Shown: piece after piece, positions 1 through 64,000 of the stretch
Layout: every line of letters starts with the position of its first letter
How positions within the stretch are numbered: position 1 is the first letter of the stretch
Origin: an uncultured Opitutia bacterium
GTDB taxonomy: Bacteria; Verrucomicrobiota; Verrucomicrobiia; Opitutales; Opitutaceae
Length of the DNA: 64,000 nucleotides
Direction: 5' to 3'
NCBI GenBank assembly: GCA_903862955.1
Contig: CAIPAH010000016.1
Location: 62,001-126,000, forward strand
Notes under the pieces: model-generated
Seen by the model: the letters and a program-made list of their open reading frames with translations, nothing else
Database searches by the model: none
What the model was told of the DNA's origin: nothing
Position numbers and translations under genes: made by a program

Positions 1-1731
1 CTTGAAGACGTGAGATTGCCCGCCGGCGAGCGCGACGGAGTCACGGCCATGCAGACACAATGTGCCGGTGATGCCGGCCGGGAGGGAAATTTCTCCGACG
101 GTCGGGCCGGTGAGACTCACGCGGATGAGGCCTTGCGGCGTGGGAATTTCGCCTTTCGCCCAGGCCAGGTCGCCGAGTTGCGGGCGGATGGCGACTTCGC
201 GATAGCCCGGAGCGGTGGGCGTGACGCCGAGGATTTTTGCCGGCAGCAAATGAGCCGGACCCGCGGACCAGCCGTGGCAGTGGCTGCGGCCGGCGGGGAC
301 GATGTGGTCGATTCCAGGCTCGCACCGGTCGACGAGTTCCCAGGTGGTCGTCGCCCCGCTGCGCAGCATCTGGCCGTAATACGAGCGCATCTCGTCGAGC
401 GCTTCGCGGACGAGTCCGGCGTCGAGCCACGCCTGCAGCAGGTAAAATTCCATGAACCCGGCCATCGGACGTCGAACACCGGGATCCGATTGCAACTGCG
501 AATACGCGGTGCGCAGCTGCTCCGGCGTGACGGCGCCGGCCAAAAACGCCGCGGCGTGCGCGTGCCAGCTGCGCGTGGCATCCGGGGAGAAATCGTCGCG
601 GCACGCAGCGCAGGCGGGATCGCCGAACTGGGCGGCCGCCTGCGGCAGGCGCGCGCGGTGTTGCGCCCGGTAGTTTTCGGCCACCGTGGTTTCGCCGAGG
701 AGGTCGGCGATCTTCGCGCCATCGGCGAACGCCGCGGCGATCTGGTAGGCGAGGGCGGCGCGGCTGCCCCACCAGTCTTTGCCGTCCGGCTGGTTGTCGG
801 TGATGAAATTCTTGCCCCCCTTGGCCGCTGCGAGATCGACCTGCCCGAGATAGTTCAGCACGCGGTGCACGACCGGCGCGAGTTCGCGGGCGAGCGCGGG
901 GTCGCCGGTGTGCAGCACATATTCCCACACGCTGGAAACGAAGTCGGCGCAGTAGTTGTCGAGCACCCACTGGTGCAGGCCGCCGGGCGTCGCGAGGTCC
1001 CCGAGATAGCTGATCCGTGGATACATATGGCCGCCGGCGAGCAGCGCCACCGCGGACAGGCTGCCGTTCTCATGCCGGCATTGCGCGAACATCTCCAGGC
1101 TGCGGCGGGCGAGCGCGGCGTCGCCGAAGAGGTAGTGCGCGCACAGGAATTCCACGCGGTAGTCGCCAATCCAGAGCATGCCGTCGCGCTTCACCCCGTC
1201 CTCGTAGAATCCTTGCATGCAGAGCTTCATCGTCCGCCGGCTGATCGCCCACGCGTCGTTCAGCAGCGCGTCCGAGCACGCGAACGCGCCGAGCTCCGCG
1301 ACCGGAGCGTGCTCGAGGGTCATCGTCGCGCGGCGCAGACGGAGCTGGCCGGGCCCGTGCGCGATCACGTTCACAAAGCGAAACGCGCGCCGGCCCTGGT
1401 TCCGTGCGACCTGCGTTCCGGGCGCGAGCGTCAGCACATCGCGGGGCTGGTGATACCAATGGTCGGGCGCGAACGGATCCTTCAGCAGCAACGCTTCCTC
1501 GAGGTCCTCGCCCTCGACCAACTCGAGCGTCATGGCTGCGTCCGCGGTCACGTCGAGTTCGAGCACGCCGACGAGCTCTTCACCGAAATCGAGCACGAGC
1601 GACGCACCGCCGGGTAGCAAGGTTTCACCGCCGTTGAGGCAAGCGGTGGGCTGGACGGCGCCGCGGACCTCGACCACCGCACGTGGCGCGTGCGGCGTGA
1701 ACACGAGCGCGGCGGGCGTGACGGCTTCCAT
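1..1731 (-). CDS. alpha-L-rhamnosidase-like glycoside hydrolase (GH78 family), C-terminus cut by window edge
   Basis: Likely hydrolyses terminal alpha-L-rhamnose from glycans or glycosides. The minus frame is open from an ATG at 1731 to the left edge (577 codons). Residues about 175-191 contain the family's acidic active-site stretch (EDGVKRDGMLWIGDYR). The (alpha/alpha)6-barrel region follows, and near residue 483 SHCHGWSAGP precedes the C-terminal beta domain with the usual PTAPGY element. Only the last few residues appear to be missing. No signal peptide is visible, so it is probably cytoplasmic and acts on imported oligosaccharides. It is last in a minus-strand run after the lactonase gene, with its start 8 bp beyond that gene's stop. 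GH78 membership is well supported; the exact substrate is inferred. Confidence 0.85.
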   Translation of the reverse strand, partial: MEAVTPAALVFTPHAPRAVVEVRGAVQPTACLNGGETLLPGGASLVLDFGEELVGVLELDVTADAAMTLELVEGEDLEEALLLKDPFAPDHWYHQPRDVLTLAPGTQVARNQGRRAFRFVNVIAHGPGQLRLRRATMTLEHAPVAELGAFACSDALLNDAWAISRRTMKLCMQGFYEDGVKRDGMLWIGDYRVEFLCAHYLFGDAALARRSLEMFAQCRHENGSLSAVALLAGGHMYPRISYLGDLATPGGLHQWVLDNYCADFVSSVWEYVLHTGDPALARELAPVVHRVLNYLGQVDLAAAKGGKNFITDNQPDGKDWWGSRAALAYQIAAAFADGAKIADLLGETTVAENYRAQHRARLPQAAAQFGDPACAACRDDFSPDATRSWHAHAAAFLAGAVTPEQLRTAYSQLQSDPGVRRPMAGFMEFYLLQAWLDAGLVREALDEMRSYYGQMLRSGATTTWELVDRCEPGIDHIVPAGRSHCHGWSAGPAHLLPAKILGVTPTAPGYREVAIRPQLGDLAWAKGEIPTPQGLIRVSLTGPTVGEISLPAGITGTLCLHGRDSVALAGGQSHVFK

Positions 1732-1739
1732 GAAGACGG

Positions 1740-2594
1740 TCAGCAGAAGAGCCGCGAGCGCCGGACGGGGCTGCCGTGGCCCGTGCCGGTCACGCGAAAG
1801 ACGCCGCCGGCGATGCTCTCCGGTGGTTCATCGCCGCCGCGCGCACTGGTGACGAACAGCTGGTCGAATTTTTCGCCGCCAAAACAGCACGACGTCGGCC
1901 GCAGGGTGGGAATCGCGATCGCGCCATCCACGCGGCCGTCCGCCTGGTGATGGACGATCCGGCTGCCGTCCCAGCGCGCGGACCAAAAGCCGCCCGCGAT
2001 GTCCATGCACATTCCATCCGGAATGTCGGCCGTGGGCTGCGCTTGGTGGATGAGGCGCCGACGGGTCAGCTCACCGGTGTCCACGGCGTAGTCGAAGGCG
2101 TAGATCCGCATCGTCGTGGAGCAGGTCCAGTAAAACGTCCGCAAGTCGGGCGAGAAGCCCATGCCGTTCGACACGCCCGTCCCGCGGAAGAGGAGACGCG
2201 AGGTGCCGTCAGGATCGTAACGCAACACGCCGCCGGACGTTTCGTTGAGCCCGATCGTGCCAGCGAACACGCGACCGCGCGGGTCGGCGGTGACGTCGTT
2301 GAAGCGCTCGGAACCCTCGTCGTGAAAGGGCCGGGACTGGGTGCACTGCCCGTCCGCGCCGAGGCGGACGTAGTCGTTCACGCGGAACAGCGCCAGCGCG
2401 CCGTCGGCCTCGAGCGTGAAGCCGCCGACTTTCGGACCCGCATAGATGCGCCGGCTCTGGCCGGTGGCCTCGGTCCACGCGTGCACTTCACCGGCCTCGA
2501 TGTCGGTCCAATAAAAAATCCGCTTCGCGTCGTCCCACAGCGGGTTCTCGCCGAGGGCGCAGCATGACGGAATGAGCAGGGAGACCTCGGGCAT
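1740..2594 (-). CDS. SMP-30/gluconolactonase-family sugar lactonase
   Basis: Six-bladed beta-propeller lactonase of 284 aa, expected to open an aldonolactone to the sugar acid. The N-terminus carries the family metal-ligand context LGENPLWDDAKRIFYWTDI, followed by repeated blade strands, ADPRGRVFAGT, and NGMGFSPDLRTFYWTCS about mid-protein. GGFWSARWDGSRI and PTSCCFGGEKFDQLFVTSA lie near the end, as in regucalcin and L-arabino/L-rhamnonolactonases. The last residues (after about 270) are Arg/Ser-rich and unlike the family. It sits between an SDR dehydrogenase and a GH78 enzyme, so a rhamnono- or galactonolactone substrate is a reasonable inference. Confidence 0.85.
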   Translation of the reverse strand: MPEVSLLIPSCCALGENPLWDDAKRIFYWTDIEAGEVHAWTEATGQSRRIYAGPKVGGFTLEADGALALFRVNDYVRLGADGQCTQSRPFHDEGSERFNDVTADPRGRVFAGTIGLNETSGGVLRYDPDGTSRLLFRGTGVSNGMGFSPDLRTFYWTCSTTMRIYAFDYAVDTGELTRRRLIHQAQPTADIPDGMCMDIAGGFWSARWDGSRIVHHQADGRVDGAIAIPTLRPTSCCFGGEKFDQLFVTSARGGDEPPESIAGGVFRVTGTGHGSPVRRSRLFC

Positions 2595-2717
2595 GGGACT
2601 ACGGGCTCAGATTGAGGTGGTCGCTGATGTCCCCATCGGCGGTTTGCGCGGTGGATCGAAGGTGGAGCGGGTTGCCCCCCACACGCTAGTTGGAGTCGGA
2701 CTGCCCGCAGCGTCGAA

Positions 2718-2745
2718 CAACGCGTTGAGGGCAACGCGTTCCACC
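2718..2745. repeat. 28-bp dispersed repeat with two palindromic AACGCGTT cores
   Basis: Lies in the 218-bp gap between the SDR and lactonase genes. It contains CAACGCGTTG, a GGG spacer, then CAACGCGTTCCACC. Nearly the same 28 bp recurs at 45651-45678, with two differences. Each copy has two AACGCGTT palindromes 13 bp apart. No gene is seen in the rest of the gap. Confidence 0.6.
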
Positions 2746-2812
2746 CGCGGAGGCGGACCCAGCTGCCGATATGAAAATCCGCGGACGCTTGGCTCGTTGT
2801 TCGGCATGGCGC

Positions 2813-3592
2813 TCATTCCAGCAGCCAGCCGCCGTCCACGACGCAGTTGTGGCCGGTGGAGGCGCGGCTGGCGTCGCTCAGGTAGAACAGGATGTGGTTG
2901 GCCACGTCGGCCGCGGTGATCTTCAGCGGCAGCGATTGCACGCCCGCGAGGTAGGCGAGGTGTTTTTTGGCTTTGGGGCCGACAAAGTATTCGTCCACCT
3001 GACGCTCGGTGAAGATCCAGCCGGGCGTGACGGTGTTGAGCCGGATGCCTTCGCGACCGAGTTCGCGCGCGAGGCCGGTGGTGAGGCCGAGGATGCCGGC
3101 CTTCGTCACGGAGTAGATCGAGCGCCGCGGCACGCCGAGGCGGTAGTTGATCGAGGAGACGTTGACGATGGCCTTGCCGCGTCCGCGGCGGAGGAGCGGC
3201 GCGCTCGCGCGAATCACCAGGTAGTAGGCGCGCAGGTTGAGATCGACGATCTCCTGCCACTTGCGCTCGTCGCCGTCGGCGAGGGCGATCTTCGGGTCGA
3301 TGCCGGCGACGTTGACGACGCCATCGAGGTGGGGAAACGCGGCGCGAATTTTGCGGAACAGGGCGTTGATCGCCGGGGCGCGGGCGAGGTCGCAGCGAAA
3401 CGCGCGCAGGTTCGCGTGGGCGTAGGGCAGGGGAGAGCGCGCGATGGCGAGCACGGTGGCGCCGTTGGCGAGGAGGGCCTCGGCGGTGGCGCGGCCGATG
3501 CCGGCGGAGCCGCCGGTGACGAGTACAACTTTGCCCGCGAGGTCGGGCAGCGTCAGCGGCGGGGCGGGCGTGGTGGTCGGGGGCTTCTTCAT
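2813..3592 (-). CDS. short-chain dehydrogenase/reductase (SDR)
   Basis: Classical SDR of 259 aa. The Rossmann nucleotide motif TGGSAGIG lies near residue 26, followed by NVAG and a Ser-Tyr-Lys catalytic set (SSINY..., YSVTKAG). The C-terminal part ASTGHNCVVDGGWLLE is typical. It is probably a cytoplasmic NAD(P)-dependent sugar or polyol dehydrogenase. The start is 3 bp after the stop of the upstream dehydratase, so the two are almost certainly co-transcribed. With the neighbouring lactonase and dehydratase it would provide the oxidation step (aldose to lactone) of a non-phosphorylative pathway. The substrate cannot be read from the sequence. Confidence 0.88.
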   Translation of the reverse strand: MKKPPTTTPAPPLTLPDLAGKVVLVTGGSAGIGRATAEALLANGATVLAIARSPLPYAHANLRAFRCDLARAPAINALFRKIRAAFPHLDGVVNVAGIDPKIALADGDERKWQEIVDLNLRAYYLVIRASAPLLRRGRGKAIVNVSSINYRLGVPRRSIYSVTKAGILGLTTGLARELGREGIRLNTVTPGWIFTERQVDEYFVGPKAKKHLAYLAGVQSLPLKITAADVANHILFYLSDASRASTGHNCVVDGGWLLE

Positions 3593-3595
3593 GGT

Positions 3596-4774
3596 TTACC
3601 AATCCACGACGGCACCGTCGGGGGCGAAGCTGCGGCGGGGGAGTTCCTGGGCGAAGGGATGCTTGGCGATAGCCGCCTCGTTGATCTCGACGCCGAGGCC
3701 GGGGCGGGTGCCGGGGTAGACCTTGCGGCCCTGCTTCTCGACGCGGAAACCCCACGAAACGATCTCGTCGCGCCACGGCACGTCCTGGTGCACGGCTTCG
3801 CAAATGAGATAGTTGGGCGTGGCGAGGCCGAATTCGATCGAGGCGGCGGTGCTGACAGGACCCTGCGGATTGTGCGGTGCGATGCCGATGCCGTGGGCGT
3901 GGGCCATCGTGGCGATGCGACGCGCTTCGCTCAATCCGCCGCAATGCGTGATGTCGGGCTGCACGATGCTGGCGGCGCGTAGCGCGAACAGCTCCTTGAA
4001 AGCGTGGATCGAGGTCATCCGCTCGCCGGTGGCGATGGGCGTCTTCACCGCGCGCTGGATTTCCGCCATGCCGTCGAGATGCTCGGGCCAGCAGGGTTCC
4101 TCGAAGAAGTAGAGATTGTAGGGCTCGAGGGCCTTGGCGAACTGCAGGCCCATGCGTGGCGACGGGCGGGCGTGGCAGTCGACCATGATGTCGATGCTGT
4201 CGCCGACCGCCTCGCGCATCGCGGCGACGCAGGCCACGGCGTTTTTGATGGGTTGCACGCCCTCGATCATGACCTGCTCGGGCACGGCCATGGACTTGAA
4301 CGCGGTGAAGCCGTCCGCCACCGCCTGCCGCGCGAGGTCGCCGAAGCGCTTCGCCTCCTCGACCGGCGTGGAATAGAAATCCTCCATCTTCCCGCCGCCG
4401 AGATGGCAGTAGAGCCGGATGTAATCGCGCACGCGGCCGCCCCAGAGCTGGTGGCAGGGAACGTTGAGGCTCTTGCCGAGGATGTCCCACAACGCGAGGT
4501 CGATGCCGGCCATCGCGGTGCCGCGGACGATGCCGTTGCTGTGCCAGAAATGCTGGCGATACATCATCTGCCAGAGGTGCTCGATGCGCGTCGGGTCCTC
4601 GCCGATGAGCAGTTCGCGCAGGTCCTGGATCGCGCCGAGCACCGAGCGCGTGTGCCATTCGAGGGTGGCCTCGCCCCAGCCGAAGAGGCCGGGCTGGTCG
4701 GTGATGACCTTCACAAAGATCCAGTTGCGCATCCGGGCGTTGCAGACGCGGGTCTCGATTTCGACAATCTTCAC
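3596..4774 (-). CDS. enolase-superfamily sugar-acid dehydratase (galactonate/rhamnonate dehydratase type)
   Basis: A 392-aa mandelate racemase/muconate lactonizing enzyme family protein that dehydrates an aldonate to a 2-keto-3-deoxy acid. The predicted start is a GTG giving [10 protein letters not shown]; an in-frame GTG at 4921 would add 49 residues that read through a repeat and look non-coding. Metal ligands are visible as [13 protein letters not shown] and ATGER, and the catalytic His as IAPHNPQGP, the pattern of D-galactonate dehydratase-like enzymes. It heads the minus-strand sugar cluster. L-rhamnonate is suggested by the co-located rhamnosidase, but D-galactonate or another acid is equally possible from the sequence alone. 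Confidence 0.87.
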
Positions 4775-4827
4775 GGCGGCGAGGCTGGGTGGCGGCCCGG
4801 CGGAGGTCAAATCGCCAAACCATGTTC

Positions 4828-4883
4828 GCCCACGGAAGACACGGAATGCCAGAAAGCCTCTCCATTCCGTGTGTTCCGTGGGC
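4828..4883. repeat. inverted pair of 9-bp-periodic arrays upstream of the dehydratase
   Basis: The left arm reads GCCCACGGAAGACACGGAA..., and the right arm is its reverse complement with 20 of 21 matches. Each arm is two ~9-bp units (CACGGAAGA, CACGGAATG). It belongs to the dispersed periodic-array class seen across the window. Single-base uncertainty in the coordinates is possible. Confidence 0.6.
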
Positions 4884-4942
4884 ACCTTTCCCCGTCCTGG
4901 CGGAACCGGACAGCTTGGCACGGGACTGTGACTTATGGCCCA

Positions 4943-4996
4943 GCGGGTGGGACATCCCGCCCGGGGGAAGCTGGGGTTCCCGGGCTAAACCCGGGG
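4943..4996. repeat. two GC-rich hairpins (REP-like)
   Basis: CGGGTGGGACATCCCGCCCG folds on itself. Shortly downstream, CCCGGG, CTAAA, CCCGGG forms a second hairpin. They lie between the divergent dehydratase and the clpB fragment and resemble the extragenic palindromes common in GC-rich genomes. Confidence 0.5.
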
Positions 4997-5033
4997 GTGC
5001 GACTGGCGCGGCTTATGCGACGAGGAATTTACC

Positions 5034-5165
5034 ATGGACTCCAACAAACTCACCCAGATGTCGCGCCAGGCCGTCACCGACGCCCAGGCGCTGGCGCGCC
5101 GGCTTTCGCACAACGAGGTCGACACCTGGCACCTGCTGTCCGCGTTGCTCGGCCATGGACGCTGA
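5034..5165 (+). pseudogene. clpB: N-terminal fragment of chaperone ClpB (43 aa)
   Basis: An ATG with a good ribosome binding site (GAGGAA, 7 bp upstream) opens a 43-codon frame. It begins MDSNKLTQMSRQAV, continues with EVDTWHLLSALLGHG, and then meets TGA. This matches only the first ~40 residues of the Clp N-domain of ClpB (normally about 860 aa). The two AAA+ domains are absent. Homology stops where the OpgG tail frame begins (5155), so the DNA is a clpB start joined to an opgG end. Either a deletion fusion or an assembly misjoin would explain it. Confidence 0.7.
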
Positions 5166-5352
5166 GGTCGAGGTCTCGAACGGGGGACACATCCGGTATC
5201 ACACCCTGAGCGCCTATCCCCAGATCGGCGGCTGGCGCGTGGCGATCCAAGTCGAGGCGGTCGACGCCGGCCAGACACTCAATCTCCGCTGCCGACTGCG
5301 CGCGGGCCCACAACCGATCAGCGAAACATGGGTCTATGCTTGGAAATCATGA
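5155..5352 (+). pseudogene. opgG: C-terminal fragment of periplasmic glucan biosynthesis protein OpgG (65 aa)
   Basis: This frame overlaps the clpB fragment in a different register and encodes 65 residues ending GPQPISETWVYAWKS. The IGGWRVAIQVE..., LNLRCRLRAG..., SETW order is that of the extreme C-terminus of OpgG/MdoG. A complete protein has about 500 aa with a signal peptide; both the signal and the catalytic/SSL domain are missing. The next gene starts with an ATGA overlap, and opgH follows, so this was an opgG-x-opgH operon. As it stands the OpgG product cannot be functional or exported. Assignment rests on the tail motif plus context. Confidence 0.6.
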
Positions 5353-5891
5353 ACGATCGATCGACTAAAACTTCCTGTTCCGCCCCGGCCGCCGACGGCT
5401 GGCCGGCCGCTGCGGTGCGCGTTGAGCGCTACCTGCGGGCGCACGGCCTGACGAGTCCGCGGCAGCTGCAGCGCCTGACGGCGGAGATCATCGGCGTCGC
5501 CCGCGCCCGCGCGCGGCCCGGGGTGGAACCCGTGACGCTGGCGATGCAGACGATGGAAGCGGGCCTGACCGCCTGGCTGGCTCCGTTGCTGCCGGCCCGG
5601 CCGGTGAAGGCCTCGCGCCAGCTCGCGCACGGTCGTGCGGCGCTGGCCATGGGCGAAGTGCCGGCGCGTTGGCCGGAATATTTTCTGCGCGGCGGTGCCG
5701 TCCCGGCCGAGTTGCAGCGTGTCCTGCGCGATGCCGACCAGGCCCGCGCCCCGGAAATCCGCTTCAGCAACATGGCGCCGCGGACGCAGCTGGCGTCGAG
5801 CCGGACTTCGGCCGCGACGAAATGGCAGCTATCCGCCCGGTGGCCCTTTGTCCGGATCGTGACGGATCCGGCCGTCGCGAACGGATCGTAG
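5349..5891 (+). CDS. uncharacterised protein between opgG remnant and opgH
   Basis: 180 aa from an ATG overlapping the opgG stop (ATGA); an earlier in-frame start at 5328 is less likely. No signal peptide, membrane segment or recognised motif is visible. The N-terminal two thirds is helical and Arg/Ala-rich (VRVERYLRAHGL, PRQLQRLTAEII). A tail of different composition (after about residue 135) ends ...TDPAVANGS. It ends 11 bp before opgH. Position and coupling suggest a role in, or coupling to, glucan synthesis, but that is inference only. The atypical tail could also reflect a recent frameshift. Confidence 0.6.
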   Translation: MNDRSTKTSCSAPAADGWPAAAVRVERYLRAHGLTSPRQLQRLTAEIIGVARARARPGVEPVTLAMQTMEAGLTAWLAPLLPARPVKASRQLAHGRAALAMGEVPARWPEYFLRGGAVPAELQRVLRDADQARAPEIRFSNMAPRTQLASSRTSAATKWQLSARWPFVRIVTDPAVANGS

Positions 5892-5902
5892 GGTGACCCG
5901 CG

Positions 5903-8101
5903 ATGCAGGTCCAAAATTTTGATCCCGCGCAACTCGACCCGGCCCGCATCCGTCGCCGGCGCGTTTTCGTGGGCATCATGGTCCTGCTCGTCACGACCCC
6001 TGCGGTCGTTCTGATGGGCGACCTGCATCTGCGCACAGGCTATGACGGCGGGAAGCTGGCGCACCTGCTGATTTTCGCGGTGCTGTTCGCGCTGCTCGCG
6101 CTGGGGGCGTTGCAGGCGCTGATGGGCTTCATCCTGCGCCGACAGGACGGCGACACCTGCCGCATCACGTCCAGCGTGGACTGGGCCGAGGACACCGGGC
6201 CGCTGGTGGCGCGCACGGCGATCGTGATGCCGATCTGCAACGAGGACACATCGCGCGTGAGCGAAGGCGTGCGGGCGATCTACGCGTCGCTCGAAGCGGA
6301 CGGGCGGCTGCCGGGATTCGACTTCTTCATCCTGAGCGACTCGAGCGATTCAAATTGCTGGGTGCGGGAGGAAGTCGCGTGGGCGGGGCTGGTGCGCGAA
6401 CGCGGGGCCGGCGGGCGGCTATTTTATCGCAAGCGCCGGAGCAACACGAACAAGAAGGCGGGCAACATCGCCGACTTCTGCCGCCGGTGGGGCAGCCATT
6501 ACCGCTACATGGTCGTGCTGGACGCGGACAGCATCATGACGGGCGGCGCGATCGTGGCGCTGGCGCGGATGATGGAGCGCAACCCCGGCGTGGGCCTGAT
6601 CCAGGCGATCCCGCGGCTGGTGAACGGCGAGACGATTTTTGCGCGGCTGCAGCAGTTTGCCAGCCGGCTCTACGGGCCCGTGTTCACGGCGGGGCTCAAC
6701 TACTGGCAGTTGGGCGAGGCGAATTACTGGGGGCACAACGCGATCATCCGCGTTGCGCCGTTCACGAAGCACTGCTCGCTCCCGGACCTGCCGGGCGACG
6801 GTCCGTTCGGCGGGCGCATCATGAGCCACGACTACGTGGAGGCGGCGCTGATGCGGCGCGCGGGCTGGCAGGTGTGGCTGGCGGCGGAGGTGGAGGGAAG
6901 TTACGAGGAATGCCCGGCCAACCTGATCGACTTTGCGAAACGTGACCGACGTTGGCTGCAGGGCAACCTCCAGCACACGCGGCTGGTGGTGGCGCCGGGA
7001 TTCCATCCGATGAGTCGCGTCCACTTTGCCCTCGGGATTTTGTCGTATCTGTCGTCGCCGCTGTGGCTGGCGTTCCTGATTCTCTCCACGACGATTGCGT
7101 GGCGTTTCAAGGCGACGGGGTTGCGTCCGCTGCCGGAGGGGAGCTTCGCCAATCTCGTGGCGTGGCGGTTCGGGACCGAGGCGGTGCTGCTGTTCAGCCT
7201 GACGGTCGGGCTGCTGCTGCTGCCGAAGGTGCTCGCGTTGCTGGACCTGCGCGCGCGCCGGGAGGAACTGGCGGCGTTTGGCGGCTGGCTGCGCACCATC
7301 GTCGGCGTGGGGCTGGAGACGCTGCTGTTCACGCTGCTCGCGCCGCTGCTGATGCTGTTTCACACCAAGTTCATCATTCTCACGCTCTGCCGGCAGAGCG
7401 TGGGCTGGAAGACCCAGCGCCGCGGGCGCGACGGCGCCGCATCCGCGGGAGAAATCGTGTCGGCCCACGTGGGCCACGTGGTGCTGGGTGTCGCCTGGCT
7501 CGCACTGGCGTGGTGGATCGATCCCATGCTCGCCGCGTGGATGTCGCCGATTTTGGCCGGGTTTATTCTCTCGATGCTGGTGTCCTATTTCACGGGCCGG
7601 GTGCGTCCCGGCCTCGCGTTGAAGCGAATGGGCTGGCTGCAGACGCCCGAAGAAGCCCGCCCGCCACCGGAGCTGATCCAGCTTGAGCAGCGCCTAGCGC
7701 ACCGCGACGAGTCGGCCGCCATGGCGTGGACGGGGGACGACGGTTTGCTGGCCGCCGTGGCGGATCCCTTCGTCAACGCGATCCACGTGTCACAGCTGCG
7801 CGTGAAGGACGAACCGGCCCCGGCGAACGAAGCCCGGTTCAAGCTGTTGCAGGACCAGCTCCTACGCGCGGGCCCGGCGGCGCTCAGCCCGCGGGACAAG
7901 CTGGCGTTGATGTTTGACGCCGATTCGATGTCCCAGCTGCACTCGCGCCTATGGGCCGCGCCTGCCGTTGAGTTGGCTGCGTGCTGGCGTGAGAAGCTGG
8001 CGCCGGAAGCCGCGCGTCCGGTGTCTCCCGCGGCCGCCGCCGAGCCAGTGCGGCCGGCCGCGCCGACGGACTTCATCGCGCAGTCGGTCAAGGTGGCCTA
8101 G
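5903..8101 (+). CDS. opgH: glucans biosynthesis glucosyltransferase H
   Basis: Inner-membrane GT2 enzyme (732 aa) that polymerises UDP-glucose into the backbone of osmoregulated periplasmic glucans. Two N-terminal membrane helices (residues ~15-35 and ~50-75) precede the cytoplasmic GT domain. That domain has VMPICNEDTSRV, FILSDSSDSN, VVLDADS (DxD region) and RRWLQGN (the Q/RxxRW acceptor motif). A multi-helix membrane region follows (about residues 360-570). The C-terminal ~130 residues are cytoplasmic and Ala/Pro-rich. It lies in the expected place after opgG, but opgG here is only a fragment, so a second OpgG elsewhere would be needed for function. Confidence 0.92.
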   Translation: MQVQNFDPAQLDPARIRRRRVFVGIMVLLVTTPAVVLMGDLHLRTGYDGGKLAHLLIFAVLFALLALGALQALMGFILRRQDGDTCRITSSVDWAEDTGPLVARTAIVMPICNEDTSRVSEGVRAIYASLEADGRLPGFDFFILSDSSDSNCWVREEVAWAGLVRERGAGGRLFYRKRRSNTNKKAGNIADFCRRWGSHYRYMVVLDADSIMTGGAIVALARMMERNPGVGLIQAIPRLVNGETIFARLQQFASRLYGPVFTAGLNYWQLGEANYWGHNAIIRVAPFTKHCSLPDLPGDGPFGGRIMSHDYVEAALMRRAGWQVWLAAEVEGSYEECPANLIDFAKRDRRWLQGNLQHTRLVVAPGFHPMSRVHFALGILSYLSSPLWLAFLILSTTIAWRFKATGLRPLPEGSFANLVAWRFGTEAVLLFSLTVGLLLLPKVLALLDLRARREELAAFGGWLRTIVGVGLETLLFTLLAPLLMLFHTKFIILTLCRQSVGWKTQRRGRDGAASAGEIVSAHVGHVVLGVAWLALAWWIDPMLAAWMSPILAGFILSMLVSYFTGRVRPGLALKRMGWLQTPEEARPPPELIQLEQRLAHRDESAAMAWTGDDGLLAAVADPFVNAIHVSQLRVKDEPAPANEARFKLLQDQLLRAGPAALSPRDKLALMFDADSMSQLHSRLWAAPAVELAACWREKLAPEAARPVSPAAAAEPVRPAAPTDFIAQSVKVA

Positions 8102-8122
8102 GAGAGGGCGGGATTTATTTCT

Positions 8123-8149
8123 GCTTTGCGCCTTGGCGGCTTTGCGTGA
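8123..8149. repeat. single 8-bp-periodic array (CTTTGCGN class)
   Basis: Reads CTTTGCGC, CTTGGCGG, CTTTGCGT between opgH and psd. It is identical over 25 bp to the right arm of the inverted pair at 25755-25784, but here no facing partner is seen. The 60-bp opgH-psd gap holds nothing else recognisable. Confidence 0.65.
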
Positions 8150-8161
8150 GCCTCTACGCAC

Positions 8162-9121
8162 ATGTCCGCCGAGCCGATTCGTTACTTCGATCGCTACAAG
8201 CGAACCGTTGAGACCGAGATGGTCTACGGCGAGAAGTGGCTGCGGTGGGCCTACGAGACTGCGCCGGGCCGCCTGACGGTCTGGCTGGCGGCGCGCCGGG
8301 CGTGGTTTTCGAAATGGTACGGCTGGAAAATGAACCAGGGCGAGGCGCGCGCGGAGGACTCCGCGATCGTCAAGCTGCTGCGCATCATGCTGGGCGCGGG
8401 CAACAGCTCGAATCGCGTCCTGCCATTTATCGCGAAATACAACGTCGACGTGGACGAGTTCACCAAGTCCGCCTTCGACTACCGGACCTTCAACGAGTTT
8501 TTCTACCGGGCGCTGAAGCCGGAGGCGCGGCCGATTGCGGCGGGTGAAACCGTGGCGGTGTTTCCGGCGGACGGACGTCACCTGGTGTTTCCCAACGTGG
8601 ACACGGCGGAGGGTTTTTACGTCAAAGGCGCGAAGTTCACGCTCGTGGAGCTGCTGGGCGATGCGGCGCTGGCGGCCCGGTTCGCCGGCGGCGCGATGCT
8701 CATTTCGCGGCTGTGCCCGGTGGACTATCACCGCTTTCATTTTCCGGTGGACGGCATGCCCGGCGAACCGCGGTTGATCAACGGCTGGCTCTACTCGGTG
8801 AGCCCGGTCGCGCTGCGCCGCAACCTGCGCTACCTTGTCCAGAACAAGCGCGAGATCACGCTGGTCGAGTCGCCACAGTTCGGCACCGTTGCGGTCATCG
8901 AGGTGGGCGCGACGAACGTCGGCACGATCCGGCAGTCGTTCGTTCCCGGGCGCACCGTGGCGAAGGGGAGCGAGAAGGGCCTGTTTGCGTTCGGCGGCTC
9001 GTGCGTGATCACGCTGTTCCAGCCTGGCCGCATCCGCTTCGACGCCGACCTCGTCACCCAGAGCGCGCAGTTCGTCGAGACCTACGCCCGAATGGGTGAC
9101 CGGCTGGGCGAGGCGCCGTAA
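8162..9121 (+). CDS. psd: phosphatidylserine decarboxylase proenzyme
   Basis: Makes phosphatidylethanolamine from phosphatidylserine at the inner membrane. At 319 aa it belongs to the longer type with an N-terminal extension. The family's self-cleavage triad is visible: Asp in FPADGRH (about 137), His in YHRFHFP (about 193) and Ser in LFAFGGSCVI (about 280). Cleavage between Gly and Ser generates the pyruvoyl group; the GGS variant replaces the LGST of E. coli Psd. Other family elements are GTVAVIEVGATNVGTI and the ending VITLFQPG. The ATG 60 bp after opgH is the only good start. Transcription together with opgH is possible. Confidence 0.93.
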   Translation: MSAEPIRYFDRYKRTVETEMVYGEKWLRWAYETAPGRLTVWLAARRAWFSKWYGWKMNQGEARAEDSAIVKLLRIMLGAGNSSNRVLPFIAKYNVDVDEFTKSAFDYRTFNEFFYRALKPEARPIAAGETVAVFPADGRHLVFPNVDTAEGFYVKGAKFTLVELLGDAALAARFAGGAMLISRLCPVDYHRFHFPVDGMPGEPRLINGWLYSVSPVALRRNLRYLVQNKREITLVESPQFGTVAVIEVGATNVGTIRQSFVPGRTVAKGSEKGLFAFGGSCVITLFQPGRIRFDADLVTQSAQFVETYARMGDRLGEAP

Positions 9122-9175
9122 TTTTCTATTTTCGGTTGCGGAAAGGCAACCGAGGCAAAACGACCACCGCGCGCC

Positions 9176-11461
9176 TCAAAACTCGTCGTAGGCGATTTGG
9201 GTGGCCGGCACTCCCAGTGACGCGAGCATCTGGGTGCACGCCTTGATCATTTGGGGCGGGCCGCAGAGGTAGTATTCGACGGCCGCGGGGCTGGGATGAT
9301 CGTGGAGGAGGCGATCAAGCACGACGCTGTGAATGAAGCCGCGATGGCCGGACCAGTAGTCCTCGTCCAAGGGCGAGGAGAGCGCGACGTGGAAGGCGAA
9401 GTTGGAATGCTGCCGCGCCAGGCCGTCAAAGTAGTCGGTGTAGAAGAGCTCCTGTCGCGAACGCGCGCCATACCAGAAGCTCACCTTGCGCGCGGTGTGC
9501 TCCGTTTCGAAGAGGTGCGTGAGATGGGCGCGCAGCGGGGCCATGCCAGCGCCGCCGCCGATGAAGACCATTTCGCGCTGCGAGGGCTTGAGGTGAAAGT
9601 CGCCAAACGGGCCGAGGGCGGTGACTTCGTCGCCGGGCTTGAGATTGAAGACGTAGCTCGACCCGACGCCGGGCGGGCAAGCCTGGCCGGGCGGCGGGGT
9701 GGCGATGCGGACGTTGAAGCGCAGCGTCCGTTCGAGCTGTTGGTTGCTTGCGAACGAGTAATTGTTGCGGCGCTCCGTGTCGGGGTTGGTGGCGACCAGG
9801 TCGAAAACATGCTGCCGTTCCCACACGGCTGCGAACGGCGCGGGGATGTCGAAGTCCCGAAAACGGATCTCGTGGTAGCGTGGAATGGTGAGCTGCAGGT
9901 AATCGCCGGGAGTGAACGCGACCGGCGAGCTGCTCTCGACGGGCTCGAGGACGAGTTCCTTGATGAAGGTGGCGACGCTGCGATTGCTGACGACGCGCAG
10001 CCGGAACGGCTGGGGCTCGCGCACACCCGCCCCGCCGGCGCGCAGCAGGTTGAGGTGGAGCCGGCCCTGGCGTTCCTCGAGCGGGTAGGTGGCCAGGCCG
10101 CGGCAGACGGGCGGGCGCGCGGGCGAGCCGTCGGAGAGGTGAAAGCGGCCGTTGTGCTTTGGGCACTCGATGAGCTTTCCCTTCACCAAGCCGCCGGCGA
10201 GATGCGTGTTGCCATGCGTGCACACGCCGTCGGTGGCGTAAAGCTGGCCTTCGTCGTCACGGTAAAGCGCGTAAGTTCTCCGGCCGTGGTCGAAGCGGAT
10301 GACTTGGGCGGGCCCGAGATCGGCGCCGGCGCAGACTTCAACCCAGCCGTCCGCGTCGGGTGCCGCATCGGAGGCGGCATGGGTTCCCCGGGCGGCGGAT
10401 TTGGGCGTCGGCAACACCCGGCGGATGTAGTGCGCGGGATCCTTCAGCTGGCGCCGCACCGTCGGGATGATTTCGCGCCAGGCTGACAGGATGTTCGGAT
10501 ACGGCGGCGGCATGTCATCCTTGACGAGCGCATGGAGCCGCGGCAGCGCGTGATAGGGCACGAGCGGGAACATGTGGTGTTCCACGTGGTAGTTCATGTT
10601 CCAGTAGAGGAACCGATTCAAGGGGTTCATGTAGACCGTCCGGCAGTTGAGCCGGTGATCGAGGACGTTTTCCGCCAGGCCCCCGTGCTGGGTCAGGTTG
10701 TAAACGTAGAGCAGCCACGTCCCGAAGACGTTGGGAAAACAAATGAAGAGCACCGGCAGGAAGTTGCGGAAGTAGAGCGACAGGCCGATCGACGCGGCGT
10801 AGATCAGCAGGTAGAGCCGGGCGCGGAGGTAGACTTTGGGAAACTCCGAAGCGGGGACGAACGTCTTCTCGTCGGCGCGCATGCGGCCGGTGGCGTGGAG
10901 CACGAGGCGTTGGAGGTAATCCGGATGCAGCGCAAATAGGCCGAGTAGCAGGCCCTGCATGTCCGGCGGGCGGGGAAAATTAATCTCGGGATCGCGGCCG
11001 ACGATGATCGTGTCGCTGTGGTGGCGGATGTGGCTCCAGCGCCAGACAGTGGCTTCGCGTTTCACCATGAACGACGCGATTTCGTAGAGGGCGTTGTTCA
11101 TCCAGTCCGTCTTGAACGCCGTGCCATGGCTGGTCTCGTGCCAGCGCGAATCGGAAGTCTGGGCGTAAAACACGCAATAGATCGCGTAGGGCAGGCAGGC
11201 CCACCACGTGCCCCAAAGCAGCCACGTGGCGTAACCAAACCCGAAGAGCAGCGCGAACCAGATGAGCGTGTCGCGAATCGCGGGCCCGTCGCGGCGCTTG
11301 AGCAACTGGCGCATCGCCTCCCGGGGCACCGGGCATTGATACCAATCCGCCTCCGCCAGCCCCCGCTCCACGGCGCGCGTGCTGTTCGCCCCGGTCAGGC
11401 TGTAGTCGAGCCCGGTGGGAATTTCGCTGCTGGCGGTGACGGTCTCGCGAGTCACAGGCAT
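9176..11461 (-). CDS. three-domain fusion: fatty acid desaturase + Rieske [2Fe-2S] + NqrF-like FAD/NAD reductase
   Basis: 761-aa protein predicted to introduce a double bond or hydroxyl into a membrane lipid or carotenoid using its own electron chain. Residues ~60-320 are a membrane di-iron desaturase with three His boxes: HETSH (108-112), HIRHH (144-148) and HVEHH (292-296). Residues ~370-475 form a Rieske domain (CTHG at 414 and CPKH at 433). Residues ~485-761 are a ferredoxin-reductase module with NYSFAS (FAD), FIGGGAGMAP (NAD), YLCGPPQM, and an ending like NqrF (YDEF). NqrF's own plant-type 2Fe-2S domain is absent and the Rieske domain sits in its place. Substrate unknown. Confidence 0.88.
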   Translation of the reverse strand: MPVTRETVTASSEIPTGLDYSLTGANSTRAVERGLAEADWYQCPVPREAMRQLLKRRDGPAIRDTLIWFALLFGFGYATWLLWGTWWACLPYAIYCVFYAQTSDSRWHETSHGTAFKTDWMNNALYEIASFMVKREATVWRWSHIRHHSDTIIVGRDPEINFPRPPDMQGLLLGLFALHPDYLQRLVLHATGRMRADEKTFVPASEFPKVYLRARLYLLIYAASIGLSLYFRNFLPVLFICFPNVFGTWLLYVYNLTQHGGLAENVLDHRLNCRTVYMNPLNRFLYWNMNYHVEHHMFPLVPYHALPRLHALVKDDMPPPYPNILSAWREIIPTVRRQLKDPAHYIRRVLPTPKSAARGTHAASDAAPDADGWVEVCAGADLGPAQVIRFDHGRRTYALYRDDEGQLYATDGVCTHGNTHLAGGLVKGKLIECPKHNGRFHLSDGSPARPPVCRGLATYPLEERQGRLHLNLLRAGGAGVREPQPFRLRVVSNRSVATFIKELVLEPVESSSPVAFTPGDYLQLTIPRYHEIRFRDFDIPAPFAAVWERQHVFDLVATNPDTERRNNYSFASNQQLERTLRFNVRIATPPPGQACPPGVGSSYVFNLKPGDEVTALGPFGDFHLKPSQREMVFIGGGAGMAPLRAHLTHLFETEHTARKVSFWYGARSRQELFYTDYFDGLARQHSNFAFHVALSSPLDEDYWSGHRGFIHSVVLDRLLHDHPSPAAVEYYLCGPPQMIKACTQMLASLGVPATQIAYDEF

Positions 11462-11627
11462 GCGGGGTGAAGTTTCCTCACAGCGACGCGTCGCCTCAGG
11501 GGGCCTGCTCCGTCAGCGGATACGTCCAGACCGATTCCCAGCGCACGGCGTTCGACATCCACCTTGTCTGAGTGACTGTCCGCGTGGCGACAAGCCTGCG
11601 CGAGGCGATTCCCCGCTTGCGTCAGGG

Positions 11628-11660
11628 AATCGAAATTCGAAAATCGACACGCGAAAATCC
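11628..11660. repeat. TCGAAAAT-type periodic repeat next to tRNA-Leu
   Basis: AATCGAAATTCGAAAATCG followed by CACGCGAAAATCC, a degenerate ~7-bp periodic stretch ending just before the tRNA gene. It is related to arrays at 16236-16373, 38974-39007 and 45227-45257. The gap 11462-11665 otherwise holds no gene; it is the upstream region of the desaturase fusion. Confidence 0.5.
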
Positions 11661-11665
11661 AACGC

Positions 11666-11750
11666 GCCCGGGTGGTGGAATTGGCAGACACGACGGTCTT
11701 AGAAGCCGTTGCCGAAAGGCTTGCAGGTTCGAGTCCTGTCCTGGGCACCA
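11666..11750 (+). tRNA. tRNA-Leu (anticodon UAG)
   Basis: 85 nt with a 7-bp acceptor stem (GCCCGGG with CCTGGGC), a long variable arm as in class II tRNAs, the anticodon loop CTTAGAA (anticodon TAG), a T-loop GGTTCGAGTCC, and an encoded CCA end (11748-11750). Confidence 0.95.
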
Positions 11751-11753
11751 TGC

Positions 11754-12512
11754 TTACCGCGCCAGCACAACGAAGGCGGGGGTGGTGGCCCCGACGGGGC
11801 TGCGGTCGAAGTCACCGTGGATCGTCACGTCGCTGAAACCAGCGCGGTGCATCAGGTGCTCGAGTTCGTAACGCCAGAACCATCGCATGGACAGGTGCAC
11901 GACCGACTCCTTCACCGCGCCGCCGCCGAGTTCCTCGACGTACCGCATGGTGATGGAAATCAGCTGCGTGGTCCGGTCGCGGGTCGCGCCGACGTAGCGT
12001 CGGACGGGACGGCCTTCATAGGTGAAGCTCAGGTCGAGCGTCTCCGGCTCGACCGGACGGGCCATGTTTTCCAGCTTTGGGTTGAAGACATCGAAGGCGA
12101 ACAACCCGCCGGGCGCGAGGTGGGCCCGCACGCGCGCGAGGCAGGCGAGCTGCTGTTCCACGGTGTCGAGGTGCTGGAACGCGCGGAAGGCGGAGAAGAC
12201 GAACGGGAAGCGTTGCGCGCCGAGGTCGAACGACTCCATTCGCGCGCAGACCAGGTTGATGCCCGCCGTGCCGGGTTTGCGGCGAAACTGCTCGAGCATC
12301 GCCGGCGAGAGATCCACGCCGGTGCAGGCCAGGCCTTGCGCGGCAATGGGCAGGAGCGCGCGGCCGGTGCCGCAACCGAGTTCCAGCACGGGTCCGCCGC
12401 TCGCCACCGCGAGGTCGCGGTAGAACTTCGTGTCGGTGCGCTGCGCGGACAATTCCTCGTAGGCCGCGTCATAGTAGCGGGCCGTGTATTCGTAGGACTC
12501 GGTCGTGCTCAT
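11754..12512 (-). CDS. class I SAM-dependent methyltransferase
   Basis: 252 aa from an ATG giving MSTTESYEYTARYYD; the frame stays open further upstream but without family similarity. The Rossmann motif I is VLELGCGTGRALLP (SAM binding). Other elements are GVDLSPAMLEQF (motif Post-I), FVFSAFRAFQHL and GGLFAFDVFNPK. These match small-molecule methyltransferases of the UbiE/Tam type. It converges on tRNA-Leu, with its stop 3 bp from the tRNA end. Substrate not recognisable. The 173-bp gap 12513-12685 upstream holds nothing recognisable. Confidence 0.85.
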   Translation of the reverse strand: MSTTESYEYTARYYDAAYEELSAQRTDTKFYRDLAVASGGPVLELGCGTGRALLPIAAQGLACTGVDLSPAMLEQFRRKPGTAGINLVCARMESFDLGAQRFPFVFSAFRAFQHLDTVEQQLACLARVRAHLAPGGLFAFDVFNPKLENMARPVEPETLDLSFTYEGRPVRRYVGATRDRTTQLISITMRYVEELGGGAVKESVVHLSMRWFWRYELEHLMHRAGFSDVTIHGDFDRSPVGATTPAFVVLAR

Positions 12513-12685
12513 GCGGGCGCGGGTGGGGTGCACCAGCCCGCCATGCAATCGCCGTTCGGTCAATCGTTGCCGAATGGAGCCAGCTCTCAAGCCCCGGGCC
12601 CGGGCGCCCGCCTCCATGAGGCGACAGGCGGTCGTTTTTTTCCCCGCCCCGATGGTGAACGGTGCTTCCGCCGCTCGCCGGGAGC

Positions 12686-12919
12686 TCAGGCGCCGTCGTT
12701 GCCGATCGAGGCGGTGGCGCAGCCTGCGAGGATCTCCTCGACCTCGGCAATCTCGCCGTCGGTCACCGGCTGGCGGATGACGAAGGACATTCCCTTGTCC
12801 TCGTTGCGACCGAAGATCTGGGGCGCCGCGACGCGGCATTGATCGCAATCGATGCAGGACGCATCGACATAATAGCGGCCCGTGACGTTCTCGGGCAGTC
12901 GTTCATTGAGTGAGGCCAT
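12686..12919 (-). CDS. single-cluster [4Fe-4S] ferredoxin
   Basis: 77-aa soluble electron carrier. C22, C25 and C28 (SCIDCDQCRV) with a distant C67 (LAGCATA) provide the four ligands of one cluster, the layout of monocluster ferredoxins. It is transcribed away from the nuo operon, which starts about 390 bp away on the other strand. Because complex I here lacks NuoEFG and a pyruvate:ferredoxin oxidoreductase gene lies downstream of nuo, this ferredoxin is a candidate electron donor. That role is inference. Confidence 0.85.
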   Translation of the reverse strand: MASLNERLPENVTGRYYVDASCIDCDQCRVAAPQIFGRNEDKGMSFVIRQPVTDGEIAEVEEILAGCATASIGNDGA

Positions 12920-13002
12920 GACAAGACCCTAACACCCTTCGGCGCGCCTCGCTCATCGTCCTTTGGGCAAAATTGCGCATTTATTGCGGCAGATTTTTGT
13001 GC

Positions 13003-13019
13003 GCCCAATCTGATTGGGC
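13003..13019. promoter_or_regulatory. perfect 7-3-7 dyad upstream of nuoA
   Basis: GCCCAAT, CTG, ATTGGGC is a perfect inverted repeat in the 394-bp divergent region between the ferredoxin gene and nuoA (12920-13313). Its size fits a repressor or activator dimer site, and the position suits control of either gene. No confident -35/-10 pair was identified, and nothing else is recognised in this stretch. Confidence 0.35.
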
Positions 13020-13313
13020 CAATTTCACAATCCGCTGCAGGGGAAAGGTTAAAATGCAAGAGCACCGCTCCGCCTGGGGTCAATCAGGGGAGGTCGCGGG
13101 GTCCAAGCTGACTTTGGGGGAGGCAGCTGGCCGATTCGCTTCGGACGGGTTCCGGCGGAGCGCGGTTTTTCTCCTCTGAAGGCGGGCGATCGGTGCGGAT
13201 TTGGGTGCGGAAAACCGGGCAACAAGCTACGCGCAGAAATTGCCAATAAATGGTGCGGGTTGGCGATTGAGCCAGCTATCGACAGCTGCTTCCTTTATTT
13301 CATCGTCTAATCC

Positions 13314-13685
13314 ATGAGCGAACACCCCTACGCTTTTCTTGCTCTGTTCCTGGCCGTGGCCTTGGCGTTTCCCCTGGTGTTGCTGGCGGTGTCGCAACTG
13401 TGGTTCCGGTTTTTCCAGCCGCCCAAGCCCAGTGCATCGAAAAACGACGTCTATGAGTGTGGCGTCGCGTCCACCGGCGACTCCTGGATCCAGTTCAAGC
13501 CCCACTACTACCTCTACGCCATTCTGTTCCTGATCTTCGACGTGGAGATCCTCTTCCTGCTGCCGTTTGCGGTGGCATTCACGGGCCTGCCCACCGGTGC
13601 GCTGGTGACCATGCTCGTTTTCGTGCTGCTGCTCGCCGAGGGCCTCGTTTGGGCCTGGCGGCGCGGGCACCTGGAGTGGCGCTGA
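13314..13685 (+). CDS. nuoA: NADH-quinone oxidoreductase subunit A
   Basis: First gene of the complex I operon, 123 aa. Three membrane helices: about residues 7-30, 62-82 and 88-110. The conserved inter-helix loop contains [11 protein letters not shown], the cysteine loop near the quinone site, followed by [18 protein letters not shown]. It ends 1 bp before nuoB. Membrane arm subunit linking NuoB/D to the rest of the complex. Confidence 0.95.
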
Positions 13686-13686
13686 C

Positions 13687-14340
13687 ATGGACCAGATCGC
13701 CCCTACCACTGTCCCCATCACCGACGCCGAGCGCGACGAGCTGCGGCGGCACGGCATTCTACTGACGGGACTCGAGGAACTCTACAACTGGGGTCGCAGC
13801 CGTTCGGTCTGGCCGCTGAACTTCGGTCTTGCCTGCTGCGCGATCGAGATGATCGCCGCCTCGATGGCGAAATTCGACATCGCCCGCTTCGGCTCCGAGG
13901 TCTTCCGCCCGTCGCCCCGCCAGGCTGACCTCCTGATCGTGTCGGGGACCGTGACCAAGAAGATGGCCCCGCAGGTGGTGCGGCTCTGGAACCAGATGCC
14001 CGAGCCGAAATTCTGCATCGCGATGGGCGCCTGCGCGATTTCCGGCGGACCGTTCAAGCAGGGCTACAACGTGCTCAAGGGCATCGACCGCTTCATCCCC
14101 GTCGACATCTACATCCCCGGCTGCCCGCCGCGGCCCGAGGCGCTGCTGCATGGGCTCGTGCAGCTGCAGGAAAAGATGCGCGGTCAGACCATCTCCGGCC
14201 CGGACGCGCCGCGTCACTTGCGCGCCGACCTGGATTGCGACTGCCCCATTCCCGAGTTCGGCGAACACGATCTCGAGCCGCCGCAGAACGACATCCTCTT
14301 TCAACCGCCTGCGTCCCCGGTGCGCACGCCCAAGGCCTGA
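13687..14340 (+). CDS. nuoB: NADH-quinone oxidoreductase subunit B
   Basis: Peripheral-arm subunit carrying the terminal [4Fe-4S] cluster N2 that reduces quinone; 217 aa. The ligand pair is in [10 protein letters not shown], and further ligands are in the GACAISGG region and in [13 protein letters not shown]. The C-terminal ~50 residues (after about 165) are a family-atypical tail with DCDCPIPEF and Pro-rich sequence. It follows nuoA directly and is followed by nuoC after 5 bp. Confidence 0.95.
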
Positions 14341-14345
14341 CGACC

Positions 14346-15020
14346 ATGGAAACCCCCGAACAGATCCGCGACCGCCTCCTCGCCCGCTTTCCCGGCGCGC
14401 AGGTGACCGTCGTGGTCAACGGGTCGCCCTCGGCGCAGCATTCGCTGCTGGTGGACGCGGCGCACGGGCGCGAAATGGCCGGTTTCCTCCGCGACGATCC
14501 GGTGCTGAAACTTGACCAGTGTTCCAACGTGACCGGCGTCGACTGGCCGGAGAAGGAGGTCGTCGAGACCAGGAAGACCACCGTGCCCGACCCGGCTGGC
14601 GGCACGCCGAAGATCATCGAGGAGAAATCCAAGCGCATCGAGCCCGGCTGCCTCGAGGTGGTGTATCATCTTTTTTCGGTGGCGCTGCGGCACGGGCCGG
14701 TGGTGCTGCGGATGCGCACGGGCAACCGCACCGACGCCGTGACGCTGCCCTCGCTCACGCCAGTCTGGCGCAGCTGCGAATTCCAGGAGCGCGAGGTGTT
14801 CGATCTCTTTGGCGTGAAGTTCGACGGACATCCGGACCTGCGTCGCATCCTGATGTGGGACGCGTTCAAGGACCACCCGATGCGCAAGGACTACGTCGAG
14901 CCGGACGACTACGAGTGGGAACCGACCCCGCACGGCGATGTGCTCGCCAAGGCGAAGAAGCATTTTCCCGCGCCCGCCGCGCCCGCGGCGGCGCCGACAC
15001 CTCCAACCGCGACGGCATGA
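14346..15020 (+). CDS. nuoC: NADH-quinone oxidoreductase subunit C
   Basis: 30-kDa-type peripheral subunit, 224 aa, starting at [12 protein letters not shown]. The signature [20 protein letters not shown] and HPMRKDY lie in the second half. Two oddities: an inserted Lys/Pro/Glu-rich loop at about residues 75-98 ([15 protein letters not shown]...), and an Ala/Pro tail after ~205. NuoC and NuoD are separate genes here; the nuoC stop overlaps the nuoD start (ATGA). Confidence 0.93.
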
Positions 15021-16231
15021 GCACGGAAATCACACCTTCCGCTTCGCCGGCCGCCGGCGGCTTCCCGACCTCCGGGATGCAGGACCTCTCGCCAGGCGGC
15101 GCGCATGTCCGCGCGGTGCATGACGAGTTCCACGGGGATTTGCTCGAGGTGTCGATGGGGCCGCATCATCCGTCCACGCACGGCGTGTTCCGCATGGTCG
15201 TCACGCTCGACGGCGAGCGGATCGTGAAGCTCAAGCCCGTCTTCGGCTACCTGCACCGGAACCACGAGAAGCTCGGCGAAGGCACGAGCTACCTCGGGTC
15301 GATGCCCTACACGGACCGGCTGGATTACCTCTGTTCGATGACGAACAACTGGGCCTACGCCGTCGCCGTCGAGAAGCTCGCCGGGCTCACGGTGCCCGAG
15401 CGGGCCGAGTATGTCCGCGTCATTCTCGCCGAGCTGACCCGCCTGCTGAACCACACCTGCCTCGCGGGCTTCCTGATGCAGGACTGCGGCTGCAGCGGCA
15501 CGCCGCTGATGTATGCGTTCCGCGAGCGCGAAAAAATCCTCGATCTCTTCGAGTCGCTCAGCGGCTCGCGCATGATGTGCAACTACCAGCGCTTCGGCGG
15601 CTGCCGCGTGGACCCGCCGGCCGACTGGCTGGCTCGGGCGCAGACGCTGGTGGACGGTTACACCGCCTTCCTCGACGAGTTTGAGGCGCTGCTCACCGGC
15701 AACGAGATTGTCATGGCCCGCACCCAGGGCGTGGGCTGCATGTCCGCCGCGCTCGCGGTCAGCGCGGGCGTCACCGGCCCGGCGCTGCGCGCGACGGGCG
15801 TCGCCCATGACCTGCGCAAGGTGGACGGCTACGGCGTTTATCCGCGCTTCAACTTCCGCGTGCCGCTCGGCGCGCACGGCGATGTTTACGATCGCTACAT
15901 GATCCGCGTGCTCGAGATGCGGGAGTCGGTCGGCATCCTCCAGCAGGCGCTCGCGGGTCTGCCCGGCGGACCGATCATGAACCCGGCGGCGAAGCTGCGC
16001 GGCTTCCGGCCCAAGGCCGGCGAGGCCTACGGCCGGATCGAGGGGCCGAAGGGCGAGATTGGCTTTTACCTGATCAGCGACGGCAGCCCGAACCCGTGGC
16101 GCTACCGCGTGCGCCCGCCGTCCTTCATCAACCTCACCATCCTCGAGGACATGTGTCTCGGGCACACGGTCGCCGATGCCGTGATCATCCTCGGCAGCGT
16201 CGACATCGTCCTCGGCGAAGTGGACCGATGA
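15017..16231 (+). CDS. nuoD: NADH-quinone oxidoreductase subunit D
   Basis: 49-kDa quinone-binding subunit, 404 aa from the ATG overlapping nuo[15 protein letters not shown] carries the His residues at the quinone cavity, followed by [12 protein letters not shown], the PYTDRLDYL element and a C-terminal GEVDR typical of the family. The first ~40 residues are a low-similarity extension. In most bacteria nuoE, nuoF and nuoG follow; here only a 152-bp repeat-filled gap separates it from nuoI. Confidence 0.95.
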
Positions 16232-16235
16232 ACAC

Positions 16236-16373
16236 AATTTCGATTTTCGATTTTCGACTTTCGATTGCCGGCAGCCCGCCGGCTCTGGGCTCCGCCTTGG
16301 CCCGAGACAACGTGTCCGTCGTCCTCACCGGTGGGCGGCGCGAATCGAAATTCGAAATTCGAAATTCGAAAAT
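16236..16373. repeat. inverted pair of 7-bp-periodic TTCGATT arrays between nuoD and nuoI
   Basis: Left arm (16236-16264): TTCGATT, TTCGATT, TTCGACT, TTCGATT. Right arm (16343-16373): repeated ATTCGAA units running AATCGAAATTCGAAATTCG and on. The arms are complementary over most of their length and enclose ~78 bp of GC-rich DNA. The element occupies nearly the whole gap, at the place where nuoEFG would be expected. Confidence 0.75.
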
Positions 16374-16383
16374 TTAACGAACC

Positions 16384-17040
16384 ATGCTCGGCTCCGGCAT
16401 ACTTCAAGGTCTCGCGGTCACGGCGAAAAACTTCCTGGGCAGTTACCACGACCCGGCGCGCTACACCACGGTCGAGTATCCGGAGGTGAAGCAGCAACTG
16501 CCGGAGGCCTTCCGCAACTTTCCGTTCCTCGTCACCGAGAACGCCACCGACCCGATGGGCACGCTCCGGTGCGTCGCCTGCCAGATCTGTGAGAAGGAAT
16601 GCCCGCCGCAGTGCATCTTCATCGAGAAGAGCAAGGACAAGAAGCCCGACGCCAACGGCAAACTCCAGATCTACCCGGTGGTCTTCGCCATCGACACGTC
16701 GGTCTGCATGAGTTGCCAGATCTGCGTCGAGGTCTGCCCGTTCGATGCGATCAAGATGGACCAGGTTTACGAGATCGCGACGACGGACCGTTTCGACGCG
16801 CTGCTACTGAACCGCGAGCAGCTCGCGAAGCCCAACGAGTATTTCCACCAAATTCACCCGACGGAAGCCGCCGAGGTGGATGCCCGCCTCGCCGCCGACC
16901 GCAAGGCCGCCGAGGAAAAAGCCAAGGCTGCCGCCGCCGCGAAGGCCGCGCTGCCCGCCAAGCCGGCGCCTGCGCCGGTGGCCAAGCCCGCCGTCGTGCC
17001 TCCGCCGACCGCGCCCCAATCGCCGGGTCCCGCCGCATGA
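16384..17040 (+). CDS. nuoI: NADH-quinone oxidoreductase subunit I (two [4Fe-4S])
   Basis: TYKY-type subunit, 218 aa, passing electrons toward NuoB. Two ferredoxin motifs are present: CVACQICEKECPPQC and CMSCQICVEVCPFDAIKM. The loop between them is longer than usual (IEKSKDKKPDANGK). After residue ~165 there is an unusual Ala/Lys/Pro-rich tail, not part of the Fe-S domain. Its stop overlaps the nuoH start (ATGA). Confidence 0.95.
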   Translation: MLGSGILQGLAVTAKNFLGSYHDPARYTTVEYPEVKQQLPEAFRNFPFLVTENATDPMGTLRCVACQICEKECPPQCIFIEKSKDKKPDANGKLQIYPVVFAIDTSVCMSCQICVEVCPFDAIKMDQVYEIATTDRFDALLLNREQLAKPNEYFHQIHPTEAAEVDARLAADRKAAEEKAKAAAAAKAALPAKPAPAPVAKPAVVPPPTAPQSPGPAA

Positions 17041-18242
17041 TTGCCACCCTGCCACCCGCCGAATCCTGGCTCGAGCGCTTCCCGCTGCTGGTGCGTGATT
17101 GGATCACGGGCCACCTGCCGGAGTCGCTCGGCTGGCTCGCGGTGAGCCTGCTGGCGATCGTGGTGATCCTCGCGGCGTTCGGTCTGCTCTTTGCCTACCT
17201 GACGCTGGCCGAGCGCAAGATTCTCGGCCGCATCCAGAACCGACCCGGCCCCAACCGCACCGGCTGGTTTGGCCTGCTCCAGCCCTTTGCCGACGGCATC
17301 AAGGCGGTCACGAAGGAAGACGTGGTCCCGCGCGAGGCGGACGCGGTCCTGCATTTCCTCGCGCCGGTCCTGCTCGTGGCGATGTCGCTGTTGGGCCTGG
17401 CCGTCATTCCGTTCGGCCGCCACCTGCTCGCGGCGAATCTCGAGGCCGGCGTGCTGTACTTTTTCGCAGCTGGGGCGGCCACCGAGCTCGCGGTGTTCAT
17501 GGCGGGGTGGGCGAGTCACAACAAATACTCTCTGCTCGCCGCCATGCGCGCGCTGGCGCAGCTGATCAGCTACGAACTGCCGCTGCTGCTTTCCGTGGTG
17601 CCCGTGGTGATGCTCGCGGGCTCGCTTTCGACCACGCACATCGTCGATGCGCAGGGCGGCTGGACCTTCGGCTGGATCCCGCACTGGCACGTGCTGACGC
17701 CGTGGGGCTTCGCGGGCTTTGTGATGTTCATGATCGCGGCGCTGGCGGAATCGAATCGCTCGCCCTTCGATTTGCCCGAGGCCGAGAGCGAGCTGATCGC
17801 CGGACACCTGACCGAATACTCGGGCTTCAAGTATGCGCTTTTCTTCATGGCGGAGTATTTCGGCATGTGCGGCCTGAGCGCCATGGCTGTCACGCTCTTC
17901 CTCGGCGGCTGGCAGGCGCCGTGCGCGTTCCTGGAGTTCATCCCGTCCTACGTCTGGTTCACCGCGAAACTCCTGACGCTCCTGCTCGGGTTCATCTGGA
18001 TCCGCGCCACGCTGCCGCGCCTGCGCATGGACCAGCTCACGCGCCTCGCGTGGAAATTCCTGGTGCCGCTCACGCTGCTCAACCTCGCCAACGCGGCGTT
18101 CTGGTCGCTGAGCGCCGGCTGGTCGGGACCCATGCACTGGGTTCGCTGGGCCATCGCCCTGACGGTGGTGGTCGGCCCCTTCCTCCTCCTCGGCCGGGCC
18201 CTGACGGCCGGCGTCGCCCCGCGGACCTATCGCTACGCCTGA
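17037..18242 (+). CDS. nuoH: NADH-quinone oxidoreductase subunit H
   Basis: Membrane subunit at the junction with the quinone site, 401 aa from the ATG overlapping nuoI. About eight helices are present. Conserved loop sequences are AERKILGRIQNRPGPNRTG, the EDVVPREAD loop, and ESNRSPFDLPEAESELIAG (acidic quinone-loop residues), then EYSGFKYALFFMAEY. It is longer than E. coli NuoH mainly because of an N-terminal segment. Confidence 0.95.
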   Translation: MIATLPPAESWLERFPLLVRDWITGHLPESLGWLAVSLLAIVVILAAFGLLFAYLTLAERKILGRIQNRPGPNRTGWFGLLQPFADGIKAVTKEDVVPREADAVLHFLAPVLLVAMSLLGLAVIPFGRHLLAANLEAGVLYFFAAGAATELAVFMAGWASHNKYSLLAAMRALAQLISYELPLLLSVVPVVMLAGSLSTTHIVDAQGGWTFGWIPHWHVLTPWGFAGFVMFMIAALAESNRSPFDLPEAESELIAGHLTEYSGFKYALFFMAEYFGMCGLSAMAVTLFLGGWQAPCAFLEFIPSYVWFTAKLLTLLLGFIWIRATLPRLRMDQLTRLAWKFLVPLTLLNLANAAFWSLSAGWSGPMHWVRWAIALTVVVGPFLLLGRALTAGVAPRTYRYA

Positions 18243-18257
18243 GCGCACCGTCCCGAC

Positions 18258-18773
18258 ATGAACCTCACCTTCGCCCTCATCGCCTTTCTGATCCTCGCGA
18301 GCGCCGTGCTGGCGGCGACGCGGCGTGACCTGATCCACAGCGCGCTGCTGCTGGTGGGCAACTGGCTGGGCGTGGCGTTTTTCTACCTCTGGGCGGGCGC
18401 GGAGTTCGTGGCGTTTGCCCAGGCACTCGTTTACGTCGGCGCGATTTCGATGGTCGTGCTGTTCGCGGTCCTGCTGACGCGGCGCATGCGCACCGAACTC
18501 CCGCTGCTGGTCGCCACGCGGGATCGCGTGGTCTCGGCCGTGCTCGGCGGCGCGGCCGTGTTCGGCGTGCTGGCGGTCGCGGTGTTGCGGACGCCGTTGG
18601 ACACTAACCCCGCCAAGCCGGCCGGCAGTGTGAGCATGCTTTCACTCGGACAACAGCTGATGGGGCCGCAGGCCGCGGCGGTGCTGATCGTGGGCGTGCT
18701 GCTCACGGTGTCGCTGCTCGGGGCGGTGGTGCTGGCGTCGTCGGATGCCGACGGCAAGGAGGGCGCGCCATGA
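18258..18773 (+). CDS. nuoJ: NADH-quinone oxidoreductase subunit J
   Basis: 171-aa membrane subunit with five predicted helices. The conserved helix-3 segment FAQALVYVGAISMVVLFAVLL contains the flexible pi-bulge region. It overlaps nuoK by 4 bp (ATGA). Confidence 0.93.
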   Translation: MNLTFALIAFLILASAVLAATRRDLIHSALLLVGNWLGVAFFYLWAGAEFVAFAQALVYVGAISMVVLFAVLLTRRMRTELPLLVATRDRVVSAVLGGAAVFGVLAVAVLRTPLDTNPAKPAGSVSMLSLGQQLMGPQAAAVLIVGVLLTVSLLGAVVLASSDADGKEGAP

Positions 18774-19084
18774 ACATGCTCCAGGCCTGCCTGTTGCTCT
18801 CGAGCGCGCTGTTTTGCATCGGCTTGGTCACGGCGCTCTCGCGCAGCAACACGATCCTGGTGCTGCTCGGCATCGAGATCATGCTGAACGCGGCCAACCT
18901 GAATTTCATCGCGTTCTGGCGCTTCAGCCCGGCGGGCAGCGCGCCGGCGACGGGCGTGATCTTCGTGCTCTTCTCCATCGCGGTCGCGGCCGCCGAGGCG
19001 GCCGTCTGGCTCGCGCTTGTGATCGCGCTCTACCGGCACCAGCAGAACATCCGGCTCCAGGAGGCCACGCGGCTCAAGGGCTGA
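18770..19084 (+). CDS. nuoK: NADH-quinone oxidoreductase subunit K
   Basis: 104-aa three-helix subunit. The conserved membrane Glu residues are in LLGIEIMLNAANLNF and in AVAAAEAAVWLALVIALYR; both belong to the proton-transfer axis. The start overlaps nuoJ, and nuoL begins 11 bp downstream. Confidence 0.93.
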   Translation: MNMLQACLLLSSALFCIGLVTALSRSNTILVLLGIEIMLNAANLNFIAFWRFSPAGSAPATGVIFVLFSIAVAAAEAAVWLALVIALYRHQQNIRLQEATRLKG

Positions 19085-19095
19085 GCGCATCTGCC

Positions 19096-21120
19096 ATGAA
19101 CCTTTCCGCCTCCTCTCTCTGGCTCATCCCCGCGCTGCCGCTGCTGGCGGCGGCGATCGGCGCGCTGACGCCCCGCGGCGGGCGCTCGCTTGCGTCGGGG
19201 GCGGCGATCATCGCGATGGTTGGCGCGCTCGGGCTGTCGGTGGCGGCGCTGGGCACCGCGCTGGCGCACCCGGCGGCGCACCTGACGGACAATTTCACCT
19301 GGTTCAGCATCGGCACGGACGCGGTGCGGCTCGGCTGGCTGCTCGACCCGCTGACGGCGTTCATGGCGGTGATGGTCTCGTTCGTGGGCCTGCTGATCTT
19401 CATTTTCAGCCTCGGCTACATGAAGGAGGACGCGAACTTCACGCGCTTCTTCTGCTTCCTCAGCCTCTTTGCCGCGGCGATGCTCGGCGTACTCGTGGCC
19501 AACAGCCTGTTGCTGGTCTTCGTGTGCTGGGAGCTGGTTGGCCTCGCGTCGTATTTGCTCATCGGTTTCTGGTTTCACAAGCCCTCGGCGGCGGCCGCGG
19601 CCAAGAAGGCCTTTATCACGACGCGCATCGGCGACCTCGGGTTGCTGCTCGGCATGCTCTGGCTCTACCACGTGCGCGGGACGCTGCTGTTTTACGATGG
19701 CGGCAATGGTGTGCTTGAGCCGAGTTCGCTCGCGCTACTCTCGCACGGCAAGATCGCGGGTGGGATTGCGCTCTCGACGGCGATCGGCCTGTTGATTTTC
19801 TGCGGCGCGATCGGCAAATCCGGCCAGTTCCCGCTGCACGTCTGGCTGCCCGATGCGATGGAGGGCCCGACGCCGGTTAGCGCGCTGATCCACGCGGCGA
19901 CGATGGTCGCGGCGGGCGTGTTCCTGATCGCGCGGGTCTATCCGTTGATGCTGGCCGACCAGCACCTCGCGAACGTGTCCGTGCACGCGCTGACCGTCGT
20001 GGCGGGCATCGGCGCGATTACGGCGCTGCTCGGTGCGGCGATTGCGGTCGGGCAGAACGACATCAAGCGCGTGCTCGCGTTTTCCACGGTGTCGCAGCTC
20101 GGCTACATGATGCTGGCCCTCGGCGTGGGCTCGTGGGTGGCGGCGATCTTCCACCTTTTGACGCACGCGTTTTTCAAGGCACTGCTCTTCCTCGGCGCGG
20201 GCTCAGTCATCCACGCCGCCCACCACGAACAGGACATGCGCCGGCTTGGCGGGCTGGGACGCCGGATGAAGATCACGTTTGCGACGTTCGCCGTCGGCAT
20301 GATGGCGCTGGCGGGCGTGCCGTTCCTCTTCTCGGGTTTCTGGAGCAAGGAGGGCATCCTCCACGCCGCGCACGCGTGGCCGGTCTCGCAGCTTCCGCTG
20401 ATCGCCGGACTGATTGCGGTCGTGCTGACCGCGTTCTACATGACGCGGCTGGTGGCGGAGGTTTTCCTCGGCTCGCCGCGGTCCGATGCGGCGTCGCATG
20501 CGCACGAAAACTCTCCCGTCATGACGGTGCCGCTGGTGATCCTGGCGATCGGCGCGGTCCTGCTCGGGTTGATCGGCACGCCCGCGTGGCCGTGGCTGCA
20601 GTCGAATTTGGGCGGCGTGGTTGTCCCCGCGGAGTCCATCTTCGAGGGCCCGGGCCTGATGGTGCTCTCGATCGTCCTCGTGTGCCTCGGCCTCGGCGTG
20701 GGCTGGGCGCTCTACGGCTGGCGGAAACGCCGCGACGCGTTTGCGCCGGACCCGCTGGCGGTGGCGATGCCCGGCGTGTTCGCGGCGCTCGCGGCCAAGC
20801 TGGGCTTCGATGAATTTTACGCGCTGACGTTCGGCCGCCTCAACCAGCTCCTCGCCGTCGTGGCGGACGGACTCGACCGCTGGGTCTGGGGCGGGATCAT
20901 TTCCGGCGTGGCCTGGATGGGCGAGGCGCTCGGCACGTTTGACCGCGAGATGGACGAGAGCGGGTTGAACGGCGGGTTCGATGCCGCGAGTGAAAAACTT
21001 CGTGGAGTGGGCAACGCCTACTCCCGCGCGCAGACGGGCGAGGCGCACGGTTACCTGCGCACGCTGGCGGTGGCGTTTGTCGTGCTGGCGTTGCTGCTGC
21101 TGCTGGGAGGTGTCCTGTGA
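19096..21120 (+). CDS. nuoL: NADH-quinone oxidoreductase subunit L
   Basis: Distal antiporter-like proton-channel subunit, 674 aa, starting MNLSASSLWL. Conserved residues: Glu in FVCWELVGLASYLLIGFW, Lys in AIGKSGQFPLHVWLPDAM, His/Lys in HAATMVAAGVFLIAR and ITALLGAAIAVGQNDIKR. The lateral helix and C-terminal helix regions are present (after ~540). The stop overlaps the GTG start of the next gene. Confidence 0.95.
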   Translation: MNLSASSLWLIPALPLLAAAIGALTPRGGRSLASGAAIIAMVGALGLSVAALGTALAHPAAHLTDNFTWFSIGTDAVRLGWLLDPLTAFMAVMVSFVGLLIFIFSLGYMKEDANFTRFFCFLSLFAAAMLGVLVANSLLLVFVCWELVGLASYLLIGFWFHKPSAAAAAKKAFITTRIGDLGLLLGMLWLYHVRGTLLFYDGGNGVLEPSSLALLSHGKIAGGIALSTAIGLLIFCGAIGKSGQFPLHVWLPDAMEGPTPVSALIHAATMVAAGVFLIARVYPLMLADQHLANVSVHALTVVAGIGAITALLGAAIAVGQNDIKRVLAFSTVSQLGYMMLALGVGSWVAAIFHLLTHAFFKALLFLGAGSVIHAAHHEQDMRRLGGLGRRMKITFATFAVGMMALAGVPFLFSGFWSKEGILHAAHAWPVSQLPLIAGLIAVVLTAFYMTRLVAEVFLGSPRSDAASHAHENSPVMTVPLVILAIGAVLLGLIGTPAWPWLQSNLGGVVVPAESIFEGPGLMVLSIVLVCLGLGVGWALYGWRKRRDAFAPDPLAVAMPGVFAALAAKLGFDEFYALTFGRLNQLLAVVADGLDRWVWGGIISGVAWMGEALGTFDREMDESGLNGGFDAASEKLRGVGNAYSRAQTGEAHGYLRTLAVAFVVLALLLLLGGVL

Positions 21121-22655
21121 AGATGCCGCTCCTTTCCTTCATCGTGTTTGCGCCGTGGGTGGGCGCAGGGCTGCTCGCGGTGCTGCGCGGGGCCAAGCCC
21201 GCGGTCGCGCGCGGAATCGCCCTGGCGTTCAGCCTCTCGACGCTCGTCCTCGGGCTGGTCGTGCTCGCGGGCTTCAATCCGGCGGCCCCGGGCTTCCAAT
21301 TTCAGGAAAGCGCCGCGTGGATCACTTCGCTCAACGTCCACTATCACCTCGGCCTCGACGGCCTGAGCCTGCTGCTCGTGCTGCTCACCGGCATCGTCGG
21401 CCCGGCGGGCCTGCTCGCCGCATGGAAGCAGCCCGGCAGCCCCCGGGCTTTCGGCATTCTCTTCCTGATCCTGCAGGGCAGCGCGCTGGGGGTTTTCCTG
21501 GCGCTCGATTTCTTCCACTGGTTCCTCTTCTGGGAGCTCAGCCTCGTGCCGGTGTTCTTCCTCATCAAGCTGTGGGGCGGGGCGGGCGCGGGGCGCGCGG
21601 CCTACCAGTTCGTGATCTACACCCTCGGCGGCAGCGTGTTCATGCTGCTGGGTTTCGCCGCGATCTTTGCCGCGACGGGCACGCTGGAGTTCGGGCAGCT
21701 CGCGCACCTGAGCGCGGACGGCATCCTGGCCGGGCGACTGAGCGCACTCGGGCATTTCTGGCCGCAGGTGGTGTTCGTCGGCGTGTTCCTCGGCGTGGCG
21801 GTGAAGGTGCCGCTGTTCCCGTTCCACACCTGGCTGCCGCCGGCGTATGCCGAGGCGCCCGTGGGCGTGTCGATGTTCCTCACCGGCGTGATGTCGAAGA
21901 TGGGCGTGTATGCGTTCCTGCGCATCCTCTGGCCGATTTTTCCCGGCCAACTGCACGCGGCCGCGCCCTGCCTGCTGTGGCTGGCGCTGGGCGGAGTGGT
22001 GCTCGGGGCGTTCGCGGCGATGCGCCAGACGGACCTCAAGCGGATGATCGCCTACTCCTCGATCAACCACGTCAGTTACTGCCTGCTCGCACTCTTTGCT
22101 GTCTGCGCTGCTACCGGGCACTCGGGCATTTCCGGCCCGGCCGTCACCGCCGCTCTCGGCGGCGCGCTGCTGCAGATGTTCAACCACGGTCTTTCCGCCG
22201 CCGCGCTGTTCTTCAGCGTTGGCGTGCTCGAGTCGCGCGCCGGCGGACGCCGGGGACTCGATGACTTCGGCGGCGTTCGCTCCGCCGCGCCGGTTTTTGC
22301 CGGCCTGTGCGGCATCGCGATGTTCTCCTCGATCGGCCTGCCGGGCCTCAACGGCTTCGTCGGCGAGTTCCTGATTTTCCGCGGCGTCTTCGGCCTCGTG
22401 CCGTGGGCGGCGGCCATCGGGTGCCTGGGACTGTTCGCCACCGCGTTTTTCTACCTGACGTTCTGGCAGCGCGTGTTCCACGGCTCGCGGTCAGGCGCGG
22501 CGAAGGGTGAATTTGCGGACGTGCACGGCGTGGAGCGGGTGACGCTGATTCCGCTGATTGCCCTCATGATCGTCCTCGGCGTGCTGCCGCAACTGCTCAC
22601 CGGCCTTTTCAACCCGCTGGTCACCTCATGGGTGAGCCAGATTGCCCTCCCATGA
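21117..22655 (+). CDS. nuoM: NADH-quinone oxidoreductase subunit M (first copy)
   Basis: Antiporter-like proton-channel subunit, 512 aa if the overlapping GTG is used; an ATG at 21123 is an alternative. Key residues are intact: Glu in FLFWELSLVPVFFLIK, the broken-helix Lys in VAVKVPLFPFHTWLPPAYAE (about K230), then VMSKMGVYAFLRI and the DLKRMIAYSSINHVSY element. It is followed directly by a second NuoM-like gene with an ATGA overlap. Confidence 0.94.
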   Translation: MKMPLLSFIVFAPWVGAGLLAVLRGAKPAVARGIALAFSLSTLVLGLVVLAGFNPAAPGFQFQESAAWITSLNVHYHLGLDGLSLLLVLLTGIVGPAGLLAAWKQPGSPRAFGILFLILQGSALGVFLALDFFHWFLFWELSLVPVFFLIKLWGGAGAGRAAYQFVIYTLGGSVFMLLGFAAIFAATGTLEFGQLAHLSADGILAGRLSALGHFWPQVVFVGVFLGVAVKVPLFPFHTWLPPAYAEAPVGVSMFLTGVMSKMGVYAFLRILWPIFPGQLHAAAPCLLWLALGGVVLGAFAAMRQTDLKRMIAYSSINHVSYCLLALFAVCAATGHSGISGPAVTAALGGALLQMFNHGLSAAALFFSVGVLESRAGGRRGLDDFGGVRSAAPVFAGLCGIAMFSSIGLPGLNGFVGEFLIFRGVFGLVPWAAAIGCLGLFATAFFYLTFWQRVFHGSRSGAAKGEFADVHGVERVTLIPLIALMIVLGVLPQLLTGLFNPLVTSWVSQIALP

Positions 22656-24154
22656 ACGCGCTGCCCTGCACCATCTACGTGTCCTTCACCGGTGCCCTGC
22701 TTGCGCTGGTCGCCGGCACACGGTCGGCCGCCACCGCGCGCTGGGTGGCACTGGTTACGGCGCTGACGACGCTCGCCATCACGCTGATGGCGGCGGTGAG
22801 CTTTGTGCCGGCGTTGGGCATGCAGACCCTGGTGGACGTGCCGTGGGTGGCTTCACTGGGTGTGCGCTATCACCTCGCGGCGGATGGCATCAGCCTGACG
22901 CTGCTGGTGCTGACGGCGATCGCGGCGACGGCGGGCGTGCTGTTCTCGTGGAATATCGAGGAGCGCACCGGGGAGTTCTTCGCGCTGTATTTCGCGCTGA
23001 TCGGCGGCGTCTTCGGGGTGTTCCTGAGTGCGGATGCCTTCGTGCTGTTCGTGTTCTACGAGATCGCGATCGTGCCGAAATATTTCCTGATCGCGCGCTG
23101 GGGCTCGACGAACCGCGAATACGGGGCGATGAAGCTCGTGCTTTACTCCTTTGCGGGCAGCGCGCTGGTGCTCGCCGGCCTGCTGTGGGCCTACGCGGCG
23201 GGCGGCGGCCAGAGCTTCGGGATGGGCGACCTGGCGGCGGCGGCAGTGCATTTCACGCGCGCCGAGCAGCTGGGCATGTTTGCCTTGGTCTTCCTCGGTT
23301 TTGCGGTGCTCGCGGGCATGTTCCCGTTCCACACGTGGGCGCCGACCGGCCACGTGGCGGCGCCGACGGCGGCGTCGATGCTGCTGGCGGGTGTCGTGAT
23401 GAAGCTCGGCGCCTACGGTTGCCTGCGGGTGGCCATGCCGCTGTTCCCGGTGGGCTTCGTTTTCTGGCAGCCGACCATCGGCTGGCTGGCGGTGATCGGC
23501 ATCGTCTATGCGGGCGGCGTGGCGCTGGTGCAGGGCGACTTCAAGTTCGTGAGCGGTTACTCCAGCGTGAGCCACATGGGCTTCGTGCTGCTCGGCCTGG
23601 CCGCGGCCAACGTCCAGGCCGCCAGCGGCGCGGTGCTGCAGATGTTTTCACACGGCATTGTCGCGGGACTCCTCTTCGCCGTCGTCGGCCGGATGGTCTA
23701 TGAGCGCACGCACACGCGCCAGCTGGCCGACCTGCGCAACCTGCCGCTGCACCGGCTGCTGCCGTTCGCGGCGGTCACCTTCGTGCTCGCCGGGCTGGCC
23801 TCGATGGGCATGCCGGGCTTCAGCGGATTTCCGGCCGAGCTGACCATCCTGGTCGGCACGTGGAAGACGTCCCCGCTCTGGGCCGCGGTGGCCGCGCTGG
23901 GCGTGCTGCTCGCGGCGGCTTTCACGCTGCGGGCGATCCAGCTCTCGTTCTTCGGCTCGACGCAGCCGGCGGTGGCCGGCGCGATGCCCGCGCACCCCCT
24001 GCCGCCGATCACGCTGGCGGAAAAGGCGGGCGCGCTGCTACTCGTCGGAACGACGGTGCTCATCGGCCTGAAGCCCGACCTGCTGCTCAACTGGATCATT
24101 CCCAGCCTGCAATCGCCGCTATACCAAGTGATCCTGAAAGGAGGCGCGCCATGA
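22652..24154 (+). CDS. nuoM: second NuoM-like antiporter subunit (NuoM2)
   Basis: 500-aa paralogue of the preceding gene, starting MNALPCTIYV in the overlap. The helix-5 Glu is kept (FVFYEIAIVPKYFLIARW). In the broken-helix motif the Lys of other antiporter subunits is replaced: FLGFAVLAGMFPFHTW here versus FLGVAVKVPLFPFHTW in copy 1 (L220 for K230). The next Lys (VMKLGAYGCLR) is present. QGDFKFVSGYSSVSHMGF matches the family. Presumably it inserts in the membrane arm as a fourth antiporter-like unit; whether it conducts protons is uncertain. Confidence 0.92.
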   Translation: MNALPCTIYVSFTGALLALVAGTRSAATARWVALVTALTTLAITLMAAVSFVPALGMQTLVDVPWVASLGVRYHLAADGISLTLLVLTAIAATAGVLFSWNIEERTGEFFALYFALIGGVFGVFLSADAFVLFVFYEIAIVPKYFLIARWGSTNREYGAMKLVLYSFAGSALVLAGLLWAYAAGGGQSFGMGDLAAAAVHFTRAEQLGMFALVFLGFAVLAGMFPFHTWAPTGHVAAPTAASMLLAGVVMKLGAYGCLRVAMPLFPVGFVFWQPTIGWLAVIGIVYAGGVALVQGDFKFVSGYSSVSHMGFVLLGLAAANVQAASGAVLQMFSHGIVAGLLFAVVGRMVYERTHTRQLADLRNLPLHRLLPFAAVTFVLAGLASMGMPGFSGFPAELTILVGTWKTSPLWAAVAALGVLLAAAFTLRAIQLSFFGSTQPAVAGAMPAHPLPPITLAEKAGALLLVGTTVLIGLKPDLLLNWIIPSLQSPLYQVILKGGAP

Positions 24155-25623
24155 CGACGAATTATCCGGAGCTGTTTTGCGCCTTTGCCGGCGAAGCCTC
24201 GCTGGTGCTGGGCATGCTCGTCGTGCTGGGGTATGACCTCACCGTCGGACGGAAACGTTCCCCGACAGAACGCTGGCAGGCGTCATGCATCCTCGGTGGG
24301 GCGGCCCTTTTCTCCGCGCTGGTCGTGGGACTGCGGGTAGGCGTCGTGGGCCCGGTGCTGGGCGGCGAGTTCATGCTGGATGCGCTGGGCGTCGGCACGC
24401 GCGCCGCGGTACTCGTGCTGGCCGGCCTCACGCTGATGCTGACCGCGGGAACGGCGCGGCTGCGTAATCCGGCGGAGTTCGTCGCGATCGTCCTGCTGGC
24501 CGCGACGGGGTTCTCGCTGATGGCGGTGGCCCAGCAGCTGCTGGTGGCTTTCCTCGCGCTGGAGTTGGCGAGCCTGTCGCTTTACGTGCTGGCGGGCTTC
24601 GACAAGACCCGGCCGGAGTCGGCCGAGGCGGCGTTGAAGTATTTTCTCTTCGGCGGCATGTCGGCGGCATTCCTGCTGTTCGGCTTCAGCCTGCTTTATG
24701 GCCTGACCGGTTCGATCGACACGTCGGCCATCGCCGCGGCGCTGGCGGCACAGGGCTCGAGCCCGCTGCTGTCGGTGGCGCTGGTGATGGTCCTGGTGGC
24801 CTTCGGCTTCAAGGCGGCGGCCGCGCCGTTCCATCTCTGGGCGCCCGATGTCTATCAGGGCGCACCGGCCACGTCCGCCGCGCTCATCGCGTCGGCGTCG
24901 AAGCTCGCCGGTCTCACCTTCTTCGTCCGCCTGCTGTGGCCCGGGTTGGGCTACGCGACGGGTGACGTGGCTCTGCGGCATTTCTCGCCCGGCTGGCTGG
25001 CGGTGGTGGCGCTGCTCTCCGCGGCTTCGCTGCTGGTCGGCAATTTCGGCGCACTGGCGCAATCCAACCTGCGCCGCCTGCTGGCCTACTCGGCCATTGC
25101 CCATGCGGGCGCGCTGCTGCTGGGCGTGATGGCGGCGGGCACGGCGGGGCCGGCGCCGTTGTATTTCTATGCGGCCACCTACGGGCTCGCCACGGTCGGC
25201 GCCTTTGGCGTCGTCGCGGTGCTGGAGGCCGCGGGGGTGGGGCCGCAGATCGCGGACCTGGCGGGTTTGTACCGCCGGTCACCGCTGCTGGCGGGGTGCC
25301 TGTTCATCTTCATCCTCTCGCTGGCGGGCATTCCGCCGCTCGCGGGTTTCTTCGGCAAATTTGCGGTCTTCGCGGCCGCGTTGAATTTCGGCGGACTCGC
25401 CAGCGTGACGGGCTGGCTGGCGTTCGCGGCCATCTTCCTCAGCGCGGTGGCACTCTACTACTACTTGCGCGTGCTGAAGCAGGCGCTGGTCGCGCCGCCC
25501 GCGCCGGGAGCCGATGGCCGAATCGCGGTGCCGGGAGCGGCTGCGCTGGCGCTGCTGCTGGCCGCACTTTTGCTCGTCGTGCTGGGCGTCTTTCCCTCGC
25601 TGCTGCTCCAGATCTTTTCCTGA
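24151..25623 (+). CDS. nuoN: NADH-quinone oxidoreductase subunit N
   Basis: Last gene of the operon, 490 aa, ATG overlapping the nuoM2 stop. Fourteen-helix antiporter fold with Glu in VAFLALELASLSLYVLAGF, Lys in VAFGFKAAAAPFHLWAPDVY and NLRRLLAYSAIAHAGALLLG. It ends 8 bp before a large nested inverted repeat that probably terminates transcription. Confidence 0.95.
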   Translation: MTTNYPELFCAFAGEASLVLGMLVVLGYDLTVGRKRSPTERWQASCILGGAALFSALVVGLRVGVVGPVLGGEFMLDALGVGTRAAVLVLAGLTLMLTAGTARLRNPAEFVAIVLLAATGFSLMAVAQQLLVAFLALELASLSLYVLAGFDKTRPESAEAALKYFLFGGMSAAFLLFGFSLLYGLTGSIDTSAIAAALAAQGSSPLLSVALVMVLVAFGFKAAAAPFHLWAPDVYQGAPATSAALIASASKLAGLTFFVRLLWPGLGYATGDVALRHFSPGWLAVVALLSAASLLVGNFGALAQSNLRRLLAYSAIAHAGALLLGVMAAGTAGPAPLYFYAATYGLATVGAFGVVAVLEAAGVGPQIADLAGLYRRSPLLAGCLFIFILSLAGIPPLAGFFGKFAVFAAALNFGGLASVTGWLAFAAIFLSAVALYYYLRVLKQALVAPPAPGADGRIAVPGAAALALLLAALLLVVLGVFPSLLLQIFS

Positions 25624-25630
25624 GGTTTTC

Positions 25631-25784
25631 TCACGCAAAGCCGCCAAGGCGCAAAGACCATACCTCATCGCGGAAACGCGGAGGGGCGGAAGCGCGAATC
25701 GATCCGCCAGAGTTTTCCTCCGCGCCTCCGCGTTTCCGCGATAGGGTTGTAGTCTGGTCTTTGCGCCTTGGCGGCTTTGCGTGA
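25631..25784. repeat. nested perfect inverted repeats between convergent nuoN and gltD-like genes
   Basis: The outer arms are 30 bp and exactly complementary (25631-25660 and 25755-25784), built of 8-bp units CGCAAAGC, CGCCAAGG, CGCAAAGA. The inner arms are 18 bp and exactly complementary (25667-25684 and 25725-25742), built of GCGGAAAC, GCGGAGGG units. It may act as a bidirectional terminator; there is no U-tract. The outer arm recurs alone at 8123-8149. Confidence 0.85.
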
Positions 25785-25800
25785 CCCCAAAAGGCCTCGG

Positions 25801-27240
25801 TCAGCTGGCGGGCTGCGTGGACTTGGCCACGTGCAGGTAGCGATCGATGCCCTCCGCCGCCTTGCGGGCGTCGCGCACGGCATGCACCACGAGGCTTGCG
25901 CCCCGGGACGCATCGCCGCCGGCGAAGATGCCGGCTTCGCTTGTCATCTGGTTCGCATCGACCTTGAGCGCGCCCCACTCGTCGGTGGCGAGCATCGCCA
26001 GGTCGCTGCCCGGCGGGAAGGGCACGGGATCAAAGCCGTAGGCCACGAGCACCACGTCGGTGGGGACGGTGAACTCGGAGCCGGGCACCGGTCGCGGTTT
26101 GCGCCGGCCGGACGCATCGGCGGCGCCGAGTTCCATCCGCACGCAGCGCACCTCCGTCACCGCGCCCTGGGCATTGCCCACGAGGCTGATGGGGTTGGTG
26201 AGAAACTCGAAGGTCGCGCCTTCCTCGATGGCGTTGGCGTATTCCTTCTTGCTGCCGGGCATATTGGCGAGGTCGCGGCGGTAGAGGCAGACCGCCTCGC
26301 GCGCGCCGCTGCGCAACGCCGTGCGCAGGCAGTCCATCGCGGTGTCGCCGCCGCCCAGGACGGCCACGCGTTTGCCCACCACGTCCACCGGGGGCAGGTC
26401 CACGAGGGGTGAGACGACGTTCTTCTGGATGAGGAAGGGAATGGAGTCCACGACGCCCGTCAGCTCGGAGCCGGGCACGTCGAGCGGCTTGGCCCGCTGG
26501 GCGCCCACGCCGAGGAACACGGCGTCGAACTCGCGCCGCAGGTGCGCGCAGGTGACATCCCAGCCGACCTTGACGCCGAGTTGGAATTTCACGCCGCGCT
26601 TCGCCAACAGGTCGATGCGGCGGGCGACGATGTCCTTCTCGAGCTTGAAACCGGGGATGCCGTTGACCAGCAGGCCGCCGGGGATGAGCAGCGACTCGAA
26701 GACGGTGACATCGTAGCCGCGCTGGGCGAGTTCGTCGGCGCAGGAGATGCCGCCGGGGCCGGAGCCGACGATGGCCACGCGGAAGCCATTGGGCGGGGCC
26801 TGGGTGATCTCGACGGCGTGGTGGGCGAACGCGTAGTCGTTGATGAAACGCTCGACGGCGCCGATGGCGACCGGCTGGGTGCGGGCGTTGAGGATGCAGG
26901 CGCCCTCGCACAGTTTTTCCTGGGGGCACACGCGGGAGCAGATTTCCGGCATGTTGCTGGTGGAGCGTGAAATCGCCGCGGCCTCGAGGAACTGGCCCTG
27001 GGCGGCGAGCGCCAGCCATTCCGGGATGCGGTTGGAGAGCGGGCAGCCCTGCATGCAGAGCGGGTGGGGGCACTGGATGCACCGGCTCGCCTGCGCGCGC
27101 ACGGCAGCCTCGTCGTAGCTCGCGTAGATTTCGTCAAAGTCCCCCACGCGCTCGCCCGCAGCCCGCTTCGACGGCAGGGCGCGCGCGATGGCCGACCACG
27201 CGTATTTGTCGACTGTGGTCGTTGGGGTGGGGTCGGACAT
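25801..27240 (-). CDS. gltD: GltD-like NAD(P)H oxidoreductase (glutamate synthase small-subunit family)
   Basis: 479-aa flavoprotein moving electrons between NAD(P)H and a partner through FAD and N-terminal Fe-S clusters. N-terminal cysteine motifs CIQCPHPLCMQGCPL and CSRVCPQEKLCEGAC bind two [4Fe-4S]. FAD motif: IVGSGPGGISCADELA. NAD(P) motif: AVLGGGDTAMDCLR. C-terminal: GIFAGGDASRGASLVV. No gltB large subunit is adjacent; instead a DHOD-like gene and nifJ precede it in the same operon. The partner is therefore more likely one of these (compare PreT-PreA and NfnB-type pairs). That role is inference. Confidence 0.88.
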   Translation of the reverse strand: MSDPTPTTTVDKYAWSAIARALPSKRAAGERVGDFDEIYASYDEAAVRAQASRCIQCPHPLCMQGCPLSNRIPEWLALAAQGQFLEAAAISRSTSNMPEICSRVCPQEKLCEGACILNARTQPVAIGAVERFINDYAFAHHAVEITQAPPNGFRVAIVGSGPGGISCADELAQRGYDVTVFESLLIPGGLLVNGIPGFKLEKDIVARRIDLLAKRGVKFQLGVKVGWDVTCAHLRREFDAVFLGVGAQRAKPLDVPGSELTGVVDSIPFLIQKNVVSPLVDLPPVDVVGKRVAVLGGGDTAMDCLRTALRSGAREAVCLYRRDLANMPGSKKEYANAIEEGATFEFLTNPISLVGNAQGAVTEVRCVRMELGAADASGRRKPRPVPGSEFTVPTDVVLVAYGFDPVPFPPGSDLAMLATDEWGALKVDANQMTSEAGIFAGGDASRGASLVVHAVRDARKAAEGIDRYLHVAKSTQPAS

Positions 27241-27258
27241 GGGGTAACGGAAGGAGAC

Positions 27259-28251
27259 CTACACGCGCCAGCTCTGCAAGATCCGCTGGTAGTTGGCGCG
27301 TTCGAAGGCGGCCGGATCCGGGCAGCGCTTGAGGTTCATCGCGCCGCGGACCTGGTCGATGTGCTCGTAGCCGTGCTCGCTCATCCAGTGGCGGAGGCCG
27401 GCGAGGAGCGTGGTGAGGTAACGCGGGCCGTGCTTGAGCAGCACCGAGACCAGCTGCACGACGTGGGCGCCGGCGAGGAGCGCCTTCACGACGTCCTCGG
27501 TCTGGTGCACGCCGCCGCTGGCGGCGAGCGAGCCGCGCGAGTGCGGGGAGATGATGGACAGCCAGCGCAGGCGGAGCAGGAGCTCGGACGAGTCGGAGAG
27601 CTTGAGCTGCGGCCGCACCTCGAGTTCCTCGATGTTGAAGTCCGGCTGGTAGAACCGGTTGAACAGCACGACGCCCTTGGCGCCCGCGCCCTCGATGGCC
27701 TGCGTGAAGTTCGCGGGCGAGGTGTGGAACATCGACAGCTTGACGGAGACGGGGATCTTCACGGCGCTGGCGGCGCTGTGCACCGTTTCCAGCATGGCTG
27801 CCTCGACCTCGTCACCCGAGAGTTCGGGATCGGTGACGAGCTGGTAGAGGTTGAGCTCGATGGCGTCGGCGCCGGCGGACTCGAAGCGCTTCGCGTAGTC
27901 CATCCACCCGCCCGGCCGGCAGCCGTTGAGCGAGCCGATGACGGGGATGGTCAGCGAGGCCTTCAGGTTCTCGAGCTGGCGCAGATACTGGTCGGGCGGG
28001 AGCTGGTAGTCGTCGAAATTGGGAAAATACGACGTGCCCTCGGCGTTGCTGTTGGCGGAGATTTCGACGTGATGCACGAGCGCCTTTTGTTCGGCGTCGA
28101 CCTGCTCCTCGAACAGGGAGCGCATCACGATGGCGGCGGCGCCGGCGTCCTGGAGGGCGAAGGCGCTGTGGGTGTTGTCGCAGAACGGCGACGCACCCAC
28201 GATCAGGGGATTCTTGAGCTTAAGCCCGAGGTATTCGGTCGAGAGGTTCAT
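27259..28251 (-). CDS. dihydroorotate dehydrogenase-like flavoprotein
   Basis: 330-aa TIM-barrel protein of the class I DHOD superfamily (starts MNLSTEYLGLKLKNPLIVGA; SVKLSMF for FMN contact). The catalytic loop of true DHODs, normally N-x-S-C-P-N with the base Cys, reads ELNLYQLVTDPE here, so the usual active-site Cys is absent and pyrimidine synthesis is unlikely. It lies 18 bp after nifJ and 18 bp before the GltD-like gene, so it is one operon with redox partners. Probably an FMN subunit in a ferredoxin or NAD(P)H system; exact reaction unknown. Confidence 0.82.
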   Translation of the reverse strand: MNLSTEYLGLKLKNPLIVGASPFCDNTHSAFALQDAGAAAIVMRSLFEEQVDAEQKALVHHVEISANSNAEGTSYFPNFDDYQLPPDQYLRQLENLKASLTIPVIGSLNGCRPGGWMDYAKRFESAGADAIELNLYQLVTDPELSGDEVEAAMLETVHSAASAVKIPVSVKLSMFHTSPANFTQAIEGAGAKGVVLFNRFYQPDFNIEELEVRPQLKLSDSSELLLRLRWLSIISPHSRGSLAASGGVHQTEDVVKALLAGAHVVQLVSVLLKHGPRYLTTLLAGLRHWMSEHGYEHIDQVRGAMNLKRCPDPAAFERANYQRILQSWRV

Positions 28252-28269
28252 GGGAAGGTAGGGTGGGTG

Positions 28270-31908
<3,639 letters not shown>

Positions 31909-32147
31909 ACATGGATTCGCCCCGGAAATGCCCGGGGGGAATGCCCTGATTTTGCCATGAATCAGGGTCCCGGACTGCGCAGATCTTGCCGTATCCAACT
32001 CACGGCTTGCGGAGGACAAAACTGCCCCACGCTCAACCGCTTCCGTCGGGCGGGGAGCCAGGCCCTCGCGCCAGCGGGTGGAGTTTGCCGTGATGACGGT
32101 GGCCAAGCTGGACGCGGAGCCCAAGACGTGCTTGTTGATGCGTGCTT

Positions 32148-33368
32148 ATGCAGCCTCGCAAAGTTGCCATTTTGACCGCCGGCGGACTCGCTCCGTGCCT
32201 CAGCGCCGCCACGGGCGGATTGATCGAGCGTTACACCGCCATGGCGCCCGAAATCGAGCTGATGTGCTATCGCAACGGCTACAAGGGTTTGCTGATGGGC
32301 GACAAAATCCCCGTGGCCGACGACCTCCGCGACTCGGCCCGGGTGCTCCGCCACTACGGCGGCAGCCCGATCGGCAACAGCCGCGTCAAACTCACCAACA
32401 TCAAGGACTGCGTGAAGCGCGGCCTCGTGAAAGAAGGGCAGGATCCGCTGGCCGTGGCCGCCGAGCAGTTGCGCAAGGACGGCGTCGATGTGCTGCACAC
32501 CATCGGCGGCGACGACACGAACACGACCGCCGCGGATTTGGCGGCCTACCTCGCGAAGGAGGGCCACGAACTGACCGTCATCGGCCTGCCGAAGACGATC
32601 GACAACGACATCATCCCGATCCGCCAGAGCCTCGGCGCGCTGACGGCCGCGCGGGAAGGCGCGCTGTTTTTCCAACGCGTGGTGGCCGAGCACAGTTCCA
32701 GCACGCGCGTGCTGATCGTCCACGAGATCATGGGCCGGCACTGCGGCTGGCTGGCCGCGGCCACGACCTACGAATACATGAAGCTGCTCGAGTCGCAGCC
32801 CTACGTGCCGAGCCTGGGCATCTCGCGGACGCGGATGTCGGTGCACGGCGTTTACCTGCCCGAGCTGCCCTTCGACATCGCCTCGGAGGCGACGCGCTTG
32901 CGGGCCGTGATGGACCAGGAAGGCAACGCGAACGTTTTTCTCAGCGAAGGCGCGGGCGTGGAGCAGATCGTGGCGGAGATGATTGCCCGCGGCGAAGAGC
33001 CGCCGCGCGACCCGTTTGGCCACGTGAAGATCGACCTGATCAATCCCGGCAAGTGGTTCGGCGAGCGCTTCGCTAAACTGATCGGCGCCGACAAGGTGCT
33101 GGTGCAGAAGAGCGGTTATTTTGCCCGCGCGGCGGCGGCCAACAGCGCCGACCTCGGGTTGATCGACCGCTGCGTGCGGCACGCCGTCGCATGCGCGCTG
33201 CGCCGCGAGAGCGGCGTCGTCGGCGAGGACGAGGAGCGGGGCAACGAGCTGCGCGCCATCGAGTTTTCCCGCATCAAGGGCGGCAAGCACTTCGACATCC
33301 ACACGCCGTGGTTCACGAAGCTGTTGGGCCAGATCGGGCAGGCACCGCCTGAAGCGGCACAGCTGTAA
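32148..33368 (+). CDS. pfp: pyrophosphate-dependent 6-phosphofructokinase
   Basis: 406 aa; phosphorylates fructose 6-phosphate reversibly with PPi in the cytoplasm. The PPi type is indicated by IGGDDTNTT (Asp where ATP enzymes have Gly) and PKTIDNDI (Lys where ATP enzymes have Gly). The start is taken at the ATG of MQPRKVAILTAGG; a GTG two codons earlier is possible. Substrate-binding HEIMGRHCGWLAAATTYEYM is intact. It converges with the threonine dehydratase gene, and its stop lies inside a shared hairpin. Confidence 0.92.
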   Translation: MQPRKVAILTAGGLAPCLSAATGGLIERYTAMAPEIELMCYRNGYKGLLMGDKIPVADDLRDSARVLRHYGGSPIGNSRVKLTNIKDCVKRGLVKEGQDPLAVAAEQLRKDGVDVLHTIGGDDTNTTAADLAAYLAKEGHELTVIGLPKTIDNDIIPIRQSLGALTAAREGALFFQRVVAEHSSSTRVLIVHEIMGRHCGWLAAATTYEYMKLLESQPYVPSLGISRTRMSVHGVYLPELPFDIASEATRLRAVMDQEGNANVFLSEGAGVEQIVAEMIARGEEPPRDPFGHVKIDLINPGKWFGERFAKLIGADKVLVQKSGYFARAAAANSADLGLIDRCVRHAVACALRRESGVVGEDEERGNELRAIEFSRIKGGKHFDIHTPWFTKLLGQIGQAPPEAAQL

Positions 33369-33385
33369 GCTTATCGCTTACAGCT
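33361..33385. terminator. 25-nt hairpin containing the stop codons of two convergent genes
   Basis: Arms AGCTGTAAGC and GCTTACAGCT (10 bp, perfect) with loop TTATC. The TAA of pfp is in the left arm and the TAA of the minus-strand dehydratase in the right arm. No U-tract follows. The sequence belongs to the 7-bp-periodic AGCTTA class also found at 34840-34955. Confidence 0.6.
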
Positions 33386-34334
33386 TACCGCTCTTCCAAG
33401 GCAGCGCGTCGAGGTCGACGTTGCCGCCGGTGAGAATGATCCCGACGCGGCGGCCGGTGACGTCGATCTGGCGCTCGGTGATCGCCGCATACGGCACGGC
33501 GCCGGACGTCTCGACGATGATCTTCAGCGACTCCCACAGCGTGCGCATCGCGGCCACGATGCCGGCTTCGCTGACCGTGAGCACGCCGTCCACGTGACGC
33601 TGCATTACCGCAAAATTGGGCGCGCCCACCGTCGTGCGCAGGCCGTCGGCGATCGTGTCGGCGTGTTCCAGCGGCACGATATGGCCGGCCTCGAATGAAC
33701 GCGCGGCATCACCGGCGCCGAGTGGCTCGACGGCGAACACGCCGAGGGCGGGGGAGACGCCCTTGGCGACGATGGCCGTGCCGGCGAGGAGTCCGCCGCC
33801 GCCGACCGGGCAGAGCACGAGGTCGAGCTGGGGGACGTCCTCGAGCAGCTCGAGCAGGGCGGTGCCCTGGCCGGCCATCACGCGCTCGTCGGTGAACGGG
33901 TGAATCATGGTGGCGCCGGTCTCGGCGATCACGCGGGCGCAGGTTTCCTCGCGGGCCTGTTGCGTGGGGGCGCAGAGTGTGATCCGGCCGCCATAGCTCT
34001 CGACGTTGCGGATCTTCGCGGGCGAGGAATTCGACGGCATCACGATGTAGGCCGGGATGCCGCGCAGCCGGGCCGCGCGGGCGAGGGCGGCGGCGTGGTT
34101 GCCCGACGAGTGCGTGGCGACGCCGCGGGCGGCCTCGGTGGCGGAGAGGGAGAAGACGGCGTTGGTTGCGCCGCGGGCCTTGAAGGCCCCGACCTCCTGG
34201 AGGTTCTCGCACTTGAAGAACAGCCGGCCCCCGCAGGCCGCGTCGAGCGCCGCGTTGGTCAGGACCGGCGTGCGACGGATGTGCGGCCGGATGCGTTCGT
34301 GCGCGGCGCGGATGGCGGCGAGGTCCAGGGGCAT
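33378..34334 (-). CDS. threonine/serine dehydratase (PLP-dependent)
   Basis: 318-aa fold-type II PLP enzyme that deaminates threonine (or serine) to a 2-keto acid. The ATG giving MPLDLAAIRAAHERIRPHI matches the family; longer frames run into a repeat. The PLP Lys is in GAFKARGATNA, then SSGNHAAALA, and the phosphate-binding Gly loop VGGGGLLAGTAI. No C-terminal ACT regulatory domain, so this is the short catabolic/serine racemase-like type. The last residues GKL are encoded by the repeat hairpin. Confidence 0.9.
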   Translation of the reverse strand: MPLDLAAIRAAHERIRPHIRRTPVLTNAALDAACGGRLFFKCENLQEVGAFKARGATNAVFSLSATEAARGVATHSSGNHAAALARAARLRGIPAYIVMPSNSSPAKIRNVESYGGRITLCAPTQQAREETCARVIAETGATMIHPFTDERVMAGQGTALLELLEDVPQLDLVLCPVGGGGLLAGTAIVAKGVSPALGVFAVEPLGAGDAARSFEAGHIVPLEHADTIADGLRTTVGAPNFAVMQRHVDGVLTVSEAGIVAAMRTLWESLKIIVETSGAVPYAAITERQIDVTGRRVGIILTGGNVDLDALPWKSGKL

Positions 34335-34347
34335 GGCGGATTGGGAG

Positions 34348-34449
34348 TTAAGCGCAAAGACGCGAAGAGGCAAAGACCGAACCGGAAGTTTTTGGGGAAA
34401 TTCTCCCAACCTTACTCCGACCTTTGCATCTTTGCGTCTTTGCGCTTAA
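34348..34449. repeat. inverted pair of 8-bp-periodic arrays in a divergent promoter region
   Basis: Arms of 31 bp (34348-34378 and 34419-34449) match at about 27 positions in inverted orientation. Units are GCAAAGAC, GCGAAGAG, GCAAAGAC. The arms enclose ~40 bp of AT-richer DNA. The element fills the gap between the divergent dehydratase and glyoxalase genes, where both promoters should lie. Confidence 0.75.
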
Positions 34450-34458
34450 TCATCAGCC

Positions 34459-34839
34459 ATGGTTAAGAAACTCCTGCACACCCGCATGCGGGTGAACGAC
34501 CTGGCCCGCACGGTGAAGTTCTACCAGGACGCCCTCGGGCTGAAGTTAACCCGCCAGCACATGTCGCCGCGTGGCGCGCAGCTGGCGTTCCTCCAGACGC
34601 CGAACAGCGACGAGGAAATCGAGCTTTGCCAGCTGCCGAACAGCCCGAGCGTGGCGGTGCAGCCAGACCTGATGCACCTGGCCTTCGAGGTGGATGACCT
34701 GGCTAAATTTGCCGCCGAATTGGAAAAGAAGGGCTACAAGCTGAGCGATGGCCCGACGCAGTCCGGCAGCGGGTCGGTGATTGCCTTCATCGACGCGCCG
34801 GAGGGCTACGAGGTGGAGCTGATTCAGAAAGCGAAGTGA
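34459..34839 (+). CDS. gloA: lactoylglutathione lyase (glyoxalase I, VOC family)
   Basis: 126-aa metal enzyme isomerising the methylglyoxal-thiol hemithioacetal. Two beta-alpha-beta-beta-beta modules. Metal ligands are His in LLHTRMRVNDL, Glu in EEIELCQL, His in LMHLAFEVDDL and Glu in GYEVELIQ. VNDLARTVKFYQDALGLKL is the family start. Monocistronic, flanked on both sides by periodic repeats. Confidence 0.9.
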   Translation: MVKKLLHTRMRVNDLARTVKFYQDALGLKLTRQHMSPRGAQLAFLQTPNSDEEIELCQLPNSPSVAVQPDLMHLAFEVDDLAKFAAELEKKGYKLSDGPTQSGSGSVIAFIDAPEGYEVELIQKAK

Positions 34840-34955
34840 GCTGAAAGCGGTAAGCTGTAAGCGATAAGGGAAGCGCAGTCGGGAGAACTCCCTGGTGGCT
34901 CGGGTGCTTGGTTTTGGGTCTGTGGCTTAGAGCTTAACGCTTACAGCTTAGCGCT
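34840..34955. repeat. inverted pair of 7-bp-periodic AGCTTA arrays between gloA and the glycosylase gene
   Basis: Left arm GCTGAAA, GCGGTAA, GCTGTAA, GCGATAA (34840-34867). Right arm facing it: GAGCTTA, ACGCTTA, CAGCTTA, GCGCTCA (34929-34956). The right arm overlaps the end of the glycosylase gene and supplies its stop codon. ~60 bp lie between the arms. Confidence 0.75.
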
Positions 34956-35931
34956 CACCGTTGGTCTGCTTTCGTTCCCACGAAAACAGATATTGCTGGG
35001 CCAGGCCGGCGAGGGGGCCGAAGTGGGCGCGACCGAATTGGGCGACCTGCGCGGGTTTCCAGCCGTGCAAGCCGTAGCGCGCGGCCATGGCCTTGAGGAT
35101 CCAGGTGTCCACGGGAAACGCCTCGAGCCGGTTGGCGCCGAAGAGCAGCACGCAGTCGGCAATTTTCTCCCCGACGCCGGGCAGGGAGCAGAGCCGTTCC
35201 TTTGCCTCGGCATAGGGCATCGCTTCGGTGGCTTCGAGCCAGCCGGGGTGCTCGGTGAGGAACTGGGCGGTCTGGTGGATGAAGCGGGCGCGGAAGCCGA
35301 ATTGGCAGGCGCGGAGTTCGGCCTCGGGGATGAGGGCGAGTTCGGGCCAAGTCGGGAGGCGGTGGGCGAGTGACGAGTGACCAGTGACGAGTGACCCGCT
35401 TTCGCCAATGCTACGGCGGGCAGGCGAGTCGGGAAGGAGGCGGGCGCCATGGCGCTCGGCCAGCAGGGCGATCATCTGCTTGATCTGGACGATCTGCTTC
35501 GTGGCGCTGCAGAGGAAGCCGAGCAGCGTCTCGCCGAAGGGCTGGCGGAGGATGCGCAGGCCGGGAAACGCGGCGAGGCAGGCGGCGAGATGGGCGTCAC
35601 TGCGCCACGGCAGCGCATCGGCCAATTCGTGGGCGTCGCGGGCGACGTCAAGATAATGGGCGAGCGCGGGCCCGGCAGCCGGAGCCAGCGCGTCGGGGGC
35701 GGACCAATGCAGCGAGCCGTCGGCGTCCAGCGAAAGCTGGGCGACGCTTTTGCCGAAGACTCCGTGCCACACGCCGGCGTCACGGCGCCAGCGGAAGGCC
35801 TGGCCGCCGTCGAGGGTCTCGGCGAGCACGGCGGCGTCGAGCGGGGCGCCGAGCGGCAGCGGACGCCACGCGCTCCAACCCGCGGGCGCGGCGGGGAGGG
35901 CCGCGACGGTTACTTGGCGGGCTTTTCCCAA
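34948..35931 (-). CDS. OGG1-type 8-oxoguanine DNA glycosylase/AP lyase
   Basis: Base-excision repair enzyme of the HhH-GPD superfamily, 327 aa if the TTG at 35931 (overlapping the upstream gene by 22 bp) is the start; a GTG at 35829 is an alternative. LDGGQAFRW (about 40-48) is the OGG N-domain motif. The helix-hairpin-helix LCSLPGVGEKIADCVLLFG carries catalytic K256, and FPVDTW carries D275. Residues ~167-190 (SPARRSIGES, GSLVTGHSSLAH) are an insertion translated from dispersed repeats, located between conserved helices. It follows a secreted-protein gene; that link seems incidental. Confidence 0.83.
   Translation of the reverse strand: MGKARQVTVAALPAAPAGWSAWRPLPLGAPLDAAVLAETLDGGQAFRWRRDAGVWHGVFGKSVAQLSLDADGSLHWSAPDALAPAAGPALAHYLDVARDAHELADALPWRSDAHLAACLAAFPGLRILRQPFGETLLGFLCSATKQIVQIKQMIALLAERHGARLLPDSPARRSIGESGSLVTGHSSLAHRLPTWPELALIPEAELRACQFGFRARFIHQTAQFLTEHPGWLEATEAMPYAEAKERLCSLPGVGEKIADCVLLFGANRLEAFPVDTWILKAMAARYGLHGWKPAQVAQFGRAHFGPLAGLAQQYLFSWERKQTNGER
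35368..35397. repeat. 7-bp-periodic GAGTGAC array inside the glycosylase gene
   Basis: GAGTGAC, GAGTGAC, CAGTGAC, GAGTGAC, then CC. The same unit occurs at 59913-59939 between genes. Here it is read in frame as part of an inserted peptide. Confidence 0.75.
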
Positions 35932-36380
35932 AGGAAGCTTTTCTGCACGCCGAGCAGGCGTCCGTCGGTGGTGACGACCTCGATTTTCCAAGCCACTGGG
36001 TGCACTTTCGGCCCGACCCAGTCGGCGCCGGTGAGGCCGAGGTTGTAGACGGTCTGGCCGGCGGGCAGCGCGATGGGGAAAGTGTAGACGCGGGTTTTGG
36101 GCGAATCGGGCTTGATCAGCGAGAGGACGAGCTTCGCGCCGGGCGTTGCGGGGCCGGTGTTGTTGACGCGGGCGAGGAAGTAAAAGCCCGCGCGCGAATC
36201 CGGCTGGGTGCGCAGGAGAATCTGGGAACCGGAGTTTTCCTTGCCGTCGAAGTATTCCGAAATGCGTTCGAACGACGCAGCCTCGCGCCACTCGGGCCAG
36301 ACGCGGACGAATTCCACCTCGGCGGCACGCAACAGACCGGCGGAACCGAGCAGGAGGGCGAGCGTGAGAAGGAGGCGCAT
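35910..36380 (-). CDS. small secreted protein of unknown function
   Basis: 156 aa starting at MRLLLTLALLLGSAGLLRAA, a clear Sec signal peptide with cleavage expected after the Ala pair. The mature part is a compact beta-rich domain (VEFVRVWPEWREAASFERIS near the N-terminus, VYTFPIALPAGQTVYNLGLT in the middle). No family is recognised with certainty. Its 3' end overlaps the proposed start of the glycosylase gene, and the peptide-binding lipoprotein gene ends 56 bp upstream. Confidence 0.7.
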   Translation of the reverse strand: MRLLLTLALLLGSAGLLRAAEVEFVRVWPEWREAASFERISEYFDGKENSGSQILLRTQPDSRAGFYFLARVNNTGPATPGAKLVLSLIKPDSPKTRVYTFPIALPAGQTVYNLGLTGADWVGPKVHPVAWKIEVVTTDGRLLGVQKSFLWEKPAK

Positions 36381-36436
36381 CGGGGCCAAGTTGAGCGTAG
36401 GCCCGGATGGGCGCAAGTGCGGGGGCATTGGGGAAA

Positions 36437-38050
36437 TCACGGCGCCCGCAGCTCGATGAGCTGGTAGCGGTGGATGCCGAGCGGGGCGGGCTCCCAGTTC
36501 TTCACCGCGGGATGCAGCAGGTAGGTCTTGGCGCCGAAGACGAGCGGGGCGCAGGCGGCATCGTTGAGCATGAGCGTCTCGGCTTGGCGGAGCACTTCAT
36601 AGCGGGCGGCCGGATCGGGGGTGACTTTGGACTTCTCGATCAGGGAGTCGAAGGCGCGGTTGCTCCAGCCGAAGACGTTGCTGCCGTTGCCGGTGACAAA
36701 CATCTCGAGGAAATTGAGCGGATCGGGGAAATCGGAGGTCCAGCCGCGGAGGGCGAGGGTGTGGCTCAGGGCCAGCTGGTTCGCGACCCACGTCTTCTGA
36801 TCGTAGGGCTCAATGGTCATCTCCACTCCCAACTCGCGGCGCCACATCGCCTGGATGGTTTCGGCAACGTGCGGGAGCTTGTCGTCATTTAGCACCTGCA
36901 TCGGCAGGGAGGGCAGGCCGCGTCCGCCGGGGTAGCCCGCTTCCGCGAGCAGCGCGCGCGCGGCGGCGTAATCTTCCCGCTGGCCGGCCGGGCCCGTGTA
37001 GCCGCCGCAGTTGGGGGGGACCAACGTATGCGCGGGCAGGCGCGCGCCGCTGAACACGCTCGACGCAATGGCCGCCCGGTCCAGCGCGAGCGCGAGGGCA
37101 CGGCGGACCTTGGGGTTGTCGAAGGGTGGTTTTGTGGCGTTGAAATTGACCATGTAGAGCTGCAACAGCGGGTCGATGTGCAGGCTGGCGGGCGCGCCGC
37201 GGCGGTAGCTCGCGATCTTCGTCGGTGGCAGGCTGAACGTGACGTGCAACTGGCCGGCCCGGAAAGCCAGCTCCTCGCCGTCGGCTTTTTCGATGGGATA
37301 GAAGATGACGCGCTCGATGGCGTTGTGAGCGGCGTCCCAGTAGTGGGGGTTCTTGGTCACGACGATGCGGGAGTTGGGCTCCCACTCGGTGAGGGTGAAC
37401 GCCCCGTTGCAGACAAGTTTGCCGGGACGGATCCACGGCGAAGTGCGGTCGTCGCTGCGGCCGGCGGCTTCGATCGAGGCGCGGTGGACCGGCAGGATGG
37501 TGGTGGCGAGGATCCCGGGAAGGTAAGGCGCGGGATATTGGAGCGTGAGGCGCAGGGTCGTGTCGTCGATCACCTCGACCCCGACATCGGCAAAGTTCTT
37601 CGTCTTCCCGGAATTGAACGCCTCGGCGCCGCGAAGGGAAAACAGGTAGTAGGCGTAGGTGTTGCCGAGTGACGGGGTGAGAAAGCGCTCGAAGGACCAG
37701 GCGAAATCGCGCGCGGTCAGGCGTTCGCCGTTGGACCAGCGGGCGTCGGGGCGCAGGTGAAAGGTGTAGACGAGGCCGTCGGGGGAGATCTCCCAGCGCT
37801 CCGCCGTCCCGGGCACGGCGGTGGCGGTCTTTTCATCGTAGCAGGTGAGGCCCTCGAACAGCGCGACGATGACGTTGAAGTCGGTGGCGGCATCGTAGAT
37901 GTGCGGGTCGAGCGTGGCGGGTTCGTTCTGGTTGCCGACGAGCAGCGTGTGCGTGCGAATGCCCTCCTCAGCGGGTGTCTCGCGCTTGGTGCAGCTGGCG
38001 GCGAGCAACGCGGAGAGAAGCAGCAGGAGAAATCGCGGGCGGAGGAGCAT
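36437..38050 (-). CDS. oligopeptide ABC transporter substrate-binding lipoprotein (OppA/SBP_bac_5 family)
   Basis: 537-aa extracytoplasmic solute-binding protein. The signal FLLLLLSALLAASC has a lipobox with the acylated Cys. The family signature follows (EPATLDPHIYDA..., YTFHLRPDARWSNGERLTARDF, ARRALALALDR). No permease or ATPase gene for an importer is adjacent, so it works with components elsewhere or is a stand-alone sensor. Separated from the upstream ABC exporter genes by a repeat hairpin. Confidence 0.9.
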   Translation of the reverse strand: MLLRPRFLLLLLSALLAASCTKRETPAEEGIRTHTLLVGNQNEPATLDPHIYDAATDFNVIVALFEGLTCYDEKTATAVPGTAERWEISPDGLVYTFHLRPDARWSNGERLTARDFAWSFERFLTPSLGNTYAYYLFSLRGAEAFNSGKTKNFADVGVEVIDDTTLRLTLQYPAPYLPGILATTILPVHRASIEAAGRSDDRTSPWIRPGKLVCNGAFTLTEWEPNSRIVVTKNPHYWDAAHNAIERVIFYPIEKADGEELAFRAGQLHVTFSLPPTKIASYRRGAPASLHIDPLLQLYMVNFNATKPPFDNPKVRRALALALDRAAIASSVFSGARLPAHTLVPPNCGGYTGPAGQREDYAAARALLAEAGYPGGRGLPSLPMQVLNDDKLPHVAETIQAMWRRELGVEMTIEPYDQKTWVANQLALSHTLALRGWTSDFPDPLNFLEMFVTGNGSNVFGWSNRAFDSLIEKSKVTPDPAARYEVLRQAETLMLNDAACAPLVFGAKTYLLHPAVKNWEPAPLGIHRYQLIELRAP

Positions 38051-38104
38051 GGGTTGACGAAAGCGAGTGAGCCGCCTCCTGCCAAGCCACTCTGCAGAGG
38101 GGAC

Positions 38105-38172
38105 TCACGCAAAGCCGCAAAGCCGCGAAGCCGCAAAGATCCAAACCTTTGCGTCTTTGCGGCTTTGCGTGA
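38105..38172. repeat. inverted pair of 8-bp-periodic CGCAAAGC arrays between two minus-strand genes
   Basis: Left arm begins TCACGCAAAGCCGCAAAG and continues through two further 8-bp units. The facing right arm is exactly complementary over 18 bp (38155-38172). It lies between the end of the second ABC exporter gene and the start of the lipoprotein gene, so it could terminate the exporter transcript. Confidence 0.8.
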
Positions 38173-38178
38173 CCCAAC

Positions 38179-40047
38179 TCAGGCGGCGCCCGGCGTGCCC
38201 TCGAGGACGGCTTCCTCGCGCTCCCGCCGGAACTGGCTGGTGTAGAGGTCGTAGTAGTGCCCGCGCTGCTGCAGCAGCTCCGCGTGCGTGCCGGATTCCT
38301 CGATCCGGCCGCCGGTGATGACGAGGATGCGGTCGGCGCGGCGGATGGTGCTGAGCCGGTGGGCGATCACGAAGCTGATGCGGCCGGCGAAGATCGTCTC
38401 GAGGCCGCGCTGGATGAGCTGCTCGGTCTCGGTGTCGATCGACGACGTGGCCTCGTCCATGACGAAGATTTGCGGGTTGGCCAGCAGGGCGCGGGCGAAG
38501 GACAGGAGCTGGCGCTGGCCCGACGAGAGGCGGTTGCCGCCCTCGCCGACGGGCGTGTCGTAGCCCTTTTCCATCTGGGAAATGAACTCGTGGGCGTTGA
38601 CCAGCTTCGCTGCGGCCTCGACTTCGGCGTCGGTGGCGTCGAGCCGCCCGTAGCGGATGTTCTCGCGCACCGTGCCTTTGAAGAGATGCGGCGTCTGCAG
38701 GACGATGCCGAGGGAGGATTGCAGCCAGGCGAGCGGGCGCTCGCGGTAGTCGGTGCCATTGAGGAGCACCTGGCCCGCGACGGGCTCGTAGAATCGGCAG
38801 ACGAGCGAGACGATCGTGCTCTTGCCGCCGCCGGAGGGACCGACCAACGCGATGGTCTCGCCGGCGCGGACAGTGAGATTGAAATCCTGCAGTACCACCG
38901 GGCCGGTCTCGTAGCGGAAGGTGACGTCGCGGAACTCGATGCCGGTGATGTTGGCTACGCCGCCGTCCTGGGCGATTTTCGAATCTCGAATCTCGATTTT
39001 CGATTGGGCGGTGATGCGGGCGAGGACGGCGGCGGAGTCCTTGATGGCGGGGACGGTTTCGAGGAGGCTCATCACGCGTTCACCGGCGGCCTGTGCGCCC
39101 TGCATCTCGGTGAGACGCTGGGCGAGTTGGTTGATGGGGTTGAAGAACTGGCCGGCGAAGTTCACGAAGGCGACGAGGGTGCCGAGGCTCATGGCGTGGC
39201 TGCCGGTCAGGTAGCCGCCGCGCCACAGCGCGAGGCCGGCGGCGAAGCTGCCGAGCGTGGTGACGAGGGGAAAATAGATCGAGGTCTGCCGGGCGTTGAG
39301 GACCGACGCTGCGAACATCTGGGTGGAGAGCTGCTGGAACTCGACGAGGTTCTCCGGCTCGCGCACGAGGGTCTTGGTCGTGCGCACGCCCTGGATCGAC
39401 TCGTTGTAGCTCGCGGTGATCTGGGAGTTAAATTTCCGGATCTCGCGCGAGCTGAGGAGCATCTTGCGCTGGAAATATTTCGAGATGAGCGCGAGCGGCG
39501 GTACGACGGCGAGCACGATCAGGCCGAGCCGCCAGTTCATGTAGAGCAGGCTGACGGCGATCATGAGCACGAAGGTGAAACCCCAGGTGATGTCGAGGAA
39601 GCCCCAGCCGATCACGCGCGCGAGACGGTCACAGTCGCTCGTGAGCCGCGAGATGAGCCAGCCCACGGGGCGGGTGTCGAAGAAGGCGAATTCCAGCTGC
39701 TGCAGCTTCTCAAACGAGTCGCGGCGGATGTCGTGCGCGAGGTGGTTGCTGAGGCTGCCGGCGAGGTTGATGAAGCTCCAGACGGACGCGCAGAGCACGA
39801 ATGTGACCGCGCCGTAGCCGGCGAGGTAGCGCGCGAACGGGGCGGCGGCGCCCTGGTGGACGACGCCGTCGATGACCCAGCGCGTGATCTGGACGTAAAG
39901 GGCGTCGCAGACCGCGAGGACGACCGCGGTGAAGAACAGCGGGAACAGCAGGTGCTTGAACCGCAGGGCGCGGCGGAAGATTTTCCACCACAGGCCGGTG
40001 TCGAGCCGGTCGTGGAATTCGTCTTCCTGGTGAAATTGGGCGGACAT
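38179..40047 (-). CDS. ABC exporter half-transporter, consensus ATPase site (BmrD-like)
   Basis: 622 aa; N-terminal six-helix membrane domain (about residues 30-330) and ATPase domain. Walker A GPSGGGKST, signature LSSGQRQL, Walker B with catalytic Glu (IFVMDEATSSID) and the His switch in VIAHRLSTI. Second gene of a pair, 8 bp after the first half-transporter. The linker between membrane and ATPase domains includes QSKIEIRDSKIAQDGG, read from a dispersed repeat. Substrates are probably drugs or lipids; multidrug export by analogy with heterodimeric BmrCD/TM287-288. Confidence 0.92.
   Translation of the reverse strand: MSAQFHQEDEFHDRLDTGLWWKIFRRALRFKHLLFPLFFTAVVLAVCDALYVQITRWVIDGVVHQGAAAPFARYLAGYGAVTFVLCASVWSFINLAGSLSNHLAHDIRRDSFEKLQQLEFAFFDTRPVGWLISRLTSDCDRLARVIGWGFLDITWGFTFVLMIAVSLLYMNWRLGLIVLAVVPPLALISKYFQRKMLLSSREIRKFNSQITASYNESIQGVRTTKTLVREPENLVEFQQLSTQMFAASVLNARQTSIYFPLVTTLGSFAAGLALWRGGYLTGSHAMSLGTLVAFVNFAGQFFNPINQLAQRLTEMQGAQAAGERVMSLLETVPAIKDSAAVLARITAQSKIEIRDSKIAQDGGVANITGIEFRDVTFRYETGPVVLQDFNLTVRAGETIALVGPSGGGKSTIVSLVCRFYEPVAGQVLLNGTDYRERPLAWLQSSLGIVLQTPHLFKGTVRENIRYGRLDATDAEVEAAAKLVNAHEFISQMEKGYDTPVGEGGNRLSSGQRQLLSFARALLANPQIFVMDEATSSIDTETEQLIQRGLETIFAGRISFVIAHRLSTIRRADRILVITGGRIEESGTHAELLQQRGHYYDLYTSQFRREREEAVLEGTPGAA
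38974..39007. repeat. 7-bp-periodic TCGAATC/TCGATTT array inside the exporter gene
   Basis: GATTTTCGAATCTCGAATC followed by TCGATTTTCGATT, translated in frame (minus) as SKIEIRDSKI. Same class as the arrays at 16236-16373 and 45227-45257. Confidence 0.75.
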
Positions 40048-40055
40048 GGGAAAGG

Positions 40056-41900
<1,845 letters not shown>

Positions 41901-41931
41901 GGAAAGGAAGGTCTGGAAAATCAGGACGAAG

Positions 41932-41958
41932 AAAAACCCGCTCGGGAAGGAGCGGGCT
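41932..41958 (-). terminator. intrinsic terminator in the exporter leader
   Basis: On the minus strand, AGCCCGCTC, loop CTTCCC, then GAGCGGG and a T-run (TTTTTC). A 7-9 bp GC stem plus U-tract ends 31 nt before the exporter start codon, so it would stop transcription before the gene unless prevented. Confidence 0.8.
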
Positions 41959-41981
41959 GGCGGAAACTTGATGTTCCGAAG

Positions 41982-42003
41982 AGCCCGCTCGGTGCGGCGG
42001 GCT
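41982..42003 (-). promoter_or_regulatory. upstream leader hairpin that can compete with the terminator
   Basis: On the minus strand AGCCCGC and GCGGGCT pair (7 bp). Its 3' half, GAGCGGGCT, is also a perfect 9-nt complement of AGCCCGCTC, the 5' half of the terminator. Hence 1:2 plus 3:4 (terminated) and 2:3 (read-through) are mutually exclusive folds. Confidence 0.65.
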
Positions 42004-42013
42004 TAAGCTCGAC

Positions 42014-42076
42014 CTAGGTGGTCGAGGAGCCCGCGGGCGCGACGAGGAAAATGGACATGTGTTCGTCGCGGGTCAT
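42014..42076 (-). CDS. putative leader peptide of the ABC exporter operon (20 or 14 aa)
   Basis: MTRDEHMSIFLVAPAGSSTT then TAG; translation may begin at the second Met (42058), giving MSIFLVAPAGSSTT. The stop lies 10 nt before the first strand of the attenuator hairpins, so a ribosome halted near the end of the ORF would mask that strand. The hydrophobic start (SIFLVAP) recalls stalling leaders such as ErmCL (SIFVI). No good Shine-Dalgarno sequence is visible. Expected role: sensing slowed translation and allowing exporter transcription, as with BmrB in Bacillus subtilis. This is inference from layout. Confidence 0.5.
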   Translation of the reverse strand: MTRDEHMSIFLVAPAGSSTT

Positions 42077-42138
42077 CAAGGTTGCGGGGTTAGGTGCGGA
42101 GAAAAGGAGCGGGCTGGGCCGCTGGCAAGCGGGAAGTT

Positions 42139-42193
42139 GTAGCGCAGGCGTCCCGCCTGCACGGGCAACGGCAGGCGGGGACGCCTGCGCTAC
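42139..42193. repeat. REP-like hairpin upstream of the ECF sigma gene
   Basis: GTAGCGCAGGCGTCCCGCCT... faces its near-perfect complement ending ...GACGCCTGCGCTAC, with a 10-nt loop; one extra G in the right arm. Lies in the divergent region between the exporter leader and the sigma factor gene. Confidence 0.75.
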
Positions 42194-42283
42194 TTGCCGG
42201 CCCGCCCGCGGTTGCCGAGGCCCGCCTGACCTGAAACTATTTTCTAAGAAACCGGGCCGGCTTCCGTCTAACCGCTGAACCTC

Positions 42284-42823
42284 ATGTCCCACGACCCCCC
42301 GAATCCTCGGGCCCAGCCGCATGAAACCACCGGTTTACTGGAACGCATTTTCGCGGAGCAATCCGCCCCGCTCACCCGTTACGCAGCGCGCCTGCTGCGC
42401 GACCCGGACCGGGCGCGCGATGTGGTGCAGGACGCGTTTGTGCGCTTCATGGCCCAGCCCGAGGCGGCGGTGGACGGGCACGCGGTGGAATGGCTGTTCA
42501 CCGTCACGCGCAACCGCGCGCTCGACGTGCTGCGAAAGGATAATCGCATGAGGCGGTTTGAGGAAGGCGAGCTGGAGCGGGCGAGCACGGCGGATCCGCG
42601 GCCGGGATCGACACTCGAGGCGGCGGAGACGCAGGCGTCGGTCCTGAAGCTGATCGACCGGCTGCCGCCGAACCAGCAGGAGGTCGTGCGCCTGAAGTTT
42701 CAGAATGGTTTCAGTTACAAGGAAATCGCCCGGATCACCGAGCTGTCGGTGACGAATGTCGGTTTCCTCATCCACACCGCGGTGACGAACCTGCGCCGCG
42801 AATTTGCCGCCCAGCGACCCTAG
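42284..42823 (+). CDS. ECF-family RNA polymerase sigma factor
   Basis: 179 aa. Region 2 with LLRDPDRARDVVQDAFVRF and WLFTVTRNRALDVLRKD (-10 recognition), region 4 with LPPNQQEVVRLKFQNGFSYK followed by EIARITELSVTNVGFLIHTA (-35 recognition helix-turn-helix). The next gene starts 4 bp after the stop and begins with an anti-sigma-like segment, so it is probably the cognate regulator. Target promoters unknown. Confidence 0.92.
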   Translation: MSHDPPNPRAQPHETTGLLERIFAEQSAPLTRYAARLLRDPDRARDVVQDAFVRFMAQPEAAVDGHAVEWLFTVTRNRALDVLRKDNRMRRFEEGELERASTADPRPGSTLEAAETQASVLKLIDRLPPNQQEVVRLKFQNGFSYKEIARITELSVTNVGFLIHTAVTNLRREFAAQRP

Positions 42824-42827
42824 ACCC

Positions 42828-45551
42828 ATGAGCACTTTTCCCAAGATTTTCCCCGATGATCCCCGTCTGACTGCTTTCGCCCTCGGCGAGCTGGAGGGCG
42901 AGGACCTCGCCGCGGTCGAGGCCGCGCTGCGGGACGACCCCGCGGCGCGTGCCGCCGTGGAGGAGATTCGCGCCATGGCCGGCCACCTTGAGACGGCGCT
43001 CGGCGCGGAGGCGGCGGCGGATGCGAAGGCGGCGATCGAGCCGCTGCACCGCGCCGCGATCCTGCCTGGCCGCGATCCCGCCAAGCTCGACGGCGGCTCG
43101 ATGGGCAAGCTCCTGCAATTTCCGAAACTCAGGTTCCCGCAGCTTTACTACATTGTCGGCGGGCTGGCCGCGGCGGCGTTTGCGGTGCTGGTGATGCGGC
43201 AGGAACGGCCGGAGTATCGGGTGCGCCAGGCGGAAAAGAAGACTTACGCGGCAGTCGAGCTGCAGGCCCGGGCCGTGGACACCATGGCCACCAATGCGGC
43301 GATCAACGCGCCGGCGCTGGCGGAACCGAAAGACGCGGACAAGCTCGCGGAGCCGGTTCCGGCCCGGAAGCGCGACGAGCCGGCGCCGACGGTGGCGGCC
43401 GTGACCCAGGAGCAGGCCGTGCTCAATGCCCCGGCGCAGTCCAGCCTGCTGAAGGCGATGCCGCAGGTGGCCGGCGCGGCGGCGGCGAGCCAGAGCTTTG
43501 CCGCGAACGAGCGCCGGGCCGACGTGGCGGATATGACGGCCAAGCTGCAGGCGAGCGCGGCGCAGGATGGGGAGCGGGCCAAGTCCTTTGGGGCTTCCGT
43601 CCGCCCGGCCCCGATGAGTACGGTCTTGGGGCCCGTCTCAGGCGGCACGCTGGCCAAGGAAGATGAGAAGCAGGTACTGTCCGCATTCACGGTTACCGCC
43701 GAAAAGGACGAGGGCTACTTGAAGGCCCGCACGGGCACCCCCACGCGAATCGGCGGGGAAATCCAGCGCGCGCCACTCGCGGTCGAGATCAAGTCTGACC
43801 CGGGCAAGCTGCTAGCACCACCCGCCAGTGGGGTGAGGCCGGAAGCTTTCCTGCGGGCAGATGCAATCACGCCCACGCGCGAGGGACGGGAGGCCCAGCT
43901 CGCGCAGGTCCATTCGCTTCCGTCCATCCCGGCAGACTTTGCGGGCAAACCCGCGGGGGCGGCTCATTACCTGGACGCCAAAGGCAACAAAATCTACGAC
44001 ACAAACGTTGGTGTGACTGTGCCCGTTTCAGTCCGGGCCAAGTCCCCGGCAAACACCGAGGCCTACGCCTACCAACGCGACAACGACTTCCTGGGTGCGG
44101 CGGAGAACCCCTTGTCGACGTTCTCGATCGACGTGGACACGGCGAGCTACGCCAACGTGCGGCGCTTCCTTGCCGAAGGGCAGCTGCCGCCGGCGGACGC
44201 CGTGCGGATCGAGGAGCTCGTGAACTATTTCCCCTATCACTACGCGCCTCCCGCCTTCGCTGAGCCTACGGCGGGCAGGCCCGCAGCGGATGCGACTGGC
44301 AAGGCCTTGGCGGTGGATCCGTTTGCGGCCTCGATGGAGGTGTCGGATGCGCCCTGGGCGGCGGGTCACCGGCTCGTGCGGATCGGGTTGAAGGGCCGGG
44401 AGGGTTCGACCGCGGCGCGGGCGGCGGCGAACCTGGTCTTCCTGCTGGATGTGTCGGGCTCGATGGACGAGCCGAACAAGCTCCCGCTGGTGAAGGAGTC
44501 GATGCGGCTCCTCCTCGGCAAGCTGCGCCCGGACGACCATGTGGCGATCGTGGTGTATGCCGGCGCGAGCGGACTGGCGCTGCCGTCCACGCCGGTGGCG
44601 CAGTCGCGGGAGATTGTCGCCGCGCTGGATTCGCTCGAGCCGGGCGGGTCGACCAACGGCGCGATGGGTATCCAGCTCGCCTACGACATCGCGAAGGCGA
44701 ACTTCGTGACCGGCGGGATCAACCGGGTGATCCTGTGCACCGACGGCGACTTCAACGTCGGCGTGACGAGCGAGGGCGACCTCACGCGACTGATCGCGGA
44801 AAAGGCAAAGTCGGGGGTGTTCCTGACCGTGTTCGGCTTCGGCATGGGCAACTACAAGGACGCCACGCTCGAGAAGCTGGCCGACCAGGGGAACGGCAAT
44901 TATGGTTACATCGACTCCCGGCGCGAGGCAGAGAAGCTGCTCGTCGAGCAGGTGAACGGCACGCTGGTGACGATCGCGAAGGACGTGAAGATCCAGGTGG
45001 AGTTCAATCCCGCGCAGGTGGCGAGCTACCGGCTGATCGGCTACGAGAACCGGCTGCTGAAGAAGGAGGATTTCAACAACGACGCGGTGGACGCCGGCGA
45101 GATTGGCGCGGGCCACACGGTGACGGCGCTGTATGAGGTCGTCCCGACCTCGCAGGCGAGGGGCGAAGGGCCCGGGGCGATGGATGTTCCGGCGGTGGAT
45201 CCGCCGAAATACCAGCCGACAGAAGAGCGAAAATCGAAAATCGAAAATCGAAAATCCAGTGAGTTGCTCACGCTCAAAGTGCGCTTCAAGGAGCCGGTGG
45301 GGACGGTGAGCCGGAAGCTGGAGTTCCCGCTGACGGATGCGGGGACGCGGTTTGCCAACGCGAGTGGCGACTTCAAGTTCACGGCGGCGGTGGCGGAGTT
45401 CGGGATGATCCTGCGCGGGTCGCCGCACAAGGGCACGGGCACGCTCGGGGACGTGCAAGCCTGGGCGGAAGCCGGCACGGACGGCGACGCCGGCGGCTAC
45501 CGCAGCGAGTTCATCGGGCTGGTGAAGCAGGCGGAAGCGCTGCTGAAGTGA
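42828..45551 (+). CDS. membrane VWA-domain protein with anti-sigma-like N-terminus (YfbK-like)
   Basis: 907 aa in several parts. Residues ~8-55 (DPRLTAFALGELEGEDLAAV) resemble the cytoplasmic part of anti-sigma factors. One membrane helix follows (~105-123), then a long Ala/Pro stretch. Residues 283-310 (VLSAFTVTAEKDEGYLKART) look like the start of verrucomicrobial TonB-receptor plugs. From ~405 come the YfbK vWF_A N-domain, a VWA domain with intact MIDAS (DVSGS at 541, GGSTNGAMG, CTDGDFNVG) and a C-terminal DUF3520 region (EFGMILRGSPHKGTGTLGD). Residues ~800-811 are translated from a dispersed repeat. Likely a periplasm-facing sensor of cell-surface state coupled to the sigma factor. Confidence 0.85.
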   Translation: MSTFPKIFPDDPRLTAFALGELEGEDLAAVEAALRDDPAARAAVEEIRAMAGHLETALGAEAAADAKAAIEPLHRAAILPGRDPAKLDGGSMGKLLQFPKLRFPQLYYIVGGLAAAAFAVLVMRQERPEYRVRQAEKKTYAAVELQARAVDTMATNAAINAPALAEPKDADKLAEPVPARKRDEPAPTVAAVTQEQAVLNAPAQSSLLKAMPQVAGAAAASQSFAANERRADVADMTAKLQASAAQDGERAKSFGASVRPAPMSTVLGPVSGGTLAKEDEKQVLSAFTVTAEKDEGYLKARTGTPTRIGGEIQRAPLAVEIKSDPGKLLAPPASGVRPEAFLRADAITPTREGREAQLAQVHSLPSIPADFAGKPAGAAHYLDAKGNKIYDTNVGVTVPVSVRAKSPANTEAYAYQRDNDFLGAAENPLSTFSIDVDTASYANVRRFLAEGQLPPADAVRIEELVNYFPYHYAPPAFAEPTAGRPAADATGKALAVDPFAASMEVSDAPWAAGHRLVRIGLKGREGSTAARAAANLVFLLDVSGSMDEPNKLPLVKESMRLLLGKLRPDDHVAIVVYAGASGLALPSTPVAQSREIVAALDSLEPGGSTNGAMGIQLAYDIAKANFVTGGINRVILCTDGDFNVGVTSEGDLTRLIAEKAKSGVFLTVFGFGMGNYKDATLEKLADQGNGNYGYIDSRREAEKLLVEQVNGTLVTIAKDVKIQVEFNPAQVASYRLIGYENRLLKKEDFNNDAVDAGEIGAGHTVTALYEVVPTSQARGEGPGAMDVPAVDPPKYQPTEERKSKIENRKSSELLTLKVRFKEPVGTVSRKLEFPLTDAGTRFANASGDFKFTAAVAEFGMILRGSPHKGTGTLGDVQAWAEAGTDGDAGGYRSEFIGLVKQAEALLK
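45227..45257. repeat. 7-bp-periodic CGAAAAT array inside the VWA gene
   Basis: Four consecutive CGAAAAT units, read in frame as RKSKIENRKS between two conserved segments of the DUF3520 region. No facing partner. Confidence 0.8.
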
Positions 45552-45560
45552 GGATCGATA

Positions 45561-45678
45561 TAAGCGCGAAGACGCAAAAACGCTAAGGTCGAAGTAAGAC
45601 GAGAGCCGCCCGGTTTGCCCGGTTTTTGCTTCTTTGCGCTTAAAATCGTCCAACGCGTTGGGGACAACGCGTTCCACC
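45561..45678. repeat. inverted periodic arrays plus the AACGCGTT repeat between convergent genes
   Basis: Left arm TAAGCGCGAAGACGCAAAAA (45561-45582) faces CGGTTTTTGCTTCTTTGCGC (45620-45642), about 20 of 22 complementary. Directly after it, 45651-45678 is the second copy of the AACGCGTT-AACGCGTT repeat seen at 2718-2745. The 128-bp gap separates the VWA gene from the PEP-CTERM gene and may terminate both. Confidence 0.75.
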
Positions 45679-45679
45679 T

Positions 45680-48600
45680 TCAAACCCGCTTGCGGCGGCG
45701 GAGGGCGGGGAAGAGGACGGCGCCGAGGCCCAGGCCGAGCAGGGCATACGTCGAGGGCTCCGGCACGGGCGTGAAATTCAGGAAAAGGTCGTTGCCACTC
45801 TGCGTGAGGCTGAAGCCCGAGGCGGTCCCGTTGAGAAATTGCGAACCGTCGATGGTGAAGTCGGCGGCGCTGAAACCAATGATGCCCCCGGTGGCGTGCA
45901 GGACGTCGATGGAATAAGGCGTGCCGCTCGTGAGGTTCGCGAAGCCCGGGTTCCCGCTGGAATCGAACGAGGTCACGGTGAAATTAAATCCGCCGGCGGT
46001 CGCGGTGACGGTGAGGCTGCCCGTGAGGTTGAGCAGGGACGCGCCGCTGGCCACGTTGCCATCCGCCACGCCCCACGCATAGGTGCCGCCGTTGGCGAAG
46101 GTGAGGCTGCTGTTGAAAGTCAGCGTGCCCACCGGGGTGGATTTGGAGAAAGTGCCGAAGCCGGGCATGACCGACTGGCCCGGGCCAAACGTGATGGCGC
46201 CAGTGTTGAAGGTGCCGAGCCCGCCGAGCGCACCCGCGGTGAAGGTGAGCGGGTTGGCGAACGTGGCTCCGGAATTCAGGATCAGGCCGCCGCTTGGGGC
46301 GTTGAGTGAGACCGCGCCGGTGCCGGCGGAGTTGTTGCCGAGGGCAAGCACGGAATAGTTTCCCGACACGCTGATGTTGCCCGTGTAGCCGGCATTGTTG
46401 CCGGAGAGGTTGAGGATATTGGCCGCGGGCGCCGCGGGGGAGATCACGGCGAGATTGCCGGCCCCGGAGATGACGCCGCCGTAGCTGGAGTCGTGCGTGA
46501 CGGCGTCCGAAATATCGATCGTGAGGTTGGTACCGCCCGGGAGGGCCACGCTGCCGCCGCCGTTGAGGCCGTAGAGCACGGGGGCGGGGGTGCTGAACGC
46601 GATGGCGGCGCCGGAACTAATGTAAACCGTGCCGAGACCGGCCGCGTTGTCGTTGAACAGATTCAGCGTGCCGTTGGTGACGTTGATGTTGCCGAGGAAG
46701 CCCGCGTTGTTGCCGGTGAGGGTGACATTGATGGGCGTGGAATTGTAAAGCGTGAGCGTGGACGTGTTGTCGTTGCTGCTGATCGGGCCGGAAAGGGTGA
46801 AATCGTTGGCGCCGGTGAAATGCAGGCGGGGACCCGTGGCGCCCGTGTCGGTGAGCACGATACTGTTCGGCAACACGAGGCTGCCGGTGGCCGCCTGCAA
46901 ACCGGCGATGCCGCCATTGCCGCTCTTGACGGTCAGGGCGCCGGTGCCGAGGGCCGAGTTGTCGCCGAATGCCAGGGCCACGCCGCCGGACGTGTAGGCG
47001 TTGAGCAGAGTGCCTCCGGCGTAGGTGTTGGCATTGTTCAGGATCACCGTGCCGGTCGAGTAGGCGGCGGTCGAGGAAGGCGTCCCGATCACAACACTGG
47101 TGGCGCCGCTGATGGCGCCGTTGACCGTGAGCACGCCGCCTTGGACCGCGGTCAGCCGCAGAATGGTGTCGCCGGTGGGCGTCAGCGCGCCGGCAAGGAT
47201 GGCGCTGGTGCTGGTGCCGAGGAAGACCCCGCTGGCGTTGGTGAACGGGCTGAGATCGATGGGGCCGCTGATCGTGGTGGTGCCGGTTGCGCCGTAGGTG
47301 GTGGCATTGGTGTCGAAGCCGATAATGCCATTGGTGTTAGCCAGGTCGAATTTCGACAGGAATGTCGCCGGGGTGACGCCGACGAGATCGCTATATCCCA
47401 GGTAACTGCTCCCCGCGCCCGAGGCTTTGAGCACACCCGCGCCTGGCAGGGCGGAAGCGCCGTCGAAGACCACGAAGCCATTCGTGACCGTGGTGCCGTT
47501 GCTGTAGGTGTTGGTTCCTTGCAGGTAAAGCGTCAGCAGCGAGGAGCTGCTGTTGTTCATACTCACCGCCCGGGCACCACTCAAACTGGACTGAACATAC
47601 AGCGTGCCGCCGCCATTGCCGAACTGGTAGTTGGTGCCCTGGGGCGTGATGGTGCTCAGGGCGGAGAGGGTCGCAATGGAAGCGCTGCCGATCCGGATAT
47701 TGGAATTGGTGAACGACGACAGATTGATGTTGTCGTTGAAAGTCGCGTTGCCGCTGAGCGTATCGATGCCCAAGGCGCCGCCGGATGCGGCATTGATGTG
47801 GGTGAGGAAAGTGGCGAAATCCCCCGGCGTGGCGTCACCGGCGTAACCCTGGGAATTGACCAAGACCGGGGCGGTGCCGGTGGAGCTGGCGCTACCGAAG
47901 ACAACGGAACCCGTGGTGCCCGCGCCCACGGTCGTGCCGCCCGTGTAGGTGTTGGTCCCGGTGAGAAAAAGCAGACCGGCCCCGTTGGCGGTCAAGCTGG
48001 AGGTGCCGCTGATGTTGCCGGAGAAAACGATGGGATCACGCACGGCCAGCCCGAGCGAAGGCAGCGAGTTTGGCGTGGTGTTGGCAACCAGCGTGGTGTT
48101 GCCGGCGAGGGTGACCGGGCCGCTGAGCACGAGCGGGGCGTCGTAGCTGCGCAGCGAGACGAAGCCATTCAGGGAGAAATTGTTCGTGAGCGTCTGGGTG
48201 CCGTGGGCGGAAAACAACACGGCGGAGGCGCTGGCCGGGCCGCCGAGCACGCTGACGCTGCCAGTGCCGAACGGGGACGAATTATAAAACGCCACCGTGA
48301 GGGGATTCGTGCCGTTGCCCACGGTGGTATTGCCGGTGTACGTGTTGCCGATGCCGGTGTTGGTGAAGGTGAAGCTGCCCCCGCTGGCCGCGGAGCTTAG
48401 CAGGGTGACCCCATACGGGCCCATGCTCTGGATGATCTTGCCGTTGACGGTCACCGAGCCCTTGCCCGCATCAAAGGTCTCGGCGGCGACGAGATCGACG
48501 GTGAGGTTGGATGAAAGCGACAAACTGCTCCCGACCGTGCTACTGAGCGTCAGTCCGTTGTGCAGCGTGAGCGTCTGGGCGCCGGAGGTCGTGATGGAGT

Positions 48601-48850
48601 AGCTGTCGGACGCCGTGAGCGCGACCGAGTTGAAATCGTAGGCCGCTGAGAGCTTCAACGTATGGAACAGGGCCTGACCCAGCTGGAGGTTCGCCGAACC
48701 GTCGTTGGGTGGAGTAACATTGCCCAGCCAGTTTCCACTGGTGGCAACATCGGTATTCCCGCCCAAGCCCGTCCAAATGACCTGCGCCTGGGTAGCGACG
48801 ACACAGCCGAGCAAACTGACGAGAAGCAAAAGGGGGCGCAGAAACTTCAC
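45680..48850 (-). CDS. exported beta-strand-repeat protein with PEP-CTERM-like tail (1)
   Basis: 1056 aa from a GTG giving (M)KFLRPLLLLVSLLGCVVATQAQ, a signal peptide. The body is a beta-helix of autotransporter-associated repeats of the form GTNTYTGGTTVGAGT / NNANTYAGGTLLNAYT. There is no C-terminal barrel domain. The end VPEPSTYALLGLGLGAVLF, followed by PALRRRKRV, is a PEP-CTERM sorting signal: motif, hydrophobic helix, basic tail. Expected to be processed by an exosortase-type system and become surface or matrix material. Paralogue of the next gene upstream. Confidence 0.88.
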   Translation of the reverse strand: MKFLRPLLLLVSLLGCVVATQAQVIWTGLGGNTDVATSGNWLGNVTPPNDGSANLQLGQALFHTLKLSAAYDFNSVALTASDSYSITTSGAQTLTLHNGLTLSSTVGSSLSLSSNLTVDLVAAETFDAGKGSVTVNGKIIQSMGPYGVTLLSSAASGGSFTFTNTGIGNTYTGNTTVGNGTNPLTVAFYNSSPFGTGSVSVLGGPASASAVLFSAHGTQTLTNNFSLNGFVSLRSYDAPLVLSGPVTLAGNTTLVANTTPNSLPSLGLAVRDPIVFSGNISGTSSLTANGAGLLFLTGTNTYTGGTTVGAGTTGSVVFGSASSTGTAPVLVNSQGYAGDATPGDFATFLTHINAASGGALGIDTLSGNATFNDNINLSSFTNSNIRIGSASIATLSALSTITPQGTNYQFGNGGGTLYVQSSLSGARAVSMNNSSSSLLTLYLQGTNTYSNGTTVTNGFVVFDGASALPGAGVLKASGAGSSYLGYSDLVGVTPATFLSKFDLANTNGIIGFDTNATTYGATGTTTISGPIDLSPFTNASGVFLGTSTSAILAGALTPTGDTILRLTAVQGGVLTVNGAISGATSVVIGTPSSTAAYSTGTVILNNANTYAGGTLLNAYTSGGVALAFGDNSALGTGALTVKSGNGGIAGLQAATGSLVLPNSIVLTDTGATGPRLHFTGANDFTLSGPISSNDNTSTLTLYNSTPINVTLTGNNAGFLGNINVTNGTLNLFNDNAAGLGTVYISSGAAIAFSTPAPVLYGLNGGGSVALPGGTNLTIDISDAVTHDSSYGGVISGAGNLAVISPAAPAANILNLSGNNAGYTGNISVSGNYSVLALGNNSAGTGAVSLNAPSGGLILNSGATFANPLTFTAGALGGLGTFNTGAITFGPGQSVMPGFGTFSKSTPVGTLTFNSSLTFANGGTYAWGVADGNVASGASLLNLTGSLTVTATAGGFNFTVTSFDSSGNPGFANLTSGTPYSIDVLHATGGIIGFSAADFTIDGSQFLNGTASGFSLTQSGNDLFLNFTPVPEPSTYALLGLGLGAVLFPALRRRKRV

Positions 48851-48931
48851 GGGAAGGTGATTGTGCTGCAAATGGTTGGCACTCGCAAGGAAAAGGCGCC
48901 GACAGAGACCGCGGCAGTTACGTAGTGACCA

Positions 48932-49012
48932 CGCGCGAAGGACGCGAAGCTCAATCCAGCTGGACCGGACAAGACCTCTGGGCCTTCGCGCTCTTTGGGT
49001 CCTTCGCGGTAA
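48932..49012. repeat. facing 8-bp-periodic GCGAAGGA arrays between the two PEP-CTERM genes
   Basis: Left CGCGCGAAGGACGCGAAGC (48932-48950); right ...CTTCGCGCTCTTTGGGTCC then TTCGCGG (48980-49012). Partial complementarity. Part of the 283-bp spacer 48851-49133. Confidence 0.55.
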
Positions 49013-49088
49013 GTCCTCCGTGGGCAGGTCCCAAGTCGAAGCCGCACCGTTGCAGGTCGGGCTGGACGCCCGACAGTTCGACACGGAT

Positions 49089-49107
49089 GTCGGGGATAAA
49101 CCCCGAC
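49089..49107. terminator. GTCGGGG-ATAAA-CCCCGAC hairpin after the second PEP-CTERM gene
   Basis: A perfect 7-bp stem with a 5-nt loop, 27 bp beyond the stop of the gene at 49134 (minus). Could be a terminator or a REP-like element; no U-tract. Confidence 0.45.
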
Positions 49108-49133
49108 CCACCCCAACCCGGCTGCGGCCGGCC

Positions 49134-52100
49134 TCAGGCCCGCTTGCGGCGGCGGAGGGCGGGGAAGAGGACGGCGCCGAGGCCTAGGCTCATCAGGGCG
49201 TAGGTCTCGGGCTCGGGGACGGCGGTGAAATTGACGAAGATACTGGTGCCATCGGTCGTGAGGAACGGCGAAACGATGAACGTGTTCTGGAACATGCTCG
49301 TATCGATCGTGAAGTCCGCGGCGTTGAAGTTCAGGACCGAACCTCCCGTCGTCGTGGCGATGGCGATGTTGTAGGCGAAGCCGCCGGTGAGGCTGGCGAT
49401 GCCGGGAGCGCCGTTGCCGTCCAAGGTGGCCAGGAAAATTTTGAACTGGCCGGTCGTGGCGGAAATATTGAGGTCGCTCCCGTTCACAGCCAGGAGGGAG
49501 TGACCGCTCGTGCTGTTCGCGTCCTGCAGCGACCACAGCATGGCGCCGCCGTTGGCGAAGTCCACGCCGCTGGTGATGGTCAACGTGCCCGGGACGTTGT
49601 GGTTGCCGAGGCCGAAGATCCCGGGCACGACGCCCTTGCCGGTGTCGAACTTGATAACGCTGGTCCCCATGCCGTTTTCGGTGATGGCGGACGGCGAGAA
49701 AGTGCCGAAGCCCAGGAGCACGCCATTGTTGTAAACAAAGGGGTTGGTGAACGTGACGCCCTTGTTCAGGGCGAAACCGCCGCTGAGCGACGTGTTGAGC
49801 GTGACGGTGCCGTAGCCGAGCGCGTCGTCGGTCCCGATGGCCACCGCCGTCTGGTCGAGGTTGGACGTGCCGATGTTGAAGTTGCCCGCGAAATACGTTG
49901 AGTGGCCGTGCAGGTAGAGCGGGTCGTTGCTCGAGTTCGACGTGACGGTGATGGAGGCGGTGGCGTCGTCGTCGCTGTCAAAGCTGCCGCCGAAATCGTG
50001 GTCGTTGGCGGAGTTCGACGTATTGATCGTCAGCTGGTTGCTGTAATAGAGCCCAAGGTAGCCTTCGTGGTTCTCATCCTTGAGGCCGTAGATGACCGGG
50101 TTGAGCGCGTTCGAGGTGAACTCGACACCCGTACTGGAGTTCAGGAAGCGGATCGTGCCGGTGCCGGCGGCGTTGTTGTGGTCGAGGTACAGATACGAAT
50201 TGTAGAGGCTGATGTCGCCGGAGAACCCGCTGTTGTCGCCGCTGAGGGTGAGATCCGGATCTTCCACGGGGTTGACGGCGGTGATGGAGCCGGAACCGCT
50301 GATGGCGCCGGACAACTGGAGGTCATTCGAGCCGGTGATGAAGAGCTGCGATCCGGGGTTGAGGCTGATGGGGTTGGGCAGATTGATGCTGTAGGTGGAC
50401 GCCTGCAGCCCGGCGATCACGTTGTTCGAGAGGGTGAGGGTGCCGGTGCCGAGGGCGCTGCTGGTGCCGACCTCGACGGTGAGGCCGCCGTTGGTGGAAT
50501 TGATCGTGGTGCCGCCGGTGTAGGTGTTGGCGTTGTTGAGGAAAACCGTGCCGTTGGAATAGACGTCGTTGGGCGAACTTGTGCCGAGTGAAACGGAATT
50601 AACGCCCGGGCTCTGCGTTCCGGATCCCAGAGAGCTATTGATTTGGAGCATGCCACCATTGGCCGCAGTGAGGCGAAGGACGCCGCCCGCCGTCGGCGTT
50701 ATGACCCCCGAAAGGATGACGCCCGGAGTTTGATCGATGCCGGAACCTGAAATCGTACCGAGGTAAACGCCGCTTACGTTGGTGAAGAGGCTCAGGTCGA
50801 TGGGATCGCTGATGTTGATCGTGCCACTGCCGGAATGGGCGTCGAAGCCGATGATGCCGTTGGTCGTGGCGTGGTTGAAATTCGTCAGGAAGTTGGCGAC
50901 GGCGGGCATGCCCGCGGCGTCGGTGTAGCCGATATAGCTGCTGCCCGCCCCATTCGCGACGAGGGAATTGACACCGCCGACGAGGGAGTTGGCGCCGTCA
51001 AACACGAGAAAGCCGTTGTTCACCGTGGTGACGCCAGAGTAAGTGTTGCCGCCGAAGAGGCCGGCAGCCTGCTGCAAGTAGAGGGTCAACGGCACTGTGC
51101 TGCTGCTGTTGAGCGTGAGGGACCTTGCCCCCGTGAGGGGCGACTGGACATAGAGCGTGCCGCCGCCATTGCCGAACAGATAGGGAGCGGTCGCGAGGCC
51201 CTGCGGCGTGATGTTGCCCGTGAGGATGGCACTCGTCGCCGTGCCGAGCCGGACAGGATGTGCGAACCCGGTCAGGACGATGGCGTCGGACAGCGTGCTG
51301 GTGGGGTTGCCCGGGAAGGTGTCGATACCGACCGCGCCCATGCCGGCCTGGTCGGTGACTTGGGAGAGGAAGCTGGCGAAATTGCCCGCGGTCGTATCGG
51401 CGATGCCGGCGTAGCCGCTCGCGTTTATGGTAACCGAACCGCTGGCAGGAATGGCGGACATGTTCCCAAAGACCAGCGAGCCATTCACGACCGTGCCGAA
51501 ACTGTAGGTGTTGGTCCCGTCCAACACCATCACGCCGCCGCCGGAGATCGTGAGCGAGTGCGAGGTGCCCTCGCCGATGTCGCCGGCGATGACGATGGGA
51601 TTGCGCGTCATGGGTCCGGGCAGTGGATACATGCCGAAGTTGCTCTCGTCCGGGTACCCCTGCTGGGCCCGCTGCGCCACGAGAGTCGCATCGGCGTTCA
51701 ACGTGATCGTGTTGCCGCAAGTCGTGAACTTCAGTGTGTCGTCCCAGCTCTTCAGCGAAATGTTGTTCGTCGTATTGATGACGATGTCGTTGGAGATCGT
51801 CTGGCCGGAGCCGTGCGCGATCAGCGCGGCGCCACCATCGAAATAGAGGGTGCCCGAGCCAAAGGGGGTGCTGTTCCAGAACGCCACGATCACGGGCGTG
51901 GCGGAATTGAAGGAGGAAATCGTTGTGTCGCCCGTGTAATCGTTGCCGCAGCCGGTGTTGTTGAAGATGAAGAAACCGTTGGCGCCGGCGCTGGTGGTCG
52001 CGAGTGTCAGGTTGGTCGGCACGCTGCCGTCCTTGATATGGCCCTCGACGATGATCTGGCTGTTGCCGGCATCCATCGCCAGGTTGCCCGTGACGCTGTT

Positions 52101-52460
52101 GCCCGTGATCGTGATGGGGGAGTCGAACACCAGCCGCCCGCCCGCGCCGGCCGTGGCGAAGATGCCATTATTGATCGTCAGGGTGAGAGGGTTGTCGCAC
52201 TGCGAGCGGATGAGGTAGCCGTCGCCGGACGTCGCGTAGATCGAGTTCATCGCCGGCGAGCCGGAGAGGGTGATCTTCTGGTTGATGGCCTTGCCGAGGT
52301 AGAAATCCTCCGTGCCATCGAAGGCGGGGGTGACGTCTCCCTGCCAGCCGGTTGAGGTGATACCGCTCCAAATAAACGTGCCGGCTTGAACCGGGACGGT
52401 GGCCGGACCCGACAGGGCCAGCACCGCAATAAACGCACAGGCAATCAGGCGCCGCTTCAT
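49134..52460 (-). CDS. exported beta-strand-repeat protein with PEP-CTERM-like tail (2)
   Basis: 1108 aa starting MKRRLIACAFIAVLALSGPA, a signal peptide. Long Ser/Thr/Asn/Gly-rich beta-helix with repeats such as LDGTNTYSFGTVVNGS and NNANTYTGGTTINS. The tail VPEPETYALMSLGLGAVLF, then PALRRRKRA, is almost the same as in the downstream paralogue. Probably anchored or released by an exosortase-like enzyme encoded elsewhere. The 193-bp upstream gap (52461-52653) is the likely promoter region; no confident -10/-35 seen. Confidence 0.88.
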   Translation of the reverse strand: MKRRLIACAFIAVLALSGPATVPVQAGTFIWSGITSTGWQGDVTPAFDGTEDFYLGKAINQKITLSGSPAMNSIYATSGDGYLIRSQCDNPLTLTINNGIFATAGAGGRLVFDSPITITGNSVTGNLAMDAGNSQIIVEGHIKDGSVPTNLTLATTSAGANGFFIFNNTGCGNDYTGDTTISSFNSATPVIVAFWNSTPFGSGTLYFDGGAALIAHGSGQTISNDIVINTTNNISLKSWDDTLKFTTCGNTITLNADATLVAQRAQQGYPDESNFGMYPLPGPMTRNPIVIAGDIGEGTSHSLTISGGGVMVLDGTNTYSFGTVVNGSLVFGNMSAIPASGSVTINASGYAGIADTTAGNFASFLSQVTDQAGMGAVGIDTFPGNPTSTLSDAIVLTGFAHPVRLGTATSAILTGNITPQGLATAPYLFGNGGGTLYVQSPLTGARSLTLNSSSTVPLTLYLQQAAGLFGGNTYSGVTTVNNGFLVFDGANSLVGGVNSLVANGAGSSYIGYTDAAGMPAVANFLTNFNHATTNGIIGFDAHSGSGTINISDPIDLSLFTNVSGVYLGTISGSGIDQTPGVILSGVITPTAGGVLRLTAANGGMLQINSSLGSGTQSPGVNSVSLGTSSPNDVYSNGTVFLNNANTYTGGTTINSTNGGLTVEVGTSSALGTGTLTLSNNVIAGLQASTYSINLPNPISLNPGSQLFITGSNDLQLSGAISGSGSITAVNPVEDPDLTLSGDNSGFSGDISLYNSYLYLDHNNAAGTGTIRFLNSSTGVEFTSNALNPVIYGLKDENHEGYLGLYYSNQLTINTSNSANDHDFGGSFDSDDDATASITVTSNSSNDPLYLHGHSTYFAGNFNIGTSNLDQTAVAIGTDDALGYGTVTLNTSLSGGFALNKGVTFTNPFVYNNGVLLGFGTFSPSAITENGMGTSVIKFDTGKGVVPGIFGLGNHNVPGTLTITSGVDFANGGAMLWSLQDANSTSGHSLLAVNGSDLNISATTGQFKIFLATLDGNGAPGIASLTGGFAYNIAIATTTGGSVLNFNAADFTIDTSMFQNTFIVSPFLTTDGTSIFVNFTAVPEPETYALMSLGLGAVLFPALRRRKRA

Positions 52461-52653
52461 AATTTATTCACAACATGGATTGGCGACCAGCTCAAGGCAT
52501 TTGATGCAAACGAATGGCCGTTGCGAGTTGATCGCTCTCAATTCTCGCTCCCTTATGAAGTTAAGGGTTTCAAAAAATGCGGCGTGGCGAGCTTGGGGCG
52601 TGCCAAAGCGCCCGGATTCAAGTCGGAGTGGACCAGCGGACGCTTACGACGGG

Positions 52654-52887
52654 CTATTGCTTGGCCGGGGTGGCGGCGGGCTTGGCGTCCTTCGCGGCGG
52701 TGCAGGCGGCGTCCTTGGTGCAGGCCGTCTTGCTGTCCTTGGCGTCCTTGCAGCAGCAGCACTTGCAGCAGCAGCATTTGGTGGCCGCGTCGTCACACTT
52801 GGCTTTGTCCGCGGCAGTCTTGTCCGCACCGGCAAAGGAGAAGGCAGCGGTGGAAAGCACCGCGATCAGCAGGAGGGTCTTTTTCAT
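52654..52887 (-). CDS. small exported cysteine-rich peptide
   Basis: 77 aa: signal peptide MKKTLLLIAVLSTAAFSFAG, then a mature ~57-residue Lys/Asp/Ala/Cys-rich chain. It contains a core KCCCCKCCCCKDAK and three more single Cys, 11 in total, with Lys/Asp/Thr spacing. No family recognised. Cys clusters of this density suggest metal (Cu, Zn, Cd) binding or multiple disulfides outside the cytoplasm; the neighbouring cupredoxin-like gene makes copper handling one idea. The 104-bp gap to the upstream cyclase gene suggests a separate promoter or co-transcription. Confidence 0.72.
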   Translation of the reverse strand: MKKTLLLIAVLSTAAFSFAGADKTAADKAKCDDAATKCCCCKCCCCKDAKDSKTACTKDAACTAAKDAKPAATPAKQ

Positions 52888-52991
52888 GGGGAAGCCTTGA
52901 GCAGAGCGGGGTAGGACGTGCGCGACAAGACCGTTTCCGAGCTCAGTTCCTCCCGGTCGAGGGCGGGTCCAACCTGTTGCAATGGACGCCT

Positions 52992-54713
52992 TCAGCCTCG
53001 GCCGTCCAAGGCGTAAAGCACAACGGGCTCCGTGCGGCCCTTGACGACGACTTGGCCGAGGGCGCGAGTCACGTAACGTCCGCGCGCGGACGCCAGGGTG
53101 GAGGCGCTGACGAGGATGTTGGTGCGGTATTCCGTGTTTCGGGTGAGGGCTTGGAGCCGCGCAGCGACGTTCACGCCGTCGCCGATGACGGAGTAGTTGA
53201 GGCGGCGGTGGGAGCCGATGTTGCCGGCGACGACGCGCGCAGTGTTGACGCCGACGCCGATCGCCAGCGGCGGCCGGCCCTCCGCGGCGAGTTCGGCGTT
53301 GAGACCGGTGAGGGCGCGTTCCATCGCGAGCGCGGCGGCCAGGGCACGATCGGCGGCGTCGCCTTGGGTAACCGGTGCGCCGAAGAGCGCCATGATCGCG
53401 TCACCGATGAACTTGTCGATGACACCGCCCTCGCGCTCGATTTCGGCGCTCATGCGGTCGAGGTAGCGGTTGAGCAGCGCGAGCAGCGCCGGCGGATCGA
53501 GTTTTTCGCTCAGGGTGGTAAAGCCGCGCAAGTCGGCGAAGAGGATCGTGACCTCGCGTTCCTCGCCGCCGAGCGCGGCGCCGTCGCGCATCAGCTGGGC
53601 GGCCACCTCGGGGGAGACATTCTTGTCGAGCAGGTCGCGCACGCGGTCGCGCTCGGCGAGGCCGCGGCTCATGGCGTTGAGGGATTCGGCGAGGTGGCCA
53701 AGCTCGTCCGCGCGGTTGACGGCGAGGCGGGTGGCGTAGTCGCCCACGCCGATGAGCCGTGTGTGGGCGGCCAGCTGGCGGACGGGTTCGCTCACGCTGC
53801 GCGCAAGCCAGAGCGCGACCAGAGTGGCGATTGCGAGGGCGGACAGCGAGATGAACGCCAGTCGCTTCTCCAGCGCATGCGCGGCTGCGAGCTCGGCCGC
53901 GAGGGGGCGCGCGAGCACGACGGTGATGGGGGCCTCGCCCAGCAACTCCTGCCGGCGGAACAGCGTGACGTAACGGTCGTCGGCCAGCGGGATGATCTTC
54001 AATTCCCGGTCGCCCTTGAGGCTGGGGCCGAGGAGCGCGGTGAGACGCTGCAGGTTCGCCGGCGACAGGGTGGTGGCGCCGGTTTGGGCGGGGCTGCTGG
54101 GCACGAAGCTGACCTCGATGCCGGTCGTGTCCTTGATTTTTTGCGCGAACGCGTGGTCGATGGGAAAGGCGAGGCCGAACCAGCCCACGATGTTCGGCTC
54201 CGGCGCGTAAAGCGGGACGACGACGAGGACGTGGAGCTGGTTGCGGAGGTAGGAAAAGTCGCTGTCCTGCGTGCGGTCGTTCTTGAGCGCGCGGTTGATC
54301 AGGTAGCGAAACGGGCCGACGTTTTCGTTCGCGGTGCACGCCTCGCTGTTGGCGAAAAGGTTCCGGTCGGCGTCGAAATACGCGATGACGGGCGCGCCGA
54401 CCCGGCCCGTGTAACTCTGCAACGCCGAGCTGAGCGTCGAAGGATCCGGATGCTCGGCCTGCAGGACGGTGCGGATCGCGTAATCGCCGGCCATGACGCT
54501 CGCGCCACGCGCGAGGAAATCGATCTGCTGGCGCACCGCGTCGTTGTAGATGCGTTCGCCGACCTCCAGGTTGGCTTCGCTGTGCGCGAGCGCGTTGGAC
54601 AGGTTGGCGTGCGAGACGGAGAGGTAGGTGGCGCCGAGGACGGCGAAGAGCAGCCCGAGCAGGATCGCCAGCACGCGGCTGCTGAAACGGCGGAAGCGAA
54701 ACGGATGGTTCAT
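52992..54713 (-). CDS. membrane class III adenylate/guanylate cyclase with extracytoplasmic sensor and HAMP
   Basis: 573 aa. N-terminal helix (FSSRVLAILLGLLFAVLGAT), extracytoplasmic sensor (residues ~40-280, Cache-like), second helix (LAFISLSALAIATLVALWLA), HAMP (SVSEPVRQLAAHTRLIGVGD), then a cyclase domain. VTILFADLRGFTTLSEKL carries the first metal-binding Asp; IDKFIGDAIMALFG the second. Makes a cyclic nucleotide in response to a periplasmic cue. The gene 12 bp upstream encodes a cupredoxin-like protein, so they are probably co-transcribed. Confidence 0.9.
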   Translation of the reverse strand: MNHPFRFRRFSSRVLAILLGLLFAVLGATYLSVSHANLSNALAHSEANLEVGERIYNDAVRQQIDFLARGASVMAGDYAIRTVLQAEHPDPSTLSSALQSYTGRVGAPVIAYFDADRNLFANSEACTANENVGPFRYLINRALKNDRTQDSDFSYLRNQLHVLVVVPLYAPEPNIVGWFGLAFPIDHAFAQKIKDTTGIEVSFVPSSPAQTGATTLSPANLQRLTALLGPSLKGDRELKIIPLADDRYVTLFRRQELLGEAPITVVLARPLAAELAAAHALEKRLAFISLSALAIATLVALWLARSVSEPVRQLAAHTRLIGVGDYATRLAVNRADELGHLAESLNAMSRGLAERDRVRDLLDKNVSPEVAAQLMRDGAALGGEEREVTILFADLRGFTTLSEKLDPPALLALLNRYLDRMSAEIEREGGVIDKFIGDAIMALFGAPVTQGDAADRALAAALAMERALTGLNAELAAEGRPPLAIGVGVNTARVVAGNIGSHRRLNYSVIGDGVNVAARLQALTRNTEYRTNILVSASTLASARGRYVTRALGQVVVKGRTEPVVLYALDGRG

Positions 54714-54724
54714 GCCGGCGGTTG

Positions 54725-55405
54725 CTAGTTGTAGCCGCCCGGGACGGTGACCGGGTGGTGGCGAATGCGGCGGTCGGCCTTGAGCTTGAGCGTGAAAGCG
54801 AGCGGGGCGGCGGGTGCGGCGGTGACGGCGACGTCGCGCGTCTCAATTTTGGCGAGGCGCGCATGCCACACTTCCGCGCGGTAGCGTCCGGGTGGCACGT
54901 CGGCCACGGCAGCGCGACCGTCGGCGCCCGTCTTGGCGAACCACGGCGTGGCGAGCACGACGACGTAGGCTGACATCCAATCATGGATGTTGCAGCCCAG
55001 CGCGACGACGCCCGGGCGGTCGAAAATCACGGGCGCCTTCGCCTCGCCGGCGTAGAGCGGCAGCTCGAACTTCTTGGGCGGCGACAGCGAGTAGACGTGG
55101 TGCTGCACGGTGTCGCGGTTGGGAAAACTCACCGCGGTGCCGACCACGAGGGCGGTGACGGTGGGAATGAACTCCTGGCTGCGCTGCACGATCTCCAGCG
55201 GCTGGGCAGGTGGTGCGAGATGGGCGGGCGCATCGAGCGGCACGAGGGAAACCACGGCGTCGGTGACGGGTCGGTTCTTGGTGTCGGTGAGCGCGAATTC
55301 GACCGAACCGGCGGCGGCACGGAGCGGGGCCAGGAGCACCAGGCAGGCGGCAAGGGCGGCGCGGATCACCCCGTCAGCAGTGGCGGGGGAACGTGCCCGA
55401 GACAA
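54725..55405 (-). CDS. periplasmic cupredoxin-like protein (methylamine-utilisation-protein-like)
   Basis: 226 aa with a signal segment (ALAACLVLLAPLRAAAGS); a GTG inside the first 15 codons may be the true start. Residues ~95-160 form a plastocyanin-like fold with type-1 copper ligands: His in DTVQHHVYSLS, then GVVALGCNIHDWMSAYV containing Cys, His and Met. The C-terminal part is a carboxypeptidase-regulatory-like beta domain (ADGRAAVADVPPGRYRAEVW). Probably binds copper or transfers electrons in the periplasm. First gene before the cyclase; it starts 6 bp from the stop of tesA. Confidence 0.8.
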   Translation of the reverse strand: MSRARSPATADGVIRAALAACLVLLAPLRAAAGSVEFALTDTKNRPVTDAVVSLVPLDAPAHLAPPAQPLEIVQRSQEFIPTVTALVVGTAVSFPNRDTVQHHVYSLSPPKKFELPLYAGEAKAPVIFDRPGVVALGCNIHDWMSAYVVVLATPWFAKTGADGRAAVADVPPGRYRAEVWHARLAKIETRDVAVTAAPAAPLAFTLKLKADRRIRHHPVTVPGGYN

Positions 55406-55411
55406 GGGGCT

Positions 55412-56032
55412 TCACAGCAGCGGCCGCAGCACCTGCCACACGTTCTCGGCCACGCGGACGGCGCCCGCCGCGGTGGGGTGGACGCCGTCGGGCTGGTTGA
55501 GATCCGGGTGGCCGCCGACGCCGTCCAACAGGAACGGAATCAACGGCAGGTGGTTTTTCGCGGCGAGCGCTGGATACATCGCGGCAAAGTCCGCCGTGTA
55601 ATCCCCGCCCATATTCGGTGGCAGCTGCATGCCGGCGAGGACGATGCGGGCGTCGGGGCATTGGAGGCGCACGTGGTCAATGATGCGCTGGAGATTGGCG
55701 GCGGAGAGACTGGGTTCGATGCCGCGCAACCCGTCGTTGGCCCCGAGTGCGAGTACGAACAGGTCGACGTGCTGGCGGAGGATCCAGTCCACGCGGCGCA
55801 GCCCGCCCGCGGTCGTTTCGCCGCTGAGGCCGGCGTTGACCACGCGCCACGGCAAGTGGGCGGCGTCGATTTTTTCCTGGATCAGCGCCGGGTAGGCCTC
55901 GTGGGCGGGGTCGTCGAGCCCGTAGCCGGCCGTGAGGCTGTCGCCGAAGAACACGAGCGTCCGCGGCTCGGCGGCGCCGAGCGTGGCGGTCGCCAGGGCA
56001 AGCCCGAGAAAGAAGGTGAAACGCGCGCTCAT
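55412..56032 (-). CDS. tesA: periplasmic arylesterase/thioesterase I (SGNH hydrolase, TesA)
   Basis: 206 aa with signal peptide (FTFFLGLALATATLGAA). The four SGNH blocks are intact: FFGDSLTAGYGL (Ser), VVNAGLSGETTAGG (Gly), LALGANDGLRG (Asn), DGVHPTAAG (Asp and His). It is divergent from the ybbA-ybbP transporter, exactly the arrangement in E. coli and many bacteria, which supports the names of both. Confidence 0.92.
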   Translation of the reverse strand: MSARFTFFLGLALATATLGAAEPRTLVFFGDSLTAGYGLDDPAHEAYPALIQEKIDAAHLPWRVVNAGLSGETTAGGLRRVDWILRQHVDLFVLALGANDGLRGIEPSLSAANLQRIIDHVRLQCPDARIVLAGMQLPPNMGGDYTADFAAMYPALAAKNHLPLIPFLLDGVGGHPDLNQPDGVHPTAAGAVRVAENVWQVLRPLL

Positions 56033-56097
56033 GCCGGAAATCGACCGCTTGAACTAGCGTTCGTGCCAATTCCCGTGTTTCGTGGCCAGATTCTTTT

Positions 56098-56787
56098 ATG
56101 AACGCGCCAACGATGCTGCAGGTGGACCGGCTGACCAAGACGTATCGCGCCGCGGGCGGACCGCTGACGGTGCTGCGCGACGTGACCTTCGCGCTCGCGC
56201 CGGGCGCGAGCGTGGCGATCGTGGGCCCGAGCGGCAGCGGCAAGACGACGCTGCTCGGCCTGTGCGCCGGGCTGGATCGCCCGAGCAGCGGCGCGGTGAG
56301 CATCGCGGGCGAGGCGATTGGCGAACTTGACGAAGACGCCCGCGCGCTCGTGCGCAACGCGCACGTCGGGTTCGTGTTCCAGAATTTCCAGCTCATCCCA
56401 ACGCTGACGGCGCTGGAGAACGTGCTGGTGCCGGTGGAGCTGGCGGGCGACTCGACGCGCGAGGCCGAGGGGCGCGCGCTGCTCGCGCGCGTCGGGCTGG
56501 GGGAGCGCTGCGACCACTACCCGGTGCAGCTGTCCGGCGGCGAACAGCAGCGCGTGGCGCTGGCGCGGGCGTTCATGAACCGCCCGAAGATCCTCTTCTG
56601 CGACGAGCCCACGGGCAACCTGGACGGCGACACGGCCGCGGTGATGGTGGACCTGATCTTCGGCCTCAACCGCGAGCGCGGCACGACGCTCGTGCTGGTG
56701 ACGCACGACCTGGAACTCGCGCGCAAATGCTCCCGCGTGATCCGCCTCAAAGGCGGGGCGGTGGTGAGCGACGAGACGGTTTCGTAA
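56098..56787 (+). CDS. ybbA: ABC transporter ATPase YbbA (LolD/MacB type)
   Basis: 229 aa. Walker A VGPSGSGKTTLLG, Q-loop FVFQNFQLIPTL, signature LSGGEQQRVALARAF, Walker B ILFCDEPTGNLD, His in VLVTHDLELA. Powers the FtsX-like permease encoded at 57277. In most genomes ybbP follows immediately; here 489 bp with a GxxExxY gene intervene. Confidence 0.92.
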   Translation: MNAPTMLQVDRLTKTYRAAGGPLTVLRDVTFALAPGASVAIVGPSGSGKTTLLGLCAGLDRPSSGAVSIAGEAIGELDEDARALVRNAHVGFVFQNFQLIPTLTALENVLVPVELAGDSTREAEGRALLARVGLGERCDHYPVQLSGGEQQRVALARAFMNRPKILFCDEPTGNLDGDTAAVMVDLIFGLNRERGTTLVLVTHDLELARKCSRVIRLKGGAVVSDETVS

Positions 56788-56794
56788 CGGATTT

Positions 56795-57268
56795 GCCCGC
56801 GAATTACGCGAATTGGCGCGAATCGTCGGACGAAACCATGAGCAAAATCATCTATCCGGAAGAAAGTTACAAAATTATGGGAGCGTGCTTTGAGGTGTAT
56901 AACGACAAAGGCTGCGGATTCTTGGTGCCGGTCTATCAGGAGTGTTTGGAACTCGAAGTTGGTCTGCAGAGCATTCCCGCGCGGCCGCAAACAGCACTCC
57001 CGCTGACTTACAAAGGCGTGACCCTGAAACAAAACTACCGACCAGATTTTGACTGCTACAATAAGATCATACTCGAGCTCAAGGCGGTCGAGAAACTCAC
57101 CGACGAACACGTCGCCCAAGTGCTGAATTACCTCAATGCCACGGGTTACGAGCTCGGGCTGCTGGTCAATTTCGGAGCGCAGCCCAAACTCGAATACAAG
57201 CGCATCGTGCGCACCAAACGGTGATGCTTCATTGGGTTTTATTCGCACTCATTCGCGCAATTCGCGGG
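56795..57268. mobile_element. 474-bp element with 29-bp inverted termini carrying a GxxExxY gene
   Basis: Left end 56795-56823 (GCCCGCGAATTACGCGAATT...) and right end 57240-57268 are inverted copies matching at 25 of 29 positions. Each is made of three CGCGAAT units spaced 9-10 bp. The only gene inside is the GxxExxY ORF. The element separates ybbA from ybbP, which are normally adjacent. No target-site duplication is evident. The permease start codon is only 9 bp beyond the right end, so the element now supplies its upstream region. Confidence 0.65.
56838..57224 (+). CDS. GxxExxY family protein (PD-(D/E)XK nuclease-like)
   Basis: 128 aa, complete. MSKIIYPEESYKIMGACFEV, then GCGFLVPVYQECLELE, where the family consensus is G-x-G-x(5)-V-Y-x-E; E35 is the first acidic residue. 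NYRPDFDCYNKIILELKAVE gives D70, E80 and K82, the PD-(D/E)XK core. LNYLNATGYELGLLVNFG is the conserved C-terminal strand. The codon usage and base composition (many AAA/ATT codons) are lower in GC than the neighbours, suggesting transfer. Cellular role of the family is not established. Confidence 0.85.
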   Translation: MSKIIYPEESYKIMGACFEVYNDKGCGFLVPVYQECLELEVGLQSIPARPQTALPLTYKGVTLKQNYRPDFDCYNKIILELKAVEKLTDEHVAQVLNYLNATGYELGLLVNFGAQPKLEYKRIVRTKR

Positions 57269-57276
57269 CACAATTC

Positions 57277-59865
57277 ATGAATTTCATCCTCAAAATGGCG
57301 TGGCGGGACTCGCGGGCTTCGCGACGGCGGCTGGCGTTGTATTCGCTGTCGATCGTGCTCGGGATCGCCGCGCTCACCGGCATCGGCTCGCTGGGCGACA
57401 ACCTCCGGCGGACGGTCGAGCTGCAGACGAAATCCCTGCTGGGCTCCGACCTCGCGGTCACGTCGCGCAAGCCCTTCGACGACGCGGCCATGGCGTATTT
57501 CCGCAGCGTTGGCGGCGAGATTTCGACGGAGGTCGCGTTCACCTCGCAGCTCAATTTCGTGAAACACCCCGGCGAGCGGAAGCTCGTGCAGTTGGTGGCG
57601 ATGGACGGGAAATTTCCGTTCTACGGCGAGGCGGTCACGATGCCGGCCGGTGCGCTGGCGAAGCTCGCCGACAACCAGTCGGTAGTGCTGGAGGAGACGC
57701 TACTGGTGCAGTTCGGAGTGGAGATCGGCGACGAGGTGCGGCTCGGCAGCGCGACGTTCAAGGTGGTGGGCGCGTTGAAGAAAATCCCGGGCGATGCCGC
57801 GATCATCGCGCTGTTTTCGCCGCGGGTTTACCTCTCGATGGGGGCGCTCCAGTCCACGGGTTTGCTGAAGAAGGACGGCTTCGCGCGTCACCGCGTGCAC
57901 TTCAAGCTGCCGGCGACGACCGATCCCGACCAGCTGGCGAAGGCGATGAAGGAGAAATTCAAGGGCGTGCGCTACAATTTCGACACGGTGGAGGAGCGGA
58001 AGCGCCAGCTCGGGACGATGCTGCAGGACGTCTATTCCTTCCTGAGCCTGGTGGGTTTCGTCGCCCTCTTCCTCGGTGCGGTGGGCGTGGCGAGCGCCAT
58101 TCATGTGTACATCCGCCAGAAAATCGCGACCGTCGCGGTGCTGCGCTGCCTGGGCGCGAGCGGGCGGACGGGTTTTGCCATCTATCTCGTGCAGGGAATC
58201 GGCCTCGGCGTGCTGGGCTCGGTGCTGGGCGCCACGCTGGGCGTGGCGGTGCAGTTCATCCTGCCCGTCGTGCTGAAGGACTTTCTGCCGTTCGAGGTGC
58301 AGCTGTTCGTGTCATGGGTCGCGCTGGCGAAGGGCGCGGCGGCGGGGCTGGTGATCTGCGTGCTGTTCACGCTGCTGCCGCTGCTCGCGGTGCGGCGCGT
58401 GTCGCCGCTGGTGGCGCTGCGCTCCGCCCTGGGCGAAAACACGAAGATGGATCCGCTCACGCCCGTCGTCTACGTCGGGATCGCGGCCGCGGTGGTGGGA
58501 TTTTCCATCCTCCAGACTGGTCACTGGAAGACTGGGCTCGGCTTCTCCGCGATGATGGCCTTCAGCTTCGGCGTGCTGGGTGGCGTGGCGCAGCTGGTGT
58601 CCTGGGCGGCAAAGAAATTCGTGCCGCGCCGGCCGCTGACCTACGTCGTGCGGCAGGGACTCGCGAACCTGCACCGGCCCAACAACCGGACGGTGCTGCT
58701 GCTGCTGTCGCTCGGGCTGGGGTCGTTTTTGATGATCAACCTCGTCCTCGTGCGCGCGACGCTGAGCGACAAAATCATGGGCGTGGGCGCGGGGGCGCGG
58801 CCGAACCTCATGTTTTTCGATATCCAGGACGACCAGTTTGCGCCGCTGCAGAAGATCCTGCGCACGGAAGGTGCGCCCATCCTCGTGTCGGCGCCCATCG
58901 TGACGATGAAGCTCGAGTCGGTCCGCGGCCGGCCGGTGGCGGAGTTGCTCAAGGATGAGGCCGTGGTTTCAGCGGAATCGCCCGACGCCCGCAACCGGGC
59001 GGAGCGGGCGGAGGCGCGGGAGAAGGGCAAGATCCCGGCGTGGACGCTGACGCGCGAGTATCGTTCGAGTTATCGCGCGCAGCTCGGTGACACCGAGAAG
59101 ATTTCCTCGGGCGAATGGATCGGGCGCGCCCGGCCCGGCGAGGCGCGCGTGCCGATCTCGGTCGAGGAGGGTTTGGGCAAGGAACTGCAGCTCGCGCTGG
59201 GCGATGAACTCGTCTTCGACGTGCAGGGCGTGCCGCTGAAGACCTACGTGGCCAGCCTGCGCACGGTGGAGTGGCAGCGGATGCAGCCAAATTTCTTCAT
59301 CCTGTTTCCCGAAGGCGTGCTGGAGCCCGCGCCCAAGACCTTCGCGGCGGCGGTGCGGGCCGAGACGCCGGCGATCGCGGCGCACGTCCAGCAGGCCGTG
59401 GCCAAGGCGCTGCCGGGCATCTCGACCATCGACCTCACGCTGATCCTCCAGACTTTCGACAGCATTTTTTCGAAGGTGGAATTCGTGGTCACGTTTATGG
59501 CCGGCTTTACCATCGTGACGGGCGTGGTGGTGCTGGCGGGCGCGGTCCTGAGCGGACGCTACCAGCGGGTGCGCGAGACGGTGCTGCTGCGCACGCTCGG
59601 CGCGACGCGGCGGCAGCTTCGGCAGATCCAGCTGGTTGAGTATGCCGTGCTCGGCGTGCTTGCGACCGTGACGGGCGGAGGGCTCGCGGTCATGGGCAAC
59701 GCACTGCTCGCAAAATTTGTGTTCAAGAGCGCCGTCGTGCTGCCCGTCCCCGCGCTCCTCGCCTCGATGGCCGTGGCCGTCGCCGTGACGCTCATCACCG
59801 GCCTGCTCGCCAACCGCGGGGTGGTGGATCATCCGCCATTGGAAGTTCTGCGCCAGGAGACGTGA
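57277..59865 (+). CDS. ybbP: ABC transporter permease YbbP (FtsX/MacB type)
   Basis: 862 aa with an N-terminal helix, a large periplasmic MacB_PCD domain (~50-270), three helices with FtsX-fold (VYSFLSLVGFVALFLGAVGV), a central helix block (~430-500), a second periplasmic domain and a second FtsX block (FVVTFMAGFTIVTGVVVLAG) near the end. With YbbA it should mobilise lipids, lipoproteins or lysophospholipids across the envelope; the divergent TesA partner fits that. The start is taken at the ATG giving MNFILKMAWRDSRASRRR. Confidence 0.9.
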   Translation: MNFILKMAWRDSRASRRRLALYSLSIVLGIAALTGIGSLGDNLRRTVELQTKSLLGSDLAVTSRKPFDDAAMAYFRSVGGEISTEVAFTSQLNFVKHPGERKLVQLVAMDGKFPFYGEAVTMPAGALAKLADNQSVVLEETLLVQFGVEIGDEVRLGSATFKVVGALKKIPGDAAIIALFSPRVYLSMGALQSTGLLKKDGFARHRVHFKLPATTDPDQLAKAMKEKFKGVRYNFDTVEERKRQLGTMLQDVYSFLSLVGFVALFLGAVGVASAIHVYIRQKIATVAVLRCLGASGRTGFAIYLVQGIGLGVLGSVLGATLGVAVQFILPVVLKDFLPFEVQLFVSWVALAKGAAAGLVICVLFTLLPLLAVRRVSPLVALRSALGENTKMDPLTPVVYVGIAAAVVGFSILQTGHWKTGLGFSAMMAFSFGVLGGVAQLVSWAAKKFVPRRPLTYVVRQGLANLHRPNNRTVLLLLSLGLGSFLMINLVLVRATLSDKIMGVGAGARPNLMFFDIQDDQFAPLQKILRTEGAPILVSAPIVTMKLESVRGRPVAELLKDEAVVSAESPDARNRAERAEAREKGKIPAWTLTREYRSSYRAQLGDTEKISSGEWIGRARPGEARVPISVEEGLGKELQLALGDELVFDVQGVPLKTYVASLRTVEWQRMQPNFFILFPEGVLEPAPKTFAAAVRAETPAIAAHVQQAVAKALPGISTIDLTLILQTFDSIFSKVEFVVTFMAGFTIVTGVVVLAGAVLSGRYQRVRETVLLRTLGATRRQLRQIQLVEYAVLGVLATVTGGGLAVMGNALLAKFVFKSAVVLPVPALLASMAVAVAVTLITGLLANRGVVDHPPLEVLRQET

Positions 59866-59912
59866 GCGCGCGGGTGCACGGGCGAGGGGCGGACGAGGCC
59901 GGATTTTAACTT

Positions 59913-59939
59913 GTCACTCGTCACTCAGCACTCGTCACT
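59913..59939. repeat. 7-bp-periodic GTCACTC array before slyD
   Basis: GTCACTC, GTCACTC, AGCACTC, GTCACTT, in the 80-bp ybbP-slyD gap, with no facing partner. It ends 7 bp before the slyD start and overlaps the position where a ribosome binding site would be. Confidence 0.75.
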
Positions 59940-59945
59940 TCCGCC

Positions 59946-60422
59946 ATGCCCCGCGTCGTCACTTTTCACTACACGCTGCGTGATCCCTCGGGTCGTGTGC
60001 TCGACACGTCGACGGGAGCCGAGTCGATCACGTATTTGGAAGGCTCCGGGACGATCATCGACGGCCTCGACCAGCGCCTGCGTTCCGCCCCCACCGGGTC
60101 CAAGCTCACGGTGGCGGTGCCGGCGAAGGAAGCCTACGGCGAGCGCGATCCCGCGCAGGTGCAGCGGGTGAAACGCGCGGTGCTGCCGGTGGCGGGGGAG
60201 TTGCAGGTCGGCGAGCGATTCCAGGCGGGCGAGGACCGGTATGCGCCCGTTGTCACCGTGGTGGCGATCGAGGGCGACGACGTGACCTTGGACGCCAATC
60301 ATCCGCTCGCGGGCGTGGACCTGACCTTTGAGGTCGAAATCACGGCGGCGCGCGCGGCGACGACCGCGGAGCTGGCGCACGGGCATGCGCATGGGGCGGA
60401 CGGAACCGGGCATTGCCAGTAA
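59946..60422 (+). CDS. slyD: FKBP-type peptidyl-prolyl isomerase SlyD
   Basis: 158 aa. FKBP half-domain [38 protein letters not shown], the inserted IF chaperone flap (~70-125: [20 protein letters not shown]), and closing strands [15 protein letters not shown]. The tail [14 protein letters not shown] is His-rich and metal-binding but shorter than in E. coli. Cytoplasmic foldase and nickel/metal chaperone. Confidence 0.92.
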
Positions 60423-60449
60423 GTGGGCGGAGCCCCAACTTGACCGCCC

Positions 60450-61199
60450 ATGAAAATCCTCGGCATCGACATTGGCGGCTCGGCCTTGAAGGGCGCGCCC
60501 GTGGACTCGGCCACCGGACGGCTGCTGGCGGAACGGTTTCGCATTGAGACGCCGCAAGTCGTGACGCCCGCCACGATGGCGAAGCACGTCGCAGAGATCG
60601 CGCGGCATTTCAACTGGAAGGGCCCGATCGGCATCGGTTTCCCCGGCGTCATCCATGGCTCGCACATCCTGACTTCCGCAAATCTCCACCGGAAATTCAT
60701 CGGCTGCGACGGCGGCAAGCTGTTCGCGAAGGCGACGCGCTGCCCGGTGACGCTGACGAACGACGCGGCGGCGGCGGCCTTGGCGGAGATGCAGTTTGGC
60801 GCCGGGCGGGGTTTTCAAGGGAAGGCACTGTTGCTCACGCTCGGGACGGGCATTGGCTCGTCGTTGTGTTACCACGGCATGGTGGTGCCCTGTGAATTTG
60901 GCCATCTGCCGCTGCACGGAAAGTCCGCGGAGCGCTATGTGTCGTCGTCCGCGCGCAAGCGCCGCGGGTTGTCCTGGGCGAAGTGGGGGCGCGAGCTCAA
61001 CGACTACCTCGCCACGTTGGAGCAGATCCTGTGGCCCGAGTTGATCATCATCGGCGGTGGCGTGAGCTCGAAGAGCCGGAAGTTTTTCCCGTATCTCAAG
61101 ACCCGCGCGAAGCTCGTGCCGGCGAAGTTTCTCAATGAGGCGGGCATCGTCGGCGCGGCGCTCTCGATCGGGCGGCACGACGTCAAGGTGCGCCGCTGA
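60450..61199 (+). CDS. ppgK: polyphosphate glucokinase (ROK family)
   Basis: 249 aa. Phosphorylates glucose using polyphosphate (and often ATP). [17 protein letters not shown] (phosphate 1), [24 protein letters not shown] (sugar-binding Asn-Asp), [12 protein letters not shown], and the PpgK-type C-terminal segment [20 protein letters not shown] with [11 protein letters not shown]. The ROK zinc motif is absent, as usual for PpgK. Starts 27 bp after slyD. The 183-bp gap 61200-61382 downstream holds no recognised feature. Confidence 0.9.
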
Positions 61200-61382
61200 T
61201 CCGCCGGGCGCCCCGCGTGCCGGCCGCATCGCGCCCGTCATCCGGCGTGCGAGGGCAGCAATTCGTCGCAGGCTTGGTCGCCGGCGAACCGCCGTTCATC
61301 GCAGATTACCGTTCATCCGTCGCAAACTTGCGCTTATGCACTTGAACCGCCCGGCTGGGGGGCGAAGAACCCGCGAGGACAT

Positions 61383-62456
61383 ATGGAACGCCGCTGGCTC
61401 AAATACACCGCGCTGTTGGGCTTCTGGGGCGTCGTTGGGCTGATCCTGACGATCGAGGTGTATTTCAACTACCGCGCGGAGATGAACGGCGTGGCGGTGG
61501 CGTTTTGGGACGTCGGCACGCCGCAATTCATTCGCGCCCTGATGTGGGGCCTGATGGCGCCACTGATCCTGCAGGCGCGGGAAAAGATGCCGCTCAGCCG
61601 CGGCCACTGGTTCGGCGGCGTGGGGTTCCACTTCTGTTTCAGCTTCCTGATCATGGCGGACTTCTACCTCAGCCGGATGCTGTTCGGCATGCTGGTGGTA
61701 GGCGACCCGCTCAGCAAATTCTGGCAGATGTCGCTCAACAACTTCTATGGGCGGAACATCATCGACATGGCCTTCTACTGGGCCGTGCTGGCCTTCGGGT
61801 TCAGCAACGAAATCTACCAGAAATACCGCAACGAGGAGCTGCGCTCGGCACAGTTGGAAACGCGGCTGATCGAGACGGAGCTCAAGGCGCTGCGCCAGCA
61901 GATGCACCCGCATTTCCTCTTCAACACGATGAACACGATCGCGGTGCTCGTCCGCGAAAAGAAGAATGACGAGGCCGTCACGCTCGTCGCCCGGCTCAGC
62001 ACCCTGTTGCGGATGGCGCTCGACAACACCGGCGTGCCCGAGGTCACGCTGCGCCAGGAGATGGATTTTCTCGGTCGTTACCTCGAGATCCAGCAGGCGC
62101 GGTTTTCGGACCGGCTGCAGGTGAAGGTCGAGATTTCGGCCGAGGCGATGGCCGCGCGCATCCCCAATCTCCTGCTCCAGCCGCTCGTGGAAAACGCCAT
62201 CCTGCACGGCATTGCGCCGCGGCCGGGCCCGGGGCACGTGGACGTGCTGGGCCGCGTCGAGGGTGGCAACCTCCACCTCGAGGTGCGCGACGACGGCCTC
62301 GGCTTCGATGGCACCAAGCGCGCGAAGGAGGGCATCGGTCTCGCCAACACGCGCGAGCGCCTCACCAAAATTTACGGCGCCCGGGGCCAGCTCCTGCTGC
62401 GCAGCGAGCCCGGCCGTGGCGTCTCCGTCCAAATCATCCTGCCCTACCGCGCATGA
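61383..62456 (+). CDS. LytS-type sensor histidine kinase
   Basis: 357 aa. An N-terminal membrane region of about four helices (residues ~8-155) is followed by a coiled linker and the His_kinase domain with QMHPHFLFNTMNTIAVL (phospho-His) and NLLLQPLVENAILHG (N-box), then DDGLGFDG and RSEPGRGVSVQI. No extracellular sensor domain is seen. Its stop overlaps the start of the response regulator (ATGA), so the two form a pair. Confidence 0.92.
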   Translation: MERRWLKYTALLGFWGVVGLILTIEVYFNYRAEMNGVAVAFWDVGTPQFIRALMWGLMAPLILQAREKMPLSRGHWFGGVGFHFCFSFLIMADFYLSRMLFGMLVVGDPLSKFWQMSLNNFYGRNIIDMAFYWAVLAFGFSNEIYQKYRNEELRSAQLETRLIETELKALRQQMHPHFLFNTMNTIAVLVREKKNDEAVTLVARLSTLLRMALDNTGVPEVTLRQEMDFLGRYLEIQQARFSDRLQVKVEISAEAMAARIPNLLLQPLVENAILHGIAPRPGPGHVDVLGRVEGGNLHLEVRDDGLGFDGTKRAKEGIGLANTRERLTKIYGARGQLLLRSEPGRGVSVQIILPYRA

Positions 62457-63277
62457 AAGCCAACCCCCCGGCATCCGGCCCCGCCACCCCCCGCATCCGC
62501 ACCATCATTGTTGACGACGAACCCGCGGCGCGCCGCGGCGTGCGCCTGCTGCTCGAACGCGACGGCGGCGTGGACATCGTGGGCGAGGCGGGCGGCGGCG
62601 CGGAGGCCGCGGAGCTCATCGCGCGCGAACGCCCCGAACTCGCGTTCCTCGATGTACAGATGCCGGGCTGCGACGGTTTCCAAGCGCTGGTCCGGGCCGG
62701 GGTGGGGCAGGCGCCGGCCGTGATCTTCGTCACCGCCTACGACGAACACGCGCTGCGGGCGTTCGAGGTGAACGCGGTGGATTATCTGCTGAAGCCCTAC
62801 GATGACCTGCGCTTCGCCGCCGCGCTTCAGCGGGGGAAGGACGAGGTGCGCCGCCGGCAGACCGACACCGTCAACTCGCGGCTGCACCAGTTGCTCGACT
62901 ACCTGCAGCAGGTTCCGCCGCCGGCGCCGCCGCCCGAAAACACGGCCGACCGGATCCTGCTCAAGTCGTCCGGGGAGATCTTCTTCCTCAAGGCCGAGGA
63001 GATCGACTGGATCGAGGCCGAGGGCGACTACATGAAATTCCATGTGAACGGCCGCACGCACCTGATGCGGGAAACGATGGCCCGGCTCGAGGCGCGGCTG
63101 GATCCGAAGCATTTCATCCGCATCCACCGCTCGACCATCGTAAACATCGACCGGCTCCGGAAGCTCAGCCCGTCGTTTGCGGGCGAGTATGCCGTGATCC
63201 TGCACGACGGGACGAAGCTGAAACTCAGCCGCGGCTACCACGAACGCATCGCGGCGCTGCTGAAACAGGCGCTCTGA
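62453..63277 (+). CDS. LytTR-family response regulator
   Basis: 274 aa. Receiver domain (IIVDDEPAARRGVRLLLER, phospho-Asp in LAFLDVQMPG, FVTAYDEHALRAFEV, KPYDD), a Pro-rich linker (~155-170) and a LytTR DNA-binding domain (LKAEEIDWIEAEGDYMKFHV, FIRIHRSTIVNIDRLRKL). Partner of the kinase encoded just upstream. Typical targets are exopolysaccharide, autolysis or virulence genes; none can be named here. Confidence 0.93.
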   Translation: MKANPPASGPATPRIRTIIVDDEPAARRGVRLLLERDGGVDIVGEAGGGAEAAELIARERPELAFLDVQMPGCDGFQALVRAGVGQAPAVIFVTAYDEHALRAFEVNAVDYLLKPYDDLRFAAALQRGKDEVRRRQTDTVNSRLHQLLDYLQQVPPPAPPPENTADRILLKSSGEIFFLKAEEIDWIEAEGDYMKFHVNGRTHLMRETMARLEARLDPKHFIRIHRSTIVNIDRLRKLSPSFAGEYAVILHDGTKLKLSRGYHERIAALLKQAL

Positions 63278-63451
63278 GGATCGTGGAAGCGCGAAAGGGC
63301 GGAAGCGCGGAGAACGGCGGGGTGGTTTCCACTGCAGGAGCGGCTTTACGCCGCGAGGCTCGCAATCATTCGCGGGATAAACCCGCTCCTACATTCAATC
63401 TGGACCACGATCCGATTCCCGGAATCCGCGCTTTGGCGTTTCCGCGATCCT
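63277..63451. repeat. inverted 8-bp-periodic arrays enclosing a REP hairpin
   Basis: Left arm 63277-63303 and right arm 63425-63451 are inverted copies, 23 of 27 matching, with units GGAAGCGC, GAAAGGGC, GGAAGCGC. Inside, 63336-63390 is a GGAGCGG...CCGCGAG / CGCGGGATAAACCCGCTCCT hairpin. The 387-bp gap 63278-63664 contains no supported gene. The nested layout matches that at 25631-25784. Confidence 0.75.
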
Positions 63452-63664
63452 CGGACGGCCTGCGCCGGAGTGCGGCGGTTGCGCGACGGGATTTTCCCGC
63501 GTGTGGAATCCTGCGACCCGAATATGAGACGGAAAACGACGGCGCGGGCAGCCGGATTTATGACAATTTTCCGGGTGAACGCGCGCCGGCTTTGATTGGC
63601 CGCGAAGTCGCCGGGGTTGGTCGCATTTCTGCGACTGGGGAATCCGTCATGCGGTTCTACCAGC

Positions 63665-64000
63665 GTGAAACCACTCCTGCGCCTGCTCTTCTGGCTGTTG
63701 TGGCCCGGCCTGCTCGCCGGCGCCACGCCGCTGGAGTACGCGCGGCACGCGCAGGCGATGCTCGGCGCGGAAACCTGGTCGGAGGTGATCCGGATCGAAA
63801 ACACCTCGGCCCACGGCGCATATCCCGCGACGGTCTACGCGCTGGTGTTCGAGTCGGCGGGGATCCTCTGGTTCTACACTGACACCGACGGCACGCAGAG
63901 CTTTTCGCTGCATCTCGACCGGCTGGCGGAGGAGAAAGCGGATTTCGCCCCGCTGCTCCGGGCGATCGATCCGGGCTTCGTGCGCTGGTCGGTCGTGCCG
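63665..64000 (+). CDS. exported protein of unknown function, cut by right edge
   Basis: 112 codons to the window edge from a GTG giving (M)KPLLRLLFWLLWPGLLAGA, a signal peptide. The mature start is TPLEYARHAQAMLGAETWSE. A beta-strand-rich domain follows (YALVFESAGILWFYTDTDGT). No family recognised from this part; the C-terminus lies outside the window. Its position after the LytS/LytTR pair and a long repeat-filled gap suggests its own promoter. Confidence 0.6.
   Translation, partial: MKPLLRLLFWLLWPGLLAGATPLEYARHAQAMLGAETWSEVIRIENTSAHGAYPATVYALVFESAGILWFYTDTDGTQSFSLHLDRLAEEKADFAPLLRAIDPGFVRWSVVP

Follow-up and report, generated by a model that had tools for sequence, protein, structure and literature searches.

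The window locus

The window, as we call the whole 64,000-nucleotide stretch of DNA analyzed here, carries a 477-bp unit composed of an arm, a 128-codon gene, and a mirrored arm. The unit lies between two genes that we take to be ybbA-like and ybbP-like, following an earlier sequence-only reading of this DNA. See Table 1 for the coordinates of all features. The arms pair at 26 of 30 positions (25 of 29 over the extent given in that reading) and hold three CGCGAAT-like units each, spaced 9 and 10 bp apart in the left arm and 10 and 9 bp apart in the right. Six nucleotides separate the end of the right arm from the ybbP start codon at 57277. The GC content of the unit is 0.52, compared with 0.71 for ybbA and 0.66 for ybbP. 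Inverted ends of CGCGAAT units around a single 128-aa ORF, with a GC content below that of its neighbors, had been described in the sequence-only reading, and this description proved accurate. No tRNA was found at the locus, and no CRISPR or helicase partner was noticed adjoining the gene.

Single CGAAT-type arrays, searched within the window alone, were no better than chance; the signal lies in the mirror pairing. We expressed this pairing as an arm score, the best inverted match between the 300–350 bp on each side of a gene, and we call genes with a score of at least 28 armed. The window locus scores 40; a comparison set of 248 ordinary small genes, taken from this genome and from sister genomes, has a median of 19, a 99th percentile of 29.5, and a maximum of 42.

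Table 1. Features of the window and related repeats; positions refer to the window unless another locus is named.
Feature	Position	Strand	Description
Left arm	56794..56823	+	Outer to inner: TGCC, then CGCGAAT three times, at 56798, 56807, and 56817
Right arm, inverted copy	57241..57270	-	ATTCGCA/ATTCGCG/ATTCGCG at 57241, 57251, and 57260, then GGCA
GxxExxY-family gene (TIGR04256/PF13366)	56838..57224	+	128 aa, predicted PD-(D/E)XK fold, V replaces the motif glutamate
ybbA-like ABC transporter ATPase gene, left neighbor	56098..56787	+	Presumed name
ybbP-like permease gene, right neighbor	57277..59865	+	Presumed name
Gene-less inverted pair	4828..4883		Unit CACGGAA, 9-bp spacing
Gene-less inverted pair	16238..16371		Unit TTTCGAA, 7-bp spacing (TIGR02436 type)
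Gene-less inverted pair	25631..25784		Unit CGCAAAG, best lag 8 bp
Gene-less inverted pair	34332..34461		Unit CGCAAAG, best lag 8 bp
Gene-less inverted pair	34846..34955		7-bp spacing, GTAAGC type
Gene-less inverted pair	38105..38172		Unit CGCAAAG, best lag 8 bp
Gene-less inverted pair	63266..63462		Unit CGCGGAA type
GTAG-type repeats	Window 49052-49111; L185 13902-13999; L197 12049-12111; L201 11766-12396		

The gene encodes a predicted PD-(D/E)XK nuclease

The window protein is a clear member of the GxxExxY family by score, reaching 132.3 bits against the TIGR04256 profile (cut-off 35, E 1e-38) and 133.1 against PF13366 (PDDEXK_3; cut-off 22, E 8e-39); the names of these families state no biological role. 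PDDEXK_3 was the sole Pfam profile above its cut-off, and no HUH Y1 tyrosine transposase was matched. The GxxExxY motif itself is absent in the window copy, so that membership rests on the whole profile. Here the motif reads G27-F-L-V30-P-V-Y33, with valine in place of the name-giving glutamate, and E35, which had been taken for that glutamate, is a different residue. Among 154 sequences with a letter in this column, 152 have E, one has D, and the window copy alone has V. As V30 (codon at 56925-56927) is the sole non-acidic residue in this column, the window copy may be impaired; a sequencing error at this base is the other possibility.

The assignment of D70, E80, and K82 as PD-(D/E)XK residues was correct. 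D70 and K82 are found in 155 of 155 family sequences, and position 80 is E or D in all 155. Q94 is present in 143 of the 155 and Y98 in 150. The Q-x3-Y pattern is typical of RecB/Cas4 nucleases, and ExK and QxxxY are the motif names used for nucleases of the Cas4/RecB type. An AlphaFold2 model of the window protein (pLDDT 93.8, pTM 0.86) has a PD-(D/E)XK-like fold, and its best match among solved structures is the Cas4 protein SSO0001, with a Foldseek E value of 7.9e-5, a VIA Z of 9.8 (next row 8.1), and an rmsd of 4.5 over 103 residues. By modeled fold and D/ExK residues, the window protein thus qualifies as a predicted PD-(D/E)XK nuclease. No solved structure was matched by sequence, whether the query was the window protein (up to E 1) or the profile (up to E 10).

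Inverted arms accompany the gene family

We scored the flanks of GxxExxY genes in three sets. In the genus, 38 of 44 genes are armed. This set holds 45 genes, taken from 47 matches by dropping two, one a further piece of G004:C188 and the other a fragment in G008 that fell below the cut-off; one gene without enough flank was left out of the count, which becomes 39 of 45 if its short flank is included. By site, 19 of 21 hold an armed gene. In a phylum sample, 26 of 30 genes are armed. Among named contigs, the figure is 66 of 77, drawn from the best 80 of 582 matches (three were without enough flank); all belong to clade GPGLLES, so this count speaks for that clade. The 77 loci span 19 taxonomic groups, with at least one armed gene in 15 named phyla, one of them archaeal. 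At least one locus (L076 = L115, with a score of 24 each time) belongs to the phylum sample and the named contigs alike, so the genes are not all distinct when the sets are pooled.

Scores of this size are rare elsewhere. They are reached by 4 of the 248 small genes and by 4 of 542 offset windows within the named-contig loci. Offset windows in the genus (n = 112) have a maximum of 30, and one of those in the phylum sample (n = 108) reached 53. Because the named-contig clade has one kind of unit, high scores are also seen when arms are swapped among its loci (median 21, 90th percentile 34); for its arms, the shared unit is better evidenced than the pairing. The association of arms and gene proposed for the window thus holds far beyond that locus, and flanking inverted arms are commoner around GxxExxY genes than around ordinary small genes, most of the GxxExxY genes scored being armed. 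About 14% of GxxExxY genes have no detectable arms.

A clear period is present in 85 of 130 armed genes, a criterion that shuffled arms pass in 5–9% of cases; by the same criterion, the other 45 have no clear period. The best lag is 8–11 bp in 84 of these 85 genes, 13 bp in one, and 7 bp in none. In the named-contig clade, the outer arm end is T-rich, followed by AC. Three GxxExxY loci on viral contigs (L239, L240, and L241) are all inverted-flanked, with scores of 46, 88, and 33, and one is of the CACAAAG type. Three genus genes with one internal stop (L032, L211, and L214) have well-matched arms, scoring 45, 53, and 70.

Units and gene-less copies

Protein clades in the genus differ in their unit, which may be CGCTAAT, CACGAAT/CGCGAAT, CGCGGAA, CRCGGAT, CCAGGAAACCAGGAA, CTCAGGAAATCAGG, CGCAGAG, or CGCGAAG. 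The clade of the window protein has the units CGCGAAT/CACGAAA/CACGGAA. Over 19 independent sites, protein identity correlates with arm similarity (Spearman rho 0.38, a value reached in none of 2000 permutations). The link between unit and protein is real but loose, since the arm of the nearest protein ranks first or second in similarity in just 8 of the 19 cases.

Inverted pairs also occur without a gene. We found 9 pairs of all kinds in the window, compared with 1, 4, and 0 in three shuffles. The gene-less pairs that had been pointed out there are real; none bears the CGCGAAT unit of the window gene, copies of which lie elsewhere in the genome. A scan of 464 kb of the window genome gave 45 inverted pairs. 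By reading, 23 of these are gene-less and periodic, three are gene-bearing (two GxxExxY, one TIGR02436), and the rest are other repeats or coding matches.

We counted units as whole-genome patterns in 12 genus genomes, where backward-pattern controls gave 0–1 per strand and genome. GGAAGCCAGGAA occurs 110, 39, and 31 times in G000 (the window genome), G010, and G008, in which a gene with this unit is present, and 7, 6, 1, or 0 times in the other nine. CGCTAAT arrays number 25 and 28 in G002 and G005 and 0–1 in the other ten. For CTCAGGAAATCAGG there are 16 and 8 copies in G009 and G011, 7 in G005, which has no such gene, and 0–2 in the other nine. Where such a gene is present (four genomes), CGCGAAT arrays reach 118, 88, 53, and 51; G001, G009, and G011, which have no gene of that unit, have 22–35 (from high to low, 35, 34, and 22), and five genomes have 0–1. 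CACGAAA counts are 61 and 51 in the two genomes with the gene and 39 to 0 in the other ten. CACGGAA shows less specificity, with counts of 47 and 14 in the two genomes with the gene, 0–2 in six, and 13–42 (from high to low, 42, 38, 37, and 13) in the set G000, G001, G005, and G008, again without a gene of that unit.

Exact rank tests for the six units over the 12 genomes, with each gene's own arms subtracted, gave 1/220, 1/66, 2/66, 1/495, 1/66, and 7/66, a test that phylogeny confounds; tree-independent genome pairs, too few for significance, never ran in the opposite direction. Copies of CGCGAAT, CACGGAA, and CTCAGGAAATCAGG in genomes without the matching gene mean that the link between unit and gene is not one to one. 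For the clade-H gene L028, arms were not found, and its genome is without copies of that unit. In line with the sequence-only reading, the gene-less copies have units in common with the gene-bearing ones and mostly track the matching gene.

The arms are common to 20 GGAAGCCAGGAA pairs, whose outer motif ends lie 41–205 nt apart. In the 14 loops long enough to compare, no match to the gene-bearing copy exceeded 9 nt, and where these loops match one another, the matching parts look by eye like nested repeats. In structure, the gene-bearing copy does not differ from the gene-less pairs; the gene is its loop. In the loops of the gene-less CCAGGAA pairs L226, L229, L230, and L237, there appears to be a nested second pair of the CGCGGAA type. 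A separate class, sometimes nested in the loops of periodic pairs, consists of REP-like repeats of the GTAG type (such as GTAGGTCGGGCTTTACGCCCGAC; Table 1).

The ybbA–ybbP junction in related genomes

We compared the junction in 11 of 12 genus genomes, each at a locus holding ybbA; the weak match L074 was left out, and G001 was possibly missed. Arms and gene are present in G000, G008, G007, G005, and G002. G009 and G011 (loci L064 and L065) have a gene-less TGTGACA pair, with 7-bp spacing by eye. G003 has what looks by eye like a degraded remnant, scoring only 18, and G004 has no clear arms. In G006 and G010 the junction is tight, with the two genes overlapping as ATGA by reading. Both register types seem to use one site at this junction (L064, L065).

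The search for an empty site, proposed as a check on the unit, thus returned filled, gene-less, and empty states among relatives. The sequence-only reading had named two outcomes that would count against it, namely relatives always carrying the gene at this site with the same flanks and a gene family generally lacking arrays; neither occurred.

The sisters G007 and G008 are 94.3% identical in DNA over ybbA and the start of ybbP. At the junction, however, the proteins encoded by their genes share 59% identity and the arms are different; the gene most similar to that of G007 is in the distant G002 (72%). The stretch between the flanks is 59% identical in the sisters. In the flanks, identity in 60-bp steps is 90–98%, dropping to 75% in a single block at the 3' end of ybbA. 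The flanks are thus far more alike than the arms and gene between them, which must have been exchanged together, in a single block.

The same sisters share synteny over 144 kb at 92.6% identity, with 17 length differences between aligned blocks, of which 15 were inspected (all except C107:45301 and C74:278941). Three periodic repeats are present in G007 and absent in G008: a full CGCGAAT pair (score 49) and, identified by eye, a composite and a lone arm. The gene-bearing copy L023 in G008 has unrelated sequence at its place in G007. The remaining differences are GTAG-type or similar palindromes or have no periodic arms.

A second family with a 7-bp register

Genes of the TIGR02436 four-helix-bundle family in the same genus (L033-L062) are also armed, 20 of 30 scoring at least 28. 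A clear period is present in 19, and in all 19 it is 7 or 14 bp; shuffled arms pass the criterion in 17% of cases. In the window genome, one of these genes (L061, G000:C16:165414-165731) has the unit CTAATGNCTAATG, which occurs 17 times there and 0–1 times in the other 11 genomes. Because a second family is likewise armed, in a 7-bp register, a general principle is likely, in which small proteins are each paired with a periodic repeat whose register is set by the protein family. We tentatively suggest a broader possibility: a new class of mobile DNA, made of helically phased 7-bp words in inverted arrays and spread in trans by small word-reading proteins, with two unrelated families as members (GxxExxY at 8–11 bp, in bacteria and archaea, and TIGR02436 at 7 bp).

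In a separate locus (L254, ~10202-10609), a perfect 21-nt inverted repeat, nearly palindromic (GTGTAACCTATTGGGTTACAC), flanks a small gene whose match to HigA is below the cut-off, and G007 has similar letters.

Interpretation

From the observed arm–gene association, periodicity, links of unit to protein and to repeat population, junction states, block replacement, and purifying selection, we infer that the 477-bp unit is probably the gene-carrying member of a set of dispersed inverted periodic pairs, in a nuclease–repeat partnership like that of REPIN and RAYT. Most GxxExxY genes would be paired with their own 7-bp unit, typically three per arm and 8–11 bp apart, close to one helical turn. 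Such phasing would put three bound copies on the same face of the helix, and the two arms would present the unit in mirror orientation. The protein, a small stand-alone Cas4/RecB-like PD-(D/E)XK nuclease, may bind the arrays as DNA and act on the arms, cutting or trimming them, probably when they are extruded or single-stranded. Host repair could then copy or exchange the segment bounded by the arms, and cutting would in this way drive the spread of the repeat. One resident gene may serve gene-less pairs in trans, as a RAYT is thought to serve REPINs. Purifying selection would keep the gene at fixed sites, and the block of arms and gene would at times be replaced whole. Together, nuclease and repeats suggest a little-noticed and very widespread family of mobile DNA.

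The gene could instead serve the host as a nuclease of repair, recombination, or defense, with the arms as binding or regulatory sites, the units used for chromosome upkeep, and no mobility. Between species, dN/dS is 0.03–0.12 in 11 of 13 computable pairs and 0.22 and 0.26 in the other two; four of 17 pairs were saturated, and many dS values exceed 1, so these ratios are rough. Ten sites, with 34 of the 45 genus genes, are common to at least two species, counting a match of one flank as common. Therefore, the genes are largely resident and selected rather than freely jumping, passed on for the most part vertically and kept under purifying selection. One family member had matches in 8 records among 72,556 from plasmids and in none among 50,697 from phages, and PADLOC gave a weak match to PDC-M36A (E 1.5e-4 over 54 residues), all of which would suit a host function. 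However, gene-less pairs differ between sister species, units differ among close species, blocks are exchanged, and the gene is patchy, being present in 51 of 115 sampled phylum genomes. We consider a purely host-serving nuclease unlikely.

The sequence-only reading had proposed a mobile element, in effect a classical transposon that moves autonomously, ends in terminal inverted repeats, and gives rise to MITEs. Inverted ends, an internal gene, gene-less relatives, and presence or absence among relatives are what such an element would leave. However, near-identical gene copies within a genome, a trait of transposons and IS elements, are absent: the window genome has three GxxExxY genes, and the other two are 35% identical to that of the window. 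The common sites and purifying selection described above also speak against it, as do the gene-less loops, which in the 14 comparable cases match the gene-bearing copy over at most 9 nt. Inspection by eye of 20 gene-less copies and 15 sister-species differences, where junctions are mostly not clean, showed no duplication of the target site; nor were intermediates or recent gene duplications seen. Exchange of the unit as a block is supported; self-movement of the usual kind is not, given divergent copies, common sites, and purifying selection, with no target-site duplication seen. An autonomous transposon is quite unlikely, and the picture is closer to that of a resident gene that serves a repeat population.

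Alternatively, the element may act as RNA, with a transcript hairpin (a terminator, an mRNA stabilizer, or an intervening-sequence-like excision) in which the gene merely occupies the loop. The arms are complementary, the window unit lies between two co-directional genes, and the name of the analogous TIGR02436 family points to a 23S rRNA intervening sequence. However, mismatches between arms in 125 elements lack the G-U bias of an RNA stem on the coding strand (121 G-U-type and 135 A-C-type, p 0.42). Between arms, unit columns are 95% identical and spacers 58%, where a stem would hold both; spacers of different elements are 37% identical, and all of these percentages lean high in absolute terms because the local alignment and the unit pattern select matches. 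Furthermore, the units track the protein clade, and no Rfam match up to E 1 was found in 56000-58000. Since G-U bias is absent and units are better kept than spacers, the comparison favors recognition of the units as DNA, and an RNA-level element seems unlikely.

Replication slippage or mutational bias, with an incidental gene association, can make short periodic arrays and is hardly credible here, as mirror pairing surrounds a single gene family across 15 named phyla, compared with 4 of 248 other small genes, and units reach 118 copies where backward patterns give 0–1 per strand and genome.

Comparison with known systems

Cas4 carries four cysteines for an Fe-S cluster. Nucleases of the Cas4/RecB type (4ic1, lambda exonuclease, and MGME1) have the fold and the ExK and QxxxY residues in common with the modeled window protein. 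The window protein differs in length, at 128 residues compared with 202 for SSO0001, and in the absence of conserved Fe-S cysteines, as no invariant or nearly invariant Cys column occurs in the GxxExxY alignment of 31 sequences. One published locus reportedly has a GxxExxY domain at the place expected for a cas4 gene (PMC8934634).

Like MITEs and their transposons, the gene-less derivatives and gene-bearing copies have common ends. Unlike them, the loops here do not resemble the gene-bearing copy, no target duplication was seen, and there are no recent gene copies.

In open-licence PMC papers, we found nothing that ties GxxExxY or PF13366 to repeats, and array strings of 15–16 letters returned an unrelated occurrence only. 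The portions available to us of papers on REPIN/RAYT, GTAG-REP, and heptamers (PMC4679880, PMC3116915, PMC3733652, and PMC6344855) contain no repeat tie to GxxExxY. GxxExxY is a common annotation without a role in the literature searched, and its tie to a word makes its function directly testable. The partnership would account for one class of interspersed bacterial repeats (the ACCACAGAG..., CACGAAT..., and CCAGGAA... arrays), and the diversity of units and proteins is a ready data set on how a nuclease of 120 residues could read 7-bp words.

The closest parallel is REPIN/RAYT, in which dispersed inverted repeat pairs are each tied, class by class, to one resident gene of nuclease type beside the same repeat (PMC3116915, PMC3733652). 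The two systems are alike in their dispersed inverted pairs that match the gene-side repeat, their variable loops, and the apparent co-evolution of repeat class and gene. They differ in the enzyme, which is an HUH Y1 tyrosine transposase in RAYT and a predicted PD-(D/E)XK nuclease here; in the repeat, REPINs being GTAG/CGTC-tagged palindromes and the present arms periodic arrays of 7-bp units; and in the place of the gene, which here sits inside the pair as its loop. The GTAG/CGTC tag is missing from the arms, which begin T-T-N-A-C in the named-contig clade or TTTTAGCC. This is probably a repeat-plus-resident-nuclease partnership with a different enzyme, with a fair chance of being a separate class, and a second, unrelated case in the style of REPIN/RAYT would show that such partnerships have evolved repeatedly.
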